Made by a program: the position numbers and the translations under genes | Assembly (NCBI GenBank): GCA_026129335.1 | Contig: JAHCIH010000009.1 | Location: 1 to 64,000 of the forward strand | DNA: 64,000 nt | Direction: 5' to 3' | DNA from: Anaerolineales bacterium | GTDB lineage: Bacteria > Chloroflexota > Anaerolineae > Anaerolineales > UBA11579 | The notes under the pieces: generated by a model | Seen by the model: only the letters and a program-made list of their open reading frames with translations | What the model was told of the DNA's origin: nothing | Database searches by the model: none | In this document: positions 1 through 64,000 of the stretch, one piece after another | How positions within the stretch are numbered: the first letter of the stretch is position 1 | How the letters are laid out: every line of letters begins with the position of its first letter

Positions 1-18
1 CATAATTTGCCCATTAGC

Positions 19-47
19 TTGACAAAGCCCGTGGCAGCGTATATGCT
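19..47 (+). promoter_or_regulatory. Sigma-70-like promoter upstream of ncRNA candidate
   Basis: A perfect TTGACA at 19-24 is followed after 17 nt by TATGCT at 42-47. Transcription would start near 54 and run into the terminator at 168-197, so the unit ends before proS. Confidence 0.6.
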
Positions 48-53
48 CTAAGC

Positions 54-197
54 ATGGTAAGCCAAGAAGTTGTGGTCTTCTACCCGGCCCCTAGCAAGGC
101 CGCGAGCCGTTCCACCTTTCCCATGGGGCAAAATTAGCTTCACGCGCTGCCTGCAAATCGTTTAATTGCGCCCCGTTTGGGGCGCTTTTTGTTTTTT
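54..197 (+). ncRNA. Candidate structured small RNA, family unknown
   Basis: The stretch between a good promoter and an intrinsic terminator has no convincing ORF. It can form nested stems: CATGG (53-57) with CCATG (121-125), GTGG (72-75) with CCAC (112-115), and GGCC (86-89) with GGCC (98-101), giving a rod-like fold of about 73 nt before the terminator. The roughly 145-nt length and rod shape are loosely reminiscent of 6S RNA, but I see no diagnostic sequence. It could instead be a transcribed leader of proS that is attenuated at the terminator. Confidence 0.35.
168..197 (+). terminator. Intrinsic terminator before proS
   Basis: The stem GCGCCCC (168-174) pairs with GGGGCGC (179-185) and is followed by two T-runs (186-190 and 192-197). 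It ends just before the proS ribosome binding site. Confidence 0.75.
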
Positions 198-211
198 CGG
201 AGGATTGACTG

Positions 212-1969
212 ATGAAAATGTCGCATATGTTCGGTAACACCCTGCGCGATGCGCCGGCCGACGCCGAGGTGGCCAGCCACCAGCTGCTTGCCCGCGCCGG
301 CCTCATCCGCCAGCTGGGCGCGGGCATCTACACGCTGATGCCCATGGGCTGGCGCGCCATCGGCAAGATCGAAGACATCATGCGCGAGGAGATCAACGCC
401 ATTGGCGGGCAGGAGATCTATATGCCCGTGGTGCACCCCGCCGACCTGTGGAAGGAGACCGGGCGCTGGTACAAGATCGGCGGCGAAATGAGCCGCTTCC
501 ACGACCGCAAGGGCCACGACATGGTGCTGGCCATGACTCATGAGGAAGTCGTCGCTGATCTGGCCCGCCGTGAGATCCAGTCCTATAAGCAGCTGCCCAG
601 GCTGGTTTACCACATCCAGACCAAATGGCGCGACGACGCGCGCCCGCGCGCCGGCCTGATCCGCGTGCGCGAGTTCACCATGAAGGACAGCTACAGCCTG
701 GACGCCGACGAGGCGGGCCTGGACAAGCAGTACCGCGCCCACTACCAGGCCTATTTCAACATCTTCACCCGCTGCGGGGTGCCCGCCGTGGCGGTGGCCT
801 CCGACGTGGGCATGATGGGCGGCAGCATGGCCCACGAGTACATGTATCTGACTCCGGTGGGCGAGGACACGCTGCTGCTTTGCGACAAGTGCGGCTACCG
901 CGCCAACCGCCAGATCGCCCTGTTCCAGAAGCCGCAGGTGCAGGCGGAGGACGCCGGCGAACTGCAAAAAGTGGAGACGCCCAACGTAGCCACCATTGAA
1001 GACCTGGCCGCGTTCCTGAAGGTGCCCAAGGCGCGCACCGCCAAGGCCGTGTTCCTGATGGCCACTTTCAGCGAAGGTGAGCGAGAAGAGCAGAAGCTGG
1101 TCTTCAGCGTGGTGCGCGGCGACATGGACGTCAACGAAACCAAGCTGGCCAACGCGCTCAAGGCCAAGGAGCTGCGCCCGGCGCATCCCGAGGAGATCGC
1201 CGCTATTGGCGCGGTGGCCGGCTATGCCTCGCCGGTGGGCCAGAACGGCGCGCTGGTCGTGGTGGATGATCTCATCACGCTCTCACCCAATTTGGTTGCC
1301 GGCGCCAATCAAGAGGGGTATCACTATACCAACGTCAACTACGGGCGTGATTACCAGGCCGACATCGTGGCCGATATCGCCAGCGCCGAAGAAGGCTCCG
1401 CCTGCCCCAAGTGTGGCAGCGCCATGCGCACCTCGCGCGGCGTGGAAGTGGGCAATATCTTCAAGCTGGGCACCGACTACACCGATGCGCTGGGAGCCAC
1501 TTTCCTGGACGAGAGCGGCAAGGAGCAGACGGTGATCATGGGCTCCTACGGCATCGGCAGCGGCCGCCTGCTGGCCTGCGCCGCCGAGGAGAACCATGAT
1601 GACAAGGGCCTGATCTGGCCGATCAGCATCGCCCCGTACCAGGTGCACCTGCTGGCGCTGCGCGGCGGCGCGGAGCAAGGCGAGGCGTTATATGCCGACC
1701 TGCAGGCCGCTGGCCTCGAAGTGCTCTTCGATGACCGGGACGAGTCGCCCGGCATCAAGTTCAACGACGCCGACCTGATCGGCCTGCCCATCCGCCTGAC
1801 GGTGAGCGAGCGTTCGATGAAAGAGGGTGGAGTCGAATTCAAGCTGCGCCACGAAGACGAGAAGCGCATCGTGGCCCTGGAAGACGTGGTCGCTCAGGTG
1901 TTGGCGGCCAAAGAAGCATTGCTGGCTGAGATTGCAAAGAAGGTGGTGACAGTACCTTTTGAAGAGTAA
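212..1969 (+). CDS. proS: Prolyl-tRNA synthetase
   Basis: This cytoplasmic class II aminoacyl-tRNA synthetase charges tRNA-Pro with proline using ATP. The 585-residue protein has the bacterial-type layout: N-terminal catalytic segments including the conserved IRVREFTMKDSYS block (about residues 145-157), a large inserted editing domain in the middle, a motif-3 block with GIGSGR (near 450), and a C-terminal anticodon-binding domain. Length fits the bacterial family (E. coli is 572 residues). The start at 212 is preceded by CGGAGG at the right distance; a second ATG two codons later is possible. It overlaps the start of the patatin gene by 11 nt. Confidence 0.97.
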   Translation: MKMSHMFGNTLRDAPADAEVASHQLLARAGLIRQLGAGIYTLMPMGWRAIGKIEDIMREEINAIGGQEIYMPVVHPADLWKETGRWYKIGGEMSRFHDRKGHDMVLAMTHEEVVADLARREIQSYKQLPRLVYHIQTKWRDDARPRAGLIRVREFTMKDSYSLDADEAGLDKQYRAHYQAYFNIFTRCGVPAVAVASDVGMMGGSMAHEYMYLTPVGEDTLLLCDKCGYRANRQIALFQKPQVQAEDAGELQKVETPNVATIEDLAAFLKVPKARTAKAVFLMATFSEGEREEQKLVFSVVRGDMDVNETKLANALKAKELRPAHPEEIAAIGAVAGYASPVGQNGALVVVDDLITLSPNLVAGANQEGYHYTNVNYGRDYQADIVADIASAEEGSACPKCGSAMRTSRGVEVGNIFKLGTDYTDALGATFLDESGKEQTVIMGSYGIGSGRLLACAAEENHDDKGLIWPISIAPYQVHLLALRGGAEQGEALYADLQAAGLEVLFDDRDESPGIKFNDADLIGLPIRLTVSERSMKEGGVEFKLRHEDEKRIVALEDVVAQVLAAKEALLAEIAKKVVTVPFEE

Positions 1970-2882
1970 CGGATACATCCCGCGACCGCGCGGCCGGGGC
2001 ATTGCCCTGGTGCTGGGCGGCGGCGGATTGCGCGGTGGCGCCCATGTGGGCGTGCTGCGCGTGCTGGAACGCGAAAACATCCCCGTGCGCGCCCTGGCCG
2101 GCAGCAGCATCGGCGGCCTGATCGCCGCCGCTTACGCGGCCGGCACGTCGCCGCACGACATCCAACGGCGCCTCTCGGCGATCGAGTTCCGCCGCCTGCT
2201 GCGCGAGCCCAGCCAGGCGGATAACGCCTTGCTGGGTCTCGACGGCGTGGAAAGCACGCTGCGTGAGGTGCTCGGCGATAAGCACTTCCAAGACCTGGAC
2301 ATCCCGCTGGCCCTGACCGCGCTGGACGTGGGCCGCGGCTACGAAGTGGTGCTCACTCGCGGCTCGGTGCTGGACGCGGTGATGGCCACCATCGCCATCC
2401 CCGGCATTTTCCCCAGCCGTCAACTGAACGGCTGGGAGCTGGTGGATGGCGGCCTTAGCAACCCGGTGCCGGTGCAGGTGGCCCGCGAGCTGGCTCCCGG
2501 CCTGCCCGTGGTCGCCGTGCCGCTCGGCCCGCCGCTGGAGCCGCAAGGCCAAACGGCGGAAGTGAGCCACAACGACATTGCCTCGCTGCCCATCCCCAGC
2601 CCGGTGAAGCGCTTTCGCATGGGCCGCGCCTTCATGGCTTTTACCGAGGCGATCACCATGAGCGGCCGCATCCAGGGCGAGCTGCGCCTGGCCGCCGAGA
2701 AGCCGGAGTTGATCATCCGTCCGCCGGTCGCAGACGTCGGCGTGCTGGGCACGCCGGATGTCGGCGATCTGGTGGCCCGCGGCGAAGCCGCCGCCCAGGC
2801 GGCGCTGCCTGCGCTGCGCCGCTTGCTGCAGCCGGCCCCGCTGCGCGTAGTGCGCAACTGGCTCCGGCGAGAACAAGCATAA
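1959..2882 (+). CDS. Patatin-like phospholipase (RssA-type)
   Basis: This is a predicted serine hydrolase acting on lipids. It has the oxyanion-hole motif GGGGLRG (residues 20-26), the nucleophile elbow GSSIGG with Ser50, and the DGG motif near residue 165 that supplies the Asp of the patatin dyad, followed by NPVP. No signal peptide is visible, so it is likely cytoplasmic or peripheral. The start is TTG at 1959 inside the last codons of proS, with AAGGTGG upstream, which suggests translational coupling. The true substrate cannot be read from sequence. A terminator hairpin follows. Confidence 0.88.
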   Translation: MKSNGYIPRPRGRGIALVLGGGGLRGGAHVGVLRVLERENIPVRALAGSSIGGLIAAAYAAGTSPHDIQRRLSAIEFRRLLREPSQADNALLGLDGVESTLREVLGDKHFQDLDIPLALTALDVGRGYEVVLTRGSVLDAVMATIAIPGIFPSRQLNGWELVDGGLSNPVPVQVARELAPGLPVVAVPLGPPLEPQGQTAEVSHNDIASLPIPSPVKRFRMGRAFMAFTEAITMSGRIQGELRLAAEKPELIIRPPVADVGVLGTPDVGDLVARGEAAAQAALPALRRLLQPAPLRVVRNWLRREQA

Positions 2883-2911
2883 GGGCGCAGCCTGCTGCGC
2901 AGGGGAATCAA

Positions 2912-2939
2912 AAAAAGAGCGGCGTGAGCCGCTCTTTTT
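2912..2939. terminator. Bidirectional terminator between convergent genes
   Basis: The arm AAAAAGAGCGGC pairs with GCCGCTCTTTTT around a GTGA loop. It lies between the plus-strand patatin gene and the minus-strand DUF333 gene and can serve both. Confidence 0.8.
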
Positions 2940-2954
2940 GCAATCTGATCTTAC

Positions 2955-3359
2955 CTATGGTGCGTTGCAGGCTCCGTGGCGGAAGAAAGCCCATTCCTCG
3001 CACTCACTGCCATCGGCAAAGACGCAGACACCGAATTGGCCGCCCTGCGAGTCCGTGCGAATGTCGACCGTACCGCTGTTCTCCGCGCAGTAGACCGAGG
3101 CCGGATTGGGCATGCCGGCCGGTCCGGCGCAGGCGTTGTCTTGATAGAACGCCCATTCCTCGCATTCACGGCCGTCGTTAAACACGCAAACACCGTATTC
3201 GCCTGAGCCGTCTGTGCGTACTTCGTGGCGCCCGCCCTGTTCAACGCAGTACGCTGAGGCAGGATTGGCCAAGGCGGTAGTATCCTGGGTGCTGTTGAAA
3301 TACCAGAGAAGCCCACCCGCCAGCACAATTAAAAGGATGATTAACAGTGTTCTGTTCAT
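2955..3359 (-). CDS. Membrane-anchored protein with two DUF333 domains
   Basis: The 134-residue product starts with a hydrophobic segment (about residues 4-20) that is a signal anchor or uncleaved signal. It then carries two tandem copies of a roughly 45-residue domain with the pattern NPAS-YC ... GVCVF-DG-ECEEWAF ... C, typical of the DUF333 family sometimes called putative hemolysin. Each copy has cysteines likely to be disulfide-bonded outside the cell. A TTG start 13 codons upstream is possible, but the ATG at 3359 places the hydrophobic segment at the N-terminus. The function of DUF333 is not established. Confidence 0.8.
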   Translation of the reverse strand: MNRTLLIILLIVLAGGLLWYFNSTQDTTALANPASAYCVEQGGRHEVRTDGSGEYGVCVFNDGRECEEWAFYQDNACAGPAGMPNPASVYCAENSGTVDIRTDSQGGQFGVCVFADGSECEEWAFFRHGACNAP

Positions 3360-3432
3360 GCCGTTCAGTGTAGCAGAAGGGCGCACCGGCTTCAACAACT
3401 AAATTTCGACTACAACCTAAGCAATGGCTCGC

Positions 3433-4299
3433 CTATTTGCGCAGCATATCGGGGATCTGCTCCGGGTGGTCGGCAATCTGCACGCCGGCCTTCTTCAGCG
3501 CGGCGATCTTATCCGCTGCGCTGCCTTCGCCGCCCTCCACGATGGCGCCGGCGTGGCCCATGCGCTTGCCTGGCGGAGCGCTCTGCCCGGCGATGAAGCT
3601 GACCACCGGCTTGGTCATGCTCTGGCTGATGAAGTCGGCGGCCTTCTCTTCGTCGCTGCCGCCGATCTCACCGATCATCACGATCTTGTCGGTCAGCGGG
3701 TCATCCTCGAACATTTGCAGCACGTCGATGTAGTTCAAGCCTTTGACCGGGTCGCCGCCGATGCCCACGCACGTGGTGGCGCCCAAACCGACCTGCTTGA
3801 GGGCGTAGAGCACCTCGTAGGTTAGTGTGCCGGAGCGGGAGACCACACCAATGTTGCCGGGGATGGCGTTGTCGCCGGGGATGAAACCGATTTTGGTTTC
3901 GCCGGGGGTCAGCAGACCGGGGCAGTTGGGGCCGATCAGCTGTACGCCCTTGAAATCCAGGTAGGTGCGCACACGCATCATGTCCTGGATGGGGATGCCT
4001 TCGGTGAGGCAGATGATCAGGCGCACGCCCGAGTCGGCTGCTTCGAGCATTGCGTCCGGCGCGGCGGCCTCGGGCACGATGATCATGCTGCAGTCGGCGC
4101 CGGTCGCTTCCACCGCCACGCGCACCGAGTCGAAGACGGGCACCTTGCCATCCAGCACCCATTCGCCGCCCTTGCCCGGGCGTACGCCGCCCACCACCTG
4201 GGTGCCGTATTCGAGCATGCGCTCGGAATGGAACATGCCTTCGCGCCCGGTGATGCCTTGCACCACCACGCGGGTGTTCTTGTCAGCGAGAATTCCCAT
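3433..4299 (-). CDS. sucD: Succinyl-CoA ligase (ADP-forming) alpha subunit
   Basis: Together with SucC this enzyme interconverts succinyl-CoA and succinate with substrate-level phosphorylation in the citric acid cycle. The 288-residue length is standard. The N-terminal CoA-binding Rossmann domain opens with the pattern VQGITGREG, and the phosphohistidine motif GHAGAI lies near residue 245. AAAGGAA precedes the start. In most genomes sucC and sucD are adjacent; here about 500 nt carrying a GxxExxY element separates them. Citrate synthase, another cycle enzyme, is at the far end of the window. Confidence 0.97.
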
Positions 4300-4326
4300 T
4301 AGAGATTCCTTTCAGTCAATGATTCC

Positions 4327-4801
4327 TTAACCACAAAGACACAAAGGGCACAAAGATTTTTCTTATCCATTAACTACTCGGCGTATTCCTTGTTTGAGAA
4401 ACAGGACATTGAAATTGAGCAATATCCCGAGCCACAGATTGGTCAGCTTCAGATAGGTCAAAAGCTGCGCTTGGTGGATCGGTTGAATGCGTTCAACAGT
4501 TTTCACTTCGACAATCACTTGTTTATCCACTAACAAATCCAGTCTATATCCTGCATCCAGTGTGGCGTCTTTGTACTTCACCGGCAATGCAACTTCCTTG
4601 GCGAATTTGACGCCCCGTAAATTCAGCTCGTGGCATAGGCTGGTGAGATAAGCTGATTCCAACAAGCCTGGGCCTAAAGCCGAATGAACTTCAATAGCGG
4701 CACCAATAATCTCCTGCGAGAGTTCGTTTGCCCGCTCCTTTAGATTCATATAAATCTTTTGCTTTGTGCTTTCTTTGTGTTCTCTGTGTCTTTGTGGTTA
4801 G
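4327..4801. mobile_element. Small inverted-repeat element carrying a GxxExxY gene
   Basis: The left end (4327-4365) begins TTAACCACAAAGACACAAAG and the right end (4751-4801) is its imperfect reverse complement, finishing CTTTGTGTCTTTGTGGTTAG. The two ends enclose one gene. The right end supplies the TAA stop codon of sucC, and the left end contains the stop codon of the internal gene. This indicates insertion exactly at the sucC stop, between two genes that are normally contiguous. Lower GC than the flanks fits a transferred element. Confidence 0.7.
4363..4749 (-). CDS. GxxExxY family protein
   Basis: This 128-residue protein has the family motif as GLLESAY (about residues 27-33). It then has a nuclease-like core resembling PD-(D/E)XK folds: D-AGYRLDLLVD followed by VIVEVK (about residues 66-84). 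I recognise the family, whose biochemical role is unknown; the nuclease fold is an inference from the D...E-x-K spacing. The gene lies inside an inverted-repeat element between sucC and sucD, on the same strand as both. It is AT-richer than the suc genes. Confidence 0.85.
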   Translation of the reverse strand: MNLKERANELSQEIIGAAIEVHSALGPGLLESAYLTSLCHELNLRGVKFAKEVALPVKYKDATLDAGYRLDLLVDKQVIVEVKTVERIQPIHQAQLLTYLKLTNLWLGILLNFNVLFLKQGIRRVVNG

Positions 4802-5934
4802 GTGCCTTTGGCGGCTTCCACAGCCTTCTGCGCGGCTTCAGCCAGGGTTTCGGCGGTGATCATGTTGGCCTCGGCCAGCAGGGCGCGGCCCTCGGCTGCG
4901 TTGGTGCCCACCAAGCGGATGACCATCGGCACCGAAGGCTTGACCGTTTCCATCGCCTCCAGGATGCCGCGGGCCACTTCGTCGCCGCGGGTGATGCCGC
5001 CGAAGATGTTGAACAAGACGGCTTTGACGTTCTTGTCGGAGAGGATGATGCGCAGCGCCGCGGCGACCTTGTCGGCGCCGGCGCCGCCGCCGATGTCCAG
5101 GAAGTTGGCCGGCTCGCCGCCGAACAGCTTGATGATGTCCATGGTGGCCATCGCCAGGCCGGCGCCGTTCACCATGCAGCCGATCTCGCCATCCAGTTTG
5201 ATGTAAGTCAGGCCGCTCTCGCGGGCCTCGATTTCGGCGGGCTCCTCGGCGGAGAGATCGCGCAGTTCTTCGAAGTCCTTGTGGCGATACAGCGCGTTGT
5301 CGTCGATCAGCATCTTGCCGTCGATCGCCAGCAGTTCGCCGTCGCCGGTGATCACCAGCGGGTTCACCTCGGCCAGGGTGGCGTCCGACTCGTGGTATGC
5401 CTCCCACAGCCCCTTGGTGATGGTGTGGAACGCGCCCCACAGCGAGCGGTCCAGCTCAATGCCGATCGCCAGGTCGCGGATGTTGTAGTCCTGCACGCCC
5501 AGCAGCGGATTGACGTGTACGCGGATGATCTTCTCCGGGTTGGTCTTGGCCACCTCTTCGATGTCCACGCCGCCGGCCGCCGAGGCGATGATCACCGGCT
5601 GGCGCGCCGCCCGGTCGTTGGTGATGCCCAAATAGATCTCGCTGGCGATGTCGATCGCCGGGTCCACCAGCACCTTGTTGACCGGCAGGCCTTTGATGTC
5701 CATGCCCAGGATGCCGGCGGCGACTTCCTCGGCCTCTTTGGCATCTTTGGCCAGCTTCACGCCGCCGGCCTTGCCGCGGCCGCCCACCAACACCTGGGCT
5801 TTAACTACAACGCGGCCACCCAGCTTCTTTGCGATCTTGCCTGCTTCTTTGGGGGTGGCCGCTACTTCGCCCTGCGGGACGGGCACGCCATATTCGGCGA
5901 AAATTTGCTTGGAAATGTACTCATGCAACTTCAT
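4798..5934 (-). CDS. sucC: Succinyl-CoA ligase (ADP-forming) beta subunit
   Basis: The beta subunit carries the ATP-grasp nucleotide-binding domain and completes the SucCD complex. The 378-residue protein starts [10 protein letters not shown] and contains [12 protein letters not shown] (about 51-62), the [16 protein letters not shown] region, and the C-terminal ligase block with DIGGGA and FNIFGGI. Length is close to the family norm (385-390). AAGGAG lies upstream of the ATG. Its stop codon is the terminal TAA of the adjacent inverted-repeat element, so the last residues could differ slightly from the ancestral ones. Confidence 0.97.
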
Positions 5935-6053
5935 GAATGGAATATGCTCCTTGTTGGCGGAAGCAGAGATGAGAAACGGCTGGCATTATACCACCGGCCT
6001 GTTTTTGCATATAATCCTACTTAGCTAGGGCTATGAAGGGGAGTGAGGGTGCA

Positions 6054-6785
6054 ATGGATTTGAATCGCATGAAGCAGCAATTATTGGACTGCTCAACTAA
6101 TTTTGAGTCTGACCAGTTGTTTCCGACTGTTGTCCCGGAGGCGGCACCCCTGGTTATGACAGACCCGTACGCGTTTGCCATAGCTATATGCTTAGATCGA
6201 GGGACTAAAGCAGACATAATTTGGACGATACCATATGACATGAAAAATATCTTGGGCCACTTGAACCCTTCGCGGATTCATAAGATGTCACAGGAAGAAT
6301 TAACAGACTTGTTTGGTCAGTTGAAACGCCGGCCACGATATGTAAATGCGGCTCCGCGAACAGTGAAAGAATTGACCAAACTGGTGGTTGAGGAGTTTGG
6401 AGGTGATGCTTCGCTAATGTGGCTTGATAAGCCAGCCGGCCAAGTTAAGGCAACCCTTTTGCGTGTACATGGCGTGGGTGAGGGAATTGCCAACATGGCC
6501 ATATTGTTAATCGAAGCCGCCTTTGGAATGCGTTTTCCAGATCTTGATCGCCCTAGGATGGATATAAAGGCGGATGTACATACAATGCGCGTGCTTTATC
6601 GGTTGGGGGTGGCAGCGCAAGAATCGGAATGGGCTGCCATGGATGCGGCTCGCCGCATTAGCCCAGAATTCCCTGGAGCGATTGATGGCGCGCTTTGGCA
6701 TATTGGCCGCACTTGGTGTTTTTCAAATATCCCCAATTGTGAAGACTGCTGTGTTCAATCTGTATGCGCCAAAGTGGAAGTCTAG
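6054..6785 (+). CDS. Endonuclease III-like HhH-GPD protein with Fe-S loop
   Basis: The 243-residue product belongs to the HhH-GPD DNA glycosylase superfamily. A helix-hairpin-helix segment VHGVGEGIAN is followed by ADVHTMRV, which holds the conserved Asp. The C-terminus has the 4Fe-4S pattern C-x6-C-x2-C-x5-C. The Lys that bifunctional Nth enzymes carry in the hairpin (GVGRKTA) is absent, so it may be monofunctional or a divergent base-excision enzyme. I chose the ATG at 6054 because of the GAGTGAGGG before it; 6033 is an alternative. GC is clearly lower than in the neighbours, suggesting transfer. It is divergent from sucC. Confidence 0.75.
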   Translation: MDLNRMKQQLLDCSTNFESDQLFPTVVPEAAPLVMTDPYAFAIAICLDRGTKADIIWTIPYDMKNILGHLNPSRIHKMSQEELTDLFGQLKRRPRYVNAAPRTVKELTKLVVEEFGGDASLMWLDKPAGQVKATLLRVHGVGEGIANMAILLIEAAFGMRFPDLDRPRMDIKADVHTMRVLYRLGVAAQESEWAAMDAARRISPEFPGAIDGALWHIGRTWCFSNIPNCEDCCVQSVCAKVEV

Positions 6786-6860
6786 ACGTTTTCTAAGAGA
6801 AAGGTGACAACATTCCAGTCATAGCTATTTTCATAGCCTGCGAGCTATAAAAAGACCGAT

Positions 6861-7181
6861 ATGACGATTGGCGAACTCTTCACGCACCTCGAATCGAAGA
6901 CGATCAGCGGGCTGGACCTGGTGGAACAAGCCCTGGGGCAGCCGCGGGTGATCAACACGCTGGTCGAGGGTTTGTTTGCCCAGGATGTACGCGTGCAATA
7001 CGAGTGTTCCGGGCTTTTGGGACTGGTGAGCCTGGCGGCCCCCGCCAAGCTCTACCCGCACTTCAACTCGCTGCAGGATGCGGCTGCCGGCCCCGACAAA
7101 GTGCTGGGCGCGGATGCTCGGCGCATCCTCGGGCATGTGGCCCGCGTGGATACGCAGCAGAAGTTCGATCCCTCTTTGTAG
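6861..7181 (+). CDS. Small HEAT-like protein, function unknown
   Basis: This 106-residue protein is soluble and mostly helical in pattern. The central part (QPRVINTLVEGLFAQDVRV and the following ECSGLLGLVS) resembles a pair of HEAT-like helices. I see no catalytic motif. It ends two bases before the convergent Agl23-like gene. No strong ribosome binding site is visible, so the start is tentative. Confidence 0.55.
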   Translation: MTIGELFTHLESKTISGLDLVEQALGQPRVINTLVEGLFAQDVRVQYECSGLLGLVSLAAPAKLYPHFNSLQDAAAGPDKVLGADARRILGHVARVDTQQKFDPSL

Positions 7182-7183
7182 CG

Positions 7184-10100
7184 CTATTCCAATTGGAAAC
7201 GCAGCAGGTTGTGCGAGAAGCTGTCGCTCAGCCACAGTTCGCCGTTCTGGCTAACCGCCAGACCCTGGGCGACGCCGATGTTCACCGCGCCCTGGTCGAA
7301 GCCGCCAAAGTAGTGCAGCAAGGCGCCCTGGCTGTCGAATACCAGCACGCGACCGGCTTCGGGGTCGCTGGCGTACACGCGGCCTTCTCCGTCCACCGCC
7401 AGGTAGGGCTTGTTGTTCAATGATTGGCCAAACCAACCGTTGACCTCCCAACTGGTGGTGGCGCCTAGCGCGCCGCCGGCATAGTGCAGCACCTGGATAC
7501 GCTGGTTCCAGGTGTCCGCCACGTACAGTTCGCCGGTATTGACATTCAAGGCCAGGCCGACCGGCTCTTCGAATTGGCCCAGGTCAAAGCCGGGGCCGCC
7601 GATCTGGTTGATGTATTCCCCGTCCGAGTTGTAGACCACAATGCGCTTGTTGCCCGTATCGGCGACCAGCACGCTGCCATCGGCTGCTACGGCCACATCG
7701 CGCGGGCCATACAGCGCCATACCGTCGGTGCTGTTGCCGAAGGTGCCCCAGGCGGTGATGAACTCGCCCGTGGCGCTGAACTTCTGGATGCGGTGGTTCC
7801 AGGTATCCGCCACGTACACGAAGCGGCCATCCGGCGAGACGGCGATGCCCCAGGGTTCCGCAAAGGTGCCGCCGGCCATGCTGGCCGGATCGCTCGGGCC
7901 GCCCCAACTGCCCAGCAACTGCCCGTCCGCGCTGAAGCGCTGGATGCGGTGGTTCAGCGAATCGGCCGCGTACAGGTCGCCGTTCGGCGCCACGGCCAGG
8001 CCACGTGGGCTGTTGAACAGGCCCACCTCAGCGCCCGAGCCGCCGAGCACCAGGTCGGCGGAGAGCGCTATGCCCTTGTCGGCATAGGGGTCCGGCGCCA
8101 GGGCGATGGGGGCCACGCCGTAGTCCCAGATCTGCGCGGCGATGTCCTTGCGCACGTACATGCGCATGGAGCGTGCCGGGTCCCAGTCGGACAGGCTGGC
8201 CTCGCGACCCTTGAGGGTCAGGTAGCGGGTGAAGTCGCGGTTCAGCCACACTTGCCACAGCGCTTCACGCTCTTCGGGGCTGTCCACAGCGTTCCACAGC
8301 CTGCGTGCGACGCGGCCAAGATAATCGAAGGTGCCCATCTGAGTTCCGGGCAGGCCGGTCTCGCTGGTGAATTCAAAGCCCACACTGGCGCGGGTGAAAT
8401 CGAAATAGTCCTGGTTGGGCCACCAAATGCGCACGAACTGGAACTGGTGGTAATCCTGGCGCACGATGGGCTCGACCTTGCCATAATTGGTGTCGCCTAC
8501 GATGATCACCGGCGATTCGCGCAGGCTCATCGAGGGGTTCACGTCGTAATAGATCTTATTCGGATAATTGCGCAGGTACCACCACAACGGGTAGTTGCTC
8601 TCGTTGTCATAGGCCACCTGAATATCCAGGCTGTCGGTGAGCCGCAGCGAGAGGTCTTCCAGCTGCTCCATCATCTGCTTCGGCCCAGGGGCCATGTGCG
8701 CGTACACCAGGTATTCGGTGGCCAGGTCGTAGTTAATGTAGTTGGCCTGGAATGCGGTGCGGGCAGTGAGCAAAGCCAGCGCGGTGAAGACCAGCACGGT
8801 CAGCTGGCCGCGCAGTTCCCCGGGTTGGCGGGGCTGGCCGGCCAGCAGGCGGTACAGCGCATACAGGCTGCCGGCGAGCACCAGCAACGTGGAAATGAAG
8901 CGGGTGGTGTGCTGCAACTGGATCAGGCCCATGCCGCGGAATGGTGGCTGCGCGCCCAACAATTGCGATAGCACGGCGAAGCCAGAGAGCAGGGCAACGG
9001 CCAGCGCGGCCAGGGTCCAGCCACCGCGCGGGCTAAAGACCTGTGCCCAGTCCACCCGCCTGATCACCCAGCCCAGCGCCCAGCCGCTGAGCAGGATCAT
9101 CGGCAGGGTGATGTGCACGGTGAGCCAGGGCATCTTCTCGCCGGCGATGGTGTAGGCCGCCAGGGCGCTGGCCGCCCAATAGGCCAGCAGGGTCAGCGCC
9201 AGCTGGCGGCTTTCGGCAGGGCGCAGCTTGCGGTTGGGGTCCAGGGCCGGTTGAGCCGCCTGGCGGCCACGATGGACAGCGTGCAGCGGCTTGGGTCGCT
9301 CACGCCCCAGGTGCAGGCGCAGCCCGATCCCGGCGGCCAGCAGCGTGCCCAGCGCGGGCAGGTATTCGTACACCGGGATCTGTAAACCCCAGTAATAGTA
9401 AGCCGGCTGGCTGCCGCGCTGCACGGCTTGCTGTTCGATCCAATAGCCCAGCGAGCCGACCAGCCCGGTGAAGAAGCCCAGTGAGTTGGTGAACATGGTG
9501 GTGAACACGGGGATGAAAATGGCGAAGAAGATCGCCATGTTGATCACCCATTGGCGCGGGTTCCAGAATAAGCCCAGCGAGGCGGAGAACAGGAAGGCCA
9601 CCAAAATCACCAGGAAGAGCAGGCCCAGGTGGGGCAGGTCAGGCGAGCTAAAGAAGGTGGCCGGGTTGATCGCCGCGACCATGTTCCTGAACGTGCTGTA
9701 GGTGATGTCCGGCGCCAGGGCTTTGAGCGCAAAGGCGCCCAGGTGTGGCAGCATCAGCGCGAATAGGAAGGTCATCAGGCCGAAGCTGCGCTCCTCGCGC
9801 AGCGGCTGCGCGCCGTAGCCGCGCACCAGCAGGAAGAGGCTCACGGCGACTGCCAACAGGCCGCCAACCCCGAGGATGATGGCGGGCATGGTCAGGCCAC
9901 TGCCGGGGGCTGGTTCGCCCTCCGCGGTCACCGCAGGGGCAGCCGCATTGCCGCTCACCTGCGCGCCCAGCGCCAGCAGCAACAGCGAGAGACCCAGCAG
10001 CAGCACGATGAAGAAAGTCGTCTTGTCGCGGTCTTTGGGCCAGGCGGTCGCCCAGAGGCGGGCGAGGAAGAGCAGACCCAGGAAAAGCAGCGCCTGAGCC

Positions 10101-10687
10101 GCGTAGATGAAGCCGGTTTCCTTGCTGGCCAGGTGCAAGGCCAGCGAAGCGGTGATCACGTAGAGGTACTTGTTCTCGCCGCGGTCCAGGTAGCGCAATA
10201 TGCCCCACAACATCACCAGGCCGAAGAGCGCCACAAAGATTTCGTTGCGGGAGTAGCGGCTGTAGTACAGGATGTAGGGCGAGATGAGCATGAAGAAGGC
10301 CGCCAGCATGGCGCCTACGCGGCCCAGGTAGCGGCGGAACGCCCACCAGGTGAAGAGCACGGTGGCCACGCCGAACAGCGCGTGGGGCAGGCGGGCGGTG
10401 AAGTCCGTATCGCCGAAGAGGAAATAGGTCAGCGCCAGGATGTGGAACTGGAACGGCCCATGGCTCAGCGGGTCGTGCGAGTAGCCGAAGCCCTTGAACA
10501 GGTTCCAGGAGAAGAGCACGTGGGTGGTCTCGTCGTGGCTCATCACCCGGTCGCCCAGGATGTGGAAGCGGGTTACCGCGGCTAAAAGCAGCAGCACGGC
10601 GACGAGCACGACTTCCCAGGTGAGTTTGAAATTGGCCAGCAGGGGCTTATCCAGCCAGGAGGGCGACGGGGCGGGGTTCTTGGGCAT
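7184..10687 (-). CDS. Agl23-like membrane glycosyltransferase with C-terminal NHL propeller
   Basis: This is an 1167-residue protein. The N-terminal 600 or so residues are a polytopic GT-C type membrane protein with the acidic first-loop motif MSHDETTH, which matches the Agl23 (flippase-activity-associated, dolichyl-phosphate-mannose mannosyltransferase-like) family. After a lumenal or extracytoplasmic domain, residues 830-1167 form about six NHL repeats, each with the pattern LYVADT-N-RIQ-F or a close variant, enough for a six-bladed propeller. The likely role is transfer of lipid-linked sugar outside the membrane, with the propeller binding carbohydrate or protein. The substrate is unknown. 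Confidence 0.82.
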   Translation of the reverse strand: MPKNPAPSPSWLDKPLLANFKLTWEVVLVAVLLLLAAVTRFHILGDRVMSHDETTHVLFSWNLFKGFGYSHDPLSHGPFQFHILALTYFLFGDTDFTARLPHALFGVATVLFTWWAFRRYLGRVGAMLAAFFMLISPYILYYSRYSRNEIFVALFGLVMLWGILRYLDRGENKYLYVITASLALHLASKETGFIYAAQALLFLGLLFLARLWATAWPKDRDKTTFFIVLLLGLSLLLLALGAQVSGNAAAPAVTAEGEPAPGSGLTMPAIILGVGGLLAVAVSLFLLVRGYGAQPLREERSFGLMTFLFALMLPHLGAFALKALAPDITYSTFRNMVAAINPATFFSSPDLPHLGLLFLVILVAFLFSASLGLFWNPRQWVINMAIFFAIFIPVFTTMFTNSLGFFTGLVGSLGYWIEQQAVQRGSQPAYYYWGLQIPVYEYLPALGTLLAAGIGLRLHLGRERPKPLHAVHRGRQAAQPALDPNRKLRPAESRQLALTLLAYWAASALAAYTIAGEKMPWLTVHITLPMILLSGWALGWVIRRVDWAQVFSPRGGWTLAALAVALLSGFAVLSQLLGAQPPFRGMGLIQLQHTTRFISTLLVLAGSLYALYRLLAGQPRQPGELRGQLTVLVFTALALLTARTAFQANYINYDLATEYLVYAHMAPGPKQMMEQLEDLSLRLTDSLDIQVAYDNESNYPLWWYLRNYPNKIYYDVNPSMSLRESPVIIVGDTNYGKVEPIVRQDYHQFQFVRIWWPNQDYFDFTRASVGFEFTSETGLPGTQMGTFDYLGRVARRLWNAVDSPEEREALWQVWLNRDFTRYLTLKGREASLSDWDPARSMRMYVRKDIAAQIWDYGVAPIALAPDPYADKGIALSADLVLGGSGAEVGLFNSPRGLAVAPNGDLYAADSLNHRIQRFSADGQLLGSWGGPSDPASMAGGTFAEPWGIAVSPDGRFVYVADTWNHRIQKFSATGEFITAWGTFGNSTDGMALYGPRDVAVAADGSVLVADTGNKRIVVYNSDGEYINQIGGPGFDLGQFEEPVGLALNVNTGELYVADTWNQRIQVLHYAGGALGATTSWEVNGWFGQSLNNKPYLAVDGEGRVYASDPEAGRVLVFDSQGALLHYFGGFDQGAVNIGVAQGLAVSQNGELWLSDSFSHNLLRFQLE

Positions 10688-10761
10688 GAAAGCGGCTACC
10701 TCAACGTTGGGCTGCCGTATTGTACGTTAGCGGCGCGGCTTTCGCCAAGTATGCGGGCTTC

Positions 10762-11997
10762 TTATCCGGCTTCCTGCATCTGCTTGAACTGCTTGCGGGC
10801 ACCCAGGCGCAGGTGCAGCAGGTAGAAGCCCAGGGCGGCCAGGGCGCAGAGCAGCGCGCCCAGGTACCACAGCCAGTTGGGGTCGTAATTGTCCAGGATG
10901 ATGCCGGCCGCGGCCGGGCCGATGGCGGCGGGCAGCGCAAAGGTGAAACCAAAGATGGCCATGTAGCGCCCGCGCATCTCGTCCGGAGCGAAGCTGGCGG
11001 CCAGGGCCGCGCTGGTCGGCATGATGATCATCTCGCCCAGCGTCACGACCACGATGGCGGCGACGAACAGCGCGTAGGTCCCCACGAAGCCGTACATCCC
11101 GAAGCCGAGCATGTAGAACAGTCCGCCGGCGGCCATCAGCAGGAAAGGCGGCCAGACTTTGATCCTGCGCGAGGTCCAGAACTGGAACAGGATCACAGTG
11201 ATGGCGCTGGAGGTCAGCAGGAAGCCGTAGCCCTGCGGCGAGATGCCGTGCTGGTCGCGCAGGAAGACCGAGAGCGAGTTGTACATTTGGATGTAGACGA
11301 CGCTCAACAGCATCAGGGCAAGCACGAAGCCCATATAGGCCAAGTCACCTAGCACGCGGCCATAGCCGCGGAAGGTGGCCAGCATGCTCTCCGGGGTCTC
11401 GTCTTCTTTGGGCGCCGGCTTGGTCTCGGGGATGAACAGGTAGAACAACAAGGCCACAATGCAGCTGATGATCGCATCGATGACGAACAGGGCAAAGAAA
11501 GAATGGGTGACGATGAAGCCGGTCAGCGTGGGGCCAATGATCCAGGCCAGGTTGCCCACTACGCGCAGCACGCCGAAGCCTTCCTGGCGCTTCTCTTCCG
11601 GCAAAATGTCGGCCACCATGGCCTGGTGCGCCGGCCCGGCCAGGTCGGAGAGCAGGCCGATGACGAAGGCCAGCGGATACAACAGGCTGAGCTCGCGCAC
11701 CAGGCCGAGGGTCAGCGTGCTCAGCGCGCTGAAGATCAGGCCGGCGATGATCAGCCGGCGGCGACCCCAGCGGTCGGTCAGCGCGCCACCGATCATGCCG
11801 CCAATCATGCCGCTGATGGCGAAGACGCCCAGCACGACGCCGGCCTGGGTCATGCCCACACCGAACTGCTGGGTGATATAGAGGGCGAAGAAGGGGAACA
11901 GCATGGTGCCGCCCACGCGGTCGATGAACGACACTGCGGCGACAACCCAGAAACGTTGCGGGAATTCGTTGTAGATGGCTTTGACGCCGGCGAACAT
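10762..11997 (-). CDS. MFS transporter
   Basis: This 411-residue major facilitator has about 12 hydrophobic segments and the loop motif GGALTDRWGRRRL between helices 2 and 3. It is most like drug or metabolite exporters, but the substrate is not readable. A TTG start at 12087 would overlap the GNAT stop by 4 nt but adds 30 polar residues. I prefer the ATG at 11997, because GATAAT (complement of 12005-12010) sits 7 nt upstream, the same leaderless spacing seen at other genes here. Confidence 0.85.
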   Translation of the reverse strand: MFAGVKAIYNEFPQRFWVVAAVSFIDRVGGTMLFPFFALYITQQFGVGMTQAGVVLGVFAISGMIGGMIGGALTDRWGRRRLIIAGLIFSALSTLTLGLVRELSLLYPLAFVIGLLSDLAGPAHQAMVADILPEEKRQEGFGVLRVVGNLAWIIGPTLTGFIVTHSFFALFVIDAIISCIVALLFYLFIPETKPAPKEDETPESMLATFRGYGRVLGDLAYMGFVLALMLLSVVYIQMYNSLSVFLRDQHGISPQGYGFLLTSSAITVILFQFWTSRRIKVWPPFLLMAAGGLFYMLGFGMYGFVGTYALFVAAIVVVTLGEMIIMPTSAALAASFAPDEMRGRYMAIFGFTFALPAAIGPAAAGIILDNYDPNWLWYLGALLCALAALGFYLLHLRLGARKQFKQMQEAG

Positions 11998-12083
11998 GGC
12001 GCTTATTATCGCACAGATGTTCGGTATTGGTGCTTGGAATTGGCAGCCCGCCAATTTATTAATATTAGTTCGCTTCGGTCGGG

Positions 12084-13193
12084 TCAATCACTTTTCATCT
12101 GCCCAATCAAGTCTTCCCAGGCAGTAGAACCATGCAGTATTTTCAGATGGGGGGATTTTTCCATTTCAAACAGATTGTCAAAACCAGCCTCAATCGCTTT
12201 GCGCAAGTGAAGGATGGCTTGCACCGGATCACCTAAGCCTGCCCACGCCGCCGCTGTCAAGAACTGCCCGTATTGGACCAACATCTCCTCGTCTGATGTC
12301 ACCATCTGCTCGGCCACAATGTGCACCTGTTCAAAGCGCTGGGTGTCCAAGTGGCTCCAAGCCAGGTTGATGAGATAGCTGATTTCGGAGAAGATGATAA
12401 TGTACTCTTTTGGTTCGTGCAAAAGCTGTAGGCCCAACTTTTGGGCGGTGCGGATGGAGGGCAAGTTGGAAGCGGCCGCGTCCCAGTTGATTTGCTTTAA
12501 GCCTCGGGAAAGCCCATAGGCAATCGTGGCGGTTGAAGTGGTGAAGGCCAGCCCGCGACGGCGATACGCGTCCTCGGTTACCAGGCGAATTTCACCCACA
12601 TCCCCGATGATGAAATCGATAACAGACCAGGCGGCGAGAGAGCGGCCGTTTGCCGCCACAAATCCAAACGCCATCTCATCCGGCACATCGGCATCCTCCC
12701 GCAGATCCAGAACCTTCTGCACATCTCCTGGCAGCTCACCATCCAACTCATCGCGAATGGCTTCATCAATGAAGTGCAGCCTAAACCCGTCTGGCATAGC
12801 AGGCGTTTGAAATTCTTGGGCCGGGGTGGCCGCATAAAGGCAGCGGGGCATGGGGATCGGTTGGCGATCTTCCACCAATTTGTTCAAAATCTCCAGCCAG
12901 TCTGGCGACGGATCAACGAAGAAGAGAACCCGTTTATCTTCACCGATCAGCCTTTTTTCAGCCAGGTCACGCTTTAACTCCTTGTGAAAGGCAGCATTAT
13001 CAGGATCGCCAATCAGGTGGCACCAGATATCTTTTACGACCAGGGCATTGCGAGGCTGAATGGGATTATCCACAAGAATCTTGCCGGGATATTTGCCAGC
13101 CATAACGCCCTGACAATACAGAGGGGTTGTGTTGCCCTCGCCAAAAAGAGGCTGAATGAGTTGATATTGTTCGGGCTTTAATGAATGAAGCAT
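12084..13193 (-). CDS. GNAT acetyltransferase with C-terminal TPR-like tail
   Basis: The 369-residue product resembles the GNAT-acetyltransferase family that follows a less-conserved N-terminal domain. The core includes WSVIDFIIGDVGEIRLVTE and RRRGLAFTTS, the acetyl-CoA binding turn (about residues 180-225). The last 90 residues look like one or two TPR helices ending in PHLKILHGSTAWEDL, a pattern seen at the end of many TPR proteins. The acceptor is unknown. AAAAGGATGG precedes the ATG. It is divergent from the ArsR-type pair and shares a palindromic control region with it. Confidence 0.75.
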   Translation of the reverse strand: MLHSLKPEQYQLIQPLFGEGNTTPLYCQGVMAGKYPGKILVDNPIQPRNALVVKDIWCHLIGDPDNAAFHKELKRDLAEKRLIGEDKRVLFFVDPSPDWLEILNKLVEDRQPIPMPRCLYAATPAQEFQTPAMPDGFRLHFIDEAIRDELDGELPGDVQKVLDLREDADVPDEMAFGFVAANGRSLAAWSVIDFIIGDVGEIRLVTEDAYRRRGLAFTTSTATIAYGLSRGLKQINWDAAASNLPSIRTAQKLGLQLLHEPKEYIIIFSEISYLINLAWSHLDTQRFEQVHIVAEQMVTSDEEMLVQYGQFLTAAAWAGLGDPVQAILHLRKAIEAGFDNLFEMEKSPHLKILHGSTAWEDLIGQMKSD

Positions 13194-13215
13194 GCTGCCA
13201 TCCTTTTGTAGTATA

Positions 13216-13264
13216 TAGATTGTAAATTTGATTTGATATTTGTCAAATTATATTGTACAATCTA
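13216..13264. promoter_or_regulatory. Nested palindrome over divergent promoters (candidate operator)
   Basis: Outer arms TAGATTGTA (13216-13224) and TACAATCTA (13256-13264) enclose inner arms AATTTGA (13225-13231) and TCAAATT (13243-13249). On the minus strand TTGACA (complement of 13241-13246) and TACAAT (complement of 13219-13224) are 16 nt apart and form the likely GNAT promoter inside the palindrome. A plus-strand pair TTGTCA-N17-TATTTA is weaker. This is where the ArsR-type regulator encoded at 13548 would be expected to bind. Confidence 0.55.
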
Positions 13265-13299
13265 TTTACGTTAAAATCAAAATTAACAGGATGGAACCT

Positions 13300-13551
13300 A
13301 TGGAACAAATGAATAATGTTGAAGTCGAAAATGCTTCTTCAATGACTGAGATCGAGCGGTTGGAGGCGATGTTCAAACAGATAACCAACAAAGCCATTGA
13401 CAATTATCAAAAGGAATTAGAGGTCGCCCAGGCGATGGGTGACGAAGAAGCCCAAAAACTTCTCCACATTCAAATAAGCATGTTTCGTCATCTGCAGGCC
13501 ATATTCAACTTTTGCAAGCGGTATGCAATCGATGCACGGTGGCAAAAATGA
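13300..13551 (+). CDS. Small helical protein coupled to ArsR/DUF2087 regulator
   Basis: An 83-residue, charged, helix-rich protein with no recognised domain. I chose the ATG at 13300, which follows AGGATGG; ATGs at 13291 and 13240 are alternatives. Its TGA stop overlaps the next start as ATGA, which implies translational coupling and a shared role with the regulator. It might be a partner or accessory subunit of that regulator. Confidence 0.6.
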   Translation: MEQMNNVEVENASSMTEIERLEAMFKQITNKAIDNYQKELEVAQAMGDEEAQKLLHIQISMFRHLQAIFNFCKRYAIDARWQK

Positions 13552-14144
13552 TTAGCCCAAGCAACAAAGTGAACACGGAAAAAAACCTGGAAGCACGCGC
13601 CCTGTTGTTTAAGGCGTTGGGACATCCTGCGCGATTGCTGATTATGAATCTGGTGTTGACCAAGGCGCGGCACGGCGAAGAGCTAGCCGCTATTTTGCGT
13701 TTGAATCCGGCGACCGTTTCGCACCATCTCAGCAAATTGACGGAAGCAGGTTTGCTGAAAGCACGCAAGGATCAGTACTATCAAACATATTCGTTGGCGC
13801 AGGATGTCTTGCAGCGCACCCTGGATGAAGTGATTCGTCTACCGCAGCCTGATTTGCGTACGCAAGTGAAGCCGGATGCATATCGGGAGAAGGTGTTGAG
13901 TTTCTTTTTTAAGCACGGTCGTCTTCACAAAATTCCCTCGCAACTTAAAAAACAACGCATCATCCTTGACCACATCGCCCAGGAGTTTGAACCTGACCGG
14001 GATTATGAAGAGATGGAAGTCAACCGCATTTTGGTTGATTTCAACGATGATGTGGCCTGGCTGCGCCGCTCCCTGGTGGAGCACAAAATTATGAGCCGTA
14101 CCAACGGCATATTTCGGTTGATCTCTACGACTGAACAAACGTAG
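13548..14144 (+). CDS. ArsR-type winged-helix regulator with DUF2087 domain
   Basis: The 198-residue protein begins with an ArsR-like winged helix (ALLFKALGHPARLLI ... NPATVSHHLSKLTEAGLL, about residues 18-65). It ends with a DUF2087 domain, marked by the FFFKHGRLHKIPSQ-K and EVNRILVDFNDD blocks. The start at 13548 overlaps the upstream stop by ATGA. No paired cysteines typical of metal sensors are present, so the inducer is unknown. Divergent location and the palindrome at 13216-13264 suggest autoregulation and control of the GNAT gene. Confidence 0.85.
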   Translation: MISPSNKVNTEKNLEARALLFKALGHPARLLIMNLVLTKARHGEELAAILRLNPATVSHHLSKLTEAGLLKARKDQYYQTYSLAQDVLQRTLDEVIRLPQPDLRTQVKPDAYREKVLSFFFKHGRLHKIPSQLKKQRIILDHIAQEFEPDRDYEEMEVNRILVDFNDDVAWLRRSLVEHKIMSRTNGIFRLISTTEQT

Positions 14145-14262
14145 CCAAGCAATTTCCCCTTGCCTCTTCACGCCCGAAGAGTGCTCATTGCCCGAGTCTA
14201 ATTGTCAGCGGCTTGCTCAACTCATGGAGGAGTTAACCGGGCAAAGGGTGCCTGATACCTGA

Positions 14263-15114
14263 TTACTTCTTCCTGCGCTGGCCGGGGCTCCGAGCGCGGC
14301 CCGGTTTACCTGAGGCCTTGGGCCTTGCGGAGCTGCGGCCGCCGGGCGGTTTACGCCGGGGCTGGCCGCCGGCCGGGCGGCCCTTGCTGGCCGGCATGGG
14401 GGTCCCGCTTTGCAGGGCCTGCACCTCTTCGGCGGTCAACGGCCGCCAGTCGCCGGGCTGCATGTTGCCCACCCGCAGCGCCCCGATGCGGATGCGCAGC
14501 AGCTTGGCCACCGGCAGCCCTAGCTGCCGGGCGATCTCGCGGATCTCGCGCTTGCGCCCCTCGCGCATCACCACCCGCAGCCAGGCGCCCTTGCCGTGCG
14601 GCTTTTCGATGCGCACTTCGGCGGGCAGGCTGCGCGTGCCATCTGGCAGCACCACGCCGCGTCGCCAGGTCTCTAGCTGCTCGCTGTCCGGCTGGCGGGC
14701 AACCAGCACGCGGTATTCCTTCTCCTGCTCGAACTTGGGGTGGGTCAGCCGCTGGGTCAGCTCGCCGTCGTTGGTCAACAGCATCAGGCCTTCGCTGTTC
14801 AGGTCCAGCCGGCCCACGAGGTGCAGTTGCTCGCCGCCCGGCACCAGGTCGGTGACCTTTCGCCGCGGCTCCGGCCCGGCGGTGGTGGAGATCACCCCGC
14901 GCGGCTTGTACACCGCATAGCAGACCAGTTCCTCGGCCAGCTTGAGGCGCTGGCCGTCCACCAGGATGGCGTCGCGCGTCGCGTCGGCCTTGGCGCCCAG
15001 TTCGGCGCGCTGGCCGTTGACCAGCACACGCCCGGCGCTGATCAACTCCTCGGCGGCGCGGCGCGAACCGTAACCGGCGCGGGCGAGGATTTTTTGCAGG
15101 CGTTCCTCGGCCAT
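14263..15114 (-). CDS. rluB: 23S rRNA pseudouridine synthase, RluB/RsuA type
   Basis: This enzyme converts a specific uridine of rRNA to pseudouridine. An N-terminal S4 RNA-binding domain (RLQKILARAGYGSRRAAEELI) precedes the catalytic domain, which contains the Asp motif GRLDLNSEGLMLLTNDG (about residues 101-117). The last 50 residues are a basic, Pro/Gly/Arg-rich tail likely to contact RNA. It lies 11 nt downstream of scpB, a very common bacterial gene pair. The choice between RluB and other RsuA-type specificities is from context. Confidence 0.9.
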   Translation of the reverse strand: MAEERLQKILARAGYGSRRAAEELISAGRVLVNGQRAELGAKADATRDAILVDGQRLKLAEELVCYAVYKPRGVISTTAGPEPRRKVTDLVPGGEQLHLVGRLDLNSEGLMLLTNDGELTQRLTHPKFEQEKEYRVLVARQPDSEQLETWRRGVVLPDGTRSLPAEVRIEKPHGKGAWLRVVMREGRKREIREIARQLGLPVAKLLRIRIGALRVGNMQPGDWRPLTAEEVQALQSGTPMPASKGRPAGGQPRRKPPGGRSSARPKASGKPGRARSPGQRRKK

Positions 15115-15125
15115 CGGGAACGTCC

Positions 15126-15746
15126 TCAGTGGCTGGTTTTGTCGTTGGGTGGGGCGGCTTCCGGCGGCTGGCCGTTCTCAGCCTGCAGGGGCAGGGCGCC
15201 TTGCTGGGCCAGGTGGTCCAGGTTGAGCGGCGGCAGCGCCTCCAGCTTGCCCAGGCCGAAATGCTGCAGGAAGTCGGGCGTGGTGGCGTAGAGGATCGGG
15301 CGGCCCGGCGTATCCGCACGGCCGGCTTCCTCCACCAGGCCGTGGGTGAGCAGCGAGCGCATCGCGCTGTCGCTGTTCACCCCGCGCACCGCGTCGATTT
15401 GCGGGCGGGTGATCGGCTGCTGGTAGGCTACGATGGCCAGGCATTCCAGCGCCGCGTTGCTCAGCCGGGTGGTCGCCTCCAGGTCCAGGAAACGCTCCAC
15501 CAGGCCAGCAGCCTGCGGCGCACTGGTCAGGCGCAGTTCGCCCTTGTGGCGCTGCAGACGGATGCCGCGCTGCGCATAGCCTGCCTCGAGAATGTTGAGC
15601 GCATCCTCGACCTGCTTGGGCTTCACCTCCAGCGCCTCGGCCAGCTGTTTGATGGTGACCGAAGCCGGCGCGACGAAGAGCAAAGCCTCCAGTTTGGCTT
15701 CGAAGTTCAGGTCTTCCGTTTGCACCAGGTCGCTTTTAGGGGCCAT
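15126..15746 (-). CDS. scpB: Segregation and condensation protein B
   Basis: ScpB binds ScpA and, with it, the SMC ATPase in chromosome condensation. The 206-residue protein has two winged-helix domains: the first with EALLFVAPASVTIKQLAEAL, the second with the hallmark ECLAIVAYQQPITRPQIDAVRGV. Length fits the family. It forms an operon with rluB. No scpA is in the window. It is divergent from the lipoprotein gene, with a palindromic -10-like CTATAATT between them. Confidence 0.95.
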   Translation of the reverse strand: MAPKSDLVQTEDLNFEAKLEALLFVAPASVTIKQLAEALEVKPKQVEDALNILEAGYAQRGIRLQRHKGELRLTSAPQAAGLVERFLDLEATTRLSNAALECLAIVAYQQPITRPQIDAVRGVNSDSAMRSLLTHGLVEEAGRADTPGRPILYATTPDFLQHFGLGKLEALPPLNLDHLAQQGALPLQAENGQPPEAAPPNDKTSH

Positions 15747-15750
15747 CTAC

Positions 15751-15756
15751 TATAAT
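15751..15756 (+). promoter_or_regulatory. -10 box upstream of lipoprotein gene
   Basis: A perfect TATAAT lies 21 nt before the ATG at 15778, giving a leader of roughly 15 nt. No clear -35 is visible. Confidence 0.45.
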
Positions 15757-15777
15757 TTCCGTAACAACGGTGTTGGC

Positions 15778-17298
15778 ATGCACAAAACGCGATTATACCT
15801 GTTGATTGTCCTGGCCCTCTGCCTGGGGGCCTGCGCGCCTCTGGCGGGAGACGCCGGCACGCTGCGCGTGACCATCCTGGCCGATGGAGGCAGCCGCGCG
15901 GTTTCGCTGCCGGCGGGTAGCAGCGTGCGCAGCGCGCTGGAAGCCGCCGGGGTGCAATTGGGCGCGCTGGACCGCAGCGAACCGCCATCCTTCACCATCC
16001 TGCAAGGCGGCCAGCAGGTGCGGGTGCTGCGCGTGCACGAAGAGTTCGAGACCGAGCAGACCCCATTGCCGTTCACCTCACGCACGCTGCCCAACGAAGC
16101 GCTGCCCGTGGGCGAGCAGCGCCTGATACAAAACGGCGTCAATGGCCTGCAGGAGGCCACCTACCGCCTGCTCTACGAAGATGGCGAGCTGGTCTCGCGC
16201 ACGCTGGTCGGCTCGGTGGTGCTGGCCCAGCCGGTGGACGAAATCATCATGATCGGCGCGCAGGCGCCGTTCAGCGCGGTGAGCCTGCCGGGCCGGCTGG
16301 CCTTCCTCTCGGCCGGCAATGCCTGGGTGCTGGAGGGCAGCAGTGGGTTGCGCCGCGCCGTGGCGGCCACCGGTGACCTCGACGGGCGCATCTTCGAGGT
16401 CTCGCCGGACGGTCGCTGGCTGCTTTTCTCGCGCGACAGCGCGGAGAGCCAAGCCATCAACGAGCTGTGGCTGGCCAGCCTGGACGAAGGCCCATTGACC
16501 CTGATTGACCTCGAAGTGCGCAATATGGTGCACTACGCCGGCTGGCGACCGGGCCGCGAATACCAGATCGCCTTCTCGACGGTGGACCCTTCGCCCAACC
16601 CGCCGGGCTGGCAGGCGCGCAACGACCTGCAACTGCTGGACATCAGCGCGGCTGGCCAGCCCGGGACGCCACAGGTGGCCCTGGTCGCCCGCGGCGATGG
16701 CTTCTACGCCTGGTGGGGCAGCAGCTATGCCTGGTCTCCGTCCGGAGACCGGCTGGCCTTCGCCCGCCCAGACGCGGTCGGCACGGTGAACCTGGCCACC
16801 CGCGACCTGGATGCCTGGTTCGACCTGCCTGCCTACCAGACCGGCAGCGACTGGGCCTGGATACCCGGCCTGAGCTGGCTGGATGAGGAAAGCTTCTATT
16901 TCGTGCGCTACAACTTCAGCCCACCCGGATTTGCTCTGGTGCTGGCGGGGCCGGATGGGGTACGCCCAATCGCCGCCGATGTGGGTTTGTTCGCCATGCC
17001 GCAAACCGAGCCGGGCGGCGCGCAGGTGGCCTACCTGCGCGCCTTCCTGCCCACGCAAGGCGAGATTAGCGGCTACCAGCTGATGGTGGCTACGCCCGAA
17101 GGCGTCAGCATGGCGCTGTTCCCACCGGAGGGCGCCGCCGGCCTCACGCCGCAGCGGGTGGCCTGGTCGCCCTCGGCGGAGCAGGGGCCGCTGGTCGCCT
17201 TCATATATGAAGGCGACCTATGGGTGGTCAACGTGCTCAGCGGGCAGGCCCAGCAGCTCACCGGCGATGGCCTGGTCAGCGCACTGTCCTGGCGCTAG
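15778..17298 (+). CDS. Lipoprotein with DUF348/G5-like N-terminus and TolB-like propeller
   Basis: The 506-residue product has a signal peptide with lipobox LGAC (about residues 14-17), so it is exported and lipidated. Residues 30-90 resemble a ubiquitin-like DUF348 module (LPAGSSVRSALEAAGV), and the following segment resembles a G5 domain (YRLLYEDGELVSRTLV). The remaining 350 residues are beta-rich with TolB/WD-type blades such as VSPDGRWLLFSRD and WSPSGDRLAFAR. The start at 15778 is chosen because it places the signal peptide first. It may be a cell-surface binding protein. Confidence 0.8.
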   Translation: MHKTRLYLLIVLALCLGACAPLAGDAGTLRVTILADGGSRAVSLPAGSSVRSALEAAGVQLGALDRSEPPSFTILQGGQQVRVLRVHEEFETEQTPLPFTSRTLPNEALPVGEQRLIQNGVNGLQEATYRLLYEDGELVSRTLVGSVVLAQPVDEIIMIGAQAPFSAVSLPGRLAFLSAGNAWVLEGSSGLRRAVAATGDLDGRIFEVSPDGRWLLFSRDSAESQAINELWLASLDEGPLTLIDLEVRNMVHYAGWRPGREYQIAFSTVDPSPNPPGWQARNDLQLLDISAAGQPGTPQVALVARGDGFYAWWGSSYAWSPSGDRLAFARPDAVGTVNLATRDLDAWFDLPAYQTGSDWAWIPGLSWLDEESFYFVRYNFSPPGFALVLAGPDGVRPIAADVGLFAMPQTEPGGAQVAYLRAFLPTQGEISGYQLMVATPEGVSMALFPPEGAAGLTPQRVAWSPSAEQGPLVAFIYEGDLWVVNVLSGQAQQLTGDGLVSALSWR

Positions 17299-17347
17299 CG
17301 CGTGCTAAAATTCTGCGTTTGCTACCTGACAAAGCGAGAGTGACGCG

Positions 17348-18307
<960 letters not shown>

Positions 18308-18310
18308 CCC

Positions 18311-18522
18311 GTCATTGCGAGCGATGCGCTGCTGTGCAGCGCTTAGCGAAAGCAATCTGGACCTCTGCGTGGAAAATGACCGGTGATTGGCAACCTTGTG
18401 TGTAAATTATGACAATAATCCGGAGTGGAACGAGCTGTACGAGGAATACTTTGGCTAACAGTCCAACTGCAATGCAGCCCTCTCGGCAATGTAGCAGATT
18501 GCTTCGCTTCGCTCGCAGTGAC
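18311..18522. repeat. Dispersed palindromic repeat, copy 1
   Basis: The stretch opens with GTCATTGCGAGCG and closes with CGCTCGCAGTGAC, its near reverse complement. Further in, GAAAGCAATCT is matched by AGATTGCTTCG near the other end. Related copies are at 33214-33337 and 58168-58262. It fills most of the gap between the epimerase and GtrA genes. Confidence 0.75.
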
Positions 18523-18551
18523 GAAACTTTGGATGTTGGGGTGGCTTCCAA

Positions 18552-19004
18552 ATGAGCCTGCTCTCCTCACGGCGCGAGCAAAAGCGCTTCGCCAAATTCG
18601 CCATCGTCGGCGCGACCGGCACAGTGGTGGATTACCTCATCTTCAACCTAGCCGCCTTTCTGTTCGGCCTGCCCGAGATTTTCGCCCAGGGCATTTCCTT
18701 CGTCGCTGCGGTGACCAGCAATTTCATCTTCAACCGCAACTGGACCTTCCGCGACTCGCGCAGCAAGCGCCTGCGCGTGCAGTTGAGCCAGTACCTGTTG
18801 GTCAACCTGCTTGGCCTGCTGATCCGCACGCCGATCTTTGCCACCCTGGCAAGCGCACTGCACGCTGCGATGGACCATCTGCAGCTGCCGTTGGGCATCA
18901 GCGCCAGTTGGCTGGCCCACAACCTGGCCTTGGCCGGCGCTATCGGCGTAGTGATGCTGTGGAACTACATCATCAACCGCCGCTGGACCTTTGGGGACGT
19001 GTAG
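18552..19004 (+). CDS. GtrA family membrane protein
   Basis: The 150-residue protein has four hydrophobic segments and the GtrA landmarks FAIVGATGTVVDYLIFN near the N-terminus and two copies of FNRNWTF / INRRWTF. GtrA-type proteins are thought to move lipid-linked sugars or act with glycosyltransferases. The nucleotide-sugar enzyme just upstream supports a role in cell-surface glycan assembly. Confidence 0.9.
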   Translation: MSLLSSRREQKRFAKFAIVGATGTVVDYLIFNLAAFLFGLPEIFAQGISFVAAVTSNFIFNRNWTFRDSRSKRLRVQLSQYLLVNLLGLLIRTPIFATLASALHAAMDHLQLPLGISASWLAHNLALAGAIGVVMLWNYIINRRWTFGDV

Positions 19005-19057
19005 CGTTCTGCCGATTCTGAGCCAATTCATATGATTCATTGATACAGTAGTTGGGT

Positions 19058-19609
19058 ATGTTGACGCCTAACCGACCCACCTCGCGAGGCTTCTCGTGGC
19101 CGCTGCACCGCAAAGCGCGCGTGCAAACTGAGCCCACCTCGCTGGCCGACAAAGTCTTCCCTCCCGTGCCCACGCCGGCCCAGCGCCTGCGCGCACTGCC
19201 GGTCCGCGCCCGGGAGGCTTGGGCTGCGCGCCGCCCCCAGCCTGCTGAGGCTGCGGCCGCCCGCCCGCGGTTGGCCGACGCGCCGGCTTTCTGGGGGCGA
19301 GTCGGCGGGCAGAGCCTGCGCGCCAACGGTCGTGAGCTCTCTGTGGGGCTGCGGGTCTCTGAGTGGCTGTCCGCCCTCTGGCACCGCCTCTTCGTCAAGT
19401 TCGTGCGCTGGAGTTGGCGCCAGCGCAGCTCACCTGTATTCGGTTTCGCCTGGCGCGCCGTGCGCAAAACGGTGCACGCTGAGCTGGCCGAGATGGGCAA
19501 TTCGTTCAAGCTGTTGGGCTCCGCTTTCCTGCTCTGGCAGAAGGCGGCTTTCAAAGCCGCCTGGTGGGACTTGCGCCGCCGTTTCCAGCGCACCTTCTCA
19601 CCAGGCTGA
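19058..19609 (+). CDS. Hypothetical basic, Pro/Arg/Trp-rich protein
   Basis: The 183-codon frame has strong GC at third positions and no close competitor on the other strand. It is rich in Arg, Ala and Trp, with an amphipathic C-terminal third. No domain is recognised and no clear ribosome binding site is seen. The GTTGGGT before the ATG is weak, so this may not be a real gene. Confidence 0.4.
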   Translation: MLTPNRPTSRGFSWPLHRKARVQTEPTSLADKVFPPVPTPAQRLRALPVRAREAWAARRPQPAEAAAARPRLADAPAFWGRVGGQSLRANGRELSVGLRVSEWLSALWHRLFVKFVRWSWRQRSSPVFGFAWRAVRKTVHAELAEMGNSFKLLGSAFLLWQKAAFKAAWWDLRRRFQRTFSPG

Positions 19610-19651
19610 TTCCCTACTCGCACTTCACAATTCCAAAACCGAACTTGCCTC

Positions 19652-19657
19652 TATAAT
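19652..19657 (+). promoter_or_regulatory. -10 box just upstream of thioesterase gene
   Basis: TATAAT lies 12 nt before the ATG at 19670, so the transcript would have only about 5-6 nt of leader. No ribosome binding site is present. Confidence 0.5.
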
Positions 19658-19669
19658 TGGGCTACTGCC

Positions 19670-20179
19670 ATGCCTAAATCCAATTCTCTTGCCCCCAGCC
19701 CGGTATCCGCCTCGCGGGTGATGATTTCGCAGCTGATGAACCCCACCGACGCGAATGTGCAGGGCAACGTGCATGGCGGCCACATCATGAAGCTGGTGGA
19801 CGAGACCGGCGCGCTGGCCTGCATGAAGCATTCCCGCCAGCGGGTGGTCACCGTGGCTATCGACCGCATGACCTTTCAGCATCCCATCCGCATCGGCGAC
19901 CTGGTGACGCTGACCGGCGAGGTCAGCTATGTGGGCAGCACTTCAATGGAAGCCGAAGTCTCGGTGTACGCCGAGAACCCGACCACCGGCGAGAAGTGGC
20001 ACACCAACACGGCCTACCTGGTCTACGTTGCTTTAGATGAAAACGGCAAGCCGACCCCCGTGCCGCCGCTGGAAGCCGAGACTGATTTCGAGCGCAAGCG
20101 CATGGAGTTGGGCGCCGCCCGCCAGGCTTACCGCCTGAGCCAGGCGCGCCAGACCGAAACCTTGCGCAGCGGCGGATGA
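19670..20179 (+). CDS. Acyl-CoA thioesterase, hotdog fold (YciA/BACH type)
   Basis: This enzyme hydrolyses acyl-CoA to free acid and CoA. The 169-residue protein has the family signature MNPTDANVQGNVHGGHIMKLVDETG (about 23-47), with the conserved Asn/Asp and His-Gly-Gly residues, followed by TVAIDRMTFQHPIRIGD. It overlaps rsmD by four bases (ATGA), so the two are co-translated. The start lies close behind a -10 box, suggesting a near-leaderless message. Confidence 0.9.
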   Translation: MPKSNSLAPSPVSASRVMISQLMNPTDANVQGNVHGGHIMKLVDETGALACMKHSRQRVVTVAIDRMTFQHPIRIGDLVTLTGEVSYVGSTSMEAEVSVYAENPTTGEKWHTNTAYLVYVALDENGKPTPVPPLEAETDFERKRMELGAARQAYRLSQARQTETLRSGG

Positions 20180-20748
20180 GCGCGCCGCGCGTCATCGGCG
20201 GCAGCGCCCGCGGCCGGCGGCTGCGCCCCGTGCCCGGCGAGAGCACCCGGCCGATCACCGACCGGGCCAAAGAATCCCTCTTCAACATTCTGCAACCCAG
20301 CCTGCAAGGGGCCGCGCTGCTCGACCTGTTCGCCGGCACCGGGGCGGTGGGCATCGAGGCGCTCAGCCGCGGGGCAGCTTTCGCTCGCTTTCTGGACAAT
20401 AAGCGCGCCGCCGTCGAGACGATCCGCGCCAATCTGGCGACCACGGGCCTGGAGCAGGGCGCCGAGGTGCTGCTGGGCGACGCTTTCGCGCACCTGGCCG
20501 CCGCGCCCAACCGCGCCTTCGACTACGTCTACATCGCCCCGCCGCAGTACCGCAAGCTGTGGCAGCGCGCTCTGCTGGCGCTGGACGTCCAACCCGGCTG
20601 GCTGGTGGCCGACGGTTGGGCCATCGCCCAAATCGACCCTCGAGAATACGAAGCGCTTGAGTTGCAGAATTTAGAGGAATTTGACCAGCGCAAATATGGC
20701 AATACGCTGCTGGTGTTTTATGAGCGAAAACCAGTAACTAGTAATTAG
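20176..20748 (+). CDS. rsmD: RsmD-like 16S rRNA guanine-N2 methyltransferase
   Basis: The family methylates G966 of 16S rRNA using S-adenosylmethionine. The 190-residue protein has the N-terminal RVIGGSARGRRL, the RPITDRAKESLFNIL block and the SAM-binding LLDLFAGTGAVGIEALSRG. The usual catalytic DPPY/F motif reads APPQY, with Ala in place of Asp, which may alter or remove activity or be a lineage variant. It is coupled to the thioesterase by ATGA. Its last codons overlap a palindromic repeat. Confidence 0.85.
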   Translation: MSAPRVIGGSARGRRLRPVPGESTRPITDRAKESLFNILQPSLQGAALLDLFAGTGAVGIEALSRGAAFARFLDNKRAAVETIRANLATTGLEQGAEVLLGDAFAHLAAAPNRAFDYVYIAPPQYRKLWQRALLALDVQPGWLVADGWAIAQIDPREYEALELQNLEEFDQRKYGNTLLVFYERKPVTSN

Positions 20749-20806
20749 TAAATCAGGAAAACAGCAGTCTTCTTCCTAATTCCTAGTTACTGATTACCAA
20801 TTACTG
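20732..20806. repeat. Intergenic palindromic repeat (TTACCAATTAC type)
   Basis: CAGTAACTAG (20732-20741) pairs with CTAGTTACTG (20783-20792), and the adjacent AGTAATTAG-like and TTACCAATTACT stretches extend the hairpin imperfectly. It lies between convergent rsmD and fni and may serve as terminator. It shares the 11-mer TTACCAATTAC with a hairpin at 53979-54010 (extending to 54012). Confidence 0.6.
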
Positions 20807-20810
20807 TTTC

Positions 20811-21845
20811 CTAGCTTCTTAGCACAAGAGGCACGCGCTGCAGGCTGGGGATATCACCTGCGCCGGCGGCGAACATGGTCACGCGCAGCTCGCGGGCCAG
20901 TTCGTCGATGGTTTCCACGACTGCCTTGGTGGACTGGTTGGCCGCTTTCAAGAACGGACCGGCCATGCCGCCCAGCTCCGCGCCGAGGGCAATGCACTTG
21001 GCGATGTCCACGCCGGTGCGCACGCCGCCCGAGGCGAAGATGCGCATGCTGCGCAGTGCCTCGCGTACCTGAATGATCGACTCGCTGGTGGTGATGCCCC
21101 AGTCGGCGAAGGCGGCGGCCAGGCGGGCCTGGCTGGGCTGTTTGGCGCGGTGCATCTCTACCTGTGTCCACGAGGTGCCGCCGGCCCCGGCCACGTCGAT
21201 GGCCTGCACGCCGGCGCGGGCCAACTGCTTGGCGGTTTCGGCAGAAATGCCCCAGCCCACTTCTTTCACCACGATGGGTACCGGCAATTGCTTGCACATA
21301 ATTTCAATTTTCTTCAGCAGCCCGCTGAAGTTCGTGTCGCCCTCGGGCTGCACCGCCTCCTGCAAGGCATTGAGGTGCAGCACCAGCGCGTCGGCCTCGG
21401 CCATCTCCACGGCGCGCTGCAGGTGGTTCAGGCCGTAGCCATAGTTCAATTGCACTGCGCCCAGGTTGGCGAACAGCAGGATGTCCGGAGCCACGTTGCG
21501 CACCCGGAAGCTGGGGGCAAGCTTGGGGTCTTCGATGGCTGCCCGCTGGCTGCCCAGCCCCATGGCGATGCCGGTGGCCTGGGCCGCCTCAGCCAGCCGC
21601 TGGTTGATGGCGGTGGCCTCTTCGCTGCCGCCGGTCATGGCGGAGATCAGCAGCGGCGCCTTCAACTGCTTGCCGAAGATTTCCACGCCCAGGTCCACTT
21701 CCTCCAAGTCCAGCTCGGGCAGGGCGCTGTGCAGAAAGAAATAGCGCTCCAGGCCCGTGGTGAGGGCGGAGCGCACGTCTTCTTCCAGGTTGATGCGGAT
21801 GTGGTCGGCTTTGCGGGAGCTAGTGCTGGCTTTTTTGGCGGGCAT
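20811..21845 (-). CDS. fni: Isopentenyl-diphosphate delta-isomerase, type 2
   Basis: This FMN- and NADPH-dependent enzyme interconverts isopentenyl and dimethylallyl diphosphates for isoprenoid synthesis. The 344-residue protein has [14 protein letters not shown] near the start, [11 protein letters not shown] (FMN-domain strand), [23 protein letters not shown] and the phosphate-binding [14 protein letters not shown]. The ATG at 21845 follows AAGGT; an upstream in-frame start at 21893 lacks one. It stands alone, divergent from the HerA-like ATPase. Confidence 0.94.
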
Positions 21846-21946
21846 GTTGTTTACCTTGTGCGAGAGTCTACCAGCCGCCGAATCGAGTGTCAATTAAGCG
21901 CCTGGGTAAGCGATGTTATCATTTGGCATCACATTTTGGAGTACCG

Positions 21947-24391
21947 ATGAGCAAGAGCAAGCACTTTTATTTGGGCCGCCTGCGCGACCTGAAAACGGGC
22001 AAGACTGGCAAAACCGACCTCCTGTACGACCCCAGCGACCTGGTGACCCACGGTGTGGTTTTCGGCATGACCGGCTCCGGCAAGACGGGCCTGTGCATCG
22101 GCCTGCTGGAAGAGGCCGCCCTGCAGGGCATCCCCGCGCTGATTATCGACCCCAAAGGCGACATCACCAACGCCTTGCTGCACTTCCCCGAACTGCGCCC
22201 GGACGACTTTGAGCCGTGGATCAATCCCGACGAGGCGCGCCGCGCCAACAAAAGCCCCGCTGAGTTGGCCACGGAAACGGCGGCGCTTTGGAAGAAGGGC
22301 CTGGCCGATTGGGGCATCGGGCCGGAGCGCATCCGCGCTCTGGATGAGAGCACCGACTTCGCCGTATACACGCCCGGGTCCAACGCCGGCCTGCCAGTGA
22401 GCATCCTGGCTTCGCTGGCCGCGCCGGAACTGGATTGGGACGGCAACCAGGAAGTCATCCGCGAGCGCATCGCCTCCACCGCCACTGCCATCTTGGGCCT
22501 GGTCGGCCTGAAGGATATCGACCCGGTCAAATCCCGCGAGCACATCCTACTGGCCAATCTGTTTGAAAACGCCTGGTCGGCAGGCAAGGACCTAAAGCTG
22601 GAAGACCTGATTCGCCAGGTGCAGAACCCGCCGCTGGCCAAGATTGGCATCCTCGATCTGGACAAATTCTTCCCCGCCAAAGACCGCGCCGCGCTGGCGC
22701 TGAAACTGAACAACATCCTCGCTGCGCCCAGCTTCAAAACCTGGCTGGAGGGCCAACCGCTGGACATCGCCCAGCTGCTCTATACGCCGGAGGGCCGCCC
22801 GCGCCACGCCATCTTCACGCTCAGCCATCTGCCGGAAGCCGAGCGCATGTTCTTCGTCACGCTGCTCTATTCCGCCCTGGAGACCTGGATATACAGCCTC
22901 AAGGGCAGCAGCTCGTTGCGCGCCATCGTCTATTTCGACGAGATCCACGGATTCCTGCCGCCGGTGGCGCAGCCGCCCTCCAAAGCGCCGCTACTGCGCC
23001 TGCTCAAGCAGGCCCGCGCCTTTGGCGTGGGGCAACTGCTCGCCACCCAGAACCCGGTGGACGTGGACTACAAGGCGCTCTCCAACGCGGGCACCTGGTT
23101 TATCGGCAAACTGCAGACCGAGCGCGACATAGACCGCCTGCTGGATGGCTTGGAAGGCGCCGAGCACAACAGCTTCAAGCGCTCCGACTATGCGCGCATC
23201 ATCTCGGGTCTCGATAAGCGCGTCTTTTTGCTGCACAATGTGCACGAAAAGCAGCCGGTGGTCTTCGAGACGCGTTGGGTGATGAATTATCTGGCGGGTC
23301 CGCTGACCCGCAGCCAGATCCCCCAATTGAACTTGTTGAAGGGCAAGAAAGCGGAGGCCGCCAAGCCCTCGACGGCCCCAGAGAAGGAGAAAGCCAAAAT
23401 GGATGACGTCAGCGTCAGCAAACCCATCGTCCCCTCGGGCGTGCAGGAAGTCTTTATGCCCGCCAGCCTCAGCCTGGAGGCATCGGCCCAGGCCAACCGC
23501 CGCGAATTGCCCGCCGGCGCCAAGCGGCTGGGCTACATTTATCGCCCGGCACTCATCGGCCAGGCGCAGGTGCGCTTCAACCAGCGCAAATACAACCTGG
23601 ACACGGAAATTCACAAAGCCGCCATGGTGGATTATCTGGATGGGCGCACATTGCGCTGGGATGACTTCGAACGCGACCCAGTGGAAGAGCGCAGCCTGGA
23701 AGCCCGCCCGGTGGAAGACTCCAGCTTTGGCGCGCTGAGTGGGCCGCTGGCCGACGAAAAGCAGCTCAAGGGTCTGGAGCGCGAGTTCACCGATTGGGTT
23801 TACCGTGCCGGCGAGGCGCAGGTGTGGGCCAACGACGCGCTCAAGGTCTACGGCGGGCCGGAGCTCAGCCGTGAGGAGTTCCTCAGAATGACCCAGGAAG
23901 CCGCCGACAAAAAACGCGACGATGAGATCGAAAAGGCCAGGGCGGCGATTGAAAAGAAAGTGGATGCTCTGCAAACCAAGCTGGAACGGCAGCGCCGCGG
24001 CCTGAGCCAGAAAGAGCAGCGCGCCTCCAACCGCCGCCTGGAAGAATACGGCACCCACGCCGAAAACATCCTAAGCCTGTTCCTGGGCCGCCGCCGCAGC
24101 CTGACCACTTCGCTGACCAAGCGACGCCTTACCTCCGAGGCGGCTGCCACCGTGGAAGCCTCCAAGGAAGAGATCAAGCAGATGGAGTCTGAGGCCGCAA
24201 AGCTGAACGAAGAAGCCAAATCGCTGGTGCACGATATCGACGCCCGCTGGGACGAAGTGGCCCTGCAAATCAGCCAGATCCCCGTGCAGGCGACGCGCAA
24301 AGATGTCTACGTCAGCCTCTTCGGCGTGGTTTGGCTGCCGTATCACCGCGTAGACGTGGGCGGGCGCGAGGTGGAATTCCCCGCGTTTTAG
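21947..24391 (+). CDS. HerA/VirB4-like ATPase with C-terminal coiled coil
   Basis: The 814-residue protein has a Walker A motif GMTGSGKTG (residues 40-48), the following LIIDPKGDIT, a Walker B AIVYFDEIH (about 325-333) and a later LATQNPVDVDYKALSN stretch typical of HerA/FtsK-superfamily motors. The C-terminal 250 residues are highly charged and predicted to form a long coiled coil. It could pump DNA or move protein or nucleic acid. No NurA-like nuclease is nearby, so the partner is unknown. TTTTGGAG precedes the ATG. Confidence 0.8.
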   Translation: MSKSKHFYLGRLRDLKTGKTGKTDLLYDPSDLVTHGVVFGMTGSGKTGLCIGLLEEAALQGIPALIIDPKGDITNALLHFPELRPDDFEPWINPDEARRANKSPAELATETAALWKKGLADWGIGPERIRALDESTDFAVYTPGSNAGLPVSILASLAAPELDWDGNQEVIRERIASTATAILGLVGLKDIDPVKSREHILLANLFENAWSAGKDLKLEDLIRQVQNPPLAKIGILDLDKFFPAKDRAALALKLNNILAAPSFKTWLEGQPLDIAQLLYTPEGRPRHAIFTLSHLPEAERMFFVTLLYSALETWIYSLKGSSSLRAIVYFDEIHGFLPPVAQPPSKAPLLRLLKQARAFGVGQLLATQNPVDVDYKALSNAGTWFIGKLQTERDIDRLLDGLEGAEHNSFKRSDYARIISGLDKRVFLLHNVHEKQPVVFETRWVMNYLAGPLTRSQIPQLNLLKGKKAEAAKPSTAPEKEKAKMDDVSVSKPIVPSGVQEVFMPASLSLEASAQANRRELPAGAKRLGYIYRPALIGQAQVRFNQRKYNLDTEIHKAAMVDYLDGRTLRWDDFERDPVEERSLEARPVEDSSFGALSGPLADEKQLKGLEREFTDWVYRAGEAQVWANDALKVYGGPELSREEFLRMTQEAADKKRDDEIEKARAAIEKKVDALQTKLERQRRGLSQKEQRASNRRLEEYGTHAENILSLFLGRRRSLTTSLTKRRLTSEAAATVEASKEEIKQMESEAAKLNEEAKSLVHDIDARWDEVALQISQIPVQATRKDVYVSLFGVVWLPYHRVDVGGREVEFPAF

Positions 24392-24470
24392 TGGGGGCTT
24401 GGGGCGTAACTTTCCCGTGGAGCCAGTGTTCCTGTGTCTGAAGGTAGAGATACGCCCGTTATTTGCTTGC

Positions 24471-24498
24471 TTGACAAGCAGACCTTGGTAGGTAAAAT
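24471..24498 (+). promoter_or_regulatory. acpP promoter
   Basis: TTGACA at 24471-24476 and TAAAAT at 24493-24498 are separated by 16 nt. The start codon follows about 30 nt later, behind AGGAGG. Confidence 0.65.
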
Positions 24499-24527
24499 TG
24501 CCCAGTTCGATAGCTTAGGAGGCTGAA

Positions 24528-24761
24528 GTGGCAGATACGTTTGAACAAGTGAAGAGCACCATCGTGGAACTGCTTGGTGTCGATGAAGGCAAAGTGACCC
24601 GCGAGGCGCGCTTCCGCGAGGACCTGGAAGCCGATTCGTTGGATATTGTGGAACTGATCATGGCTCTGGAAGACAAGATGAGCATCGAGATTTCCGACGA
24701 AGATGCCCAAACCATCACCACAGTCGGCCAGGCCGTGGATTACATCGAGGCCCAGAAGTAA
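24528..24761 (+). CDS. acpP: Acyl carrier protein
   Basis: This small acidic carrier holds growing fatty acyl chains on a phosphopantetheine arm. The 77-residue protein has the attachment motif DSLD with Ser37 and the usual helix pattern ([25 protein letters not shown]). It starts with GTG behind a perfect AGGAGG, has its own promoter and is closed by a strong terminator, so it is a single-gene unit. No fab genes are next to it. Confidence 0.97.
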
Positions 24762-24782
24762 CAGCCTCCTGTAGATAGCAAG

Positions 24783-24812
24783 AAAAAGGCGCAGCGTATG
24801 CTGCGCCTTTTT
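24783..24812 (+). terminator. Terminator of acpP
   Basis: AAAAAGGCGCAGC pairs with GCTGCGCCTTTTT around a GTAT loop. The following esterase therefore needs its own promoter. Confidence 0.88.
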
Positions 24813-24845
24813 GCTTCTGCCGCCAAACAACGGTATCATCCTGCC

Positions 24846-25500
24846 GTGTTCCCCGACAACCTGATCGACTTGCAGTTGGATGGCTGGACGCTGAAAGCGC
24901 GCCCGCCGCTGGATGGCGCCGCGCCGAATCGCGTCATCTGGCTGGTGCACGGCTGGACCGGCGACGAGCGCTCCATGTGGGTCTTCGCCTCGCGCATGCC
25001 CAAAGACGCGCTGCTGCTCGCCCCGCGCGCCCCATATCCCTCGAAGCACGCCGAACTGGATGGCTACAGCTGGGTGGAGGAGCGCGCCGGCGAATTCAGC
25101 CGGCTGGAAGCCTTCGAGCCTGCCTTGGCCGGCTTCGAAGGCTTGCAAGCCGCGGCCGCGGCTCACTATCCCGGCGCCGATTTCGAGCGCGCCTCGCTGG
25201 TTGGCTTCAGCCAGGGCGCCGCTTTCTGCTTCGCCCTGGCCCTGCGCCGCCCGGCGGCGGTGGCCCGCCTGGCTGCCCTGGCGGGCTTTTTGCCCGCCGG
25301 TGCGGAACCGGGGTTGGGCGCGCTGTCCGGGCTGCCGGTGTACATCGCCCATGGGACGCAAGACGAGACCGTGCCGGTGGCCATGGCGCACGAAGCGCTC
25401 CGCCAGCTGGAAGCGGCCGGCGCGCAAGTGCGCTATTGCGAGGCGGATGCCGGCCACAAGCTGGGCGCCGACTGTGCCCGCGGGCTGGCTGAATTTATGC

Positions 25501-25511
<11 letters not shown>
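24846..25511 (+). CDS. Alpha/beta hydrolase, carboxylesterase/phospholipase type
   Basis: The 221-residue protein has the HGWTGDE oxyanion region, the nucleophile elbow GFSQGA, and the late GTQDETVPV (Asp) and GHKLG (His) blocks that complete a Ser-Asp-His triad. It resembles small carboxylesterases of the YpfH/Est type. I chose GTG at 24846: an upstream ATG at 24798 lies in the acpP terminator. TATCAT sits 6 nt before this GTG, suggesting a leaderless message. Its 3' end overlaps the convergent membrane-protein gene by 11 nt. Confidence 0.8.
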
Positions 25512-29322
<3,811 letters not shown>

Positions 29323-29468
29323 TTCCTATAAGTTTTCACAAGTTTCGCTTGACCCCGGTTGAACATCCAGTTAACCGGCGCTAGCTTCCTTTCTCCACTC
29401 CGGGCATAGATTTCTGCCGGCTGCCCCGCTACACTGCGCGCAAAATACAACACGCATCGAGGAGCAGC

Positions 29469-29999
29469 ATGGCACAGATTGGTTTGTTCTTTGGCTCATC
29501 CACCGGCAACACGGAAAATGCCGCCGAGCTCATCCAGAAGGGATTTCAGAGCCGCGGCCTGCAGGTGGACATGTACAACGTGATGGCTGACCCGGTCAGC
29601 AAGATGGAAGAGTACGACATCCTCATCCTTGGCATCCCCACTTGGGACATTGGTGAACTGCAGGAAGACTGGAAGAACTGCTGGGACGACCTGGACAGCC
29701 TGCAGCTGGCGGGCAAGAAGGCCGCCCTGTTCGGCCAAGGCGACCAGCGCGGCTACCCAGCCACCTTCCAGGATTGCATTGGCCTGCTGGGCCACAAAGT
29801 GCGCGGCCGCGGCGCGACCCTGGTCGGCTTCACCTCCACCGAGGGCTTCGATTTCGACGAGTCTGCCGGCCTTGAAGAAGGCAAGTTCATGGGCCTCTCG
29901 CTGGACGACGACAACCAGCGCGACCTGACCGAAGGGCGCATCCAGGCCTGGGTGGAGCAGTTGGTCGCCGAGTTGAACCTGGTGCCGCAGGCGGGTTAG
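29469..29999 (+). CDS. Flavodoxin, long-chain type
   Basis: This small FMN protein carries electrons at low potential. The 176-residue sequence has the phosphate-binding loop GSSTGNTENAA (residues 9-19), the PTWDIGELQEDW loop, and the GQGDQRGYPATFQD region with the long insertion of long-chain flavodoxins. GAGGAG precedes the ATG. The next gene starts 1 nt after its stop, so they form an operon. Radical SAM proteins elsewhere in the window need an electron donor, but a link is only possible, not shown. Confidence 0.92.
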   Translation: MAQIGLFFGSSTGNTENAAELIQKGFQSRGLQVDMYNVMADPVSKMEEYDILILGIPTWDIGELQEDWKNCWDDLDSLQLAGKKAALFGQGDQRGYPATFQDCIGLLGHKVRGRGATLVGFTSTEGFDFDESAGLEEGKFMGLSLDDDNQRDLTEGRIQAWVEQLVAELNLVPQAG

Positions 30000-30000
30000 C

Positions 30001-30426
30001 ATGTCGCACGAGGTCCGCACCATCGCCAAACTGGACGCTTTCCATACAATCGCCTTTTGCAACCACAACGCGGTGCATCTCAATTGGGGCGCTCTCTCGG
30101 TGCACATCCCACGTCACAACTTCAAACACCTGGCGCAAATGCTGCACCAGGCGTCCATTCATGTCGGTGGCGCCGCCGGGCAGCCGCTCAGCAGCCCCTC
30201 CTGCCGGCTGACCCAGGACAGCAAGGGCAACTTTGAGCTGCGTTTCCCTGACCTGGCCATCTACCTGAGCGCCAACGACCTGCTGCAACTGGTGCTGCTG
30301 GTCGAGGAAGCCATCCTGGCGCTGGGGGAGGGCGACGAGTTTGCCGAGCTGCAGTACCCCACTTCGCCGGTGACGGTGCGCGCCCAGCACTGGAGCAGTG
30401 GGCGTTACCGACCTTCCATGAACTAG
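30001..30426 (+). CDS. Hypothetical protein co-transcribed with flavodoxin
   Basis: The 141-residue product has no recognised domain. Conserved-looking features are IAFCNHNAVHLNWG near residue 20 and a C-terminal LSANDLLQLVLLVEEAI helix. It begins one base after the flavodoxin stop. No cysteine cluster and no membrane segment are visible. Confidence 0.65.
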   Translation: MSHEVRTIAKLDAFHTIAFCNHNAVHLNWGALSVHIPRHNFKHLAQMLHQASIHVGGAAGQPLSSPSCRLTQDSKGNFELRFPDLAIYLSANDLLQLVLLVEEAILALGEGDEFAELQYPTSPVTVRAQHWSSGRYRPSMN

Positions 30427-30436
30427 TGCTTCCCTG

Positions 30437-30487
30437 GTAGGGGCGTAGCCTCGTCCTGAGCAAAGCGAAGGGATGCTACGCCCCTAC
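30437..30487. repeat. GTAGGGGCG palindrome, intergenic copy
   Basis: GTAGGGGCGTAGC (30437-30449) and GCTACGCCCCTAC (30475-30487) are perfect reverse complements around a 25-nt loop. The first nine bases match the palindrome inside the transposase gene at 55955-55982. It could be a REP-like element or a terminator of the flavodoxin operon. Confidence 0.7.
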
Positions 30488-30550
30488 GGTTCACCATGCA
30501 GGTAGGCGTTGCGCAACAACGCAGCCCGCCCCGATGCTTTTTTGCTTTGG

Positions 30551-30579
30551 TTGACAGCCCGCACCGCCTAAGCTACACT
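30551..30579 (+). promoter_or_regulatory. Promoter of the oxoamine synthase gene
   Basis: TTGACA at 30551-30556 and TACACT at 30574-30579 are 17 nt apart. A CAGGAG ribosome binding site follows at 30595-30600. Confidence 0.7.
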
Positions 30580-30605
30580 CACTCTCAGTTTTCCCAGGAG
30601 AGTCA

Positions 30606-31814
30606 ATGAGTTTTTCGCGAATTGAAGACAATGTCACCAAGCGGATCGACGCTATCTTGGAGCGTGTCCGCATGGCGCAGGATGCTGACCTGTACTATTA
30701 CAACCAGCCGATCACCGAACTGCGCGGCGGCGCCCGTGTGCTGGTGCGCGGCCGCGAAATGGGCATGTTCGCCTCGTACAGCTATTTGGGCCTGATTGGC
30801 CATCCCAAGATCAACGCCGCGGCCAAGGCCGCCATCGATAAATACGGCACCGGTACGCACGGCGTGCGCAGCCTGGCGGGCACGCTTGAACTGCACCAGC
30901 AGCTCGAGGACACCATCTCCAGCTTCAAGAATGCCGAGGCGGCGATCACCTATACGTCTGGCTATGCCACCAACCTGACCGTGGTCTCCACCATGCTGGG
31001 CCGCCACGACTATGTCTTCTCCGACAAGCTCAACCATGCCAGCATTGTGGATGGCTGCATGATGTCGGGGGCGCGCTTCGTGCGCTTCAAGCACAACGAT
31101 CTGGACGATTTGCAGCGCCGTCTGGAAGAAGCCCCGGCCAGCGCCACCAAGATGGTCATCGCCGACTCGGTGTTCAGCATGGACGGCGACATCATCGACC
31201 TGCCGCGCATTGTCGAGCTCTCCCGCAAGCACAATGCCTGGCTGATGATTGACGAAGCGCACTCGATTGGCGTGCTGGGCGCCACCGGTCGCGGCATCGA
31301 AGAGCACTACGGCATGGACGATGTCATCGACATCAAGATGGGCACGCTGAGCAAGACGATCCCCTCGGTGGGCGGCTATGTGGCCGGCAAGAAGGACATG
31401 ATTAACTTCCTGCGCCACGCCAGCCGGGCGTACATCTTTTCGGCGGCGCTGCCTCCTGCCCAGGCGGCAGCGGCCAACGCATCCTTCCAGATCATCCTGG
31501 AGGAGCCGGAGCGCATGGAGCGCCTGCGGGCCAACTCCACGCAGTTCATCGAAGGCATCAAGAGCCGCGGCTTCGACACGCTGTTCACCGAGACGGCCAT
31601 CGTCCCGGTGGTTTGCGGCACCGACGAGCTGGCCTACGCGATGACCCGCGAGGTGCAGAACAAGGATGTCTTCGTGCTGCCGGTGGTCTCGCCCGCCGTG
31701 CCGGAGGGCCTCTCGCGGCTGCGCGCCACGGTCACCGCAGCGCACGAGCCCGACGAGATCGAGCACGCCATGGACGTGATCGCCGAGGCCGGCAAAAAGC
31801 TCGGCGTAATATAG
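30606..31814 (+). CDS. Alpha-oxoamine synthase family PLP enzyme
   Basis: The 402-residue protein belongs to the class II aminotransferase-like PLP enzymes (BioF, KBL, serine palmitoyltransferase). Marks include GTGTHGVRSLAGTLELHQQLE, NHASIVDG, the Asp-Glu-Ala-His of IDEAHSIGVLG, and the PLP lysine in LSKTIPSVGGY (Lys250). This family condenses an amino acid with an acyl-CoA. No biotin or threonine genes are nearby, so I do not choose among the known activities. It has its own promoter and is followed by a strong terminator. Confidence 0.88.
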   Translation: MSFSRIEDNVTKRIDAILERVRMAQDADLYYYNQPITELRGGARVLVRGREMGMFASYSYLGLIGHPKINAAAKAAIDKYGTGTHGVRSLAGTLELHQQLEDTISSFKNAEAAITYTSGYATNLTVVSTMLGRHDYVFSDKLNHASIVDGCMMSGARFVRFKHNDLDDLQRRLEEAPASATKMVIADSVFSMDGDIIDLPRIVELSRKHNAWLMIDEAHSIGVLGATGRGIEEHYGMDDVIDIKMGTLSKTIPSVGGYVAGKKDMINFLRHASRAYIFSAALPPAQAAAANASFQIILEEPERMERLRANSTQFIEGIKSRGFDTLFTETAIVPVVCGTDELAYAMTREVQNKDVFVLPVVSPAVPEGLSRLRATVTAAHEPDEIEHAMDVIAEAGKKLGVI

Positions 31815-31839
31815 CGGCCTTACAACGCATCTAACCAAA

Positions 31840-31865
31840 GCCGTTGCTCCGGCAACGGCTTTTTC
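31840..31865 (+). terminator. Terminator after the oxoamine synthase gene
   Basis: GCCGTTGC (31840-31847) pairs with GCAACGGC (31852-31859) around TCCG, followed by TTTTT. Confidence 0.85.
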
Positions 31866-31885
31866 GTTCTTTCGCCTGAGGACTA

Positions 31886-33202
31886 ATGAATAAGACATTC
31901 CATGCATTGTTGGGCAACAACCTGGTTGCCTCGATCACTAACAGCACGGTTTGGTTCGCGATCATCTTCTACGCCTACCTGCAAACCGAATCCGTGCTGG
32001 TCAACTCTGTGCTTGGCGGCATGTACCTGGTCGCCGTGGCTCTTTCCGGATTCTGGCTGGGCTCCTTTGTCGATCAGCACAAGAAAAAGACCATGATGCA
32101 GGTCTCCAGCCTGATCTCCCTGGTCGCCTTTGCGCTTTGTTTCGTGATCTACCAAACCGCGGCGCCTGGCGAGTTCGCCCAGGTGGACAGCCCGCGCCTG
32201 TGGGCTTTGGCCGTATTGGTGCTGCTGGGCATGATCGCCGGCAGCATCCGCTCCATCGCCATGCCCACCCTGGTGACGATCCTGTTCCCGCCTGAGGGAC
32301 GCGAGCGGGCCAACGGCCTGGTGGGCACCGTGTTCGGCGTGGCCTTCCTGGTCACTTCGGTGATCAGCGGCCTGCTGGTAGGCCATTCGGGTATGTTCCT
32401 GGTGCTGCTGCTGGCTGTGGTGGCCACCGCGGTGGCCATCGTCCACCTCAGGACGATCGAAGTGCCCGAGCCCAAGATCGCCCGCGGCAAAGGCGCTGTC
32501 AATGGCGTGGACCTGCGCGGCACCTATAAGCTGATCCTCGGTGTTCCCGGCCTGGCGGCGCTGATCCTGTTCACCACCTTCAACAACCTGCTCGGCGGCG
32601 TCTTTATGGCCCTGATGGACCCCTACGGGCTTTCGATGATGTCGGTGGAGGCCTGGGGCTTGCTGTGGGGCCTGGTGAGCAGTGGCTTCATCATCGGCGG
32701 GCTGGTCATCGCCCGTTTTGGATTGGGCGGCAAGCCGCTGCGCGCTCTGTTTGGGGCCAATCTGGTCATTTGGTCGATCTCGTCTGTCTTCACCGCACAG
32801 GCTTCGGTTGTGCTGCTGACCGCCGGCTTGCTGATCTACCTGGCGGTGGTGCCGTTCATCGAAGCCGCCGAGCAGACCATCATCCAGAAAGTGGTGCCGC
32901 AGAGCCGCCAAGGCCGCGTGTTCGGCTTCGCCCAGAGCGTGGAGCTGGCCGCCGCGCCGCTGACCGCCTTGCTGATCGGCCCGCTGGCGGAGTTCTTCTT
33001 CATCCCCTTCATGACCGATGGGGCGGGGGCCGAGCTGATCGGCGGCTGGTTCGGCACCGGCCCGGCGCGCGGCATGGCGCTGGTCTTCACAGTGACCGGC
33101 CTGGTCGGCTTCGTGGTGACCGTCTTCGCCATGCGCTCCAGGCCGGCTCGCCTGCTGGCGGAGCGCTATGCAATGAAAAGCAGCGCGGATACGGGCGAGT
33201 AG
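31886..33202 (+). CDS. MFS transporter, efflux type
   Basis: The 438-residue protein has about 12 transmembrane segments and FVDQHKKKTM in the helix 2-3 loop. It resembles macrolide-type exporters of the MFS (MefA-like). The substrate cannot be deduced. It follows a terminator, so an own promoter is needed; CTGAGG precedes the ATG. It is not adjacent to a regulator. Confidence 0.85.
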   Translation: MNKTFHALLGNNLVASITNSTVWFAIIFYAYLQTESVLVNSVLGGMYLVAVALSGFWLGSFVDQHKKKTMMQVSSLISLVAFALCFVIYQTAAPGEFAQVDSPRLWALAVLVLLGMIAGSIRSIAMPTLVTILFPPEGRERANGLVGTVFGVAFLVTSVISGLLVGHSGMFLVLLLAVVATAVAIVHLRTIEVPEPKIARGKGAVNGVDLRGTYKLILGVPGLAALILFTTFNNLLGGVFMALMDPYGLSMMSVEAWGLLWGLVSSGFIIGGLVIARFGLGGKPLRALFGANLVIWSISSVFTAQASVVLLTAGLLIYLAVVPFIEAAEQTIIQKVVPQSRQGRVFGFAQSVELAAAPLTALLIGPLAEFFFIPFMTDGAGAELIGGWFGTGPARGMALVFTVTGLVGFVVTVFAMRSRPARLLAERYAMKSSADTGE

Positions 33203-33213
33203 CCGAAACGCAG

Positions 33214-33337
33214 GTCATTGCGAGGAGCACATCTAGCCGAAGGCTGGGTAGCGGACGAAGCAATCTGCATCTTGGTTCGCAAGCCCGAGATTGCTTCGTC
33301 GCTTCGCTGGCTCCGCCGCTCCGCTCCTCGCAATGAC
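33214..33337. repeat. Dispersed palindromic repeat, copy 2
   Basis: The 124-nt element has perfect 15-nt terminal inverted repeats, GTCATTGCGAGGAGC and its complement. Inside it GACGAAGCAATCT and AGATTGCTTCGTC form a second stem. It lies between convergent genes. Copies 1 and 3 are at 18311-18522 and 58168-58262. Confidence 0.85.
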
Positions 33338-33344
33338 GAGTAAT

Positions 33345-34409
33345 TCATCCCTTGATCTTCAACCCCAAATATAGCGCGTAGTGCTCGGCGGCTTCTTGCA
33401 GGCGGTCTACTTGCCTGGCGGCTAGCGGCTCAAAGGGCGCGAACTCGAAGGTCAGCGAATCCTTCTTGGCCGTGCGCTTCCAGGTGCCGACTACCTGGCC
33501 GTCGCTGACGATGACTGGCTGGATGATGCCGTTCTTGTAGGGGATCAGCGCCGGCTCCAGTTCGGGGGCGATCACCGCGCTGCGCTCCTTGTAGCCCACG
33601 ATGAACTCATCGAACGAAGGCAGCAGGAAGAGGCCCCTGGCCGCCTGGCTGCCCGGCATCAGCCAGTAGCTGGCCTCGCCGCTGCGCTCCTCGATCAACT
33701 CAGCGCGCAAGGAGTCCAGCGCGGCGCGGCCCTGGGTCAGGGTCAGCCCGGCCCACCAGGCGAAGTCCGCCATCGTCGCCGGGCCGTGGCTGCAGAAGTA
33801 GCGCCGGGCCAGCTCGGCCAGCGCCTCCTGCCCGTCCAGTTCGACTGCATCCGGCGCCCACTCGGCCAGCAGGCCAAAGGTCGGCTGTTTGCCGCTGAGC
33901 GGGCCGATGCAGATTTGGCCGCGCAGGCCGGCATGGGCCAGCAGATGGTAGCCGCGCTGCCCTTCGGTGGAGATGCCGGCGGCCTCCAGCTCGGCATACA
34001 GCGCGCTGCGCTCCAGCAGGCGGCCGCCTTGCAGGGCGCGCTGCAGCACTTGAACGCTCTTGGCCTGCACGGCGGCGTCCAGGCCCTCACGCTCCATGAT
34101 GGTGCGGCCGCCCGCCAGGGGTCGTTGCCCCACCAACTTGATGATCCAGGCCGCGTCGCGCGTCGGCAGCAGGTGGATAGTGCCGCGCAGGCTCCAGACG
34201 CGGACAACCTGTTTGCCGGCGATTGCCTCTTCCACCTCAGCGTGGCTGGGCTGTGCGGCCAGGCGCAGCGCAGCGGCGTACTTGACCGCGGCGTAGTCCT
34301 GCGCCTGCATGGCGCCCATGTGGGCGACCAACTCGGCCAGGCCGCCGGCACCTGGCTGGGCGATGCGCTGGTTGGCCAGGCGCAGACCGCCGATCGGGTT
34401 CATTCCCAT
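33345..34409 (-). CDS. Winged-helix AlkZ/YcaQ-like DNA glycosylase family protein
   Basis: The 354-residue protein belongs to the HTH_42 winged-helix family, whose characterised members (AlkZ, YcaQ) unhook DNA crosslinks and remove alkylated bases. The catalytic Q-x-Q motif is present as MQAQDY (about residues 33-38), and SLRGTIHLLP follows as in the family. The C-terminal FEFAPFEPLAARQ block is also typical. Its role here is inferred from the family. It is convergent with the MFS gene across the dispersed repeat. Confidence 0.83.
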   Translation of the reverse strand: MGMNPIGGLRLANQRIAQPGAGGLAELVAHMGAMQAQDYAAVKYAAALRLAAQPSHAEVEEAIAGKQVVRVWSLRGTIHLLPTRDAAWIIKLVGQRPLAGGRTIMEREGLDAAVQAKSVQVLQRALQGGRLLERSALYAELEAAGISTEGQRGYHLLAHAGLRGQICIGPLSGKQPTFGLLAEWAPDAVELDGQEALAELARRYFCSHGPATMADFAWWAGLTLTQGRAALDSLRAELIEERSGEASYWLMPGSQAARGLFLLPSFDEFIVGYKERSAVIAPELEPALIPYKNGIIQPVIVSDGQVVGTWKRTAKKDSLTFEFAPFEPLAARQVDRLQEAAEHYALYLGLKIKG

Positions 34410-34451
34410 TTGCTCATTCTAACCCTGCTGAGTTGGCGTATCATCAAGCCC

Positions 34452-35636
34452 GTGACCCATCCTCAGCTCATCCTCAAGACCGGGCGCGAGCGCTCGCTGC
34501 TGCGCCGACACCGTTGGGTGTTTTCCGGGGCCGTGGCGGAACTGCGCGACGAGGCACAGCCGGGCGCCACAGTGCAGCTGCGCTCGGCTGCCGGCGAGTT
34601 CCTCGCCTGGGCGGCGTTCAGCCCACAGTCGCAGATCCAGGCCCGGGTATGGTCCTGGGACGAAGCCGAAGCGATTGACGCTGAGTTCCTGCGCCGTCGC
34701 TTGCAGCGTGCCATGGCAGCGCGCCGCGGCCTGGAGGCACAGACGGACAGCTGGCGGCTGGTGCACGCCGAATCCGACGGCCTGCCCGGCTTGGTGGTTG
34801 ACCAATACGGGGATGTGCTGGTGATGCAGTGCCTCAGTTGGGGCGCGGAGGCCTGGCGCGAGACCTTCATCGAACTACTGGCCGAGCTGGTCGCGCCGCG
34901 CGCCATCTACGAGCGCTCCGACGCCGACGTGCGTGCGCTGGAGGGCCTGCCGGAACGGGCTGGCCTCGCCTGGGGCGACCTGCCCGAGCCGGCGCTGAAC
35001 ATCCGCGAGCACGACCTGGCGTTTGGCGTCGATCTGCAAGCCGGCCACAAAACCGGCTTCTACCTGGACCAGCGCGCCAACCGCCTGCTGCTGCGCTCGT
35101 TGGCCACCGGCGCGCAGGTGCTGGACTGCTTCGCCTACACCGGCGGCTTTGCCGCCAACGCGCTGCGGGGTGGGGCGACCGCCGTCACGCTGGTCGAGGA
35201 GTCCGAGACGGCGCTGCAGCTGGCCCGTGAGAATATGGAGCGCAACGGGCTGGCGGTGGACGCGGCGGAATTCCTGCGCGGCGATGCCTTCCAGGTGCTG
35301 CGCCGCTTCCGCGACGAAGGCCGCCAGTTCGACGTCATTGTGCTCGACCCGCCCAAGTTCGCGCCGACCAAGGCGCAAGCCGAGCGCGCCGCGCGCGGCT
35401 ACAAGGACATCAACCTGCTGGCCCTTAAGTTGCTACGTCCCAGCGGGCGCCTGCTCACCTTCTCCTGCTCGGGCGGCGTGGACGCCGCCCTGTTCCAGAA
35501 GATCGTGGCCGGCGCGGCATTGGATGCCGGCGCCGATGCGCGCATCCTGGAGCGTCTGGGCGCCGGGCCGGACCATCCGGTGGCGCTGAACTTCCCGGAA
35601 GGCGAATATTTGAAAGGCTTGTTGATCGGCAATTAG
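34452..35636 (+). CDS. rlmI: RlmI-like 23S rRNA m5C methyltransferase
   Basis: The 394-residue protein has an N-terminal PUA-like RNA-binding domain (LKTGRERSLLRRHRWVFSGAV), an EEHRMT-like middle domain, and a class I SAM domain with VLDCFAYTGGFAANAL and the catalytic-region VLDPPKFA, ending FSCSGGV. E. coli RlmI methylates C1962 of 23S rRNA; that exact target is inferred. I chose GTG at 34452, which lies 7 nt after TATCAT (34439-34444), a leaderless arrangement; the longer upstream frame is antisense to the neighbouring gene. Confidence 0.88.
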   Translation: MTHPQLILKTGRERSLLRRHRWVFSGAVAELRDEAQPGATVQLRSAAGEFLAWAAFSPQSQIQARVWSWDEAEAIDAEFLRRRLQRAMAARRGLEAQTDSWRLVHAESDGLPGLVVDQYGDVLVMQCLSWGAEAWRETFIELLAELVAPRAIYERSDADVRALEGLPERAGLAWGDLPEPALNIREHDLAFGVDLQAGHKTGFYLDQRANRLLLRSLATGAQVLDCFAYTGGFAANALRGGATAVTLVEESETALQLARENMERNGLAVDAAEFLRGDAFQVLRRFRDEGRQFDVIVLDPPKFAPTKAQAERAARGYKDINLLALKLLRPSGRLLTFSCSGGVDAALFQKIVAGAALDAGADARILERLGAGPDHPVALNFPEGEYLKGLLIGN

Positions 35637-35704
35637 AGGATGGTAAAAGGGGCGGGCTGATAGCTTTTGCAAATCCCGGCATGCGATAATTGGGTGAGGG
35701 AGCC

Positions 35705-36898
35705 ATGCCGACCAAAATCCAAAACACCGTCGTATACGGCGACCCGATCGACCAGGCTGCGCTGAAGCAGATACACACCGCTGCGCAGCACGAGCGCGTG
35801 GTGCACACCGTGCTGATGGCCGACCATCACAAAGGTTACGGCGTGCCCATCGGCGGTGTGGTGGCGTACCGCGAGGCGATCTCGCCCACCGGAGTGGGCT
35901 ACGACATCGGCTGCGGCAACATGGCGGTCAAGCTGGACCTGCGCAATACGATGACCCGTGAAGAGCGCATCCAGATCGGCCGGCAGATCCAATCACTGAT
36001 TTCCTTCGGCGTGGGTGAGAAGAACCTGCAGCGCGTCTGGGACGACCGCCTCGAGGGCGATTGGTGGCAGATGCCGCACCTGAAGGGCCTGCGCCGCACT
36101 GCCGAAGAGCAGCTGGGCACTGTGGGCGGCGGCAACCACTATGTGGACATCTTCGAAGACGAAGACGGCTATGTGTGGATCGGCGTGCACTTCGGCTCGC
36201 GCGGCCTGGGCCACCAGATCGCCACGCACTTCCTCAAGGAAGGCGGCGCGGCCAAAGGCATGGATGCCGAGCCGCTGGTCTTCGAGGAAGGCCATCCGCT
36301 GTTTAATCCCTACCTCGAATCAATGAAGTTGGCCGGCGTGTACGCCACTGTGGGGCGCGAGTGGGCCTGCCACGCCATCGCCGAGCAGGTCTTCGCCGCT
36401 GAGATATTGGATCGCGTGCACAACCACCACAACTACGCCTGGCTGGAGGAGCATCCCAGGTTTGGCGGAGAGATCTATGTCGTGCGCAAGGGCGCCACGC
36501 CTGCTTTCGATGGCCAGCGCGGCTTCATCGGGGCTTCGATGGGCGACGACAGCTACATCGTGGCCGGCGTGGCCAACGACGAAGCGGCCGAGGCGCTGTA
36601 TTCCACCGTGCACGGCGCTGGCCGGGTCATGTCGCGCACCGCTGCCCGCGGCAAGTACGACCGCCGCACGGGTAGGCAGCTGCAGCGGGGGCAGATTTCA
36701 GAGCGGGCCATGGCCGACTGGCTCAAGGAGCGCGATGTGCTGCTCTTCGGCGGCGATTTGGACGAAGCACCGCAGGCCTACAAGCGCCTGGACGAAGTGC
36801 TCGTCCACCATCAGAACACCATCGTCATCAAGCATGTGCTCAAGCCGCTGATCGTGTTGATGGCGGGCAAGGATGTGTTTGACCCGTATAAGGATTAG
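35705..36898 (+). CDS. rtcB: RtcB-type RNA ligase
   Basis: RtcB joins 3'-phosphate or 2',3'-cyclic phosphate RNA ends to 5'-OH ends with GTP and Mn2+. The 397-residue protein has GVGYDIGCGN (metal-binding Asp and Cys), GTVGGGNHYVDI, GVHFGSRGLGHQ and HGAGRVMSR, which holds the guanylated histidine. Its metal-site wording differs slightly from the canonical DINCG. No archease or RtcA gene is nearby. The ATG at 35705 follows GAGGGAG; an upstream start at 35690 is less likely. Confidence 0.92.
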   Translation: MPTKIQNTVVYGDPIDQAALKQIHTAAQHERVVHTVLMADHHKGYGVPIGGVVAYREAISPTGVGYDIGCGNMAVKLDLRNTMTREERIQIGRQIQSLISFGVGEKNLQRVWDDRLEGDWWQMPHLKGLRRTAEEQLGTVGGGNHYVDIFEDEDGYVWIGVHFGSRGLGHQIATHFLKEGGAAKGMDAEPLVFEEGHPLFNPYLESMKLAGVYATVGREWACHAIAEQVFAAEILDRVHNHHNYAWLEEHPRFGGEIYVVRKGATPAFDGQRGFIGASMGDDSYIVAGVANDEAAEALYSTVHGAGRVMSRTAARGKYDRRTGRQLQRGQISERAMADWLKERDVLLFGGDLDEAPQAYKRLDEVLVHHQNTIVIKHVLKPLIVLMAGKDVFDPYKD

Positions 36899-36911
36899 GG
36901 GATAGAAATTC

Positions 36912-36963
36912 GAGATTGGAGATTAGAGATTTGGCGGAATGCCAGTCTCTAATCTCCAATCTC
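36912..36963. repeat. Intergenic palindrome between convergent genes
   Basis: Two perfect 18-nt arms, beginning GAGATTGGAGATTAGAGA (36912-36929) and ending at 36963, flank a short loop. Each arm also contains tandem GAGATT-like units. It may terminate both rtcB and the ABC operon. Confidence 0.75.
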
Positions 36964-36979
36964 TAGTCTCGGGTTCTCT

Positions 36980-37768
36980 CTACGCTGACGCGCCGGTGTA
37001 GTGCTTCAGGCCAAAATACCAGACTTTGCGCGAGACAAAAGCCAGAAAGACGGTGAAGCCGAAGGTGAAGCCCAGCGTCTCCAGCGTCAGGCGGCCGGTG
37101 AGCGCCTCAGCCGGCACGGTGACGGCGAAAGCCACCGGCACCACGTAGGTCAGGCCCAGGCGCAGCCATTCGGGGTAAATGCCCACTGGCCAGCGTCCGG
37201 CCTGGAAGATGCTGCTGAGCATCTCCATCATCTCCCAGACGCGCACGAACCAAAAGGCCAGCGTGCAGGCCATCAGGATGATGCTGTAGATCATCACCGC
37301 GCCCATCAGCAGCGTGGCGACGAAGACCAGCGCCTGGAGCCAGCTGGTCTGCAGGCCGATCTGGGTGATGGCCACGCCCAGGACCACCAGGCCGATGATC
37401 ACGTCCACCAGCCGCCACACGGCGAACTGGCGCACGCTGATCAGCACCTGGGCGTCTTCCGGCTTGGTCAGGGTGAAATCCAGCCGGCCCTCGCGCACAT
37501 CTTCCATGAAAGCCCACATGTTGGGGAAGACCAGTGAACCGATCAGGCCGGACATGAAGAAGAACACGCCATAGATGGCGAGCAGCTCGGCGTGGCCCCA
37601 GCCACCCAGGGTTTGCGTGTAGCTGAAGACCACGTTGAGGATGATCAGGCCGGTGACCAACATCAACGTGGACTGAAACAGCTGGATGAAAAAATTGGCC
37701 CGGTACTGCACTTCGTTCAACACGTTGACCCGGGCGAACAGGCGGAACAGTTCTAGTCCTCGGAACAT
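36980..37768 (-). CDS. ABC-2 type exporter permease (third permease)
   Basis: The 262-residue protein has six hydrophobic segments and the MFRGLELFRLFARVNVLNEVQYRANFF N-terminal pattern of the PF06182-like ABC-2 permeases. It begins one base after the second permease gene, so it belongs to the operon with the ATPase at 39455-40453. It is clearly more diverged from the other two permeases than they are from each other. The substrate is unknown. Confidence 0.85.
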   Translation of the reverse strand: MFRGLELFRLFARVNVLNEVQYRANFFIQLFQSTLMLVTGLIILNVVFSYTQTLGGWGHAELLAIYGVFFFMSGLIGSLVFPNMWAFMEDVREGRLDFTLTKPEDAQVLISVRQFAVWRLVDVIIGLVVLGVAITQIGLQTSWLQALVFVATLLMGAVMIYSIILMACTLAFWFVRVWEMMEMLSSIFQAGRWPVGIYPEWLRLGLTYVVPVAFAVTVPAEALTGRLTLETLGFTFGFTVFLAFVSRKVWYFGLKHYTGASA

Positions 37769-37769
37769 C

Positions 37770-38615
37770 TCAACTCCCTACTGCAGTAAAGCGCTTGATG
37801 GCCTGCTTCCAGACCAGCATCACCAAGGTGTAGCCGCCCACGATCCAGGCCAACTGGGTGAGCACGCCGGCGCCAAAATCTGCCGGAGAGACCCGGCCCA
37901 GCAGCACCTCGATGGGAAAGTAAAAGGTCCATTGGAAGGGCAGGAAGGCGGCGACTTGCTGCGTCCACTCAGGCATGATGGTCAGCGGCACCAGGCGTCC
38001 GGAGAAGAGCAGCTCGCTGACAAAGTACAACTCGAACAAAGCATCGATGCGCTCGGTCCAAAAGCAGATCAGACCCAACAGCCACATGAACAGGAAGCGC
38101 ACGAAGAAGGCCATCATCAGCACCACGGGGAAGGCCAGCATCTGCCACAGTTCCGGGCTGATCTCTGGCTTGAAGAACAGCCAGAGCAGGGCGCCCATCG
38201 GCAGCCAGTAGATCACCTGCGGTACTTTGTAGCCCAGGTAGTAACCCAGGTCCACCTGGATGGGGTGCACGGGGCGCAGTAGTTCGGCGGCCAGGCGGCC
38301 GTTGCGAATGCGCCAGTTGAAGCTGTATGGCCCCAGGGTTAGGTTGAACTGGCGCACCAGGGTCCAGATGATGTAGTAGCCGGCGAACTGCGCCGTGGTG
38401 TAGCCGCCCACCTGGCCGCCCTGCGCGTCCGAAACCGTGGTCCACACCACCAGGTAGATGACCGGTTCCATCAGCACGTGGACCATGAACAACAGGTTGG
38501 CCAGGCGGTATTGCAGCTGCTCAATGATCGCCTGGCGGGCTGCCACGGCGTACATGGCGATGCGGTCGCGCAGCGGCGTGTTGGCCGCGTTGCCGGGGAG
38601 GGTTGCCTTGGCCAT
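37770..38615 (-). CDS. ABC-2 type exporter permease (second, paralog)
   Basis: The 281-residue protein with six hydrophobic segments is a close paralog of the upstream permease. They share long blocks such as AARQAIIEQLQYR-ANL, YWLPMGALLWL and LPFQWTFYFPIE. Its ATG immediately follows the upstream TAG stop. The two probably form a heterodimer, with the third permease as an extra or alternative subunit. Confidence 0.87.
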   Translation of the reverse strand: MAKATLPGNAANTPLRDRIAMYAVAARQAIIEQLQYRLANLLFMVHVLMEPVIYLVVWTTVSDAQGGQVGGYTTAQFAGYYIIWTLVRQFNLTLGPYSFNWRIRNGRLAAELLRPVHPIQVDLGYYLGYKVPQVIYWLPMGALLWLFFKPEISPELWQMLAFPVVLMMAFFVRFLFMWLLGLICFWTERIDALFELYFVSELLFSGRLVPLTIMPEWTQQVAAFLPFQWTFYFPIEVLLGRVSPADFGAGVLTQLAWIVGGYTLVMLVWKQAIKRFTAVGS

Positions 38616-39458
38616 CTAGCCGCCCACCGCGGTGAAGCGTCGCACGGCTCGCCCCCAGACCAGCTGGACGAGCAGGGCGGTGCCGATGATCCAGGCGACT
38701 TGCGCCGCTGCGCCGGCGAGGAACTCGGCGGCCCCCACGCGTCCCAGCAGGGTTTCGATCGGGAAGTAGAAGGTCCACTGGAAAGGTAGGGCCGCGGCAA
38801 CTTGCTGGACCCACTCAGGCATCACCGCGAGCGGCACCAACCGCCCAGAGAAGAGCAGCTCACTGACGAAGTACACCTCGAACATGCCGTCGATCCGCTC
38901 GATCCAAAAACAAACCAGTCCCAGGCACCACAGGAGCAGGAAGCGCAGCAGGAAGGCCATCATCAGCGCCAGCGGAAAGGCGAGCACCTGCCACACTTGC
39001 GGGCTGATTTCGGGACGGAAGAGCAGCCAGAGCAGCGCACCCATCGGCAGCCAGTAGATCACCTGCGGGACTTTGAAGCCCAGCCAAAACCCCAGGTCGC
39101 GTTGAATGGGATGGATGGGGCGCAGCAGTTCCGCGGCCAGCTGGCCTTCTTTGATGCGCCAGTGGAAACTGTCCGGCGACATGCTCAGGTTGAACTGGCG
39201 AACCAATGTCCAGACGATGTAGTAGCCGGCGAACTGGGCGGCGGTATAGCCGCCCACCTGGCCGCCTTGCGACTCGGCCACCGTGCTCCACACCACCAGG
39301 TAAATGACCGGCTCGATGAGCAGGTGCACCATGAACATGAGGTTGGCGGCGCGGTACTGCAGCTGTTCGATAATCGCCTGGCGCGCCGCCACGACGTACA
39401 CGTTGAGGCGGTCAGCCAGGTGCGCCCAGCTCGGCTTGCGGGTTACCGCAGCGGTCAT
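38616..39458 (-). CDS. ABC-2 type exporter permease (first, paralog)
   Basis: The 280-residue protein has six hydrophobic segments. It starts at ATG 39458, overlapping the ATPase stop as ATGA, so it is translationally coupled. It is the tandem duplicate of the next gene. A much longer frame upstream is antisense-like reading through the ATPase gene and is not used. Confidence 0.88.
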   Translation of the reverse strand: MTAAVTRKPSWAHLADRLNVYVVAARQAIIEQLQYRAANLMFMVHLLIEPVIYLVVWSTVAESQGGQVGGYTAAQFAGYYIVWTLVRQFNLSMSPDSFHWRIKEGQLAAELLRPIHPIQRDLGFWLGFKVPQVIYWLPMGALLWLLFRPEISPQVWQVLAFPLALMMAFLLRFLLLWCLGLVCFWIERIDGMFEVYFVSELLFSGRLVPLAVMPEWVQQVAAALPFQWTFYFPIETLLGRVGAAEFLAGAAAQVAWIIGTALLVQLVWGRAVRRFTAVGG

Positions 39459-40453
39459 GGGGTCTCCTCGTCTGGAGTGGCGAACACGCTCTCGATGACT
39501 TCTTCGATGGGCGGGTCTTCCACGGTCAGGTCGGTCACCGGCAGATCGGCCAGCAGGCGGGCGGTGATCTGCGGTGCTTCGGCCTTGCTCACCCGCAGGG
39601 TGGTGCGGTTCGCCTCGGCGTTGACCACCGCGCCGTACTTGGCCATGTCCGGCGCCTTTCCGTTCATATCGCTGGTGGTCACCACCAGGGTCTTCATCGC
39701 CGAGAAGCGCTCGACCAGGCCGGTCAGGTCGCCGTCGTAGAGGATCTTGCCGTGGTGGATGACGATGACCCGCTTGCACAGTGCCTGCACGTCTGCCATG
39801 TAGTGGCTAGTGAGCAGCACGGTGGCATTGTGTTTGTGGTTGTACTCCTGGACGAAGCTGCGCATGCGGCGCTGCATGGTCACGTCCACGCCGATGGTCG
39901 GTTCGTCGAGGAAGAGCACCTGCGGCTGGTGCAGCAGGGCACCGACCACCTCGGCCTTCATGCGCTCGCCCAGCGACAGGTTGCGCACCGGCTTATTGAC
40001 CAGGCTTTCCAGCTGCATCAGCTTGATCATCTCGTCGCGCGTCTCGGTGTACTGCTCCATCGGGATGCCGTAAATGGCGCGGTACAGGTCGTAGGAGTCG
40101 ATCGCCGGGATGTCCCAGTTCAGCTGGCTGCGCTGGCCCATCACCAGAGTGATGCGCTTGAGAAAGTCGCGCTCGCGTTTTTCGGGCAGGTGCCCCAGCA
40201 CGCTCAGATCGCCGCTGGTGGGGTAGAGCAGGCCGGCCAGCATTTTCAGCGTGGTGGTCTTGCCTGCCCCGTTGGGGCCGAGGAAGCCGACGATTTCACC
40301 CGGCGCGATATCGAAGCTGATGCTGTCTACGGCGCGCACCTCTTTGTGTTTGCGCCGGAACAAGCTGACCACCGCCGCCTTCAGCCCGGCATCGCGCTCG
40401 GGCACCCGGTAGACCTTGGTCAGATTTTTGACGTGAATGCCGTCTGTGGACAA
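39455..40453 (-). CDS. ABC transporter ATP-binding protein
   Basis: The 332-residue protein energises the permeases of this operon. It has Walker A GPNGAGKTTT, the Q-loop in VMGQRSQL, the signature LSLGERMKAE, Walker B VLFLDEPTIGVD and the switch His in LLTSHY. A C-terminal extension of about 80 residues is typical of ABC-2 drug or polysaccharide exporters. The operon is ATPase-permease-permease-permease. Upstream, TTGACT-N17-TATGAT on the minus strand (40506-40534) is a good promoter. Confidence 0.93.
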   Translation of the reverse strand: MSTDGIHVKNLTKVYRVPERDAGLKAAVVSLFRRKHKEVRAVDSISFDIAPGEIVGFLGPNGAGKTTTLKMLAGLLYPTSGDLSVLGHLPEKRERDFLKRITLVMGQRSQLNWDIPAIDSYDLYRAIYGIPMEQYTETRDEMIKLMQLESLVNKPVRNLSLGERMKAEVVGALLHQPQVLFLDEPTIGVDVTMQRRMRSFVQEYNHKHNATVLLTSHYMADVQALCKRVIVIHHGKILYDGDLTGLVERFSAMKTLVVTTSDMNGKAPDMAKYGAVVNAEANRTTLRVSKAEAPQITARLLADLPVTDLTVEDPPIEEVIESVFATPDEETP

Positions 40454-40505
40454 AATTCCTCCAAAAAGCTTGAAAAAGGCGAAAACGAGCTAATTTCTGA
40501 CCACC

Positions 40506-40534
40506 ATCATAGTCAGGAAGCTCCAGAAAGTCAA
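40506..40534 (-). promoter_or_regulatory. Promoter of the ABC exporter operon
   Basis: On the minus strand TTGACT (complement of 40529-40534) and TATGAT (complement of 40506-40511) are 17 nt apart. Transcription would start near 40500, about 45 nt before the ATPase start. Confidence 0.65.
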
Positions 40535-40594
40535 TCTGTTTATTGAATTATTTAATCTCGTCATAAAAATTCTCCACAAATAGAGGCGAAACAT

Positions 40595-40629
40595 AAAAAA
40601 ACCGCAGGAGAAGCCTCCTGCGGTTTTTT
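40595..40629 (-). terminator. Terminator between the mini-gene and the ABC operon
   Basis: The stem ACCGCAGGAG / CTCCTGCGGT (40601-40610 and 40615-40624) has A-runs and T-runs on both sides, so it can act in both directions. It ends the 19-codon mini-gene transcript before the ABC promoter. Confidence 0.88.
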
Positions 40630-40652
40630 AGGTCGCGCTGTGAATCGGCAGC

Positions 40653-40712
40653 TTAAAGCGCCGTCTCCGGAGGCAAGGTAGCCAGCATCTTGAAAAAGAT
40701 CATCTTGGTCAT
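40653..40712 (-). CDS. 19-residue peptide gene with own promoter and terminator
   Basis: The peptide is MTKMIFFKMLATLPPETAL. A strong AAGGAGG lies 9 nt before the ATG. A promoter TTGACA-N17-TATCCT (minus strand, 40764-40792) lies about 50 nt further up, and a strong terminator follows within 25 nt of the stop. This complete unit between a lipoprotein gene and the ABC exporter operon looks real despite its size. It could be a leader peptide for attenuation, a secreted signal or a small membrane-active peptide. I do not recognise it. Confidence 0.6.
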   Translation of the reverse strand: MTKMIFFKMLATLPPETAL

Positions 40713-40763
40713 TGCTGCATGCCTCCTTCCGTCAGAGTCGTTCAGCCTGCGAACGCTTGGTCT

Positions 40764-40792
40764 AGGATATACCGAACCGGCGTTTTTGTCAA
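40764..40792 (-). promoter_or_regulatory. Promoter of the 19-codon mini-gene
   Basis: On the minus strand TTGACA (complement of 40787-40792) and TATCCT (complement of 40764-40769) are exactly 17 nt apart. The -35 starts just after the stop codon of the lipoprotein gene. Confidence 0.7.
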
Positions 40793-40800
40793 ACCAGATG

Positions 40801-41736
40801 CTAAGGCACCGGGTTGGGCGGGAAGGTGCCTTCCGGTGCGTACCAATCCTGCGGGTCCACCATGTCAACGAAATCACCTTCGTTGACCAACACCGGTATC
40901 AGGGCGTGACTGGGGCAGTCCACATGCAGGCCGCAGGGTACAAAATTGGTGTAGCCGCCGGCATTGTTTTCCCCGGTGACGTAGGCAATCACCGCATAGG
41001 TGCTGGGTGGCAGCCCGCTGATTTGGTACGTGCTGCTGCCGGCGCTGGTGATCACATAGTAGAAGGTGTCGCTGTTCATGTCAAAGGCGACCACGGTCTG
41101 CGAGGGCATGAACGAGCTCGGGAAGCTCAGCGTGCCGGTGATGGTGCCGGTGGTGGGCCCGGCGCTGAAGGTGCCGGAGCCGGTGGAACCGCTGCCGGTG
41201 GTGCCGCCGCCCTGGCTGCCTTCGGGCACGAAATAATCGCCAGTGGGGCCGGGGATCTCACCGGGCTCGGTGTACCAGTCGCAGATGTTGATCCCGCTGA
41301 CGGTTTCGCCGGCGGGCACGTGGAACTGCACCAGCGCATGGTCGGTGCAGTCGGCGGTGAGCCCGCAGGCCACCGCGCGGGTGTAGGCGCCGGCCAGGGT
41401 CAGATCAGGCAGCCAGGCGTAGGCCAGGTAGGTGCCCTCAGGCACTTCCACCGAATAGGCGGTCTGGTTCTCAGCGATGGCGAAGCTGAGCGGCAGATCC
41501 AGCGTGCCCACTGTGGAGAGGTACAGGTCCATCGCCGGGATGCCCGGGCTGGGGAAGCACACCGCGCCTTCCACGCGGCCTGTGGTGCCGGCTGGCTGGG
41601 CCAGTGCATCGGCGGTTTGCTGCGCCTGCAGCGTGGCGGCCACAATGGCGGCCACTTCCTCGGGGTTGGCCTGGTTGCCGGAGCAGGCAGCCAGCAGCAG
41701 CATGCCGCACAGGGCGACGAGCAATAGTTTCTTCAC
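40801..41736 (-). CDS. Lipoprotein with two tandem repeats
   Basis: The 311-residue protein starts with a signal peptide ending in lipobox LLAAC, so it is exported and lipidated. It has two homologous halves: each ends with C-GL--DC--HAL ... DWY-PG/PEG, joined by a Gly/Ser/Thr-rich linker. Each half looks like a beta-sandwich of the carboxypeptidase-regulatory type, and the conserved cysteines probably pair. The start is GTG at 41736, behind GAAGGT, which places the signal peptide first. Function is unknown. Confidence 0.75.
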   Translation of the reverse strand: MKKLLLVALCGMLLLAACSGNQANPEEVAAIVAATLQAQQTADALAQPAGTTGRVEGAVCFPSPGIPAMDLYLSTVGTLDLPLSFAIAENQTAYSVEVPEGTYLAYAWLPDLTLAGAYTRAVACGLTADCTDHALVQFHVPAGETVSGINICDWYTEPGEIPGPTGDYFVPEGSQGGGTTGSGSTGSGTFSAGPTTGTITGTLSFPSSFMPSQTVVAFDMNSDTFYYVITSAGSSTYQISGLPPSTYAVIAYVTGENNAGGYTNFVPCGLHVDCPSHALIPVLVNEGDFVDMVDPQDWYAPEGTFPPNPVP

Positions 41737-41840
41737 GGTTACCTTCTTGTTGTTAGATTTCCGCTGAGCGAGCGCGGTTCGCCGGATTATACGCAAAATT
41801 CCGGGCCGGACGCCGAAATGCACCCCTGGTTTCGAGTGAC

Positions 41841-41868
41841 AACAAAATAGCCGCCCAAAGGCGGCTAT
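41841..41868 (-). terminator. Terminator of ssrA
   Basis: On the minus strand ATAGCCGCC pairs with GGCGGCTAT and is followed by TTTTG. It directly follows the tmRNA 3' end. Confidence 0.8.
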
Positions 41869-41873
41869 CAGGT

Positions 41874-42263
41874 GGAGATGGCGGGAATCGAACCCGCGTC
41901 CGATTGATTAAGTATGCACACATCTACGAGCGTAGTCGGTTGTGTTTGTCGCCGTATGGCCCACAAACGACAAGGGGGTCCACGCGGCCATCCGTATTGC
42001 CTTGCGGCTCTTTCACGCCGGTAACGGAGTCGGGCGCGGCACTCCGGCATTGTCTCGCCCGTTCCCACCCAGCCGGAGGGAGGGCGGGGCGGACGCGGCC
42101 CCAAGGGGCCGAACAGTTCTTTAGCTAGCCGGTTTTACGCGGCGAGCGGCAGAGCTGCGTAGTCAGTGCTTTTGGCACTTGATGGTTGCGCTGAGTTAAC
42201 GAGGTCGGCGCCTCTCGGCTCGCAATGTGCAACCAGCCTCAACCGTCGAAGCCAGTCATCCCC
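41874..42263 (-). ncRNA. ssrA: tmRNA (trans-translation RNA)
   Basis: This RNA rescues stalled ribosomes. The 5' end GGGGATG (complement of 42257-42263) pairs with the 3' end CATCTCC to form the acceptor stem, and the T-arm GGTTCGATTCC lies next to it. The reading frame for the tag (42135-42176) encodes AKSTDYAALPLAA followed by TAA, with the usual ALPLAA-like end. The sequence after the acceptor is ACCT, so the terminal CCA is not fully encoded. TATAAT lies at the complement of 42274-42279. Confidence 0.95.
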
Positions 42264-42273
42264 ATGCGCCGGA

Positions 42274-42279
42274 ATTATA
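42274..42279 (-). promoter_or_regulatory. -10 box of ssrA
   Basis: TATAAT on the minus strand lies 10 nt before the mature 5' end of the tmRNA. No clear -35 is visible. Confidence 0.55.
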
Positions 42280-42397
42280 TCAGGGCTGTATAAGCGTTGT
42301 GTTGGAGCCAACCTCCACAATCCCTGCGAGCCACAACCATCATTTCTCCACATTCGGTTGCTAGAGTAGGGCAACCACACAACGAAAGGAAGAAACC

Positions 42398-43372
42398 ATG
42401 AAAGCCATTGTTCGTTACAAATACGGTGGGCCGGAGGTGCTGCAGCTGGTCGAGCTCGACAAGCCGTCCCCCGCTCCGGAAGAAGTGTTGGTGCGCGTGC
42501 ATGCTTCCTCGGTGAATCCGGCGGAATGGTACAGCATGCAGAGCCTGCTATTGATCCGACCGATGCTGGGGCTGCTGGCGCCGAAGGATCCCCGTTTGGG
42601 GGCGGACTTCGCCGGCGTGGTCGAAGCAGTGGGCGAGCAGGTCAGTGACTTCAAACCCGGCGACGAAGTCTTCGGCGGCCGTACGGGCGCCTTTGCAGAG
42701 TACGTCACGGTGCGCAACATCATCGCCCACAAGCCGGCCAACATCAGCTTCGAAGAGGCGGCAGCCGCGCCCACCGCGGCGATCACCGCACTGCAGGGCC
42801 TGCGCGACCATGGCAAGCTGCAGGCCGGGCAGCGCGTGCTGATCACCGGCGCCTCGGGCGGGGTGGGCACCTACGCTGTGCAAATGGCCAAGGCCTGGGG
42901 CGCGCAGGTGACCGGCGTGTGCCGCTCACAGAACGTGGACCTGGTGCGCTCGCTGGGCGCCGACCAGGTGGTGGACTACACCCGCGAAGACTTCACCGAT
43001 ACAGACCGCCCCTACGACCTGGTGTTGGACATCGCCGGCACGCGCCCCTGGGCGGACTACCAGCGGGTGATGACGCCCGAAGCCACTCTGGTCTACATCG
43101 GCGCGCCGAGCAAGAACCGCCTCATCGGCCCACTGAGCCGCATCCTGCGCTTGCGCCTGGCGGCATGGCGGGCCAGCCAGAAGGTGCTCTTCTTCGTGGC
43201 GCAGTTCAACCGCCCTGATTTCGCTGTGCTGGCCGACCTGCTGGCGAGCGGCAAAGTGCGCTCGGTGATCGACCGCGTGTATCCGCTGGGCGAGGCGGCT
43301 GAGGCGATGCGCTACCTGGGGGAAGCCCATGCCTGCGGCAAAGTCGTGCTTTCCATGCAGGAGCAGAGCTGA
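42398..43372 (+). CDS. NAD(P)-dependent MDR oxidoreductase (quinone reductase-like)
   Basis: The 324-residue protein is a medium-chain dehydrogenase of the zinc-independent quinone-oxidoreductase type. It has the N-terminal GroES-like domain (MKAIVRYKYGGPEVLQ, PGDEVFG) and the nucleotide-binding ITGASGGVGTYAVQMAK. No zinc-binding cysteine or histidine set is visible. It probably reduces quinones or enones with NAD(P)H. GAAAGGAAG precedes the ATG. Confidence 0.9.
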   Translation: MKAIVRYKYGGPEVLQLVELDKPSPAPEEVLVRVHASSVNPAEWYSMQSLLLIRPMLGLLAPKDPRLGADFAGVVEAVGEQVSDFKPGDEVFGGRTGAFAEYVTVRNIIAHKPANISFEEAAAAPTAAITALQGLRDHGKLQAGQRVLITGASGGVGTYAVQMAKAWGAQVTGVCRSQNVDLVRSLGADQVVDYTREDFTDTDRPYDLVLDIAGTRPWADYQRVMTPEATLVYIGAPSKNRLIGPLSRILRLRLAAWRASQKVLFFVAQFNRPDFAVLADLLASGKVRSVIDRVYPLGEAAEAMRYLGEAHACGKVVLSMQEQS

Positions 43373-43397
43373 CCGCTCTGCCCCCTGCGCTTTCTCG

Positions 43398-43403
43398 TAT
43401 ACT
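43398..43403 (+). promoter_or_regulatory. -10 box of the response regulator gene
   Basis: TATACT lies 9 nt before the ATG at 43413, giving only a few nt of leader; no ribosome binding site is present. Confidence 0.5.
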
Positions 43404-43412
43404 TTCCCCATC

Positions 43413-44108
43413 ATGAGCGAGCTCATCCTGGTGGTGGACGACGAACCCAAAATCGTGCGCCTGGCCTCGGACTACCTGGTCAAGCACGGTTTCCGCGTCA
43501 CTACTGCCGGGGACGGGCTCAGCGCCCTGGCGGCGGCCCGCCGCGAGAAGCCGGACCTGATCATCCTGGATTTGATGCTGCCACAGATGGACGGCCGCGA
43601 GGTGTGCAGGGCGCTGCGTCGCGAAAGCGATGTGCCCATCATCATGCTCACCGCGCTGGCCGAGGAGATCGACCAGGTCACCGGGCTGGAGATTGGCGCC
43701 GACGATTACATCACCAAGCCCTTTTCGCCGCGAGCGCTGGTGGCCCGCGTGCGGGCGCTGCTGCGCCGCGCCCGCGGCGAGGTGACCGCGCCCAACCCGG
43801 TGCAGGCGGGCGCGCTGCTGATTGACGTGGAAAGTTACACGGCGGCCTATGCAGGCGCCGCGCTGAAGCTGACGCCGAACGAATTCAAGCTGCTGCACCT
43901 GCTCGCCAGCCGCCCGGGGCAAACCCTGCGCCGTGAGCAATTGCTGGAAAGCCTGCACGGCACGGTCAACAGCTTCGACCGCAGCGTGGATTCGCACATC
44001 AAGAACCTGCGCAAGAAGCTGGAAGCGGTTGCAGGCCGGCCGATGATCGAGACGGTCTACGGCGTTGGGTATCGCTTTGTTGAACCTGAACAGGCGGACG
44101 GAGCCTGA
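43413..44108 (+). CDS. OmpR-type response regulator
   Basis: The 231-residue protein has a receiver domain with the phosphorylated Asp53 in LIILDLMLP, the Lys in YITKPF and the acidic VVDDEP pocket, then a winged-helix DNA-binding domain (KLTPNEFKLLHLLA ... VYGVGYRFV). The start at 43413 is chosen because upstream residues are not domain-like and a -10 box lies close before it. Its stop overlaps the kinase start by one base (TGATG). Confidence 0.95.
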   Translation: MSELILVVDDEPKIVRLASDYLVKHGFRVTTAGDGLSALAAARREKPDLIILDLMLPQMDGREVCRALRRESDVPIIMLTALAEEIDQVTGLEIGADDYITKPFSPRALVARVRALLRRARGEVTAPNPVQAGALLIDVESYTAAYAGAALKLTPNEFKLLHLLASRPGQTLRREQLLESLHGTVNSFDRSVDSHIKNLRKKLEAVAGRPMIETVYGVGYRFVEPEQADGA

Positions 44109-45199
44109 TGTCGGAGCCGGCTCCTCAAAAATCCCCTTCCCAGAAGGAAAAAGAATGGCGCCAGGGGATGCGCTTTTTGCCGGTGGTGTTCTTCCTGGCG
44201 ATGCTGGTGCTGTTGCTGGTGGGTGGTATTGCCGCGCTGTTGTATTACCTTTTTTCGGAGTACTCAGGCGTCCGGAATATGTGGCTGTTGGTGTGCTGCG
44301 CCCCGGCGGGGATCCTCTTTGTGGGCGCGGGGATAGTCACTTCCCTGTATACGCGCTACGGCAAGCCGCTGCGCCAGATCTTCAGCACGATCGATGCGGT
44401 CTCCGAAGGCGACTTTAGTGCGCGTGTGCCGGCGGATGATTCGCCCCAATTCGGCGACCTGATCAAGCGCTTCAACAAGATGGTTGGCGAGCTGGAGCGC
44501 GCCGACAAGCAGCGCCGCGACCTGACCGCCGATATCGCCCACGAACTGCGCACGCCGCTGCACATCCTGCAAGGCAACCTGGAGGCCATGCTGGATGGCG
44601 TCTATCAGCCCGACTCTGCGCACCTCAACGATGCGCTGGAAGAGACCAGGCTGCTCGGCCGGCTGGTGGACGATCTGCAGACCCTTTCAATGGCCGAAAG
44701 CGGCCAGCTACCGCTGACCCCAACCCGGTTCGCCGTCGCCGACCTGGTCAGGGATGTGGCGGATGGTTTTTTAGCGCAGGCAGCGGTTGCTGGCATCGCG
44801 GTGCGATTGGATTTGGAAGAAGCCACCGCCCAGGTCCACGCGGACTATCAGCGGCTGAGCCAGGTGCTGGCGAATTTGATGACCAATGCGCTGCGCCATA
44901 CGCCTCAAGGTGGCTCCGTGACGCTGCGCACACAGGCCGCCGCGGAACGGCCGGGCAGGCTGCAGATCCTCATCGCGGACACCGGCAGCGGCATTCCGGC
45001 GGAGGACCTGCCGTTCGTCTTCGATCGCTTTTGGCGCGGCGAGAAATCGCGCACCCGTGACGGGCAGTCGAGCAGCGGCCTCGGGCTGGCGATTTCGCGC
45101 CAGTTGGTTCAGGCGCACGGCGGCACGATCGATGTGCAAAGTGAATTGGGGCAGGGGACTACGTTTTTGATTGAGCTGCCGGTTTCCAGCGCCGAGTAG
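44108..45199 (+). CDS. Sensor histidine kinase with HAMP domain
   Basis: The 363-residue membrane protein has two transmembrane segments (about residues 22-46 and 57-80) with almost no loop between them, so it lacks a large external sensor. A HAMP domain (PLRQIFSTIDAVSEGDFSARVP) follows, then the HisKA box ADIAHELRTPLH with His145, and the ATPase N, G1 and G2 boxes (NLMTNALRHTP, ADTGSGIP, SSGLGLAIS). It resembles BaeS-type kinases sensing envelope stress. It is coupled to the upstream regulator. Confidence 0.95.
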   Translation: MSEPAPQKSPSQKEKEWRQGMRFLPVVFFLAMLVLLLVGGIAALLYYLFSEYSGVRNMWLLVCCAPAGILFVGAGIVTSLYTRYGKPLRQIFSTIDAVSEGDFSARVPADDSPQFGDLIKRFNKMVGELERADKQRRDLTADIAHELRTPLHILQGNLEAMLDGVYQPDSAHLNDALEETRLLGRLVDDLQTLSMAESGQLPLTPTRFAVADLVRDVADGFLAQAAVAGIAVRLDLEEATAQVHADYQRLSQVLANLMTNALRHTPQGGSVTLRTQAAAERPGRLQILIADTGSGIPAEDLPFVFDRFWRGEKSRTRDGQSSSGLGLAISRQLVQAHGGTIDVQSELGQGTTFLIELPVSSAE

Positions 45200-45202
45200 G
45201 CG

Positions 45203-46108
45203 TTACGACGCTGGCCCCAACAGCTCCACCCGGATTCCATCCTGGTCCTGCAGCACGACGCCATTGACCCCGTCGCGTTCGATGGGTTGCAAGGTCTGTC
45301 CGCCTGCCTCAAGTCGCTGAACCAGCGCATCCCAACCGGCGAGGTCAGGCACCTGGTAGCCATAGGAGAGCAGCCCGGTCTTGCCCGCCTCGCGCAGCGG
45401 CGCGCCGCGGCTGTGCCAGATGTTGGCGCCCAGGTGGTGGTGGTAACCGCCGGCGGCCATGAACAGAGCGGTAGGCATGGCCATCATCACCTCGAAGCCG
45501 AGCAGGTCGCCGTAGAAGGCCTGCGCAGCGGCGGTGTCGGAGACCTGCAGGTGGATATGGCCAATGACCGTCTGCGGATCGATGCGCCCTGTCTCGGCCG
45601 CCTCGCGGTCGGCCTCCTCCACCAGCTTGTTCAAATCCAGCGGCAGGTTGCCCATCTGGATGCTGTCCTGCAGCCGCGGCCAGTCGGCCCGCGGCCGGTC
45701 CCGGTAGATCTCAATACCGTTACCCTCCGGGTCGGCGAAGTAGATCGCCTCGCTGACCTGGTGGTCGGAGGCGCCCTGCAGTGGCCAGCCGCCGGCGGCC
45801 ACACGCAGCAGGGTCGTGGCCAGCGGCCCGCGGCCGGGGAACAGGAAGGCGGTGTGGTACAGGCCCACGCCGTAAGTGGACGAAGGCTGCAGCTCGGCCG
45901 CGGGGTTGTGCACCAGGGTCAAAAGGGCCTGGCCGCCCTCGGCGGCAGAGAGCCGGGCGCGGCCTTCGCCCTGCTCGAGCAGGTGGAAGCCCATCAGCCC
46001 GTTGTAGAAGGCCAGCATATTGTCCAGGTCGCGCACTTGCAGCTCCACATGGGCGATCTGCGTATCCGGGTGGATTTGGAAAGATGTGTCGGTTGGCATG
46101 GTTGACAT
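45203..46108 (-). CDS. VOC superfamily protein with two glyoxalase-like domains
   Basis: The 301-residue protein contains two VOC domains. The first includes HVELQVRDLDNMLAFYNGLMGF and NGIEIYRDRP, the second HIHLQVSDTAAAQAFYGDLLGF and YHHHLGANIW. The pattern resembles CatE-like catechol 2,3-dioxygenases and related metal-dependent enzymes, with His-His-Glu ligands likely in place. The reaction is unknown. It is divergent from the Cys-rich micropeptide gene, with 73 nt between the two starts. Confidence 0.85.
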   Translation of the reverse strand: MSTMPTDTSFQIHPDTQIAHVELQVRDLDNMLAFYNGLMGFHLLEQGEGRARLSAAEGGQALLTLVHNPAAELQPSSTYGVGLYHTAFLFPGRGPLATTLLRVAAGGWPLQGASDHQVSEAIYFADPEGNGIEIYRDRPRADWPRLQDSIQMGNLPLDLNKLVEEADREAAETGRIDPQTVIGHIHLQVSDTAAAQAFYGDLLGFEVMMAMPTALFMAAGGYHHHLGANIWHSRGAPLREAGKTGLLSYGYQVPDLAGWDALVQRLEAGGQTLQPIERDGVNGVVLQDQDGIRVELLGPAS

Positions 46109-46181
46109 ATTGACCCTGGTCTATTAGTATTTCTTACATAGATGGCTGTCTATAAAACCATTGCTGAAGAAAGGAGACATC

Positions 46182-46253
46182 ATGCCTGTTCAAGACCCTG
46201 AATTGAGCATCCTGGACTGCGGTTGTGGATGCGGCGGCGGAGGCTGCTGCTAA
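46182..46253 (+). CDS. 23-residue Cys/Gly-rich micropeptide
   Basis: The frame has a strong AAGGAG ribosome binding site at proper distance. It encodes an acidic N-terminal half beginning MPVQDPELSIL and a C-terminal tail CGCGCGGGGCC with five cysteines. It ends in a perfect hairpin shared with the convergent arsR-type gene. It could be a metal-binding peptide, or a precursor modified on its Cys/Gly tail: the acidic leader plus Cys tail recalls ribosomally made, modified peptides. The start, stop and ribosome site are visible; function is unknown. Confidence 0.65.
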   Translation: MPVQDPELSILDCGCGCGGGGCC

Positions 46254-46267
46254 AAACCCGTTGAGCC

Positions 46268-46310
46268 AATGGCCGCCTTGCAGGCAGGACGCTGCAGCAG
46301 GGCGGCCATT
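46268..46310. terminator. Hairpin between micropeptide and ArsR gene
   Basis: AATGGCCGCC (46268-46277) is a perfect reverse complement of GGCGGCCATT (46301-46310). It sits between the two convergent stop codons. Confidence 0.65.
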
Positions 46311-46631
46311 TTAAGTATTGAGCTTGGCCAGTTTGCTGGCCGCTTTGGTCTCTGGAGCAAACGAGCGCAACAGCCAGCCGCAGCAAGCGGCCACCTGCTC
46401 CTGGTTGAGCGTGTAGAAGGTGTGCTTGCCCTGCTCTTTCACTTCGACCAGGCCGGCTTCGCGCAGCACGGCCAGGTGGTGGGACACCGTCGGCTGGCTG
46501 ACGTCCACCGCGGCGACGATCTCATTGACCGAGCGCCAGACACAGCAGCAATAGTCCATGATCTGCTGGCGGGTGGGATCGGCAAGTACCTTGGCAAAAG
46601 CGACGGAATCGAGGGCAGGCTTGGACTTCAT
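46311..46631 (-). CDS. ArsR-family transcription regulator with Cys triplet
   Basis: The 106-residue winged-helix repressor has the helix-turn-helix VDVSQPTVSHHLAVLREAGLV and the wing that follows. It carries a CCC triplet in MDYCCCVW in the helix where arsenite sensors have their metal cysteines, and a CC pair near the C-terminus, so it probably senses a thiophilic metal or metalloid. I chose the ATG at 46631, behind GAAAGA. It is convergent with the Cys-rich micropeptide. Confidence 0.87.
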   Translation of the reverse strand: MKSKPALDSVAFAKVLADPTRQQIMDYCCCVWRSVNEIVAAVDVSQPTVSHHLAVLREAGLVEVKEQGKHTFYTLNQEQVAACCGWLLRSFAPETKAASKLAKLNT

Positions 46632-46724
46632 ATTGATGTCTTTCGATGACAGTGTACCTACGGCAACGTGGACTGTCAACGATACGAACCAACTTGCTAT
46701 AGTCCGCGGCTCCAGAGGAGCCTG

Positions 46725-48968
46725 CTATTCCCCCGGAATCCCTAATTCATCTCGAGGAAATAAATCAGTATTGATCCGGAGGATATCCATGTTTGGTCGA
46801 TGTGGTACAGGTTCTAATTGATCGAGCAAATTTTCTAGTCGCACCAGCAAGCTTTCTTCATCGAAATACCCATTCAAATATAGGCCACTTTTAAGGCGCT
46901 CCATGATTACGGCGCGGTTAATCTCGATTGGCGTCATACTCCCAATCAGCACTATACGCGGGATTTCCACTATATATGGAAAAACTTTACGGAAAGTATT
47001 GCGGACTCTCGGCGTGGCTGACCACTGCACCATATAGCCGCCCTCTTTTAACCTGCTTCTAGCCAGTTCGAAAAATTCGATTGAATAAAGAAATCCACTC
47101 CCGGATTTGTATGGACGTATTGCATCCGCTTCAATAATGTCAAAATTCTGGTCGATATGGGTGAGAATCTTGCGACCATCACCCATCAGTATTGAATATC
47201 TCGGATCGTTAAAAAGAGTGTTAACCCCATGTTGGGGATTGCCCTGGGCGACAGATTCTAGCAAGGGTTTTTGCGAACTAACAATCTCAACGGCCAGAAT
47301 GCTTTGTGTAGCTGGGTTGAATCCTGCAGCTACAGGTGTGTTGCCTGAGCCAATTCCAAGCACAAAAACATTCTCAGGGTTCGGGTGGATTGACGTGGCT
47401 AGAAACCCGAGAGTCGTGTGGATAGAATCTACACCGTAACGGAAATAACCCTCCGTCTCGGCATTGACAGCTAGCGTGAGTTGCTCACCAACCAACAGGG
47501 CACTAACTCCGCTTGAGTCCTCGGCCAGCTCAAGGAACTCGTACTCTGGCATTTTGTAGTCGTGTAGTTCTTTCCAGAAGCCTGAATTGCTTGGCATGAT
47601 TATTAAACACAATGCTAATGCCCCTGCGAGCAGATGATCTTGATGAATGCCACGCCGAACTTTTTGGCGTAGACTGAAGAGGACAAAGACGACGCCAGCG
47701 ATAAGAGCTACTCTAAGTGCTCCGATTGTCCCTACGTAGTGAAAGAGCACTAGACCGGTAAGTACACTGCCTAAAACATTCCCAATGGTTCCTGCGAACT
47801 GAAGAAAACCAATACGCGTGCCAATCAAGTTGAGATTGGTTTGGATCCCTCGCTGTAGTATCGTGAATGAATAACCGATGAATATATTAGGGGGTAAGAG
47901 AAGAAGACTCGGGATGACAATGAAATCCAGTACCCATTTGTTAGAGCTGTTTTGGAAAGCCTCACTCATGATAAGCGAATTATAAGATCCGCCCAAGTGA
48001 CTGAAAAATATGAGTGAAATAACTGTATATAGAATTGCGTAAATGAGTAATCGGCTGTAGAGGAGATGGGGCGATAGCGATGATGATCGTTTTGTAGCCA
48101 GTAGACTTCCTATGCTATAACCAGCTAGGACGAATGCTAGTAAATGTCCAAATGAATAGGCACTTGTGTATAACACTACGCTTAAAACCCGAAACCACAC
48201 CAGTTCCATAGAAATGGCAATATAGCCTGCGAGAATAACTAGACCTGCCCATGTAAGCAAGCTTTTGCTGGGTTCTTCTTCCCTCGGTGCTAACTTCTGG
48301 GATTCCACATTAGATTTATTTTGAAGCGTCAACGGTATTACCTGCGCCAAGGCAAAGGCGAAGCAGCCTACGCTCAAACTTATCAGGCTGGCCGTTAGGA
48401 GTGTGCCTCCATAACCCAGGCGAGGAACAAGCAGCCACCCACCAACTAAGGCGCCTGTGACCGATCCCAAAGTATTGATGCCATAGAGAGTGCCGATTTG
48501 CTTAGATGCTTTTTTGGCCGTCCTCACTATGGCCCTTGAAATTAGTGGAAGCGAAATTCCCATTAGGAGCGTGGGGAATAGCAAGAACAAGAAAATAACA
48601 AAAAAGCCTAAGGCAAAGCTTTCTGCAAGCCAAAACAGTTCTTGTGAAAGCAGTTTATGAAAAAAGCGGTTACTCAAATAGCCATAGAGGCCGATTGCTA
48701 AATTGCTTAAGGCAAAAACTTGCATTGCCCGTTGTGACGTGAGTTTGTCGGAGTAGCGCCCTGCAAGCAGGTTTCCTAACCCCAACCCTGCGAGAAAACC
48801 ACCGATGACCAAAGCTGCTGAACGCACATCGGACCCTGCAAAAAGGTTCAGCATACGTTGCCAGGCAACTTGGTACAACAGCGCGCTGAAGCCAGATGCA
48901 AAGAAAGCGAACGCGCTTAACCAAGATATCTTTGGTAGATTTATGTGGATTTTATTGTTTGTCGGCAT
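46725..48968 (-). CDS. Membrane-fused spermidine synthase-like protein
   Basis: The 747-residue protein has an N-terminal half with many hydrophobic segments like an MFS or fused spermidine-synthase transporter. The C-terminal domain is Rossmann-like with VFVLGIGSGNTPVA and FDIIEADAI, typical of aminopropyltransferase-like SAM folds. Such fusions are common and not shown to make spermidine. GC is clearly lower than in both neighbours, suggesting horizontal gain. It is bounded by a terminator-like hairpin at 49046-49078. Confidence 0.8.
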   Translation of the reverse strand: MPTNNKIHINLPKISWLSAFAFFASGFSALLYQVAWQRMLNLFAGSDVRSAALVIGGFLAGLGLGNLLAGRYSDKLTSQRAMQVFALSNLAIGLYGYLSNRFFHKLLSQELFWLAESFALGFFVIFLFLLFPTLLMGISLPLISRAIVRTAKKASKQIGTLYGINTLGSVTGALVGGWLLVPRLGYGGTLLTASLISLSVGCFAFALAQVIPLTLQNKSNVESQKLAPREEEPSKSLLTWAGLVILAGYIAISMELVWFRVLSVVLYTSAYSFGHLLAFVLAGYSIGSLLATKRSSSLSPHLLYSRLLIYAILYTVISLIFFSHLGGSYNSLIMSEAFQNSSNKWVLDFIVIPSLLLLPPNIFIGYSFTILQRGIQTNLNLIGTRIGFLQFAGTIGNVLGSVLTGLVLFHYVGTIGALRVALIAGVVFVLFSLRQKVRRGIHQDHLLAGALALCLIIMPSNSGFWKELHDYKMPEYEFLELAEDSSGVSALLVGEQLTLAVNAETEGYFRYGVDSIHTTLGFLATSIHPNPENVFVLGIGSGNTPVAAGFNPATQSILAVEIVSSQKPLLESVAQGNPQHGVNTLFNDPRYSILMGDGRKILTHIDQNFDIIEADAIRPYKSGSGFLYSIEFFELARSRLKEGGYMVQWSATPRVRNTFRKVFPYIVEIPRIVLIGSMTPIEINRAVIMERLKSGLYLNGYFDEESLLVRLENLLDQLEPVPHRPNMDILRINTDLFPRDELGIPGE

Positions 48969-49045
48969 TTATGCCCAAGAGATACCGTGATTGTAAGATG
49001 TGGAAATCTACCTGTCAAGTTTGCTATTTGGATAGAATGCACCAG

Positions 49046-49078
49046 AAAAGAGAGCCCCGCATTACGAGGCTCTCTTTT
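49046..49078. terminator. Hairpin downstream of the EEP gene
   Basis: AAAAGAGAGCC pairs with GGCTCTCTTTT. It lies between the start of the spermidine synthase-like gene and the 3' end of the endonuclease-like gene, and has T-runs on both sides. Confidence 0.75.
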
Positions 49079-49081
49079 AGT

Positions 49082-51007
49082 CTACGGCAGGTCCACCGTC
49101 ACGACCAGCGGCAGGTGGTCGGACGCGGTGGTTTGCGGAATGGAGAAATCGCGGATCCCCAGATCGGGCGTGGTGAAGATGTAGTCGATCTGGTGGGTGA
49201 GGTCCGCGGCGTAGTAGGTGTAGGTGGGCTGCTGGCCCAGGGCACGGGAGACGTCGACGAAGCCAGCCTCGAGCATCAGCTGGATGGCGGCGGATTCCGG
49301 CCGGGCGTTGAAATCGCCAACCACCACGGTGGCCGGGCGGCCGCTCCACTGGTCCAGGATGGCGGAAGACTGGGTCATGCGGATGTCGTCCTGTCCGTCC
49401 CGTTCGCTGAAGTGCGTGTTGATCACGGTGAGCAGCTCGCCGTCCACATCTATCTCTATCACGGTGAAGCCGCGTAGCAGCAGCACATCATCCGGGGGCA
49501 GGTCGAAGCGCTCCACGCTGAGGATGGGGTAACGGCTGTACACCGCCATGCCCCATTGGCTGTCGGCGGTGGCGTCCCACACGTAGGGCATGTTCAGACG
49601 CATGGAGAACCATTCCAGCATGTCCATACCGCCCCAAATCAGCCAGCCGCGCGAAATCTCCTGCAGGGCGACAATGTCGGCCCCGCTGTCGTCGACGACC
49701 TGCGCCAGCGCTTCGGGGTCCATGCGGCCGTCGGTGTTCACCGCATCGTGCACGTTGTAGTTGATGATGCGCACGCCGCTGCCCTCGCTGGTCGGGCTGT
49801 CGGTCAGCTTCCAGCCGGGCAGCATGATCAGGGGGATCAGCAGCAGCAACGCCGCGCTGTAGGCCGGGGTGCGCCAAGAGCCGATTGCCAGCTTGGCCGC
49901 GCCGCGTGCCGCCAGGGCGGCCGCGGTCAGCAGGGCAGCCAGCGCCATGGCTGCCAAAGGCAGCACCGGCGGGCGGAAACCGAAGTCGATGTCGTACGAG
50001 GCGTAGTACAGGAAGAGCAGCAGCACCAGAACGATTTGGCCGAGGCCGCCCAGCAGCGTGGTCTTGAGCAGGCCAGGCTCGCCCTTGACACGCGTAGCCG
50101 CCAGCAAGAGCAGCATGCCCAGCACCAGGCTGAACAGCTGGCCGAGCAGCAGCAGGATGCCCCCATAGGATGTCTCCGGCGAGGCCAAGGCCAGGGCCAC
50201 AAGCGCCAAAGCGCCGGCCAGCAGGGCGTACAGTGAGTTGCGCTGCGCAGAGGCAATTTGGGCGGCAGCGTATAGCCCCACGGCATTGGCCAGCACCAGG
50301 AAGAGACCGGCTACCGGAGTGTGCCAGCCTGTCGTAGAGGAGAGGAGCGGGGCGCTCTGGAAGACGAGCATCTGCAGGAACAACCACGGGCCCAGCGCCA
50401 GCGTCGCCAGGTTGGCCTGCCAGCTGCCGTCGTGGGCCGCGGGCGCATTGGCGGTCCGCTGGTTCAGCGCCCACAGCTGCACGGCGACCAATGCCAGCAC
50501 CACCACAACGGGCAACAGCCCGGTCTGCCAGGAGAGGTCCAGGGTGCGCACGCCGGTGAAGATGGCTGTGTCCAGGGCCAGGCCGAACAAAAAGGCCAGC
50601 CCGAAATGCACCGGCAGGTCGCCGCCCCGGGCGCGCACCACCCCGATGGCCAAGGGGATGAAGATGAGGAAGAGCGCCACCGCGGCCGCGGAGAGGTACA
50701 GGTCCAGCAGGGCGGTTTGGGCGAACTGCTCGGCGACGCGCAGCACGGCCAGGCCGCCGGCGCTGAGCCACAGCGCGTTGCGCGTGCCCAGCAGGCGGTT
50801 GAGCGGCCCGGCCAGCAGGCTGAGCGCGAAGATGCCGATGGCCACCGGTGCCAGGCTGAGCGAGGACATGCCCTGCGAGTCGCGCAGGTAGCCCACAAAG
50901 CCCACGAAGAGCACACGCAGTTCTTGCAGGCCGAAGACCACGGTCAGCGCAGTGGCCAGCCAGGCAGCGGCGTTGGCCCGCCAATCCTTGATGATGGTAG
51001 CGAACAT
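49082..51007 (-). CDS. Membrane-anchored endonuclease/exonuclease/phosphatase protein
   Basis: The 641-residue product has about 10-12 hydrophobic segments in the first 400 residues and then an EEP-fold domain. This domain shows INYNVHDA, the metal Glu in ALQEIS, THFS, VVGDFNARPES and the final SDHLPL His motif, so the active site looks complete. It could hydrolyse a phosphodiester or phosphomonoester, such as a phospholipid, on the extracytoplasmic side. It lies 18 nt downstream of plsY on the same strand, which is compatible with a lipid-related role. Confidence 0.85.
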   Translation of the reverse strand: MFATIIKDWRANAAAWLATALTVVFGLQELRVLFVGFVGYLRDSQGMSSLSLAPVAIGIFALSLLAGPLNRLLGTRNALWLSAGGLAVLRVAEQFAQTALLDLYLSAAAVALFLIFIPLAIGVVRARGGDLPVHFGLAFLFGLALDTAIFTGVRTLDLSWQTGLLPVVVVLALVAVQLWALNQRTANAPAAHDGSWQANLATLALGPWLFLQMLVFQSAPLLSSTTGWHTPVAGLFLVLANAVGLYAAAQIASAQRNSLYALLAGALALVALALASPETSYGGILLLLGQLFSLVLGMLLLLAATRVKGEPGLLKTTLLGGLGQIVLVLLLFLYYASYDIDFGFRPPVLPLAAMALAALLTAAALAARGAAKLAIGSWRTPAYSAALLLLIPLIMLPGWKLTDSPTSEGSGVRIINYNVHDAVNTDGRMDPEALAQVVDDSGADIVALQEISRGWLIWGGMDMLEWFSMRLNMPYVWDATADSQWGMAVYSRYPILSVERFDLPPDDVLLLRGFTVIEIDVDGELLTVINTHFSERDGQDDIRMTQSSAILDQWSGRPATVVVGDFNARPESAAIQLMLEAGFVDVSRALGQQPTYTYYAADLTHQIDYIFTTPDLGIRDFSIPQTTASDHLPLVVTVDLP

Positions 51008-51025
51008 AGAGGTTTGCCTTTCCAG

Positions 51026-51679
51026 TTAGGAAGATTTGTCTTGCTTGCGTTGGGCCGCTTCGCGGCGATAGATACCGTCGGGTTCGCGCAGGTATTCGGC
51101 CAGCGCGCCGGAGGTGGTCAGGGTTTTGATGATGTCTGGCGTGCTGGCCAGCAGAATGACCGCCCAGGTGCCGCAGATGAAGTAGAAGATTTCCGGCGGG
51201 CGACCCATCAGGTAGGCCACCACCAGCATACTGGCGAAGCCCGCCGTGCTGGTGTACAGGATATTGCGGGTCGGCTTCAGGATGGCGATGCCGATCACGA
51301 AGCTCCAGAAGCCTTCGGGGAAGGCTATGTAGCTGATCGCGCCCATGGCGGCCAGCAGCCCCTTGCCGCCGTGGAAGCGCAGCCAGACGGGCCAGTTGTG
51401 CCCCGCCACTACAGCCAGGCCGTTGAGCAGGCGCTCCGGATGGTCCACACCGAGCATGTCGGCCAGCCACATCGCCGCGGCGCCCTTGGCTACGTCCAGC
51501 GCGCCGCCCAGCACGCCCCAGGCCAGCCCCAGTTGGCGGGAGAGGTTGCGCCCGCCCACGTTGCGGCTGCCCACCTGGCGCAGGTCAATACCCTTGAGCC
51601 ATTTGGCCAGGATTTGGGTGAAGGGGATGGAACCGATGAGATAACTGGAAAACAGAGACAGAACGAGCTTGGCTTCCAT
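51026..51679 (-). CDS. plsY: Acyl-phosphate:glycerol-3-phosphate acyltransferase
   Basis: PlsY transfers an acyl group from acyl phosphate to glycerol 3-phosphate at the start of phospholipid synthesis. The integral membrane protein has SYLIGSIPF, the conserved VGSRNVGGRN loop and GHNWPVWLRFHGGKG, the three family motifs. The C-terminus carries a soluble tail. The start at 51679 lies 7 nt after GATACT, suggesting a leaderless message; a longer TTG frame exists upstream. Confidence 0.9.
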   Translation of the reverse strand: MEAKLVLSLFSSYLIGSIPFTQILAKWLKGIDLRQVGSRNVGGRNLSRQLGLAWGVLGGALDVAKGAAAMWLADMLGVDHPERLLNGLAVVAGHNWPVWLRFHGGKGLLAAMGAISYIAFPEGFWSFVIGIAILKPTRNILYTSTAGFASMLVVAYLMGRPPEIFYFICGTWAVILLASTPDIIKTLTTSGALAEYLREPDGIYRREAAQRKQDKSS

Positions 51680-51712
51680 AATCCCTAGTATCGGCGAAAA
51701 GGGCAATATACG

Positions 51713-52354
51713 CTAGTTTTTGCGCATGGCTTGAAGCAGGCTGAAGGCTCCAGCGAGGATCAGCAACGCCGGCCAAACGTAGTTCCACGGCAGCGCGGCG
51801 TCAAAAGCCACGAACAGCCCGAAGAGCAGCAGCGCAATGGCGGGGAAGACCGCCCAGCCCAACCCCTCGCCGGCACTGCGCAGCCGGCTGATCAGCAGGA
51901 AAGTGAGGCCGATGCCGATGAAGAGCAGCCCGCCGGTGTCGAAAGGCAGGTCCAGGCGCAGGTCGTTGAGCAGCGAAATGCTCGCCAGGCTGAACATCAC
52001 CCCGGCGGGGATCAGCGCCCACCAGTTGTTCGGCTCGCGGCGGTAGACGAGCACGAAGGCTGCGCCGATGGCGCCGAGGAAGATGGCGCCGCCCAGGGCT
52101 TCGCCGATCGGCGCGATGAACAGGTCGAGCAGGTTGGAGGCGGCCAGCCCGCCCAGGATCAGGGCGATGAAGCCGAACCAGGGGTTGTTCTCGCTGCGTG
52201 AGCGGTCGAAGAAATACAACGCTCCCAACGCCCAAATACCGGCGAACAGCGCGTCGCCCCATTGGCCGCCCAGATAGCCCAACTGCTGCAGGGCCATCAG
52301 CAAGCCCCCGGCGATGAGCAGCACTCCGAAGATGGTACGGTAATCCCTTTGCAT
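51713..52354 (-). CDS. Multi-pass membrane protein in envelope-stress-like operon
   Basis: The 213-residue protein has about seven or eight hydrophobic segments and the short signature FGVLLIAGGLLMALQQLGYL near its start, similar to the LiaF/DUF5668-type transmembrane region. AGGAGA precedes the ATG and its start is 7 nt after the upstream stop, so the two are co-transcribed. Likely a membrane partner of that gene; exact role unknown. Confidence 0.78.
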   Translation of the reverse strand: MQRDYRTIFGVLLIAGGLLMALQQLGYLGGQWGDALFAGIWALGALYFFDRSRSENNPWFGFIALILGGLAASNLLDLFIAPIGEALGGAIFLGAIGAAFVLVYRREPNNWWALIPAGVMFSLASISLLNDLRLDLPFDTGGLLFIGIGLTFLLISRLRSAGEGLGWAVFPAIALLLFGLFVAFDAALPWNYVWPALLILAGAFSLLQAMRKN

Positions 52355-52361
52355 GGCTCTC

Positions 52362-53153
52362 CTATTCGATAGTGATGGAACTGACCCCGGCCTCGATGCG
52401 CAGATCAAGCTTGTTGGCCGCGCCGGCGAAATCGGGGGACTGGTAGGCGCCACCGCTGCGCGGGAAGCGCTCCTCGGCGACCTTCACCGAGCCCAACCCC
52501 GATTCGACTTCGATGCGGGCTGCAACCCCATCCGGGATGATGATTTGGAACGAGGCTGCCCCGCCGGATATCCTGGCGCGGGTGTGCCCGGCCCGCTCCG
52601 GCATGGTGATGGTGGTTGAGCTGGCCCCGGTTTCGACCTTGAGCTCGGTGACCTTGGTGTTGCGCAGGTCCAGGATGCTTTCACTGGCGCCACTCTCCAC
52701 TTTCAGTGTAGTGGGTACCTTAGGGTTGAGCTGAAGCTGCCAGTCCCGATAGCCCAGGCCCCAGTTCCACGGGAAGAAGGATTCGGGGCTGCCAAAGGCC
52801 GTACTGATTTTGACTTTGAGTACATCGCCTTCGCGGTGCGCTTTGTGGGTCAGGCCCGCACTGCGCCCGCTGATCAGGTCGGCCGCGTTTCCGCCACCTG
52901 CCAGCCTGATCTTGCCCGCGCCGTGCTCCATTTTCAGCGTGCCCGCTTTGGCGCCCTCCAGCGGGATGTTGAACTCGCTGACCTGCTCACTGGGCTGCCA
53001 GCTGCGGCTGAGCAGCACATAGACGCCCAGCAGGATGAAGAAAAGCGGCCAGAGCAGCGGCCACTGCAGCGAAACCAGCCCCATGTTGCTGGCCAGGAAG
53101 GCCGCACCGACCAGGATGAGCGCTGCGCCCCAAAACATGTTGTGTCTGTTCAT
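52362..53153 (-). CDS. LiaF-like membrane protein with putative adhesin domain
   Basis: The 263-residue protein begins with three short hydrophobic segments (GAALILVGAAFLASNMGL, PLLWPLFFILLGVYVLL), like LiaI/LiaF-type proteins. It then has a beta-helix or DUF4097-like repeat domain (LKVESGASES-LDLRNTKV, ELKVETGASSTTI), a layered pattern of adhesin-type domains. Such proteins sense or react to cell-envelope stress. CAAGGAG precedes the start. Confidence 0.8.
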   Translation of the reverse strand: MNRHNMFWGAALILVGAAFLASNMGLVSLQWPLLWPLFFILLGVYVLLSRSWQPSEQVSEFNIPLEGAKAGTLKMEHGAGKIRLAGGGNAADLISGRSAGLTHKAHREGDVLKVKISTAFGSPESFFPWNWGLGYRDWQLQLNPKVPTTLKVESGASESILDLRNTKVTELKVETGASSTTITMPERAGHTRARISGGAASFQIIIPDGVAARIEVESGLGSVKVAEERFPRSGGAYQSPDFAGAANKLDLRIEAGVSSITIE

Positions 53154-53215
53154 CTAGGCTCCTTGTTGGTTGCCACTGACTGATTATATAAGCGATTGCC
53201 GGCGTGGTTTAAGGG

Positions 53216-53947
53216 TCAAATGCCCTTTGGTGCCGGAACCCGCGCCCAGGTGAAATAGGTCGGCACTGGCGGGAATTGGCCTGCGGCCGCGGCGAGCAGC
53301 TCGGCCAGTTCCGGCGCGGGCAGCCGCCCGCCCAGGTCGGCGGCGAGCACTTCGGCTTCCAGTGGGTGCGCCCCGGCCGCCGGGTCGGCGCCCAGCGTGC
53401 CGCTTTCCGCCGGTGGCAGGCCAGCGGTGGAAAAGCTCTCCGCCAGCCGCCCGCCGAAGCTAGGATCAGCGCCCTGAGCCCGGAGCGCCTCCATTTGCAG
53501 GCGGTTCAGTGTCTCCCAGGCGCCTGAGGGCGCGGCCCGCGCCGTATAGTCCGGCTCGGCAAAGGCCAGCACTGCGCCGTCGGCGCGAGTGACCCGGGCG
53601 GCCTCGCGCAGCGCCTGCACGGGGTTCGGCAGCCAGAGCAGCACGTAGTGGAAGAAGCACAGGTCGAAGGCCCCGTCCGCGTAGGGCAATCGTAGCGCAT
53701 CCCCGCAGACCAGGCGCGCATCCGGCGCAGCGGCCTGCGCGCGCAACAGGGCGGGGCGGTCAATATCCAGGCCGTGCACTGTCGCCCGGGTGTCCGGCAG
53801 GCTGCGCAGCACCGCGCCGGGGCCGCAGCCCACCTCCAGGACGCGACCGGCGCGGGCCAGGCCGGCACGGGCGAACAAGTGGCCGCGCAGCGGCGCGGTC
53901 CAGCCGGCTTGCTGCTGGTAGCGGCGTTCGGCGAGGGCAGGGTCCAT
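53216..53947 (-). CDS. Class I SAM-dependent methyltransferase
   Basis: The 243-residue protein has the SAM-binding VLEVGCGPGAVL (motif I), the acidic GLDID, and DLCFFHYVLLWLPNP, typical of UbiE/methyltransferase-11 type enzymes. The substrate is unknown. TATAAT (complement of 53954-53959) lies 6 nt before the ATG with no ribosome binding site, a leaderless arrangement. It is divergent from the radical SAM gene across a palindrome. Confidence 0.88.
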   Translation of the reverse strand: MDPALAERRYQQQAGWTAPLRGHLFARAGLARAGRVLEVGCGPGAVLRSLPDTRATVHGLDIDRPALLRAQAAAPDARLVCGDALRLPYADGAFDLCFFHYVLLWLPNPVQALREAARVTRADGAVLAFAEPDYTARAAPSGAWETLNRLQMEALRAQGADPSFGGRLAESFSTAGLPPAESGTLGADPAAGAHPLEAEVLAADLGGRLPAPELAELLAAAAGQFPPVPTYFTWARVPAPKGI

Positions 53948-53978
53948 GAGGCGATTATAGAAGAATTGGGCAGGCAGT

Positions 53979-54010
53979 AATTGGTAAGTAGCAATTACTA
54001 CTTACCAATT
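53979..54010. repeat. Palindrome between divergent leaderless genes
   Basis: AATTGGTAAGTAG (53979-53991) is the perfect reverse complement of CTACTTACCAATT (53998-54010). It shares the 11-mer TTACCAATTAC (54002-54012) with the repeat at 20732-20806. Confidence 0.7.
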
Positions 54011-54025
54011 ACCAAGCGTTGCATG

Positions 54026-54031
54026 TATACT
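54026..54031 (+). promoter_or_regulatory. -10 box of the radical SAM gene (leaderless)
   Basis: TATACT lies 6 nt before the ATG at 54038. No ribosome binding site is present. Confidence 0.55.
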
Positions 54032-54037
54032 CTTTCC

Positions 54038-55657
54038 ATGGCCGTCGCCCTTCGCCCCAACACCGTGAACGCGCTCTGGCAGGGCATCCGCCAGGACGCC
54101 GGCAGCCTCCTGGCTGCCCTGCAGCCTCCCGAAACCCCCAGTACCGGATTGCATTTCTACGACATTGAGAAGCCCGACGGGCGCACTTTCCGCATCCACC
54201 TGCGCGTGGAGCCCAGCGGGAACGGCGTGCTGTTCATCGACGTCACCGATGTGGTCCACCTCAACCAGACCGCTACGCTGATGGCCAAGATGGCGCTGGA
54301 CGGCGTGACGCGCGCCGCCGCACGGGCGCGGCTGGCGGCCTGGCGCAGCGGCGCAGACCCCGCCCGCTTGAGCAGCGAGCTGGACGAAATGTACGACATG
54401 GTCGACAGCTTCCGCCACCCAGATGGCGACTGCGCCACCTGCCGCCTCTCAGATGCGGTGTCCATGTCGCCGCTGTTCAGCATCGAGATCAACGCGCCCT
54501 ATAAAGTGGACATGGCGTTGACCTATGGCTGCAACAACGAGTGCCCGCATTGCTACAATGAAAACGACCGCCTGCAGATGCCTTCGCTGCCGTTGGACGA
54601 GTGGTACGCCGTGCTGGACCGCCTGGCCGAGTTGGGCGTGCCGCACCTCATCCTCACCGGCGGCGAGGCCACCTTGCACCCCGACCTGCCCCAAATCATC
54701 CGCTATGCGGATAGCCTGGGCATGGTGGTGGGCCTGAACACCAACGGCCGCCACATCGCCCACAAGCCTTATATGGATGAGCTGGCCGAAGCCGGCTTGA
54801 ACCACGTGCAGATCACGCTGGGCTCCAGCCGCGCCGAAGTGCACGACGCCATGATGGGCGCTACCTCCTTCGAGCAGACCCTGCGCGGCATCGAGAACGC
54901 CGTGGCCAGCCGCGTGCACGTGATCACCAACACCACGCTGATGCGCGCCAACATGGGCCACGCCGAAGAGATCATTGAATTTCTCTATTCGCTGGGCATC
55001 CGCACCTTTGCGATGAACGGCATGATCTATTCCGGCGGCGGCTTCGATCATCCTTCGGCGATCTCCGAGGCGGAGACGCCCGCGCTGCTGGTGCGGGTGC
55101 GCGACAAGGCCCAGGAACTGGGCATGCGCTTCCTGTGGTACACGCCCACCGAGTACTGCCGCATGTCCCCGGTAGAGCTGGAGATCGGCGCCAAGCGCTG
55201 CAATGCCGGCGAGTATTCGCTGTGCATTGAGCCCAACGGCGATGTGCTGCCCTGCCAGTCCTACTACGTTTCGGCGGGCAATATTCTGCACGACCCCTGG
55301 GAGCAGATTTGGGACGGCGAACTGTTCCGCTCCTTCCGGCATCGCGAGGAAGACCCTAAAGGCTACGGCCTGCCGGAGAAGTGCTGGACCTGCCCCGACC
55401 TGCCGCTGTGCGGCGGCGGCTGCCGTATCGAGCGCGAGGCCCGCGACGGCGTGCGCGTGGCCGGCGAGGGCGGCGGTGGCTGCTCCGGCTGCAGCGGCAG
55501 CTGCGGCACCGGGGGCGCGGCGCACTCCATCAAGAGCCACGTGCACACGGCCGGCTATATCCCCACCGGCGGATTCATCCCCTCGCCCAGCACCACGCGC
55601 ACCACGGTGCGCTCCAGCGGCAACATGTCACTGATCGGCCTGGAGGAAGTACAGTAG
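54038..55657 (+). CDS. Radical SAM/SPASM protein with PqqD-like N-terminus and Cys-rich tail
   Basis: The 539-residue protein has three visible parts. Residues 35-110 look like a PqqD/RRE domain (RIHLRVEPSGNGVL, VVHLNQTATLMAKM). The radical SAM core has the cluster motif C-x3-C-x2-C in YGCNNECPHCYNEN (near residue 165) and GGEATLHPDL. A SPASM region follows with CNAGEYSLC, LPC and CWTCPDLPLCGGGC. The last 70 residues are Gly/Cys/Ser-rich (GGGGCSGCSGSCG) and then Thr/Pro-rich. Such proteins modify peptides; the substrate is unknown. The ATG at 54038 follows TATACT by 6 nt. Confidence 0.87.
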   Translation: MAVALRPNTVNALWQGIRQDAGSLLAALQPPETPSTGLHFYDIEKPDGRTFRIHLRVEPSGNGVLFIDVTDVVHLNQTATLMAKMALDGVTRAAARARLAAWRSGADPARLSSELDEMYDMVDSFRHPDGDCATCRLSDAVSMSPLFSIEINAPYKVDMALTYGCNNECPHCYNENDRLQMPSLPLDEWYAVLDRLAELGVPHLILTGGEATLHPDLPQIIRYADSLGMVVGLNTNGRHIAHKPYMDELAEAGLNHVQITLGSSRAEVHDAMMGATSFEQTLRGIENAVASRVHVITNTTLMRANMGHAEEIIEFLYSLGIRTFAMNGMIYSGGGFDHPSAISEAETPALLVRVRDKAQELGMRFLWYTPTEYCRMSPVELEIGAKRCNAGEYSLCIEPNGDVLPCQSYYVSAGNILHDPWEQIWDGELFRSFRHREEDPKGYGLPEKCWTCPDLPLCGGGCRIEREARDGVRVAGEGGGGCSGCSGSCGTGGAAHSIKSHVHTAGYIPTGGFIPSPSTTRTTVRSSGNMSLIGLEEVQ

Positions 55658-55666
55658 GGGACGGCT

Positions 55667-56209
55667 TTGCGACGCAGGAATTCGAATAGGCTCCAGGGTT
55701 ATGATTACTCCTTACCCGGAGCCTATTTTGTTACCTTGCTTACCAATGAGCGAGCGCCGTTGTTTGGAAAAGTCCATGAAGACAAGGTGATGCTCAGCGC
55801 GCTTGGTGAGTTGGCACAGAGAGAATGGCGGCTATCGGCCGCGATGCGACAAGAAATACGATTGGATGAGTTTGTCGTTATGCCAGACCACTTTCATGCG
55901 ATTGTTTTTATAGATGATCATGATTCCAGAAGCGGAGAACCCCTAAAAAAGACCGTAGGGGCGCACGGCCGTGCGCCCCTACAAGGAGATCAAGCTAAGC
56001 CTCAATCGCGGAAGCCAAGGTCACTGGGTTCGCTAATCGCTGCTTATAAAGCGGCCAGCACGCGTGTAGTTAGGCAGCATCTTGAGAATCCCGACCTAAA
56101 AGTATGGCAGAGAAATTATTATGACCGTGTGGTTCGAAATCAAAATGAACTGGAGCGCATTCGTGAGTACATCGCTTACAACCCTCTGAAGCTTTGGGAG
56201 GGGTGGTGA
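55667..56209 (+). CDS. REP-associated tyrosine transposase (RAYT, Y1 type)
   Basis: The 180-residue protein has the N-terminal RLQGYDYSLPGAYFVT, the HxH motif in VVMPDHFHAIV and a Tyr near SLIAAYK that would be the nucleophile. It therefore looks intact. It starts with TTG at 55667. Its coding region contains a perfect 28-nt palindrome (55955-55982) translated as VGAHGRAPL, apparently inserted in frame. Low GC and position 10 nt after the radical SAM gene suggest a mobile insertion that split the neighbourhood. Confidence 0.85.
   Translation: MRRRNSNRLQGYDYSLPGAYFVTLLTNERAPLFGKVHEDKVMLSALGELAQREWRLSAAMRQEIRLDEFVVMPDHFHAIVFIDDHDSRSGEPLKKTVGAHGRAPLQGDQAKPQSRKPRSLGSLIAAYKAASTRVVRQHLENPDLKVWQRNYYDRVVRNQNELERIREYIAYNPLKLWEGW
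55955..55982. repeat. Perfect 28-nt GTAGGGGCG palindrome inside transposase gene
   Basis: The 14-nt half GTAGGGGCGCACGG is followed directly by its reverse complement. The first nine bases match the intergenic palindrome at 30437-30487. It is in frame and does not disrupt the transposase reading frame. Confidence 0.9.
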
Positions 56210-56276
56210 TGTTCGGATTAGACCCTAGGCGGCGCGCCGCCGTGCGCTCCCACAACTCACGACAGCCGAGGTGAGT

Positions 56277-57143
56277 ATGCCCATTGATCTCGCGTTGTTG
56301 TTTGCGCTAATCCTGGCTCTGGCCTACGGCATTTTCCGTTATCTGCGCTGGCGGCGGGAACGGATGCTGCCCTACACACCGGCGCTGGCGCGCATTGAGG
56401 GCGGCGGGGTCAAGCGCGGGCTGACGCCCGCCGAGGGCGCCGTGCTGCTAGGCCGCCCGCTGCACGTCACCCTGACCCTGGTCATCTTCGAGATGCTGCG
56501 CAAAGGCTTCCTGCGCCAGGTGGCTGCCGAGCCGCTCACCGTCGAGGTGGCCGAGGCCTTTCGCACGCACAACCGCGGCCTCAGCCCGCAGGCGCGCGGC
56601 GACCAGCGCCGCGCCGCCGCGCAGGCGATCAACGCCACCCTGCACTTGTACGAAGAGCCGTTCCTCGAGATCATCGAGGCGCACCCCGGCCGCCCGGTGG
56701 CTGAGCTGGACCTGGGCGTGGCCGTGCAGCCGCTGGTGCGCTATGTAGCCGGCCGGGTGGGCGGCTACAGCCTGGAGGAGAGCCGCGAATATTACCGCCT
56801 GATCATCGAGCGCGCCCCGCGCGAGGCGCGCAGCGACGGCCGGCTGACCTTCGAGCGCCAAAAAGTGTTGGATCGCAATTTCGGTTGGGTGCTGTTGGGC
56901 GAAGACTTCGCCGCTGTGCTGGACGCGCCCGAGTTGAGCTATCTGCCGCTGTGGCTGCGCCCGCCGCGTGCCGCCGTCGATGAGCTGGGCGGGCGCAGCT
57001 TCGCCGCCTGGGCGCAGGCGGTGATGGATTCGCTGGCCGGGGTGGTCGCTGAAGACGATGTGAGGCTGACCCTGGGCCGCGAGGAAGACGCCACCACGGC
57101 GACCCTGCTCAGCGACATCACCCGCACGACATTTTACGGATGA
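56277..57143 (+). CDS. DUF2207-like membrane protein lacking a Cys tail
   Basis: The 288-residue protein has one N-terminal transmembrane segment (LALLFALILALAYGIFRYL) and a soluble part related to the cytosolic half of the protein at 59448-61163: both share R-RM-YTPALARIEG--KRGLT--E-AVLL-like wording and later DRNFGWVLLGEDF / NLEWTMMDKNY. It lacks the N-terminal DUF2207 signal-peptide domain and the Cys-Ala tail. A GTG at 56271 and this ATG are alternatives. Probably a truncated or specialised paralog; function unknown. Confidence 0.7.
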   Translation: MPIDLALLFALILALAYGIFRYLRWRRERMLPYTPALARIEGGGVKRGLTPAEGAVLLGRPLHVTLTLVIFEMLRKGFLRQVAAEPLTVEVAEAFRTHNRGLSPQARGDQRRAAAQAINATLHLYEEPFLEIIEAHPGRPVAELDLGVAVQPLVRYVAGRVGGYSLEESREYYRLIIERAPREARSDGRLTFERQKVLDRNFGWVLLGEDFAAVLDAPELSYLPLWLRPPRAAVDELGGRSFAAWAQAVMDSLAGVVAEDDVRLTLGREEDATTATLLSDITRTTFYG

Positions 57144-57196
57144 GCCTTTGCGAGTTTGATTTATGATTGGCTCTTAGTTGAGTCAAGGAGAACCAG

Positions 57197-58117
57197 ATGT
57201 CTAAATCCCCGAGCCTGTATAAAGCCGAAGATGCCTTCCGCGATTATGTGCCGCGCACTCAGGCGTTCATGGAACTGGGCGCCAAGGCTGGCTTGCGCCC
57301 CGCCGCCGAGGACAAGGCCCGCGGCGCGCTGGTGGTCATCGACATGCAGAACGACTTCGTGCGCCCCGACGGCGCGCTGAGCGTGCCGGGCGCGGAGGCG
57401 GATTTGCAGCGCCTGGTGGAATTCATCTACAACAACGCCGAGCAAATCAGCGCCATCTACTGCACGCTGGATTCGCACTACCCGATGCAGATCTTTTACA
57501 GCGAGTGGTGGCACAACCCGGCCACCGGGGAGCAGCCGGCGGCCTTCACGGTCATCACCGCCGAGAACGTGGCCAATGGCGTTTGGGCCGCCCGGCAGGA
57601 CGCCGAGTGGTCGCAGCACTACGTGGCCGAGTTGGGCAAGCTGGGCCAGAAGCAGCTGATGATCTGGCCCAAGCACACCATGGTAGGCACCTGGGGCCAG
57701 GCGCTGTCGCCGGCGCTGTACGAGGCCATTGCCTGGCACAGCGCCGCCCGCCTGGCGCAGCCGGTCTTCGTGTCCAAGGGCGACCTGCCGCAAGTGGAGC
57801 GCTACGGCGCCTTCGCGTCCGAGGTGGAGTATCCCGGCGACCCGCGCGGCCGCGCAGACAGCGCCTTACTGGACGAGCTGGCCGGCTACGAACGCACCTG
57901 GTGGGCCGGCGAAGCGGAGACGCACTGTGTCATCGCCAGCCAGGTGCAGGCCGCGGAATACTTCGCCAATCAGCCCAAGGTGCTGGAAGGCATGCACTTT
58001 CTGATGGACTGTACCAGCCCCATCTTGCACCCCGAAGTGGACTTCGTCGGCCCGACGCGGGCGGAGCAAGAACGCCTGGCTGGGCTGGGCGTGAAATTGG
58101 TCAAAAGCACGGATTAG
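57197..58117 (+). CDS. Nicotinamidase/isochorismatase family hydrolase
   Basis: The 306-residue protein has the cysteine-hydrolase triad: Asp in VIDMQNDF, Lys in IWPKHTMVG and Cys in ETHCVIAS. This matches nicotinamidase-related enzymes, which cleave amides, but the family also includes isochorismatases and ureidoacrylate hydrolases. It is longer than typical nicotinamidases (about 200 residues). CAAGGAG precedes the ATG, and a strong terminator follows, so it may be a single-gene unit. Confidence 0.83.
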   Translation: MSKSPSLYKAEDAFRDYVPRTQAFMELGAKAGLRPAAEDKARGALVVIDMQNDFVRPDGALSVPGAEADLQRLVEFIYNNAEQISAIYCTLDSHYPMQIFYSEWWHNPATGEQPAAFTVITAENVANGVWAARQDAEWSQHYVAELGKLGQKQLMIWPKHTMVGTWGQALSPALYEAIAWHSAARLAQPVFVSKGDLPQVERYGAFASEVEYPGDPRGRADSALLDELAGYERTWWAGEAETHCVIASQVQAAEYFANQPKVLEGMHFLMDCTSPILHPEVDFVGPTRAEQERLAGLGVKLVKSTD

Positions 58118-58131
58118 GCTTCAGACAAAAA

Positions 58132-58165
58132 GAGGCCGGTCGCAGACCGGCCTCATTGTTTTTCG
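58132..58165 (+). terminator. Terminator after the nicotinamidase-like gene
   Basis: GAGGCCGGTC (58132-58141) pairs with GACCGGCCTC (58145-58154), followed by ATTGTTTTTC. Confidence 0.85.
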
Positions 58166-58167
58166 AT

Positions 58168-58262
58168 GTCATTGCGAGGAGACCCGGCGTAGCCAGGGTC
58201 GACGAAGCAATCTGAACTGTTTTTTGCGAAATGAACCTGGGGATTGCTTCGTCCGCAATGAC
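58168..58262. repeat. Dispersed palindromic repeat, copy 3
   Basis: It starts GTCATTGCGAGG and ends GCAATGAC, with internal arms GACGAAGCAATCT (58201-58213) and GATTGCTTCGTC. Its inner parts match copy 2 closely. It lies between the convergent nicotinamidase-like and degenerate radical SAM genes. Confidence 0.82.
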
Positions 58263-58269
58263 GTGATGC

Positions 58270-59448
58270 CTAAACCTTAGCTTTCCAGATCTTGCTCCAT
58301 TTGTCCGTCAGCATATTGCCCAGTACTTTCTTGCCGCCCTGGCCGGCCAGCACATCGCCGTCCGGTTCCACGTAGAGCCAGGCGCGGCCAGCGCCGTCTG
58401 GCGCTTTGGTTTTCTGTGCCTTGAGTTCCAGGCTCACGGGGTTCAGCGCCGAGTAGGGCACCGGCATGTCCCAGACCAGCGGCAGGCCCACGTGGTTGGC
58501 ATGGTCGGCGGCGGCTTGCAGCTGCTCGCTGAGCGCCGCATCGCTCTCGCTCAGCGAGAGCGCCCGCACGCCGCTCTCGGCGATGCGGTCAATCAGCGCG
58601 TTGATCGTCTTGGCGTTCTGCTTGGTCAACGTCAGGTGGGCGGCGATGAAAATGTCGTCGTCCAGCACCTTGCGCCAATAGGCGAAGCTGGCCAGCGAGT
58701 CCCAGGTCTCTTCTTTGTTGGGCTGCAGCACGATCATGGCGTGGTCCAGGCCGGCGTCGAGTAAGGTTTTCAAATAGCGCGTGTCACCCAGTTTGCGGCC
58801 GTCGGTGATCAGGCCGGTGACCAGGCCGTGGGCCTCGCCGTGCTGCAGCAGCTGCGGCAGGTCCTCACGCAGGGTTGGCTCGCCGCCGGTGAAGAGCACG
58901 TGCGGGATGCCGACCTCATAGGCCTTGTCGATCACCTGCTTCCATTCGTCGGTGCTCAGCTCTCGGGTCACGCGCTTGTGCGGCGTGGCATCCCGCGGCG
59001 CGCCGGCGGGCAGCTTGTAGGTCAGCGCGCAGTCCAGTCGGTAGGGCGCGGTCATCGGGTCGCTATATGGAGCCTGGCGTTCGAGGTCCAGGTAGGTCAC
59101 CGGGTCGAGGTCTGGCGTCTCGATGAGCGTCTGCAAGCTTTGGGCGAAGTCGGCGTAGTCTTGCTTGACCTGCTTTTTACTGGTGCGGTAACGTTTGCTG
59201 ACCTGGGCGGCGACTTCATCCGGCGGGGTCAGATGGATGAAGTGGTAAGCGTATTCAGTGGCTGTCTGGTTGAGGTGCAGCACAGTGGACGCATTGAGCA
59301 CCAGCAGTCCCAGCCCGCCCGGCTCGACGCGCAGGTGCAAGCGGTAATGGAATGGGTGGCTGGCCGGCGCAGTGTAGGTATAAAAGCCGGGTTCCAGCGG
59401 CGCGGCAGGTTCGCCGCCGATGCCGAAGCGTTCCAGCAGGCCGGGCAT
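58270..59448 (-). CDS. PqqD/radical SAM-like protein without cluster cysteines
   Basis: The 392-residue protein has an N-terminal PqqD/RRE-like domain (LHLRVEPGGLGLL, VLHLNQTATEYAYHFI, then a KRYRTSKKQVKQDYADF helix). It continues into a radical-SAM-like barrel with GGEPTLREDLPQLL. Where the paralog at 54038 has the C-x3-C-x2-C motif, this one reads YKLPAGAPRDATPHK, and the SPASM cysteines are also absent (VEPDGDVLAGQGG). It is therefore likely non-catalytic. Its ATG shares one base with the upstream stop (TAATG), so translation is coupled to the Cys-tailed protein. Confidence 0.85.
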   Translation of the reverse strand: MPGLLERFGIGGEPAAPLEPGFYTYTAPASHPFHYRLHLRVEPGGLGLLVLNASTVLHLNQTATEYAYHFIHLTPPDEVAAQVSKRYRTSKKQVKQDYADFAQSLQTLIETPDLDPVTYLDLERQAPYSDPMTAPYRLDCALTYKLPAGAPRDATPHKRVTRELSTDEWKQVIDKAYEVGIPHVLFTGGEPTLREDLPQLLQHGEAHGLVTGLITDGRKLGDTRYLKTLLDAGLDHAMIVLQPNKEETWDSLASFAYWRKVLDDDIFIAAHLTLTKQNAKTINALIDRIAESGVRALSLSESDAALSEQLQAAADHANHVGLPLVWDMPVPYSALNPVSLELKAQKTKAPDGAGRAWLYVEPDGDVLAGQGGKKVLGNMLTDKWSKIWKAKV

Positions 59449-61163
59449 TAGCGACCGCCTCCGGCGCAGGCACAGGCGCAGCCCGCACAGGCGCAGGCGC
59501 ACGAGGAGCCGCCGCCGCTAAATCCGCCGCCACCACTGCTGGTGCGGCTGGGCGGCGGGGGTGGGTTGGTCACCTTGGTCACGCCGCCAGTGAAGCTGGA
59601 CAGGTTGCCGATCACGCCGCCGGCCATGTTTTGGGCGCCCTGCACCACAGAGGCGGCGAAGTTGCCGCCCGGCAGGGTGGGCAGCGAAACACCGCCACCG
59701 GTGGACCGCGTTGGAGCGCTCGGCGCCCGCCCGCTGCCCGCGCCGGCGCTGCGGTAGGTCGGGTCGTAGCGGCCCCACCACATCGGCGCGTGCACGGTGC
59801 CGCCGCCGAAAGTATCCCGCGTGCGGCGCTCGTAGTTCTTGTCCATCATGGTCCACTCGAGGTTCTCTTCGTAGAGCTTGCTCTGGACCTTGGGCGTGCC
59901 CGCGGCTTCTACCTGTGTCCAGGCATCCTCGGCGATCTTGCGGTAGAAGTCCGTCGTCTCGCGTTTGCTGAAGCCGCGCATCTTGTTGCCCACGCCTTTG
60001 ACCAGGCGCACCATCATGTCCTGTAGCTCCTTGCGGCGCTTGGTGGTGTTGCCCTCTCGGAAGGCGCCGATGAACTGCTGTTCATAATCGCGCAGCTCCA
60101 ACGGGTAGGGCGGTTCGGCGATCTTCAGTTCCAGCGGAGTTTGTTTGACCACTTCGGCGACGCCCTTCTTGATCGTCGAGAAGAGGATCATGCCGAGGAT
60201 CTTGTCCATCGGCTGCTCCAGAAGCACGGCGGCTTCCGGCGCGGTCAGGCCACGCTTGATGCCGTGGCCCTCAATGGCGATCTTGGGCGGCAGGTACTGC
60301 ATGCGCCGCTTGCGCTCGGCGGCGAAGCTGGCCCAAATGATCACGATGATGAAAATGGCGAAGCACAGGCAGAGCAGGAAGGGGATGACCACTTCGGGGT
60401 CCAGCCCCAGTCGCTGCCAGATGCTGGGCTCCAGGATGGCGCCGGCGGGCACATAGTGTGCCGGGAACGACGCGCCGAAGACATACTCCCGCGACGGGCT
60501 GGCGCTGGTATTGCGCCAGGTGTAGGTGATGCGGCCCTGGCTGTCCCGGCCGGTCAACGGCTCATCGGGGAAGCCGGGGTGGCCGGCGGTGTGCCAGCGC
60601 GGTTCGTCCGGCGTGACCCCGTGCGGCAGGTGGAAAGTGACCGTCAGGTCGGTGGTGCCGTAGGTGAACTCGCTGCCGAAGTAATTGGGCATGAACAGCG
60701 CGCTGGCGTAATCGCTGTCCTGGTTGTCGGTGTAGAGCACCTCGCGGATGCCCACCACCCGCGCCCGGAAGGTGCCGCTGGCCCCACCGGGGATCGGGTT
60801 GCTGAACCAGATCGCCGGTCCGGCGTCGATGTAGGGCGATTGGCGGTCAATAAACGAAGCCGGCTGGCCGTTGAGCGAAGCGCTGATCGCGCCAGCCGAA
60901 TAATTCCTGTTCGGCAGGCCCAGGTCGACCACGTCGATGGGGTGCGCGCCGACGCCGTTCTGGAATACCACTTCGTATTCCACGGTCATCGAGCCGTCGG
61001 TTTCCCAATAGACGTCCACCCAGGCGCGCGGGACGGAGAAGTAGTAGTCCTGCGCCGCGGCGCTGAACGGCGCGGCCAAGGCGACGACGAGGACCAACAG
61101 TAGCGGCAGCGCGCGCCAGAACGATTTGAATTTGTTTTGGGCCGGGGTGGAGCGGTTTACCAT
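59448..61163 (-). CDS. DUF2207 membrane protein with C-terminal Cys-Ala tail
   Basis: The 571-residue protein starts with a signal peptide (LPLLLVLVVALAAPFSAAAQ). A DUF2207 extracytoplasmic domain follows (VEYEVVFQNGVGAHPIDVVDLGL). A transmembrane segment (VVIPFLLCLCFAIFIIVIIW) and a cytosolic region related to the protein at 56277 come next. After a Gly/Ser linker it ends with the residues CACACAGCACACAGGGR, six cysteines in eleven residues. The ATG at 61163 overlaps the upstream stop, and the downstream radical-SAM-like gene overlaps its stop. The tail is a plausible target of post-translational modification. Confidence 0.85.
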   Translation of the reverse strand: MVNRSTPAQNKFKSFWRALPLLLVLVVALAAPFSAAAQDYYFSVPRAWVDVYWETDGSMTVEYEVVFQNGVGAHPIDVVDLGLPNRNYSAGAISASLNGQPASFIDRQSPYIDAGPAIWFSNPIPGGASGTFRARVVGIREVLYTDNQDSDYASALFMPNYFGSEFTYGTTDLTVTFHLPHGVTPDEPRWHTAGHPGFPDEPLTGRDSQGRITYTWRNTSASPSREYVFGASFPAHYVPAGAILEPSIWQRLGLDPEVVIPFLLCLCFAIFIIVIIWASFAAERKRRMQYLPPKIAIEGHGIKRGLTAPEAAVLLEQPMDKILGMILFSTIKKGVAEVVKQTPLELKIAEPPYPLELRDYEQQFIGAFREGNTTKRRKELQDMMVRLVKGVGNKMRGFSKRETTDFYRKIAEDAWTQVEAAGTPKVQSKLYEENLEWTMMDKNYERRTRDTFGGGTVHAPMWWGRYDPTYRSAGAGSGRAPSAPTRSTGGGVSLPTLPGGNFAASVVQGAQNMAGGVIGNLSSFTGGVTKVTNPPPPPSRTSSGGGGFSGGGSSCACACAGCACACAGGGR

Positions 61164-61513
61164 TTGGGTTTCTCTTCGACCTGGTAGACCGCGCCGCAAT
61201 AAGGGCATTCCACATTCAGCGCGCCGCCCACCAGGCGCACATTGTCGCCGCTGAGCGCGCCGCCGCACTGGCGGCACTGGAAGTTCTCCAGGTTTACGTC
61301 ACCGCTCAGTTCGACCTGGTAGGTGACCTTGTGCTCCTGGGCTGCGGGGTCTTTGCGGTTGACGTACCAGATGATCGCCAGGCCGATGGCGCTGCTCAGC
61401 GCGCCGACCGCGATCCAGCCAATGCCGCCGCCTTCTTCACTGAAAGCGCCCCAAATAAAAAGCACGCCAAAAAATACAAGAATGGCGGCTACGATGTTGC
61501 CGACTGTTTTCAT
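61157..61513 (-). CDS. Membrane protein with C-terminal zinc ribbon
   Basis: The 118-residue protein has two transmembrane segments (VGNIVAAILVFFGVLFIWGAF and GWIAVGALSSAIGLAIIWYV). A soluble tail follows with CRQC and CPYC, two CxxC pairs likely to bind zinc. Its last codons overlap the next gene's ATG by 7 nt, so it is the first gene of a three-gene operon with the Cys-tailed protein and the degenerate radical SAM protein. Role unknown; perhaps a scaffold or metal-binding partner. Confidence 0.8.
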   Translation of the reverse strand: MKTVGNIVAAILVFFGVLFIWGAFSEEGGGIGWIAVGALSSAIGLAIIWYVNRKDPAAQEHKVTYQVELSGDVNLENFQCRQCGGALSGDNVRLVGGALNVECPYCGAVYQVEEKPKW

Positions 61514-61621
61514 TGGCAGCTCCTTGCAGCCTTTAGTGTAGCCGATTTTTCCGCAAACATTGCAAGACGGTTAGAATGGCGACAACTCAACCGGAGCATT
61601 TTTCTTATCCCAGGAGCAGAC

Positions 61622-62755
61622 ATGGCACAAAGCAATTACGTGCCCGGGCTGGAAGGCGTGGTCGCCGCCCAGACCCGGATGAGCAAGGTGGATGGTTTGG
61701 CGGGGGAATTGGTCATCGGCGGATTCAAACTGGAAACGATTGCGGACAAAGCCAGTTACGAAGAAATGGTCTATCAGTTGTGGTACGGACGTCTGCCCAA
61801 GCAGGCTGAACTGGATGCGTTCACCGCCGAGCTGGCCGGGCTGCGCGCCCTGCCGCCGGCGGCCCTGGACCTGCTGCGCACCATCGCCCACAAGGACCTG
61901 GACCTGATGGACGCCTTGCGGGTGGCCGCCGGTGTATTGGGCACCGAAGACGGCGCACAGCAGAGCGACGAATGGCTGGCCAAGCGCCTGCTGGCGGCCA
62001 CGCCCACCATCGTGGCCGCCGCCTGGCGGCTGCGCAACGGGCAGGATCCGCTGGCCCCCGACGCCAAGCTGGGCCACGCGGCCAATTATCTCTACATGTT
62101 GGAGGGCGAGCCGCCCAGCGCAGCGCGCGCCCGCGGGTTGGAGACCTACCTGAACACGGTGATTGACCACGGGCTGAACGCTTCGACCTTCACCGCGCGG
62201 GTGATCGCCTCCACGGCTTCGGATTTCGTCTCGGCGGTGGTCGGCGCCATTGGCGCGCTCAAGGGGCCGCTGCATGGCGGCGCGCCGGGGCCGGCGCTGG
62301 ACATGGTCTTCGAGATCGGCGAGGCCGGCCGCGCCGAAGAGGTGCTGCGCAAGAAGCTGGAAGCCGGCGAACGCCTGATGGGCTTTGGCCACCGCGTCTA
62401 CAAAGTGCGCGACCCGCGCGCCGATGTGCTCGCCAAGGCGGCGCGTGAGTTCTACGAAGCTGATGGCGACATGGCCTTATACAACCTAGTGCTCGATGTG
62501 GAGCAGGTGGCCATCCGCCTGCTGGAGGAATACAAGCCCGGCCGCAACCTGCAGACCAACGTGGAGTTCTACACCGCGCTGCTGCTGCACGGCTTGGGCT
62601 TTGAAGTGCCCTGCTTCACGCCCACCTTCGCCGTGGGCCGCGTGGGCGGCTGGCTGGCGCACTGCTTCGAGCAGCGCGAGAGCCGCATCATCCGCCCGCA
62701 GTCCGAATACACCGGTGAGGAAGACAAGCCTTGGGTGGAGATCAGCGCGCGCTAG
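61622..62755 (+). CDS. gltA: Citrate synthase
   Basis: The enzyme condenses oxaloacetate and acetyl-CoA at the entry of the citric acid cycle; sucCD elsewhere in this window act in the same pathway. The 377-residue length fits the shorter type II-like family. Signature blocks include VIDHGLNASTFTARV (catalytic His), GPLHGGAPG and MGFGHRVYKVRDPRA (second catalytic His). CAGGAG precedes the ATG at 61622. It ends by overlapping the convergent glycosyltransferase gene by 4 nt. Confidence 0.94.
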   Translation: MAQSNYVPGLEGVVAAQTRMSKVDGLAGELVIGGFKLETIADKASYEEMVYQLWYGRLPKQAELDAFTAELAGLRALPPAALDLLRTIAHKDLDLMDALRVAAGVLGTEDGAQQSDEWLAKRLLAATPTIVAAAWRLRNGQDPLAPDAKLGHAANYLYMLEGEPPSAARARGLETYLNTVIDHGLNASTFTARVIASTASDFVSAVVGAIGALKGPLHGGAPGPALDMVFEIGEAGRAEEVLRKKLEAGERLMGFGHRVYKVRDPRADVLAKAAREFYEADGDMALYNLVLDVEQVAIRLLEEYKPGRNLQTNVEFYTALLLHGLGFEVPCFTPTFAVGRVGGWLAHCFEQRESRIIRPQSEYTGEEDKPWVEISAR

Positions 62756-63918
62756 CCGCGATTGCTTTCGAGCGCCTGCTGGTAAATGTCCATAAGCAGC
62801 CCGTAATTGGCTTTGGGGGTGTATTTGCTTTCGTACTCACTGCGAGCTTGGGAGCCCATTTCGGATAACAGACTGGGTTGTGCCAAAGCCCAATTGATCT
62901 TTTTCGTGAGATCTTGAGGGTTGCCTGCTTCAAAGTGAATGCCGGTGTGCCCGTCGTGGATCATCTCTTGCATAGCGCCCAGTTTGGATGCGATCACCGG
63001 CAGGCCGGCGGCAAATGCCTCTAGGATGCTGCGCGGCATGCCTTCGTAGCACACGGATGGAAAAACCAGGGCACGCGCACTGCCCATCAACTGAGCGATA
63101 TCCTTAGGGCCTTGATGGCCCAACCACTGTATGCTCTCCGACTTGCTGGCCGCCAATTCCACTTGCGAACGCAGCGGGCCATCACCAATGATTTTTAGAG
63201 GAACAGTCAACCCTTCCCAAGCCTGCAACATGGGGAGTATTCCTTTCTCCTGGGAGAGGCGCCCGACAAAAAGGACAAAATCTTCTCGCTTAGCCTCAGA
63301 TGGTGGTGAAGCCTGCACAAAATTAGGCTTGACGACGATTTTCTCTTGTGGCAATCCACCCTGGATGAACTTGTGGCGGGCGAAATCTGTTAGAGCAACG
63401 AAGCGGTCTACTTTACTGTGCCATGTTCCCAGCCCGCGGTGAACCGCGTTGTTCAAAACCGACACGGCAGTCTGCGACCGAGAAGAACGCCAACAGGCAT
63501 GTTGCACTGCGGGCCAAGCCAAAGTCTTGCCTAGGCAGTCTTCGCAAGGAGCACCGTTTCTGAGGAAGTTGGCCGCGGGGCAAAGTAGTCGGTAATTGCG
63601 CAAGTCTTGCACCACGGCGATACCTTTAGCTTTGCACGCATAATACGTCGCGGGCGAGATGCGCAGAAAAGTGTTGGTAAAGTGCACCACTTCGGCTCGG
63701 CTGTTTTTTAGCAATTTTTCAAGCTCTCGCAAACTGCGTTGCGACCAAACTGTGTCAATCGCTCCGCGCAACGGACTGATGTCTTCAAGCTCCTTGTTGT
63801 AGCGCTCATAGGTGAAGACTTGGTGTCCATGGGCACGCAGTAAATCTACTTGTGCTCGATAAGAGATGTCCTCCCCACCGGGCTCGCGGTAGAAATTGTG
63901 AGCGCAGATGATCCGCAT
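62752..63918 (-). CDS. Glycosyltransferase, family 4
   Basis: The 388-residue protein has the GT-B fold of GT4. The N-terminal half contains AHNFYREPGGED and VHFTNTFLRISP, and the C-terminal half FVGRLSQEKGILPMLQAW, IIGDGPLR and the nucleotide-sugar binding FPSVCYEGMPRSILEAFAAGLPVIA. It likely builds an exopolysaccharide or surface glycan. The start follows AAAGGTAAG. It overlaps an upstream membrane-protein gene almost directly (one base between stop and start), so they form an operon. Confidence 0.92.
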   Translation of the reverse strand: MRIICAHNFYREPGGEDISYRAQVDLLRAHGHQVFTYERYNKELEDISPLRGAIDTVWSQRSLRELEKLLKNSRAEVVHFTNTFLRISPATYYACKAKGIAVVQDLRNYRLLCPAANFLRNGAPCEDCLGKTLAWPAVQHACWRSSRSQTAVSVLNNAVHRGLGTWHSKVDRFVALTDFARHKFIQGGLPQEKIVVKPNFVQASPPSEAKREDFVLFVGRLSQEKGILPMLQAWEGLTVPLKIIGDGPLRSQVELAASKSESIQWLGHQGPKDIAQLMGSARALVFPSVCYEGMPRSILEAFAAGLPVIASKLGAMQEMIHDGHTGIHFEAGNPQDLTKKINWALAQPSLLSEMGSQARSEYESKYTPKANYGLLMDIYQQALESNRG

Positions 63919-63919
63919 G

Positions 63920-64000
63920 CTACTTACCTTTGAAGAGTTGCCACGCTAACAAGGTGCACATACCTAGATACGCCAACGTTTGCCCGACCAATGCGCCAAC
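63920..64000 (-). CDS. C-terminus of a membrane protein (partial)
   Basis: An open frame runs into the window edge and ends with LGMCTLLAWQLFKGK, a last hydrophobic helix and a short basic tail. The stop is one base before the glycosyltransferase ATG. With a glycosyltransferase downstream it is probably a polysaccharide transport or polymerase protein, but the family cannot be determined from 26 residues. Confidence 0.7.
   Translation of the reverse strand, partial: VGALVGQTLAYLGMCTLLAWQLFKGK

Follow-up and report, generated by a model that had tools for sequence, protein, structure and literature searches.

A conserved cysteine-rich micropeptide gene beside an ArsR repressor in an Anaerolineales genus, with a suggested link to arsenic

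The 64-kb window (the whole stretch of DNA analysed here) contains a frame of 23 codons followed by a TAA stop, which encodes the peptide MPVQDPELSILDCGCGCGGGGCC. It lies between the convergent gene of an ArsR/SmtB-family repressor and the divergent gene of a two-domain VOC (glyoxalase-fold) protein. A reading made from the sequence alone had picked out this frame for its strong ribosome site, acidic leader and cysteine tail, and had described the regulator as carrying a CCC triplet and a CC pair. All of these observations hold, as do the orientations given for both neighbours. The peptide has 5 Cys, three acidic residues, no basic and no aromatic residues, and ends in a Cys/Gly tail. The features of the locus, in order along the window, are:

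45203..46108, minus strand: divergent gene for the two-domain VOC protein (Pfam Glyoxalase), possibly co-regulated
46102..46107, plus strand: -35 element TTGACA, with its place and 17-bp spacing conserved in the set
46109..46124, no strand: putative operator 1, an imperfect inverted repeat in the promoter spacer, conserved in position; relatives match the pattern better, G005 exactly
46125..46130, plus strand: -10 element TAGTAT, in an arrangement conserved in the set
46138..46153, no strand: putative operator 2, ATAGATGGCTGTCTAT, directly after the -10 element; the sole match to the pattern in its own genome, and found in 12/12 genomes
46170..46176, plus strand: ribosome-binding site AAAGGAG, recognised by sequence, five bases before the ATG
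46182..46253, plus strand: Cys/Gly micropeptide gene, 23 aa, conserved at 12/12 loci (the genus plus G012)
46268..46311, no strand: terminator-like hairpin between the convergent stop codons (MFE -40 kcal/mol, z -3.7 for 46248-46330)
46311..46631, minus strand: ArsR/SmtB-family repressor, 106 aa, with CCC at residues 28-30 and CC at 83-84 (NCBIfam HTH_metalloreg over cut-off)

Since the hairpin separates the convergent stops, the peptide gene seems to be transcribed as a separate unit. A strict filter for such genes (frames of 12-45 aa, preceded by a ribosome site, with four or more Cys that make up 20% or more of the residues) returned exactly one match in the window, the frame at 46182-46253, and, as a control, one match in a total of 400 kb sampled evenly from the single-contig relative G004.

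We searched for the ArsR in 61 genomes of the lineage and inspected the flanks of 30 fetched loci. A peptide of 19-23 aa with a Cys/Gly tail, flanked by the divergent VOC gene and the convergent arsR, was present in 11/11 searched genomes of the genus, its own included (estimated completeness 68-96%, with G004 and G007 being single contigs). A homologous peptide occupies the equivalent place in G012, which belongs to a different genus of the same family. The search of related genomes that the sequence-only reading had proposed as a check thus found the frame kept beside both neighbours, and AAGGAG precedes every peptide in the genus set. Among the relatives (for example MSTESTELQILSNGSCCGGGGCC, MFTPDEQLSVLESGCCCGGTGCC, MFAKDEELAVIGDGGCCGGTGCC, MTEAQSLCECGCCGDGGCC and MYGYDPECCGDDCCGGGGSDCC) the leader drifts while the Cys and Gly of the tail are retained. 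For the eight members that align without gaps, pairwise differences at codon positions 1, 2 and 3 numbered 195, 141 and 250, and single-base codon differences in the nine-codon Cys/Gly tail were synonymous in 50 cases versus non-synonymous in 15, these counts being taken over pairs of related sequences and hence not independent events. A chance frame is ruled out by the conservation in 12/12 genomes together with the single strict match in the 400-kb control.

The peptide had no family match in NCBIfam or Pfam, even at E values up to 1, and none in PADLOC; Rfam gave no match either. Like bacterial metallothioneins of the SmtA/BmtA type it is small, rich in Cys and poor in aromatic residues, and it had no match to the models of those families in Pfam or NCBIfam. 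Of 301 genomes belonging to the order, an alignment of the micropeptide (A2) picked up 17 at E <= 1 but failed on G001 and G002, both carriers by flank reading, so the class is underestimated by sequence search alone. Standard annotation by length and homology would miss a gene of 23 aa.

The promoter region carries a pattern that would tie the peptide to the regulator. Putative operator 2 matches the inverted repeat ATAGAYN4RTCTAT and lies 36 bp (in one case 35 bp) from the start of the -35 element, and the spacer copy, operator 1, is mostly imperfect across the genus set. In 12/12 genomes the peptide promoter has this pattern, which is nearly absent elsewhere (G007 has one extra site and G010 two, none of them close to a recognised arsenic gene), whereas a reversed control pattern was present in 1/12 genomes. 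At locus L012 a scripted scan took a later TTGACA, and the promoter arrangement was assigned there by direct reading. Named assemblies supplied 51 ArsR loci of Anaerolineae. The 28 kb nearest to arsR, reaching 200 bp on its upstream and 350 bp on its downstream side, contained 36 sites, versus 2 in the other 480 kb; a site was present at 24 of the 51 loci, or at 34 with a relaxed pattern. No such operator was found in front of the ArsR gene of the window. Thus, one operator marks this ArsR group elsewhere and the peptide here. Inverted repeats lying over the promoter and common to what appear to be the regulator's other targets suggest that the peptide gene is an ArsR-controlled unit.

The regulator has four cysteines that do not vary among 18 aligned orthologues. 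Two of them, C29 and C30, precede the helix-turn-helix, and the other two, C83 and C84, would fall within the helix predicted at residues 77-91. In a visual comparison with the As(III) sites in PMC11868830, these positions fit none of the R773, AfArsR, CgArsR and ArArsR types described there, and the CxC at the R773 position is absent from the window ArsR. Because its cysteines lie outside these described site types, arsenic as the inducer is inferred from the gene neighbours. Matches of the ArsR in PADLOC were set aside as helix-turn-helix similarity only.

These neighbours point to arsenic. A methyltransferase motif follows the ArsR orthologue at 40 of the 51 Anaerolineae loci, by a motif test covering other families of the order. 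All six tested proteins of one kind beside such peptides scored above the curated cut-off of the arsenite methyltransferase family NF008823, and the other tested peptide neighbours (4/4) exceeded that of the ArsI/CadI family NF041414. In the genus itself we found no arsM over cut-off (0/11 genomes), no acr3 (0/11) and, in the good assemblies, no arsB (0/8), with weak ArsB-family matches in G003, G005 and G012. Generic methyltransferase matches below cut-off turned up in every genome, including 14/14 control genomes, and arsM was therefore scored by cut-off alone. Given this inventory, the peptide may be the main output of ArsR in the genus.

The VOC gene adjoins the peptide gene at 12/12 loci of the genus set, via a short common intergenic promoter region, and was not found at the other fetched ArsR loci. 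Its protein has no Cys. The idea that it is an ArsI C-As lyase is not supported, as NF041414 was not among the best 25 of 38 families and the Cys pair is missing; the divergent VOC gene is not known to have a role in arsenic chemistry. On the other side of the locus, beside arsR, a stretch of lower G+C (46725-48968) encodes a 747-aa membrane and spermidine-synthase-like protein. The genus-mates shown have a metallophosphoesterase-like gene pair in its place, which gives the stretch the look of something inserted or replaced locally.

Seemingly unrelated cysteine-rich peptides of 13-31 aa also adjoin ArsR, ArsM or ArsI/CadI in other Chloroflexota, Dormibacteria, Actinomycetota and Acidobacteriota. 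Applied to 80 ArsR loci, the strict filter gave 13 matches within 1.5 kb of arsR (249 kb) versus 0 in the other 571 kb; by eye about nine of the 13 look genuine and L124, L102, L123 and L073 chance-like, and L053, L054 and L071 are close relatives. The L056 peptide, with 4 Cys in 23 aa, fails the filter and stands outside the 13. Matches beyond Anaerolineae include MDAKRCECDCCKGGNCC from an Actinomycetota assembly and MDDCETGGCCGDGCC from Acidobacteriota, and further matches are MPCDCPCGTCPCPCGC (Chloroflexi CF_96) and MPCDCPCPCECPCVGGCL (Candidatus Aeolococcus, Dormibacteria by NCBI taxonomy). Whole-genome draws yielded peptides at 8/29 loci in the phylum of the Aeolococcus genome, G304 (for example MSCDCPCGSCPCPCGC, MSEPCCPQPCCPSPVCCPPQSDEPCC and MDENTVASAVPQDCCGDCCCEGCGDDCDGCC) and at 1/29 new loci in Actinomycetota, both draws resting on the best-matching 30 ArsR loci, so that these are not rates for all ArsR genes. 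Six matches came from arsM loci, of which L170 is chance-like and L173 and L176 repeat loci already counted. The tallies overlap, some L loci being contigs of G genomes (for example L051/G001, L056/G013 and L057/G058). Five plasmid ArsR loci from named actinobacteria (of 12 rows) had no such frame even with a looser filter, and a plasmid search with one 31-aa peptide found no match, for which its length and the low-complexity filter are perhaps to blame.

Gene layouts vary: the peptide gene is divergent from arsR and placed before arsI/cadI or before arsM, lies between arsR and arsM, or comes after arsM. Strict or near-strict frames occurred at 6/51 Anaerolineae ArsR loci; in the wider ArsR group the peptide is optional. 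We tabulated 32 peptides, a hand-picked list from which L003, L006, L008 and L054 were omitted as identical or nearly so, along with weak rows, and to which L017, L020 and L029 came via a different filter. Each has 4-12 Cys, 31/32 have no His, and most show a CC-spacer-CC or CxC series, a spacing that would accommodate As(III) as a three-coordinate or MAs(III) as a two-coordinate species. Between groups the peptides resemble each other in little beyond Cys richness, which fits repeated origin; at such short lengths common descent is the alternative. The ArsRs of L109, L110 and L130 have the classical CVCD site, and such peptides hence pair with more than one ArsR type.

Two further observations concern these loci. 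Near an ArsR orthologue at L029 (G044), the frame at 1229-1336 encodes 35 aa, 12 of them Cys (MTNPNPSTPTEATTNACCDCCSCCNCCSCCGKGCC); no other peptide in the set is as rich in Cys. At L171 (1270-1362) and L190 (772-861) a Cys micropeptide is divergent from an arsM-like gene, and the short flank fetched there shows no recognisable ArsR. Some of these peptides may thus accompany arsM and answer to a different regulator.

Our combined findings make it probable that the micropeptide is a stand-alone, ArsR-repressed and ribosomally made mini-metallothionein that chelates arsenicals. The gene, its promoter and operators and the regulator are conserved, and they are linked to arsenic genes; from this we infer that ArsR binds both operators, that an arsenical is the inducer, and that the peptide is translated and binds arsenic. 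In the resting cell, ArsR seated on both inverted repeats would block transcription. A trivalent arsenical (As(III), perhaps MAs(III) or Sb(III)) would bind the cysteines of ArsR, upon which the repressor would leave and the peptide be made. With its clustered Cys, small Gly spacers and acidic leader, the peptide would then hold the metalloid as a thiolate, away from protein thiols. A metallothionein-like peptide under a metal-sensing regulator was one of two readings offered from the sequence alone, and it is well supported by the genomics, in that the frame has been kept along with its promoter, the operators and ArsR; ArsR orthologues beside arsM and analogous peptides in ars operons add to this support. 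The operators and the link to arsenic are additions of the present analysis.

The other reading offered was a modified peptide related to a Cys-tail system 8 kb away. At 53981-61277 the window encodes a radical-SAM protein with a Cys/Gly-rich segment of its own, a second, diverged radical-SAM-like protein (58270-59502) and a membrane protein with a terminal CACACAGCACACAGGGR tail. The first radical-SAM protein is conserved in 11/12 searched genomes, mostly with the second copy nearby.

Four other explanations have to be weighed against an arsenical-chelating peptide. That the peptide is a precursor modified by the radical-SAM system would account for the Cys/Gly-rich tails found in both, and the two lie 7.8 kb apart in the window and ~9.4 kb apart in G009 and G010. 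However, the system is close to the peptide in only 3/12 genomes (G000, G009 and G010). The distance is 225-290 kb in G001, G002, G006 and G007; in G004 the system lies near the opposite end of the linear contig, and in G005, G008 and G012 it is on a different contig from the peptide. It was not found in G003, which carries the peptide. The analogous peptides adjoin ars genes instead. We regard such a modification as very improbable, and this option of the earlier reading is not supported. We give no more credence to a Cys-responsive leader peptide (an attenuator), in which translation would matter rather than the product. Poly-Cys short frames act in this way in mycobacteria, the frame is short and Cys-rich, and at some loci arsM or arsI comes next. 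In the window, though, the neighbour beyond the stop is convergent and preceded by a hairpin, so that no co-directional gene lies downstream to be attenuated; G058 and G013 have the frame behind arsM, and there is no Rfam match.

Two explanations keep the metal-binding product and change its task, and both seem unlikely to us. In one, the peptide is a general soft-metal metallothionein: ArsR senses, and the peptide binds, Cd, Zn, Cu, Hg or Pb instead of arsenic. CadI, a relative of ArsI, is linked to cadmium, which speaks for this option, and bacterial zinc metallothioneins use His, which speaks against it given that all but one of the tabulated peptides lack this residue. Many soft metals are bound by Cys-rich peptides. 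The known ArsR/SmtB repressors of metallothioneins sense Zn, Cd and others, according to the available portion of PMC8790569; against this, the ArsR group found here adjoins arsM. In the other, the peptide is an arsenic metallochaperone that passes As(III) to an enzyme or pump, or a thiol carrier for ArsM in place of glutathione. ArsD, which hands As(III) to ArsA, provides the model, and in other lineages the peptides adjoin arsM or arsI, some between arsR and arsM or right after arsM. In the genus, however, there is no known partner to receive the arsenic, since arsM over cut-off, acr3 and (in good assemblies) arsB were not found.

The arsenical-chelating mini-metallothionein can be compared with several known systems. 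Control of metallothioneins by ArsR-family proteins is established, and, as far as the consulted part of PMC8790569 describes it, the AzuR-NmtA pair has the same components: an ArsR/SmtB-family repressor, an inverted-repeat operator in the promoter and a small Cys-rich intracellular product. The regulatory logic of SmtB-SmtA equals that of the window's arrangement as well. Unlike SmtA and NmtA, the product here is less than half as long and has no match in Pfam or NCBIfam, and the class neighbours arsM and arsI suggest arsenic rather than zinc or cadmium. Judged by its sequence and setting, the micropeptide would operate like an ArsR/SmtB-controlled metallothionein yet is assigned to no metallothionein family. 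The arsR-arsM and arsR-arsI operons have the same ArsR group and operator, and some contain a Cys micropeptide, whereas in the genus, which lacks arsM over cut-off, the peptide stands alone beside a non-ArsI VOC gene. ArsD is a folded metallochaperone of ~120 aa, encoded in ars operons, that works with ArsA and has Cys pairs for As(III); in contrast, the window's product has 23 aa and no family match. Engineered tetracysteine (FlAsH) tags bind arsenical dyes, and phytochelatins are short, thiol-rich peptides made by an enzyme. The CC-spacer-CC spacing of the listed peptides resembles that of the tags, although the window's own peptide has CGCGCGGGGCC and not two CC pairs, and unlike tags or phytochelatins the micropeptide is natural, gene-encoded and placed behind an ArsR switch. 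Among the titles and abstracts listed by our literature searches, which covered few subscription papers, none describes such arsenic-linked Cys micropeptides.

In the sections of PMC11868830 available to us, bacterial arsenic defence is described as efflux, redox change and methylation, and intracellular chelation is ascribed to eukaryotes. If our interpretation is correct, chelation by tiny gene-encoded peptides would join the bacterial defences, and would suggest how a genus in which arsM, acr3 and (in good assemblies) arsB were not found copes with arsenic. The locus also exposes a class of genes that annotation based on length and homology passes over. More tentatively, and with the balance slightly against it, arsenical-trapping micropeptides of ~13-35 aa may be widespread, having arisen repeatedly in the arsenic operons of several phyla and taking the place of methylation and efflux as the main output of the switch in this genus. 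Such a class would in effect constitute ribosomally encoded phytochelatins or natural tetracysteine tags.

Follow-up and report, generated by a model that had tools for sequence, protein, structure and literature searches.

The known systems that most resemble the locus reported here fall into several classes. SkfB, SuiB and CteB are maturases of sactipeptides and ranthipeptides, a class of enzymes whose Cys-rich target is encoded beside the enzyme. In the case of QhpD, radical SAM thioether synthesis takes place on a protein subunit of quinohemoprotein amine dehydrogenase (reviewed in PMC8326336). Membrane proteins of the TIGR04222 family, described as "near uncomplex", are found beside MNIO enzymes; their status as substrates has been proposed but remains unproven (PMC12452194). 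For DUF2207 proteins, a knockout in S. mutans led to weaker tolerance of acid and oxidative stress (PMC10457818).

We analyzed a locus in a 64,000-nucleotide stretch of an Anaerolineales genome (hereafter, the window) that encodes an RRE-radical SAM-SPASM enzyme and a membrane protein ending in alternating cysteine and alanine residues. We consider it likely that the two form a dedicated modification system in which the enzyme acts on the Cys-Ala tail; this is inferred, without chemical evidence. The features of the locus are as follows.

54038..55657, + strand: rSAM1, an RRE-radical SAM-SPASM protein of 539 aa from the ATG at 54038, retaining the motifs of an active enzyme (activity inferred); a longer ORF variant starts at a TTG at 53981.
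54146..54415, + strand: PqqD-like RRE of rSAM1 (in the model, strands at 37-75 and helices at 77-126).
54530..54553, + strand: CxxxCxxC [4Fe-4S]/SAM motif of rSAM1 (C165, C169 and C172, invariant in 64 members).
55199..55423, + strand: SPASM domain of rSAM1 (C388, C406, C449, C452 and C458 invariant).
55424..55657, + strand: C-terminal extension of rSAM1, GGGGCSGCSGSCGTGG..., predicted to be disordered.
56271..57143, + strand: DUF_B, a tail-less protein with a single TM segment, paralogous to the tail protein's cytosolic domain.
58270..59448, - strand: pseudo-radical-SAM protein of 392 aa, operon gene 3.
59448..61163, - strand: tail protein of ~570 aa, a remote DUF2207 relative, operon gene 2.
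59501-59451, - strand: the invariant Cys-Ala tail, CACACAGCACACAGGGR, with six alternating Cys, predicted to be disordered.
61157..61513, - strand: zinc-ribbon protein with two TM segments, operon gene 1.

Three of these genes form an overlapping operon. The stop codon of the zinc-ribbon gene (61159-61157) lies inside codons 2 and 3 of the tail gene, which begins with an ATG at 61163, and the stop of the tail gene overlaps the start of the pseudo-enzyme gene in the sequence TAATG (59450-59446). rSAM1 is encoded on the opposite strand. This separation is a trait of the window's own family, in which DUF_B adjoins rSAM1 throughout; in most relatives the active enzyme is intra-operonic. Zinc-ribbon homologues were present in 111 of the loci compared. 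The only genes recurring across all loci were the core genes: no other small gene recurred among ORFs of at least 100 aa (shorter ORFs fell outside the clustering), and the comparison of loci revealed no recurring protease, oxidase or transporter. A preliminary description of the locus, made from the sequence alone, had placed all of its named genes correctly, and the three-gene overlapping operon and the tail with six alternating cysteines that it reported both held. The second DUF2207-like protein that it mentioned corresponds to DUF_B.

rSAM1 meets the sequence criteria of RRE-radical SAM-SPASM maturases of the RiPP type, namely the CxxxCxxC motif, the SPASM cysteines and the RRE; a radical modification of its target is an inference. 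The protein matches Radical_SAM (E=5e-28) and SPASM (E=1e-12), and all 20 rSAM1 homologues match PF13186 (SPASM). The PqqD profile PF05402 is matched by 16 of the 20 homologues (best E=6.5e-7); rSAM1 of the window has no match to it by sequence, and its RRE is visible in the predicted fold, where the N-terminal domain consists of four strands and three helices. With these matches, the homologues and the fold, the complete radical SAM/SPASM protein with a PqqD-like domain that had been claimed was confirmed. The fold class is established on the predicted model, for which a fold search returned SkfB, SuiB and CteB as the closest solved structures, over 415-472 columns. By sequence, rSAM1 is also related to the PQQ and mycofactocin maturases. 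Against NCBIfam, the window enzyme scored far below every family cut-off; with the ACGX-system family TIGR04340 it reached 68 bits (cut-off 400) and is not a member. Orthologues of rSAM1 were found in 20 of the 24 genomes of the window's family. The C-terminal extension is kept in that family and in genome G338 and is missing from the operonic enzymes that were read. The enzyme of the window's family is divergent and shares 36-41% identity with the operonic ones, so that a shift in its substrate is possible, which counts against our proposal.

The product of operon gene 3 retains an RRE, a radical-SAM-like barrel and the GGE motif, and 35 of 36 such proteins match PF05402. Every member read has lost CxxxCxxC as well as the cysteines of the SPASM domain, and we therefore refer to this protein as a pseudo-enzyme. 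The "second PqqD/radical-SAM-like protein" of the preliminary description was thus only partly confirmed, and of the two radical SAM genes it had counted, only one can be catalytic. The haloarchaeal proteins of TIGR04347 are likewise radical-SAM-like and are named pseudo-SAM/SPASM proteins, but the window pseudo-enzyme differs from them in having an RRE and in being a duplicate of its partner; it scored 55 bits against a cut-off of 525 and is not a member.

The tail protein comprises, in order, a signal peptide, an ectodomain, one TM segment, a cytosolic helical domain, a Gly/Ser linker and the Cys-Ala tail, which is predicted to be disordered (pLDDT about 40). A positive-inside bias was detected (K+R 3.75 after the TM segment versus 1.06), and the tail probably lies on the cytosolic side of the membrane, which is an inference. 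No NCBIfam or Pfam match was obtained for the window protein. The DUF2207 label it had been given held only at the profile-profile level: none of 19 members matched Pfam DUF2207 (PF09972), even at E 0.1, and hhalign aligned the tail protein with true DUF2207 proteins over 482 columns with 99.4% probability. Both share a plan of signal peptide, ectodomain, TM segment, cytosolic domain and Gly-rich end, but in the tail protein the ordinary Gly-rich end is swapped for the invariant Cys-Ala tail. TIGR04222 did not match the window protein and weakly matched 1 of 19 members (E=0.0022). A fold search with the model listed no match for the cytosolic domain; as essentially only the ectodomain was probed, this is no evidence for a new fold.

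The tail is far better conserved than the protein that carries it. Across 72 homologues, 28-79% identical to the window tail protein, the last 17 residues are invariant, while the mean column identity is 38% and only 6 invariant columns occur elsewhere. The codons for Cys, Ala, Gly and Arg in the tail vary freely. A scan of GTDB genomes with a DNA-degenerate pattern yielded at least 80 tail loci from nine or more groups of bacteria and archaea, Asgard archaea among them; these figures are lower bounds, and the tail is more widespread than the loci show. In every readable locus the tail terminates a homologue of the window tail protein; the tail has the form (CA)3-5-G-(CA)3-GGGR, most tails having six to eight alternating Cys. 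An arginine and a stop codon follow the pattern in 80 of 80 GTDB tails, though these were absent from the query, and a reversed pattern gave no match in 251 genomes versus 169 with the true one, which rules out a chance or low-complexity artefact. A viral origin was also rejected (no match to the pattern in IMG/VR), and a CHR-like repeat in genome G172 was set aside, as it is not part of any tail protein. Neither Pfam nor NCBIfam lists the tail motif, and a search of 5.4 million open papers turned up nothing on it; literature searches for the ACGX system were likewise without result.

The only other Cys-Ala-like DNA match in the window's genome, on contig C12, lies in a frame alternative to a sensor-kinase ORF that it crosses, and for this reason we take it as chance.

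Enzyme and tail co-occur, whether or not their genes are linked. Among 301 Chloroflexota genomes, an enzyme scoring above 600 bits was present in 20 of 20 tail-bearing and in 0 of 281 tail-free genomes. The scores with a tail ranged from 626 to 721 bits; the next, 353 and 342 bits, belong to the enzymes of a second tail type made of CHSA repeats, which in two genomes lies beside an enzyme of a corresponding subfamily, and Chloroflexota pseudo-enzymes scored at most 305 bits. In the window's order (251 genomes), 166 genomes had both, 3 the tail only, 10 the enzyme only and 72 neither (Fisher 1e-47). It should be kept in mind that these counts lack phylogenetic independence. Among the ten genomes counted with the enzyme only, variant tails missed by the pattern are present in G487 and G338, and the tail proteins of G498 and G392 are cut or broken. 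In Edwardsbacteria, Sigynarchaeota and Lokiarchaeota, the enzyme is unlinked to the tail gene and encoded elsewhere in the genome; in all 8 genomes tested for such cases an enzyme scoring 524-670 bits was present, either next to the tail gene or at another site. The preliminary description had named a lack of conservation of the tail or of the gene pairing as grounds for refutation; this was checked in bacteria and Asgard archaea, and the proposal survived. Its suggestion that the tail is the substrate is supported by these distributions and by the unlinked cases, on evidence stronger than is visible from the window alone; the modification itself is still an inference.

In the mechanism that we propose, the RRE of the enzyme would bind the C-terminal region of the membrane protein, for which there are no binding data, and the enzyme would modify the (CA)3-5-G-(CA)3-GGGR tail on the cytosolic side. 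By analogy, the most plausible chemistry would join Cys sulfurs to carbons of neighbouring residues as thioether crosslinks. The product would be a modified module borne by a protein and permanently anchored in the membrane, not a secreted peptide. In Chloroflexota, the pseudo-enzyme, a duplicate without catalytic function that consists of an RRE and a pseudo-barrel, probably helps to present the tail, a role that is likewise inferred. Our best guess for the physiological role is a metal- or redox-responsive membrane module.

Two other explanations should be weighed. The clustered alternating cysteines could act unmodified as a metal site for zinc, copper or Fe-S, with the zinc-ribbon protein as partner and the enzyme acting elsewhere in the pathway. 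The six to eight alternating Cys of most tails, the zinc-ribbon protein in the operon and, in one family, SUF-type genes close to some of the loci are in favor of this, and the possibility counts against our proposal. But a metal site has no need for an invariant Ala at alternate positions or for an exact GGGR end, the enzyme follows the tail even when unlinked, and the differing tail type comes with its own enzyme subfamily; we thus regard this explanation as unlikely. The tail could also be a precursor that is cut off after modification to give a small peptide or a redox cofactor derived from one, as with PQQ and mycofactocin, the membrane protein being a scaffold. The presence of PQQ and mycofactocin maturases among the enzyme's relatives and the flexible Gly/Ser linker carrying the tail are compatible with this. 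No protease, oxidase or transporter gene is common to the loci, however, and a membrane protein of this size, with its folded ectodomain, would be a costly single-use carrier, so that this too seems improbable.

Modification of a tail that remains on its protein is the reading that we prefer. A bolder version of it would see an as yet undescribed cofactor class borne by proteins across domains of life, a rigid Cys-Ala module built by its own radical SAM family and serving as a metal/redox centre at the cytosolic face, with the CHSA tails as a second member; for the present we lean slightly against it. It is very unusual for a short repetitive motif to stay identical at every residue between Anaerolineae and Asgard archaea when the protein that bears it drifts to ~30% identity, and the pairing of tail and enzyme suggests a protein modification not yet described. 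The genetic tie between the tail and a single enzyme family makes a direct test of the tail's chemistry possible through co-expression and mass spectrometry, for which the (CA)n ladder, the shortened variants and the CHSA tails are ready-made natural substrates. If true, the proposal would also offer a route into the role of DUF2207-like proteins.

In comparison with known systems, the closest likeness is to SkfB, SuiB and CteB, in the RRE-radical SAM-SPASM order, the solved folds and a Cys-rich target. Here, however, the target would not be a short leader-core peptide but the C-terminus of a conserved membrane protein; a single invariant tail spans domains of life, and no export or protease gene is conserved with the system. 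The criterion of a short linked precursor with leader and Cys core is not met, the candidate target being a membrane protein of ~570 aa; this unlikeness to the precursors of known maturases is a further point against our proposal, and Cys thioether bonds in the tail are proposed only by analogy. The TIGR04222 systems likewise pair a modifying metalloenzyme with a membrane protein whose low-complexity C-terminus contains Cys, but they use MNIO in place of radical SAM, and their tails are Gly/Ser-rich, variable and predicted to be periplasmic. QhpD resembles the system in acting on a protein subunit instead of a secreted peptide (no sequence comparison was made), and differs in its substrate, which has neither a repeat tail nor a membrane scaffold. 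If the proposal is correct, radical-SAM peptide chemistry would reach beyond secreted peptides to a lasting component of membrane proteins.

The window carries an overlapping three-gene set on the minus strand and a separate radical SAM gene on the plus strand, and this anatomy is established:

54038-55657 (+), RRE-radical SAM-SPASM enzyme (the active enzyme)
55667-56209 (+), REP-type (REP-associated) tyrosine transposase, directly 3' of the relocated radical SAM enzyme
56271-57143 (+), DUF_B, a tail-less paralogue of the tail protein's cytosolic domain, with one transmembrane (TM) segment
57197-58117 (+), isochorismatase-like gene
59448-58270 (-), radical-SAM-like protein (the pseudo-enzyme), overlapping set
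61163-59448 (-), tail protein, overlapping set
61513-61157 (-), zinc-ribbon protein with two TM segments, overlapping set

At both junctions of the minus-strand set, the start codon overlaps the stop codon. The source genome, in which the window is contig C43, has 2.0 Mb at 72% completeness and clusters with Chloroflexota/Anaerolineae relatives.

The tail is invariant. Its final 15 residues, CACAGCACACAGGGR, are identical across 60 loci, with synonymous codons all in use, and the final 17 residues do not vary in 72 diverse homologues (28-79% identity to the window protein), the rest of which holds only six invariant columns. The repeat ahead of the central Gly is (CA)3 in 15, (CA)4 in 43, and (CA)5 in 14 of these 72. 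A degenerate DNA scan of GTDB for the tail returned at least 119 stretches; in all 80 examined, CACAGCACACAGGGR was followed by a stop codon. The hosts were mostly Chloroflexota (59), along with Fermentibacterota, Aminicenantes, Coatesbacteria, Edwardsbacteria, Zixibacteria, one Acidobacteriota, one Actinomycetota, and six Asgard archaea (Hodarch-, Heimdall-, Sigyn-, and Lokiarchaeota). Because these are mostly metagenome bins, individual taxon assignments may err. All readable tails end a homologue of the window tail protein; two lay too near a contig end to be read. Rare natural variants are CACACAACACACAGGGR, CACACAGCACACACAGGGR, and a short CACACAGGGR.

Enzyme and tail co-occur. In a sample of 301 Chloroflexota genomes, the set of 20 bearing the tail coincides exactly with the set whose enzyme scores above 600 bits, the next scores being 353 and 342 bits (enzymes of a second, Cys-His tail type, CHSA) and at most 305 bits (pseudo-enzymes). 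Across 251 genomes of the order, 166 have both, 3 the tail only, 10 the enzyme only, and 72 neither. Among the ten enzyme-only genomes, two (G487, G338) have variant tails missed by the pattern and in two (G498, G392) the tail protein is cut or broken. Both components are missing from near-complete genomes, among them G046, G055, G080, G120, and G176, whose families otherwise have the system. These counts are not phylogenetically independent. Where a GTDB locus has no enzyme close by (Edwardsbacteria, Sigynarchaeota, Lokiarchaeota, and others), one is present elsewhere in the genome (524-670 bits), and such unlinked cases cannot be explained by linkage alone.

Other families of the order have the genes in the sequence zinc-ribbon protein, tail protein, active enzyme, pseudo-enzyme. 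In the window's family, the active enzyme lies outside the operon, usually adjoining DUF_B and convergent to the operon; some genomes have it on a different contig or at a distance of 130 kb. This family shares with genome G338 the pairing of DUF_B with the relocated enzyme. The family's enzyme has diverged, sharing 36-41% identity with operonic enzymes, and does not group with other Chloroflexota enzymes in the tree, where its placement is weakly supported; no other active protein of the enzyme family turned up in these genomes, nearly all of which give two matches, the active enzyme and the pseudo-enzyme. It bears a conserved C-terminal GGGCSGCSGSCG extension, which at window 55424-55657 reads GGGGCSGCSGSCGTGG...HTAGYIPTGGF... 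and resembles a fused precursor peptide or an additional cluster site. Some families repeatedly have SUF-type Fe-S assembly genes close to the operon, identified by eye as cysteine-desulfurase-like and SufU/NifU-like (loci L106-L115, e.g., L110:4551-5051 and L113:14764-16128), possibly through mere synteny. In G200, 34 kb from the operon, L320:706-3405 (-) encodes a fusion protein that joins a predicted Ser/Thr kinase to an ectodomain like that of the tail protein and to an apparent formylglycine-generating-enzyme-like domain.

The operonic radical-SAM-like protein is catalytically dead, its cysteine motifs having been lost. It has no CxxxCxxC, reading LTYKLPAGAPRDATPH where the active enzyme aligns LTYGCNNECPHC; this motif and the SPASM cysteines are absent from 19 of 19 aligned members and wherever the gene was read in the wider locus set. 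The RRE is retained (PqqD matches in 35/36), as is the GGE motif, and pseudo-enzymes branch outside the active enzymes in the tree. We therefore infer a duplicate turned accessory protein. It was confined to Chloroflexota among the loci read, excluding three undecidable partial matches cut by locus edges. One genome encodes it without active enzyme or tail protein (G096:C35:2604-3740), perhaps a decaying system.

The predicted fold class of the enzyme is shown by its model (pLDDT 83), which combines an N-terminal winged-helix RRE with a barrel and SPASM; the solved structures matching it best, SkfB, SuiB, and CteB, are RiPP maturases that form thioether or C-C bonds (PMC8326336). The tail protein, a remote DUF2207 relative, is modeled as well folded apart from the tail (pLDDT 87). 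Since it has a signal peptide and one TM segment followed by positive charges, the tail is inferred to be cytosolic, where a cytosolic enzyme could reach it. The protein's ectodomain (residues 37-235 of model m6baa3139d58a, roughly window 61052-60456, minus strand) has its nearest fold match in one domain of OST1/ribophorin I (Z 17.1), a subunit of the eukaryotic oligosaccharyltransferase, and also resembles M1-peptidase N-domains. The protein family also occurs in Asgard archaea.

We propose that the RRE would hold the tail or its linker, that the 5'-deoxyadenosyl radical would attack carbon atoms of the tail, and that the SPASM clusters would aid bond formation, most plausibly of Cys-to-carbon thioethers. 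The alternating Ala residues would be natural acceptors or spacers, the chain-end GGGR a fixed recognition or boundary element, and the pseudo-enzyme likely an additional RRE or scaffold. The sole functional hint is a DUF2207 knockout in Streptococcus mutans, sensitive to acid and peroxide (PMC10457818); a redox or metal role is compatible with this, not proven by it, and the final role is not established.

Two Chloroflexota loci, L049:8093-9847 (-) (G136) and L323:1396-3168 (-) (G011), encode related membrane proteins ending in CHSA repeats, ACHSACHSACHSACVHDACHSAC..., and in each the gene directly after it codes for an RRE-radical SAM-SPASM enzyme belonging to a separate subfamily; in these two cases, therefore, tail type and enzyme subfamily change together.

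The tail protein has no model in Pfam or NCBIfam, the window enzyme falls far under all NCBIfam cut-offs, and the tail string was not found in the open-access literature searched. To our knowledge, there is no earlier account of such a substrate type or of its cross-domain invariance, whereas the RRE-radical SAM-SPASM enzyme class itself is already known. The closest idea in print pairs Cys-tailed membrane proteins of the TIGR04222 type with MNIO enzymes (PMC12452194).

Follow-up and report, generated by a model that had tools for sequence, protein, structure and literature searches.

Organization of the locus

The window, that is, the whole stretch of 64,000 nucleotides analyzed here from an Anaerolineales bacterium, carries on its minus strand an operon whose first gene (positions 61157 to 61513) encodes a small transmembrane and zinc-ribbon protein. 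In nearly every complete locus, this gene adjoins that of a Cys-tailed membrane protein (59448 to 61163, minus strand), whose stop codon overlaps the ATG of a radical-SAM/SPASM paralog without clusters, here named pseudo A (58270 to 59448, minus strand, ATG at 59448). The overlap reads TAATG (TAA/ATG), and translation from 59448 to 58270 on the minus strand gave a frame free of stops over 392 amino acids. An intact radical-SAM/SPASM enzyme of the type we call long, in which all cluster cysteines are conserved, is encoded on the plus strand (54038 to 55657) and is the proposed catalytic partner. The usual gene order, found in most families, is zinc-ribbon protein, tail protein, active enzyme, and pseudoenzyme. 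In the family of the window, the active gene is separate from the tail and pseudo A genes (129 kb apart in one genome) and is followed by a tail-less gene homologous to the transmembrane and cytosolic regions of that protein (56271 to 57143, plus strand; profile match, E 5.8e-33).

In its C-terminal part the active enzyme harbors a Cys-rich stretch, GGGGCSGCSGSCGTG (55471 to 55515, plus strand), which most members of the window's family conserve and the short-type active enzymes lack. A small open reading frame separating the active gene from the tail-less homolog (55667 to 56209, plus strand), which we take to resemble a REP-associated transposase, contains the palindrome TAGGGGCGCACGGCCGTGCGCCCCTAC. 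Between the active and the dead genes lies an isochorismatase-like hydrolase (57197 to 58117, plus strand), whose counterparts were found, among the loci compared, in the two closest relatives only.

Loss of the cluster ligands in pseudo A

BLASTP aligned pseudo A with the protein encoded at 54038 over 396 columns with 30% identity (E 6e-54), the alignment spanning the PqqD-like region, LNQTAT, the GGE block, and the first half of SPASM, thus bearing out the paralogy that the original prediction had proposed by eye across the first three of these blocks. The Pfam Radical_SAM profile matched pseudo A with an E value of 4.2e-9 (37.2 bits versus a cut-off of 29.5) despite the absent cysteines, a match to the family far above chance level. 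Pseudo A retains a partial barrel fold but not the CX3CX2C motif of catalytic radical-SAM enzymes: the cluster site, LTYGCNNECPHCYN in the 54038 paralog, reads LTYKLPAGAPRDATPHK in pseudo A, and the former motif lies within YKLPAGAPRDATPHK (residues 144 to 158; 58975 to 59019, minus strand). The seven-Cys auxiliary-cluster region that defines SPASM is likewise gone. What remains is a Cys-less and truncated half SPASM region (residues 354 to 392; 58273 to 58389, minus strand) in which the first-half cysteines are substituted and the second half is missing outright, so that the protein ends in ...IWKAKV and the last four SPASM Cys columns hold gaps or other residues. The GGE motif (residues 188 to 190; 58879 to 58887, minus strand) is kept. 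Translation and ortholog alignment thus confirmed the predicted loss of the cluster and SPASM cysteines, and the intact frame and the TAATG coupling to the Cys-tailed gene were both verified in the sequence. Since all ligands are lost, the usual binding of the radical-SAM and SPASM [4Fe-4S] clusters is impossible for pseudo A.

The sole cysteine of the window's pseudo A, C140 (codon at 59029 to 59031, minus strand), lies in the first strand, outside the cluster positions. Of the 77 pseudo A sequences, 59 have a cysteine in this column, which no active sequence does, and in parts of the genus of the window Ile or Ala takes its place.

Pseudo A is conserved throughout the order and under purifying selection

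Orthologs were collected from the order Anaerolineales in samples of 61 and then 251 genomes. They were found throughout the order, with 43 to 90% identity in the 61-genome sample, and in both samples the closest pseudo A homolog usually resided in the same genome as a second, intact paralog. In the first set, all 35 orthologs lacked the cluster motif, which the intact paralogs all retain, and the loss held also in a genus whose pseudo A is only 32 to 41% identical to the reference sequences used. With loci from the genome collection included, the triad was found in 0 of 77 distinct pseudo A sequences and in 70 of 70 active sequences, counts that come from two overlapping collections in which some genomes may have been counted twice. 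Two of the 77 have a single Cys at position 1, and in the SPASM columns of the whole set Cys is not among the commonest residues. In contrast to the triad, GGE is present in all 77 pseudo A and all 70 active sequences, and its neighborhood, GGEPTLR, is nearly invariant across pseudo A.

Measured against its two closest relatives, pseudo A had dN/dS ratios of 0.102 and 0.115; comparison with a more remote congener gave 0.261, and pairs of other congeners gave 0.10 to 0.16. Pseudo A is therefore under purifying selection, with the active paralog giving a lower ratio in every comparison. The loss of every metal ligand and the faster evolution relative to the active paralog are what one would expect of a functionless, decaying copy, yet the frames are intact in nearly all genomes, dN/dS is about 0.1 against close relatives, the sequences form a single deep, order-wide clade (100/100 support), GGE is invariant, and recognition-domain residues are conserved. 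We therefore reject decay as extremely improbable. The cysteines being kept in no ortholog, the Cys-less form is the conserved one, and the claim in the original prediction that this is a functional pseudoenzyme is well supported.

A recognition domain is retained and constraint is shifted towards it

A PqqD-like/RiPP-recognition-element domain was assigned to residues 21 to 112 of pseudo A (59113 to 59388, minus strand) on the basis of a profile match to structure 6jx3 and alignment with SkfB and SuiB. Pfam PqqD matched below threshold (E 0.0036, 18.0 bits versus 23.4), while a profile of 42 orthologs matched the TfuB1 recognition-element structure 6jx3 with an E value of 0.0036 over residues 42 to 105. 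Together with a structural alignment that begins at residue 36, these matches identify a PqqD-like winged helix.

SkfB and SuiB are RiPP maturases with N-terminal recognition domains. A model of pseudo A, predicted with 73 homologs (mean pLDDT 88.9, pTM 0.89), was compared with known structures by Foldseek and VIA-align. The best structural matches of the model were PqqE (Z 21.5, 231 residues, rmsd 3.0), SkfB (Z 22.1, 306 residues, rmsd 4.9, model residues 37 to 392), and SuiB (Z 20.2, 312 residues, rmsd 4.7, model residues 36 to 392), and in the latter two the predicted superposition takes in the recognition domain, the barrel, and the half SPASM. Pseudo A would thus share the fold and domain order of these maturases, which, unlike pseudo A, are active and bind clusters.

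Conservation was compared between pseudo A and the active paralog from the same genomes in two sets. The recognition domain was conserved to much the same degree in pseudo A (0.631 versus 0.614 and 0.536 versus 0.485), whereas the barrel was conserved less (0.703 versus 0.804 and 0.529 versus 0.688), giving interactions between domain and paralog of 0.118 and 0.210, with bootstrap 95% intervals that exclude 0. By this measure, constraint in pseudo A has moved from the barrel towards the recognition domain, an indirect pattern that would be expected for a subunit retained for binding and not for catalysis.

The Cys-tailed membrane protein

The model of the tail protein suggests a signal or transmembrane helix (residues 12 to 34), a beta domain (42 to 235), a transmembrane helix (256 to 288), a cytosolic part, and the tail. 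Judging from the basic residues that follow the helix, the C-terminal part should be cytosolic. The tail itself, CACACAGCACACAGGGR (59451 to 59501, minus strand), is the proposed modification target. An alignment of 41 homologs, with columns averaging 41% identity, shows the tail form CACACA(CA)GCACACAGGGR to be near-invariant, and its synonymous codons vary freely. The tail pattern was present in 190 of the 201 genomes of the order with a strong match to the enzyme family and in none of the 50 others (Fisher 2.5e-42, with the 251 genomes counted individually and phylogeny uncorrected). Cultured species that carry the pattern include Ornatilinea apprima, Levilinea saccharolytica, and Bellilinea caldifistulae.

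Membership of the tail protein in DUF2207 (PF09972) or TIGR04222 was considered and rejected, as neither Pfam nor NCBIfam gave a match and a Pfam search with 40 homologs likewise gave no match to either family. Foldseek returned weak partial matches only (TM 0.2 to 0.3), to oligosaccharyltransferase subunits and M1 aminopeptidases; no function was inferred from these. In genome G556, two tail proteins with an identical tail stand in tandem (L125, 4267 to 6543 and 6467 to 8236) beside one enzyme pair. In another class, locus L251 has a second Cys-tail system, with a DUF2207 protein whose tail repeats are of the CHDACHSAC kind (4052 to 5794, minus strand) and, at 2649 to 4046 (minus strand), a radical-SAM gene of its own with a clear PqqD domain.

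Distribution of the tail, a second dead paralog, and natural loss of pseudo A

Scanning a genome collection for the DNA pattern of the tail returned at least 117 stretches; as the scan used the tail's own pattern, divergent tails would be missed and tail conservation outside the order is biased upward. Among the matches listed, Heimdall-, Hod-, and Lokiarchaeota and Thermoplasmatota have the tail protein beside an intact radical-SAM gene, and the same pairing was found in Fermentibacterota, Aminicenantes, Zixibacteria, Coatesbacteria, Acidobacteriota, and Hydrogenedentota. Whole-genome searches of representatives outside the order gave only one close homolog each and no pseudoenzyme, in genomes of which several may be incomplete.

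In Planctomycetota, Armatimonadota, and some Chloroflexota, the tail is accompanied by a different dead paralog, pseudo B, which has lost the radical-SAM motif and GGE and retains the last four SPASM cysteines in 9 to 10 of 11 sequences. Pseudo B falls into a supported clade (99/95) that also contains the long active enzymes and one solo enzyme and is separate from pseudo A, whose clade (100/100) has as its neighbor a single intact enzyme of another class. A single origin of pseudo A and pseudo B is neither shown nor excluded: the AU test did not reject it, with p 0.355 on a poorly sampled tree and 0.066 when sampling was better. The window's active enzyme groups with the long type, elsewhere the companion of pseudo B. 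Therefore, if pseudo A in the window's family works with this enzyme, its active partner differs from that found elsewhere in the order.

Six genomes of genus g38 (L260, L261, L262, L264, L265, and L119/L263) encode the tail protein and one intact enzyme without the pseudoenzyme. The tail ends in this genus deviate from the usual form and read CACACAGGGSGR, CACAGGGGGR, CACACAGGGGGR, CACAGGGGGGGR, or CDSCACACAGGGR. Since the absence of the pseudoenzyme in g38 probably reflects a single loss event, the connection of this loss with the drifted tail ends is only suggestive. Because a lone intact enzyme, with no dead partner found, serves this tail in many phyla and g38 has lost pseudo A, pseudo A is a lineage-specific accessory and not an obligatory part of the tail system.

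Proposed role of pseudo A

We consider it probable that pseudo A is a catalytically dead recognition or scaffold subunit that pairs with an intact enzyme and delivers the Cys-Ala tail for modification. Keeping its PqqD-like recognition domain, barrel, and GGE strand, pseudo A would pair with an intact radical-SAM/SPASM enzyme (the 54038 protein here, the product of the next gene in other families), grip the newly made membrane protein via its cytosolic segment or tail, and hand the tail to the active partner, which would install a radical-based modification. The likeliest product would be a thioether on Cys, a guess by analogy with related maturases. Our data show ligand loss, ortholog conservation, purifying selection, a predicted fold, coupling of the genes, and joint occurrence of the tail with the enzyme family, and from them we infer the heterodimer, the tail binding, and the chemistry; recognition or presentation of the tail by pseudo A is suggested by the recognition fold, the shift of constraint, and the gene coupling. 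Also in favor of this role, the window's family retains pseudo A though its active partner is of the long type. Some observations sit less easily with this role: the recognition domain is also present in the active paralog, and the occurrence of the tail in many phyla and in g38 without the pseudoenzyme argues against a strict requirement.

The presence of GGE in 77 of 77 sequences also exceeds the obvious need of a pure scaffold and, with the near invariance of GGEPTLR and the frequent Cys in the C140 column that no active sequence shares, would fit a repurposed SAM- or nucleotide-binding protein that holds its ligand via the GGE strand and serves as a sensor or a non-radical tail enzyme. The cluster that orients SAM is lost, however, the Asn after the third strand (70 of 70 active sequences) is mostly Asp or another residue in pseudo A, C140 is replaced within the window's genus, and constraint on the barrel is relaxed, making this reading unlikely. 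To a second alternative we assign an equally low probability, namely, that pseudo A escorts the tail protein, loads it with metal, or delivers it to the membrane, independently of the active enzyme. The window's family, which couples pseudo A to the tail gene and has the active gene elsewhere, and the neighboring zinc-ribbon gene would both agree with it, but other families place pseudo A after the active gene in the same cluster, and both its paralogy with maturases and its kept recognition fold fit pairing with a maturase. Less probable still is a Cys tail that stays unmodified as a metal or redox tail while the radical-SAM pair acts on another substrate sharing the cassette. Runs of C-A-C-A could bind metal alone, but the tail follows the enzyme family across 251 genomes, its neighbor in archaea and in many bacterial phyla is an intact radical-SAM gene, and in one genome an unrelated second Cys tail comes with a radical-SAM gene of its own.

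A delivering subunit is thus the reading of pseudo A that we favor, and the finding points to an unnamed tail-modification system common to Asgard archaea, Thermoplasmata, and many bacterial phyla. More tentatively, and with less than even confidence, we suggest a trans-domain family of membrane proteins whose near-invariant Cys-Ala tail may be modified in place by a radical-SAM enzyme, anchored, and in a cellular role, and for which at least two lineages may have separately evolved dead subunits (pseudo A and pseudo B). If true, the modified tail would be permanently anchored, as opposed to a secreted peptide.

Relation to known systems

Dead radical-SAM partners are of a known kind, since the Bacteroidales "pseudo rSAM" proteins (IPR026418), cluster-less paralogs that co-occur with a radical-SAM enzyme and a precursor and for which a partnership was hypothesized, have been described as untested partners (PMC10352776). 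In our searches of the literature on pseudo-rSAM, SPASM pseudoenzymes, and Cys tails with radical SAM, this remark was the sole relevant result; databases record such partners, and we found no tested function for any of them. Pseudo A has a clear partner, a probable substrate, an order-wide range, a case of natural loss, and a sister system built on another dead partner, and the role of a cluster-less radical-SAM protein thereby becomes directly testable. The present case differs from the Bacteroidales one (PMC10352776) in phylum and precursors, and IPR026418 was absent among the matches listed (25 of 43 for pseudo A and 25 of 71 for the ortholog alignment). The barrel of all 42 orthologs was matched by NCBIfam TIGR04347, a haloarchaeal pseudo-SAM/SPASM family (best E 3.9e-18), and the window's pseudo A lies outside this family because its score of 55.7 bits falls below the cut-off of 525. 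The substrate, the tail system, and the pseudo A family are new to the libraries searched.

Experimental precedent comes from the TrnC/TrnD heterodimer that matures the sactipeptide thuricin CD, in which two radical-SAM paralogs with recognition domains likewise act jointly (PMC12093266, PMC12406949). Only the radical-SAM activity of TrnC is strictly essential (PMC12093266), and the recognition domains were proposed to lie at the heterodimer interface (commentary, PMC12406949). Unlike pseudo A, TrnD retains its clusters and cleaves SAM (PMC12093266, PMC12406949), and whereas thuricin CD is a bacteriocin, the proposed substrate here is the tail of a membrane protein. By analogy, pseudo A may best be read as an extreme TrnD, the second active site of the pair having been removed by evolution.

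With the TIGR04222 and DUF2207 membrane proteins, some of whose Cys tails adjoin MNIO enzymes (PMC12452194), the tail protein shares a membrane location, a low-complexity Gly/Ser/Cys C terminus, and a position beside a RiPP-type modifying enzyme; it differs in that the enzyme is a radical-SAM protein and the tail is near-invariant and predicted on the cytosolic side. A distant paralogous tail protein in genome G070 scored above the DUF2207 cut-off and gave a weak match to TIGR04222.
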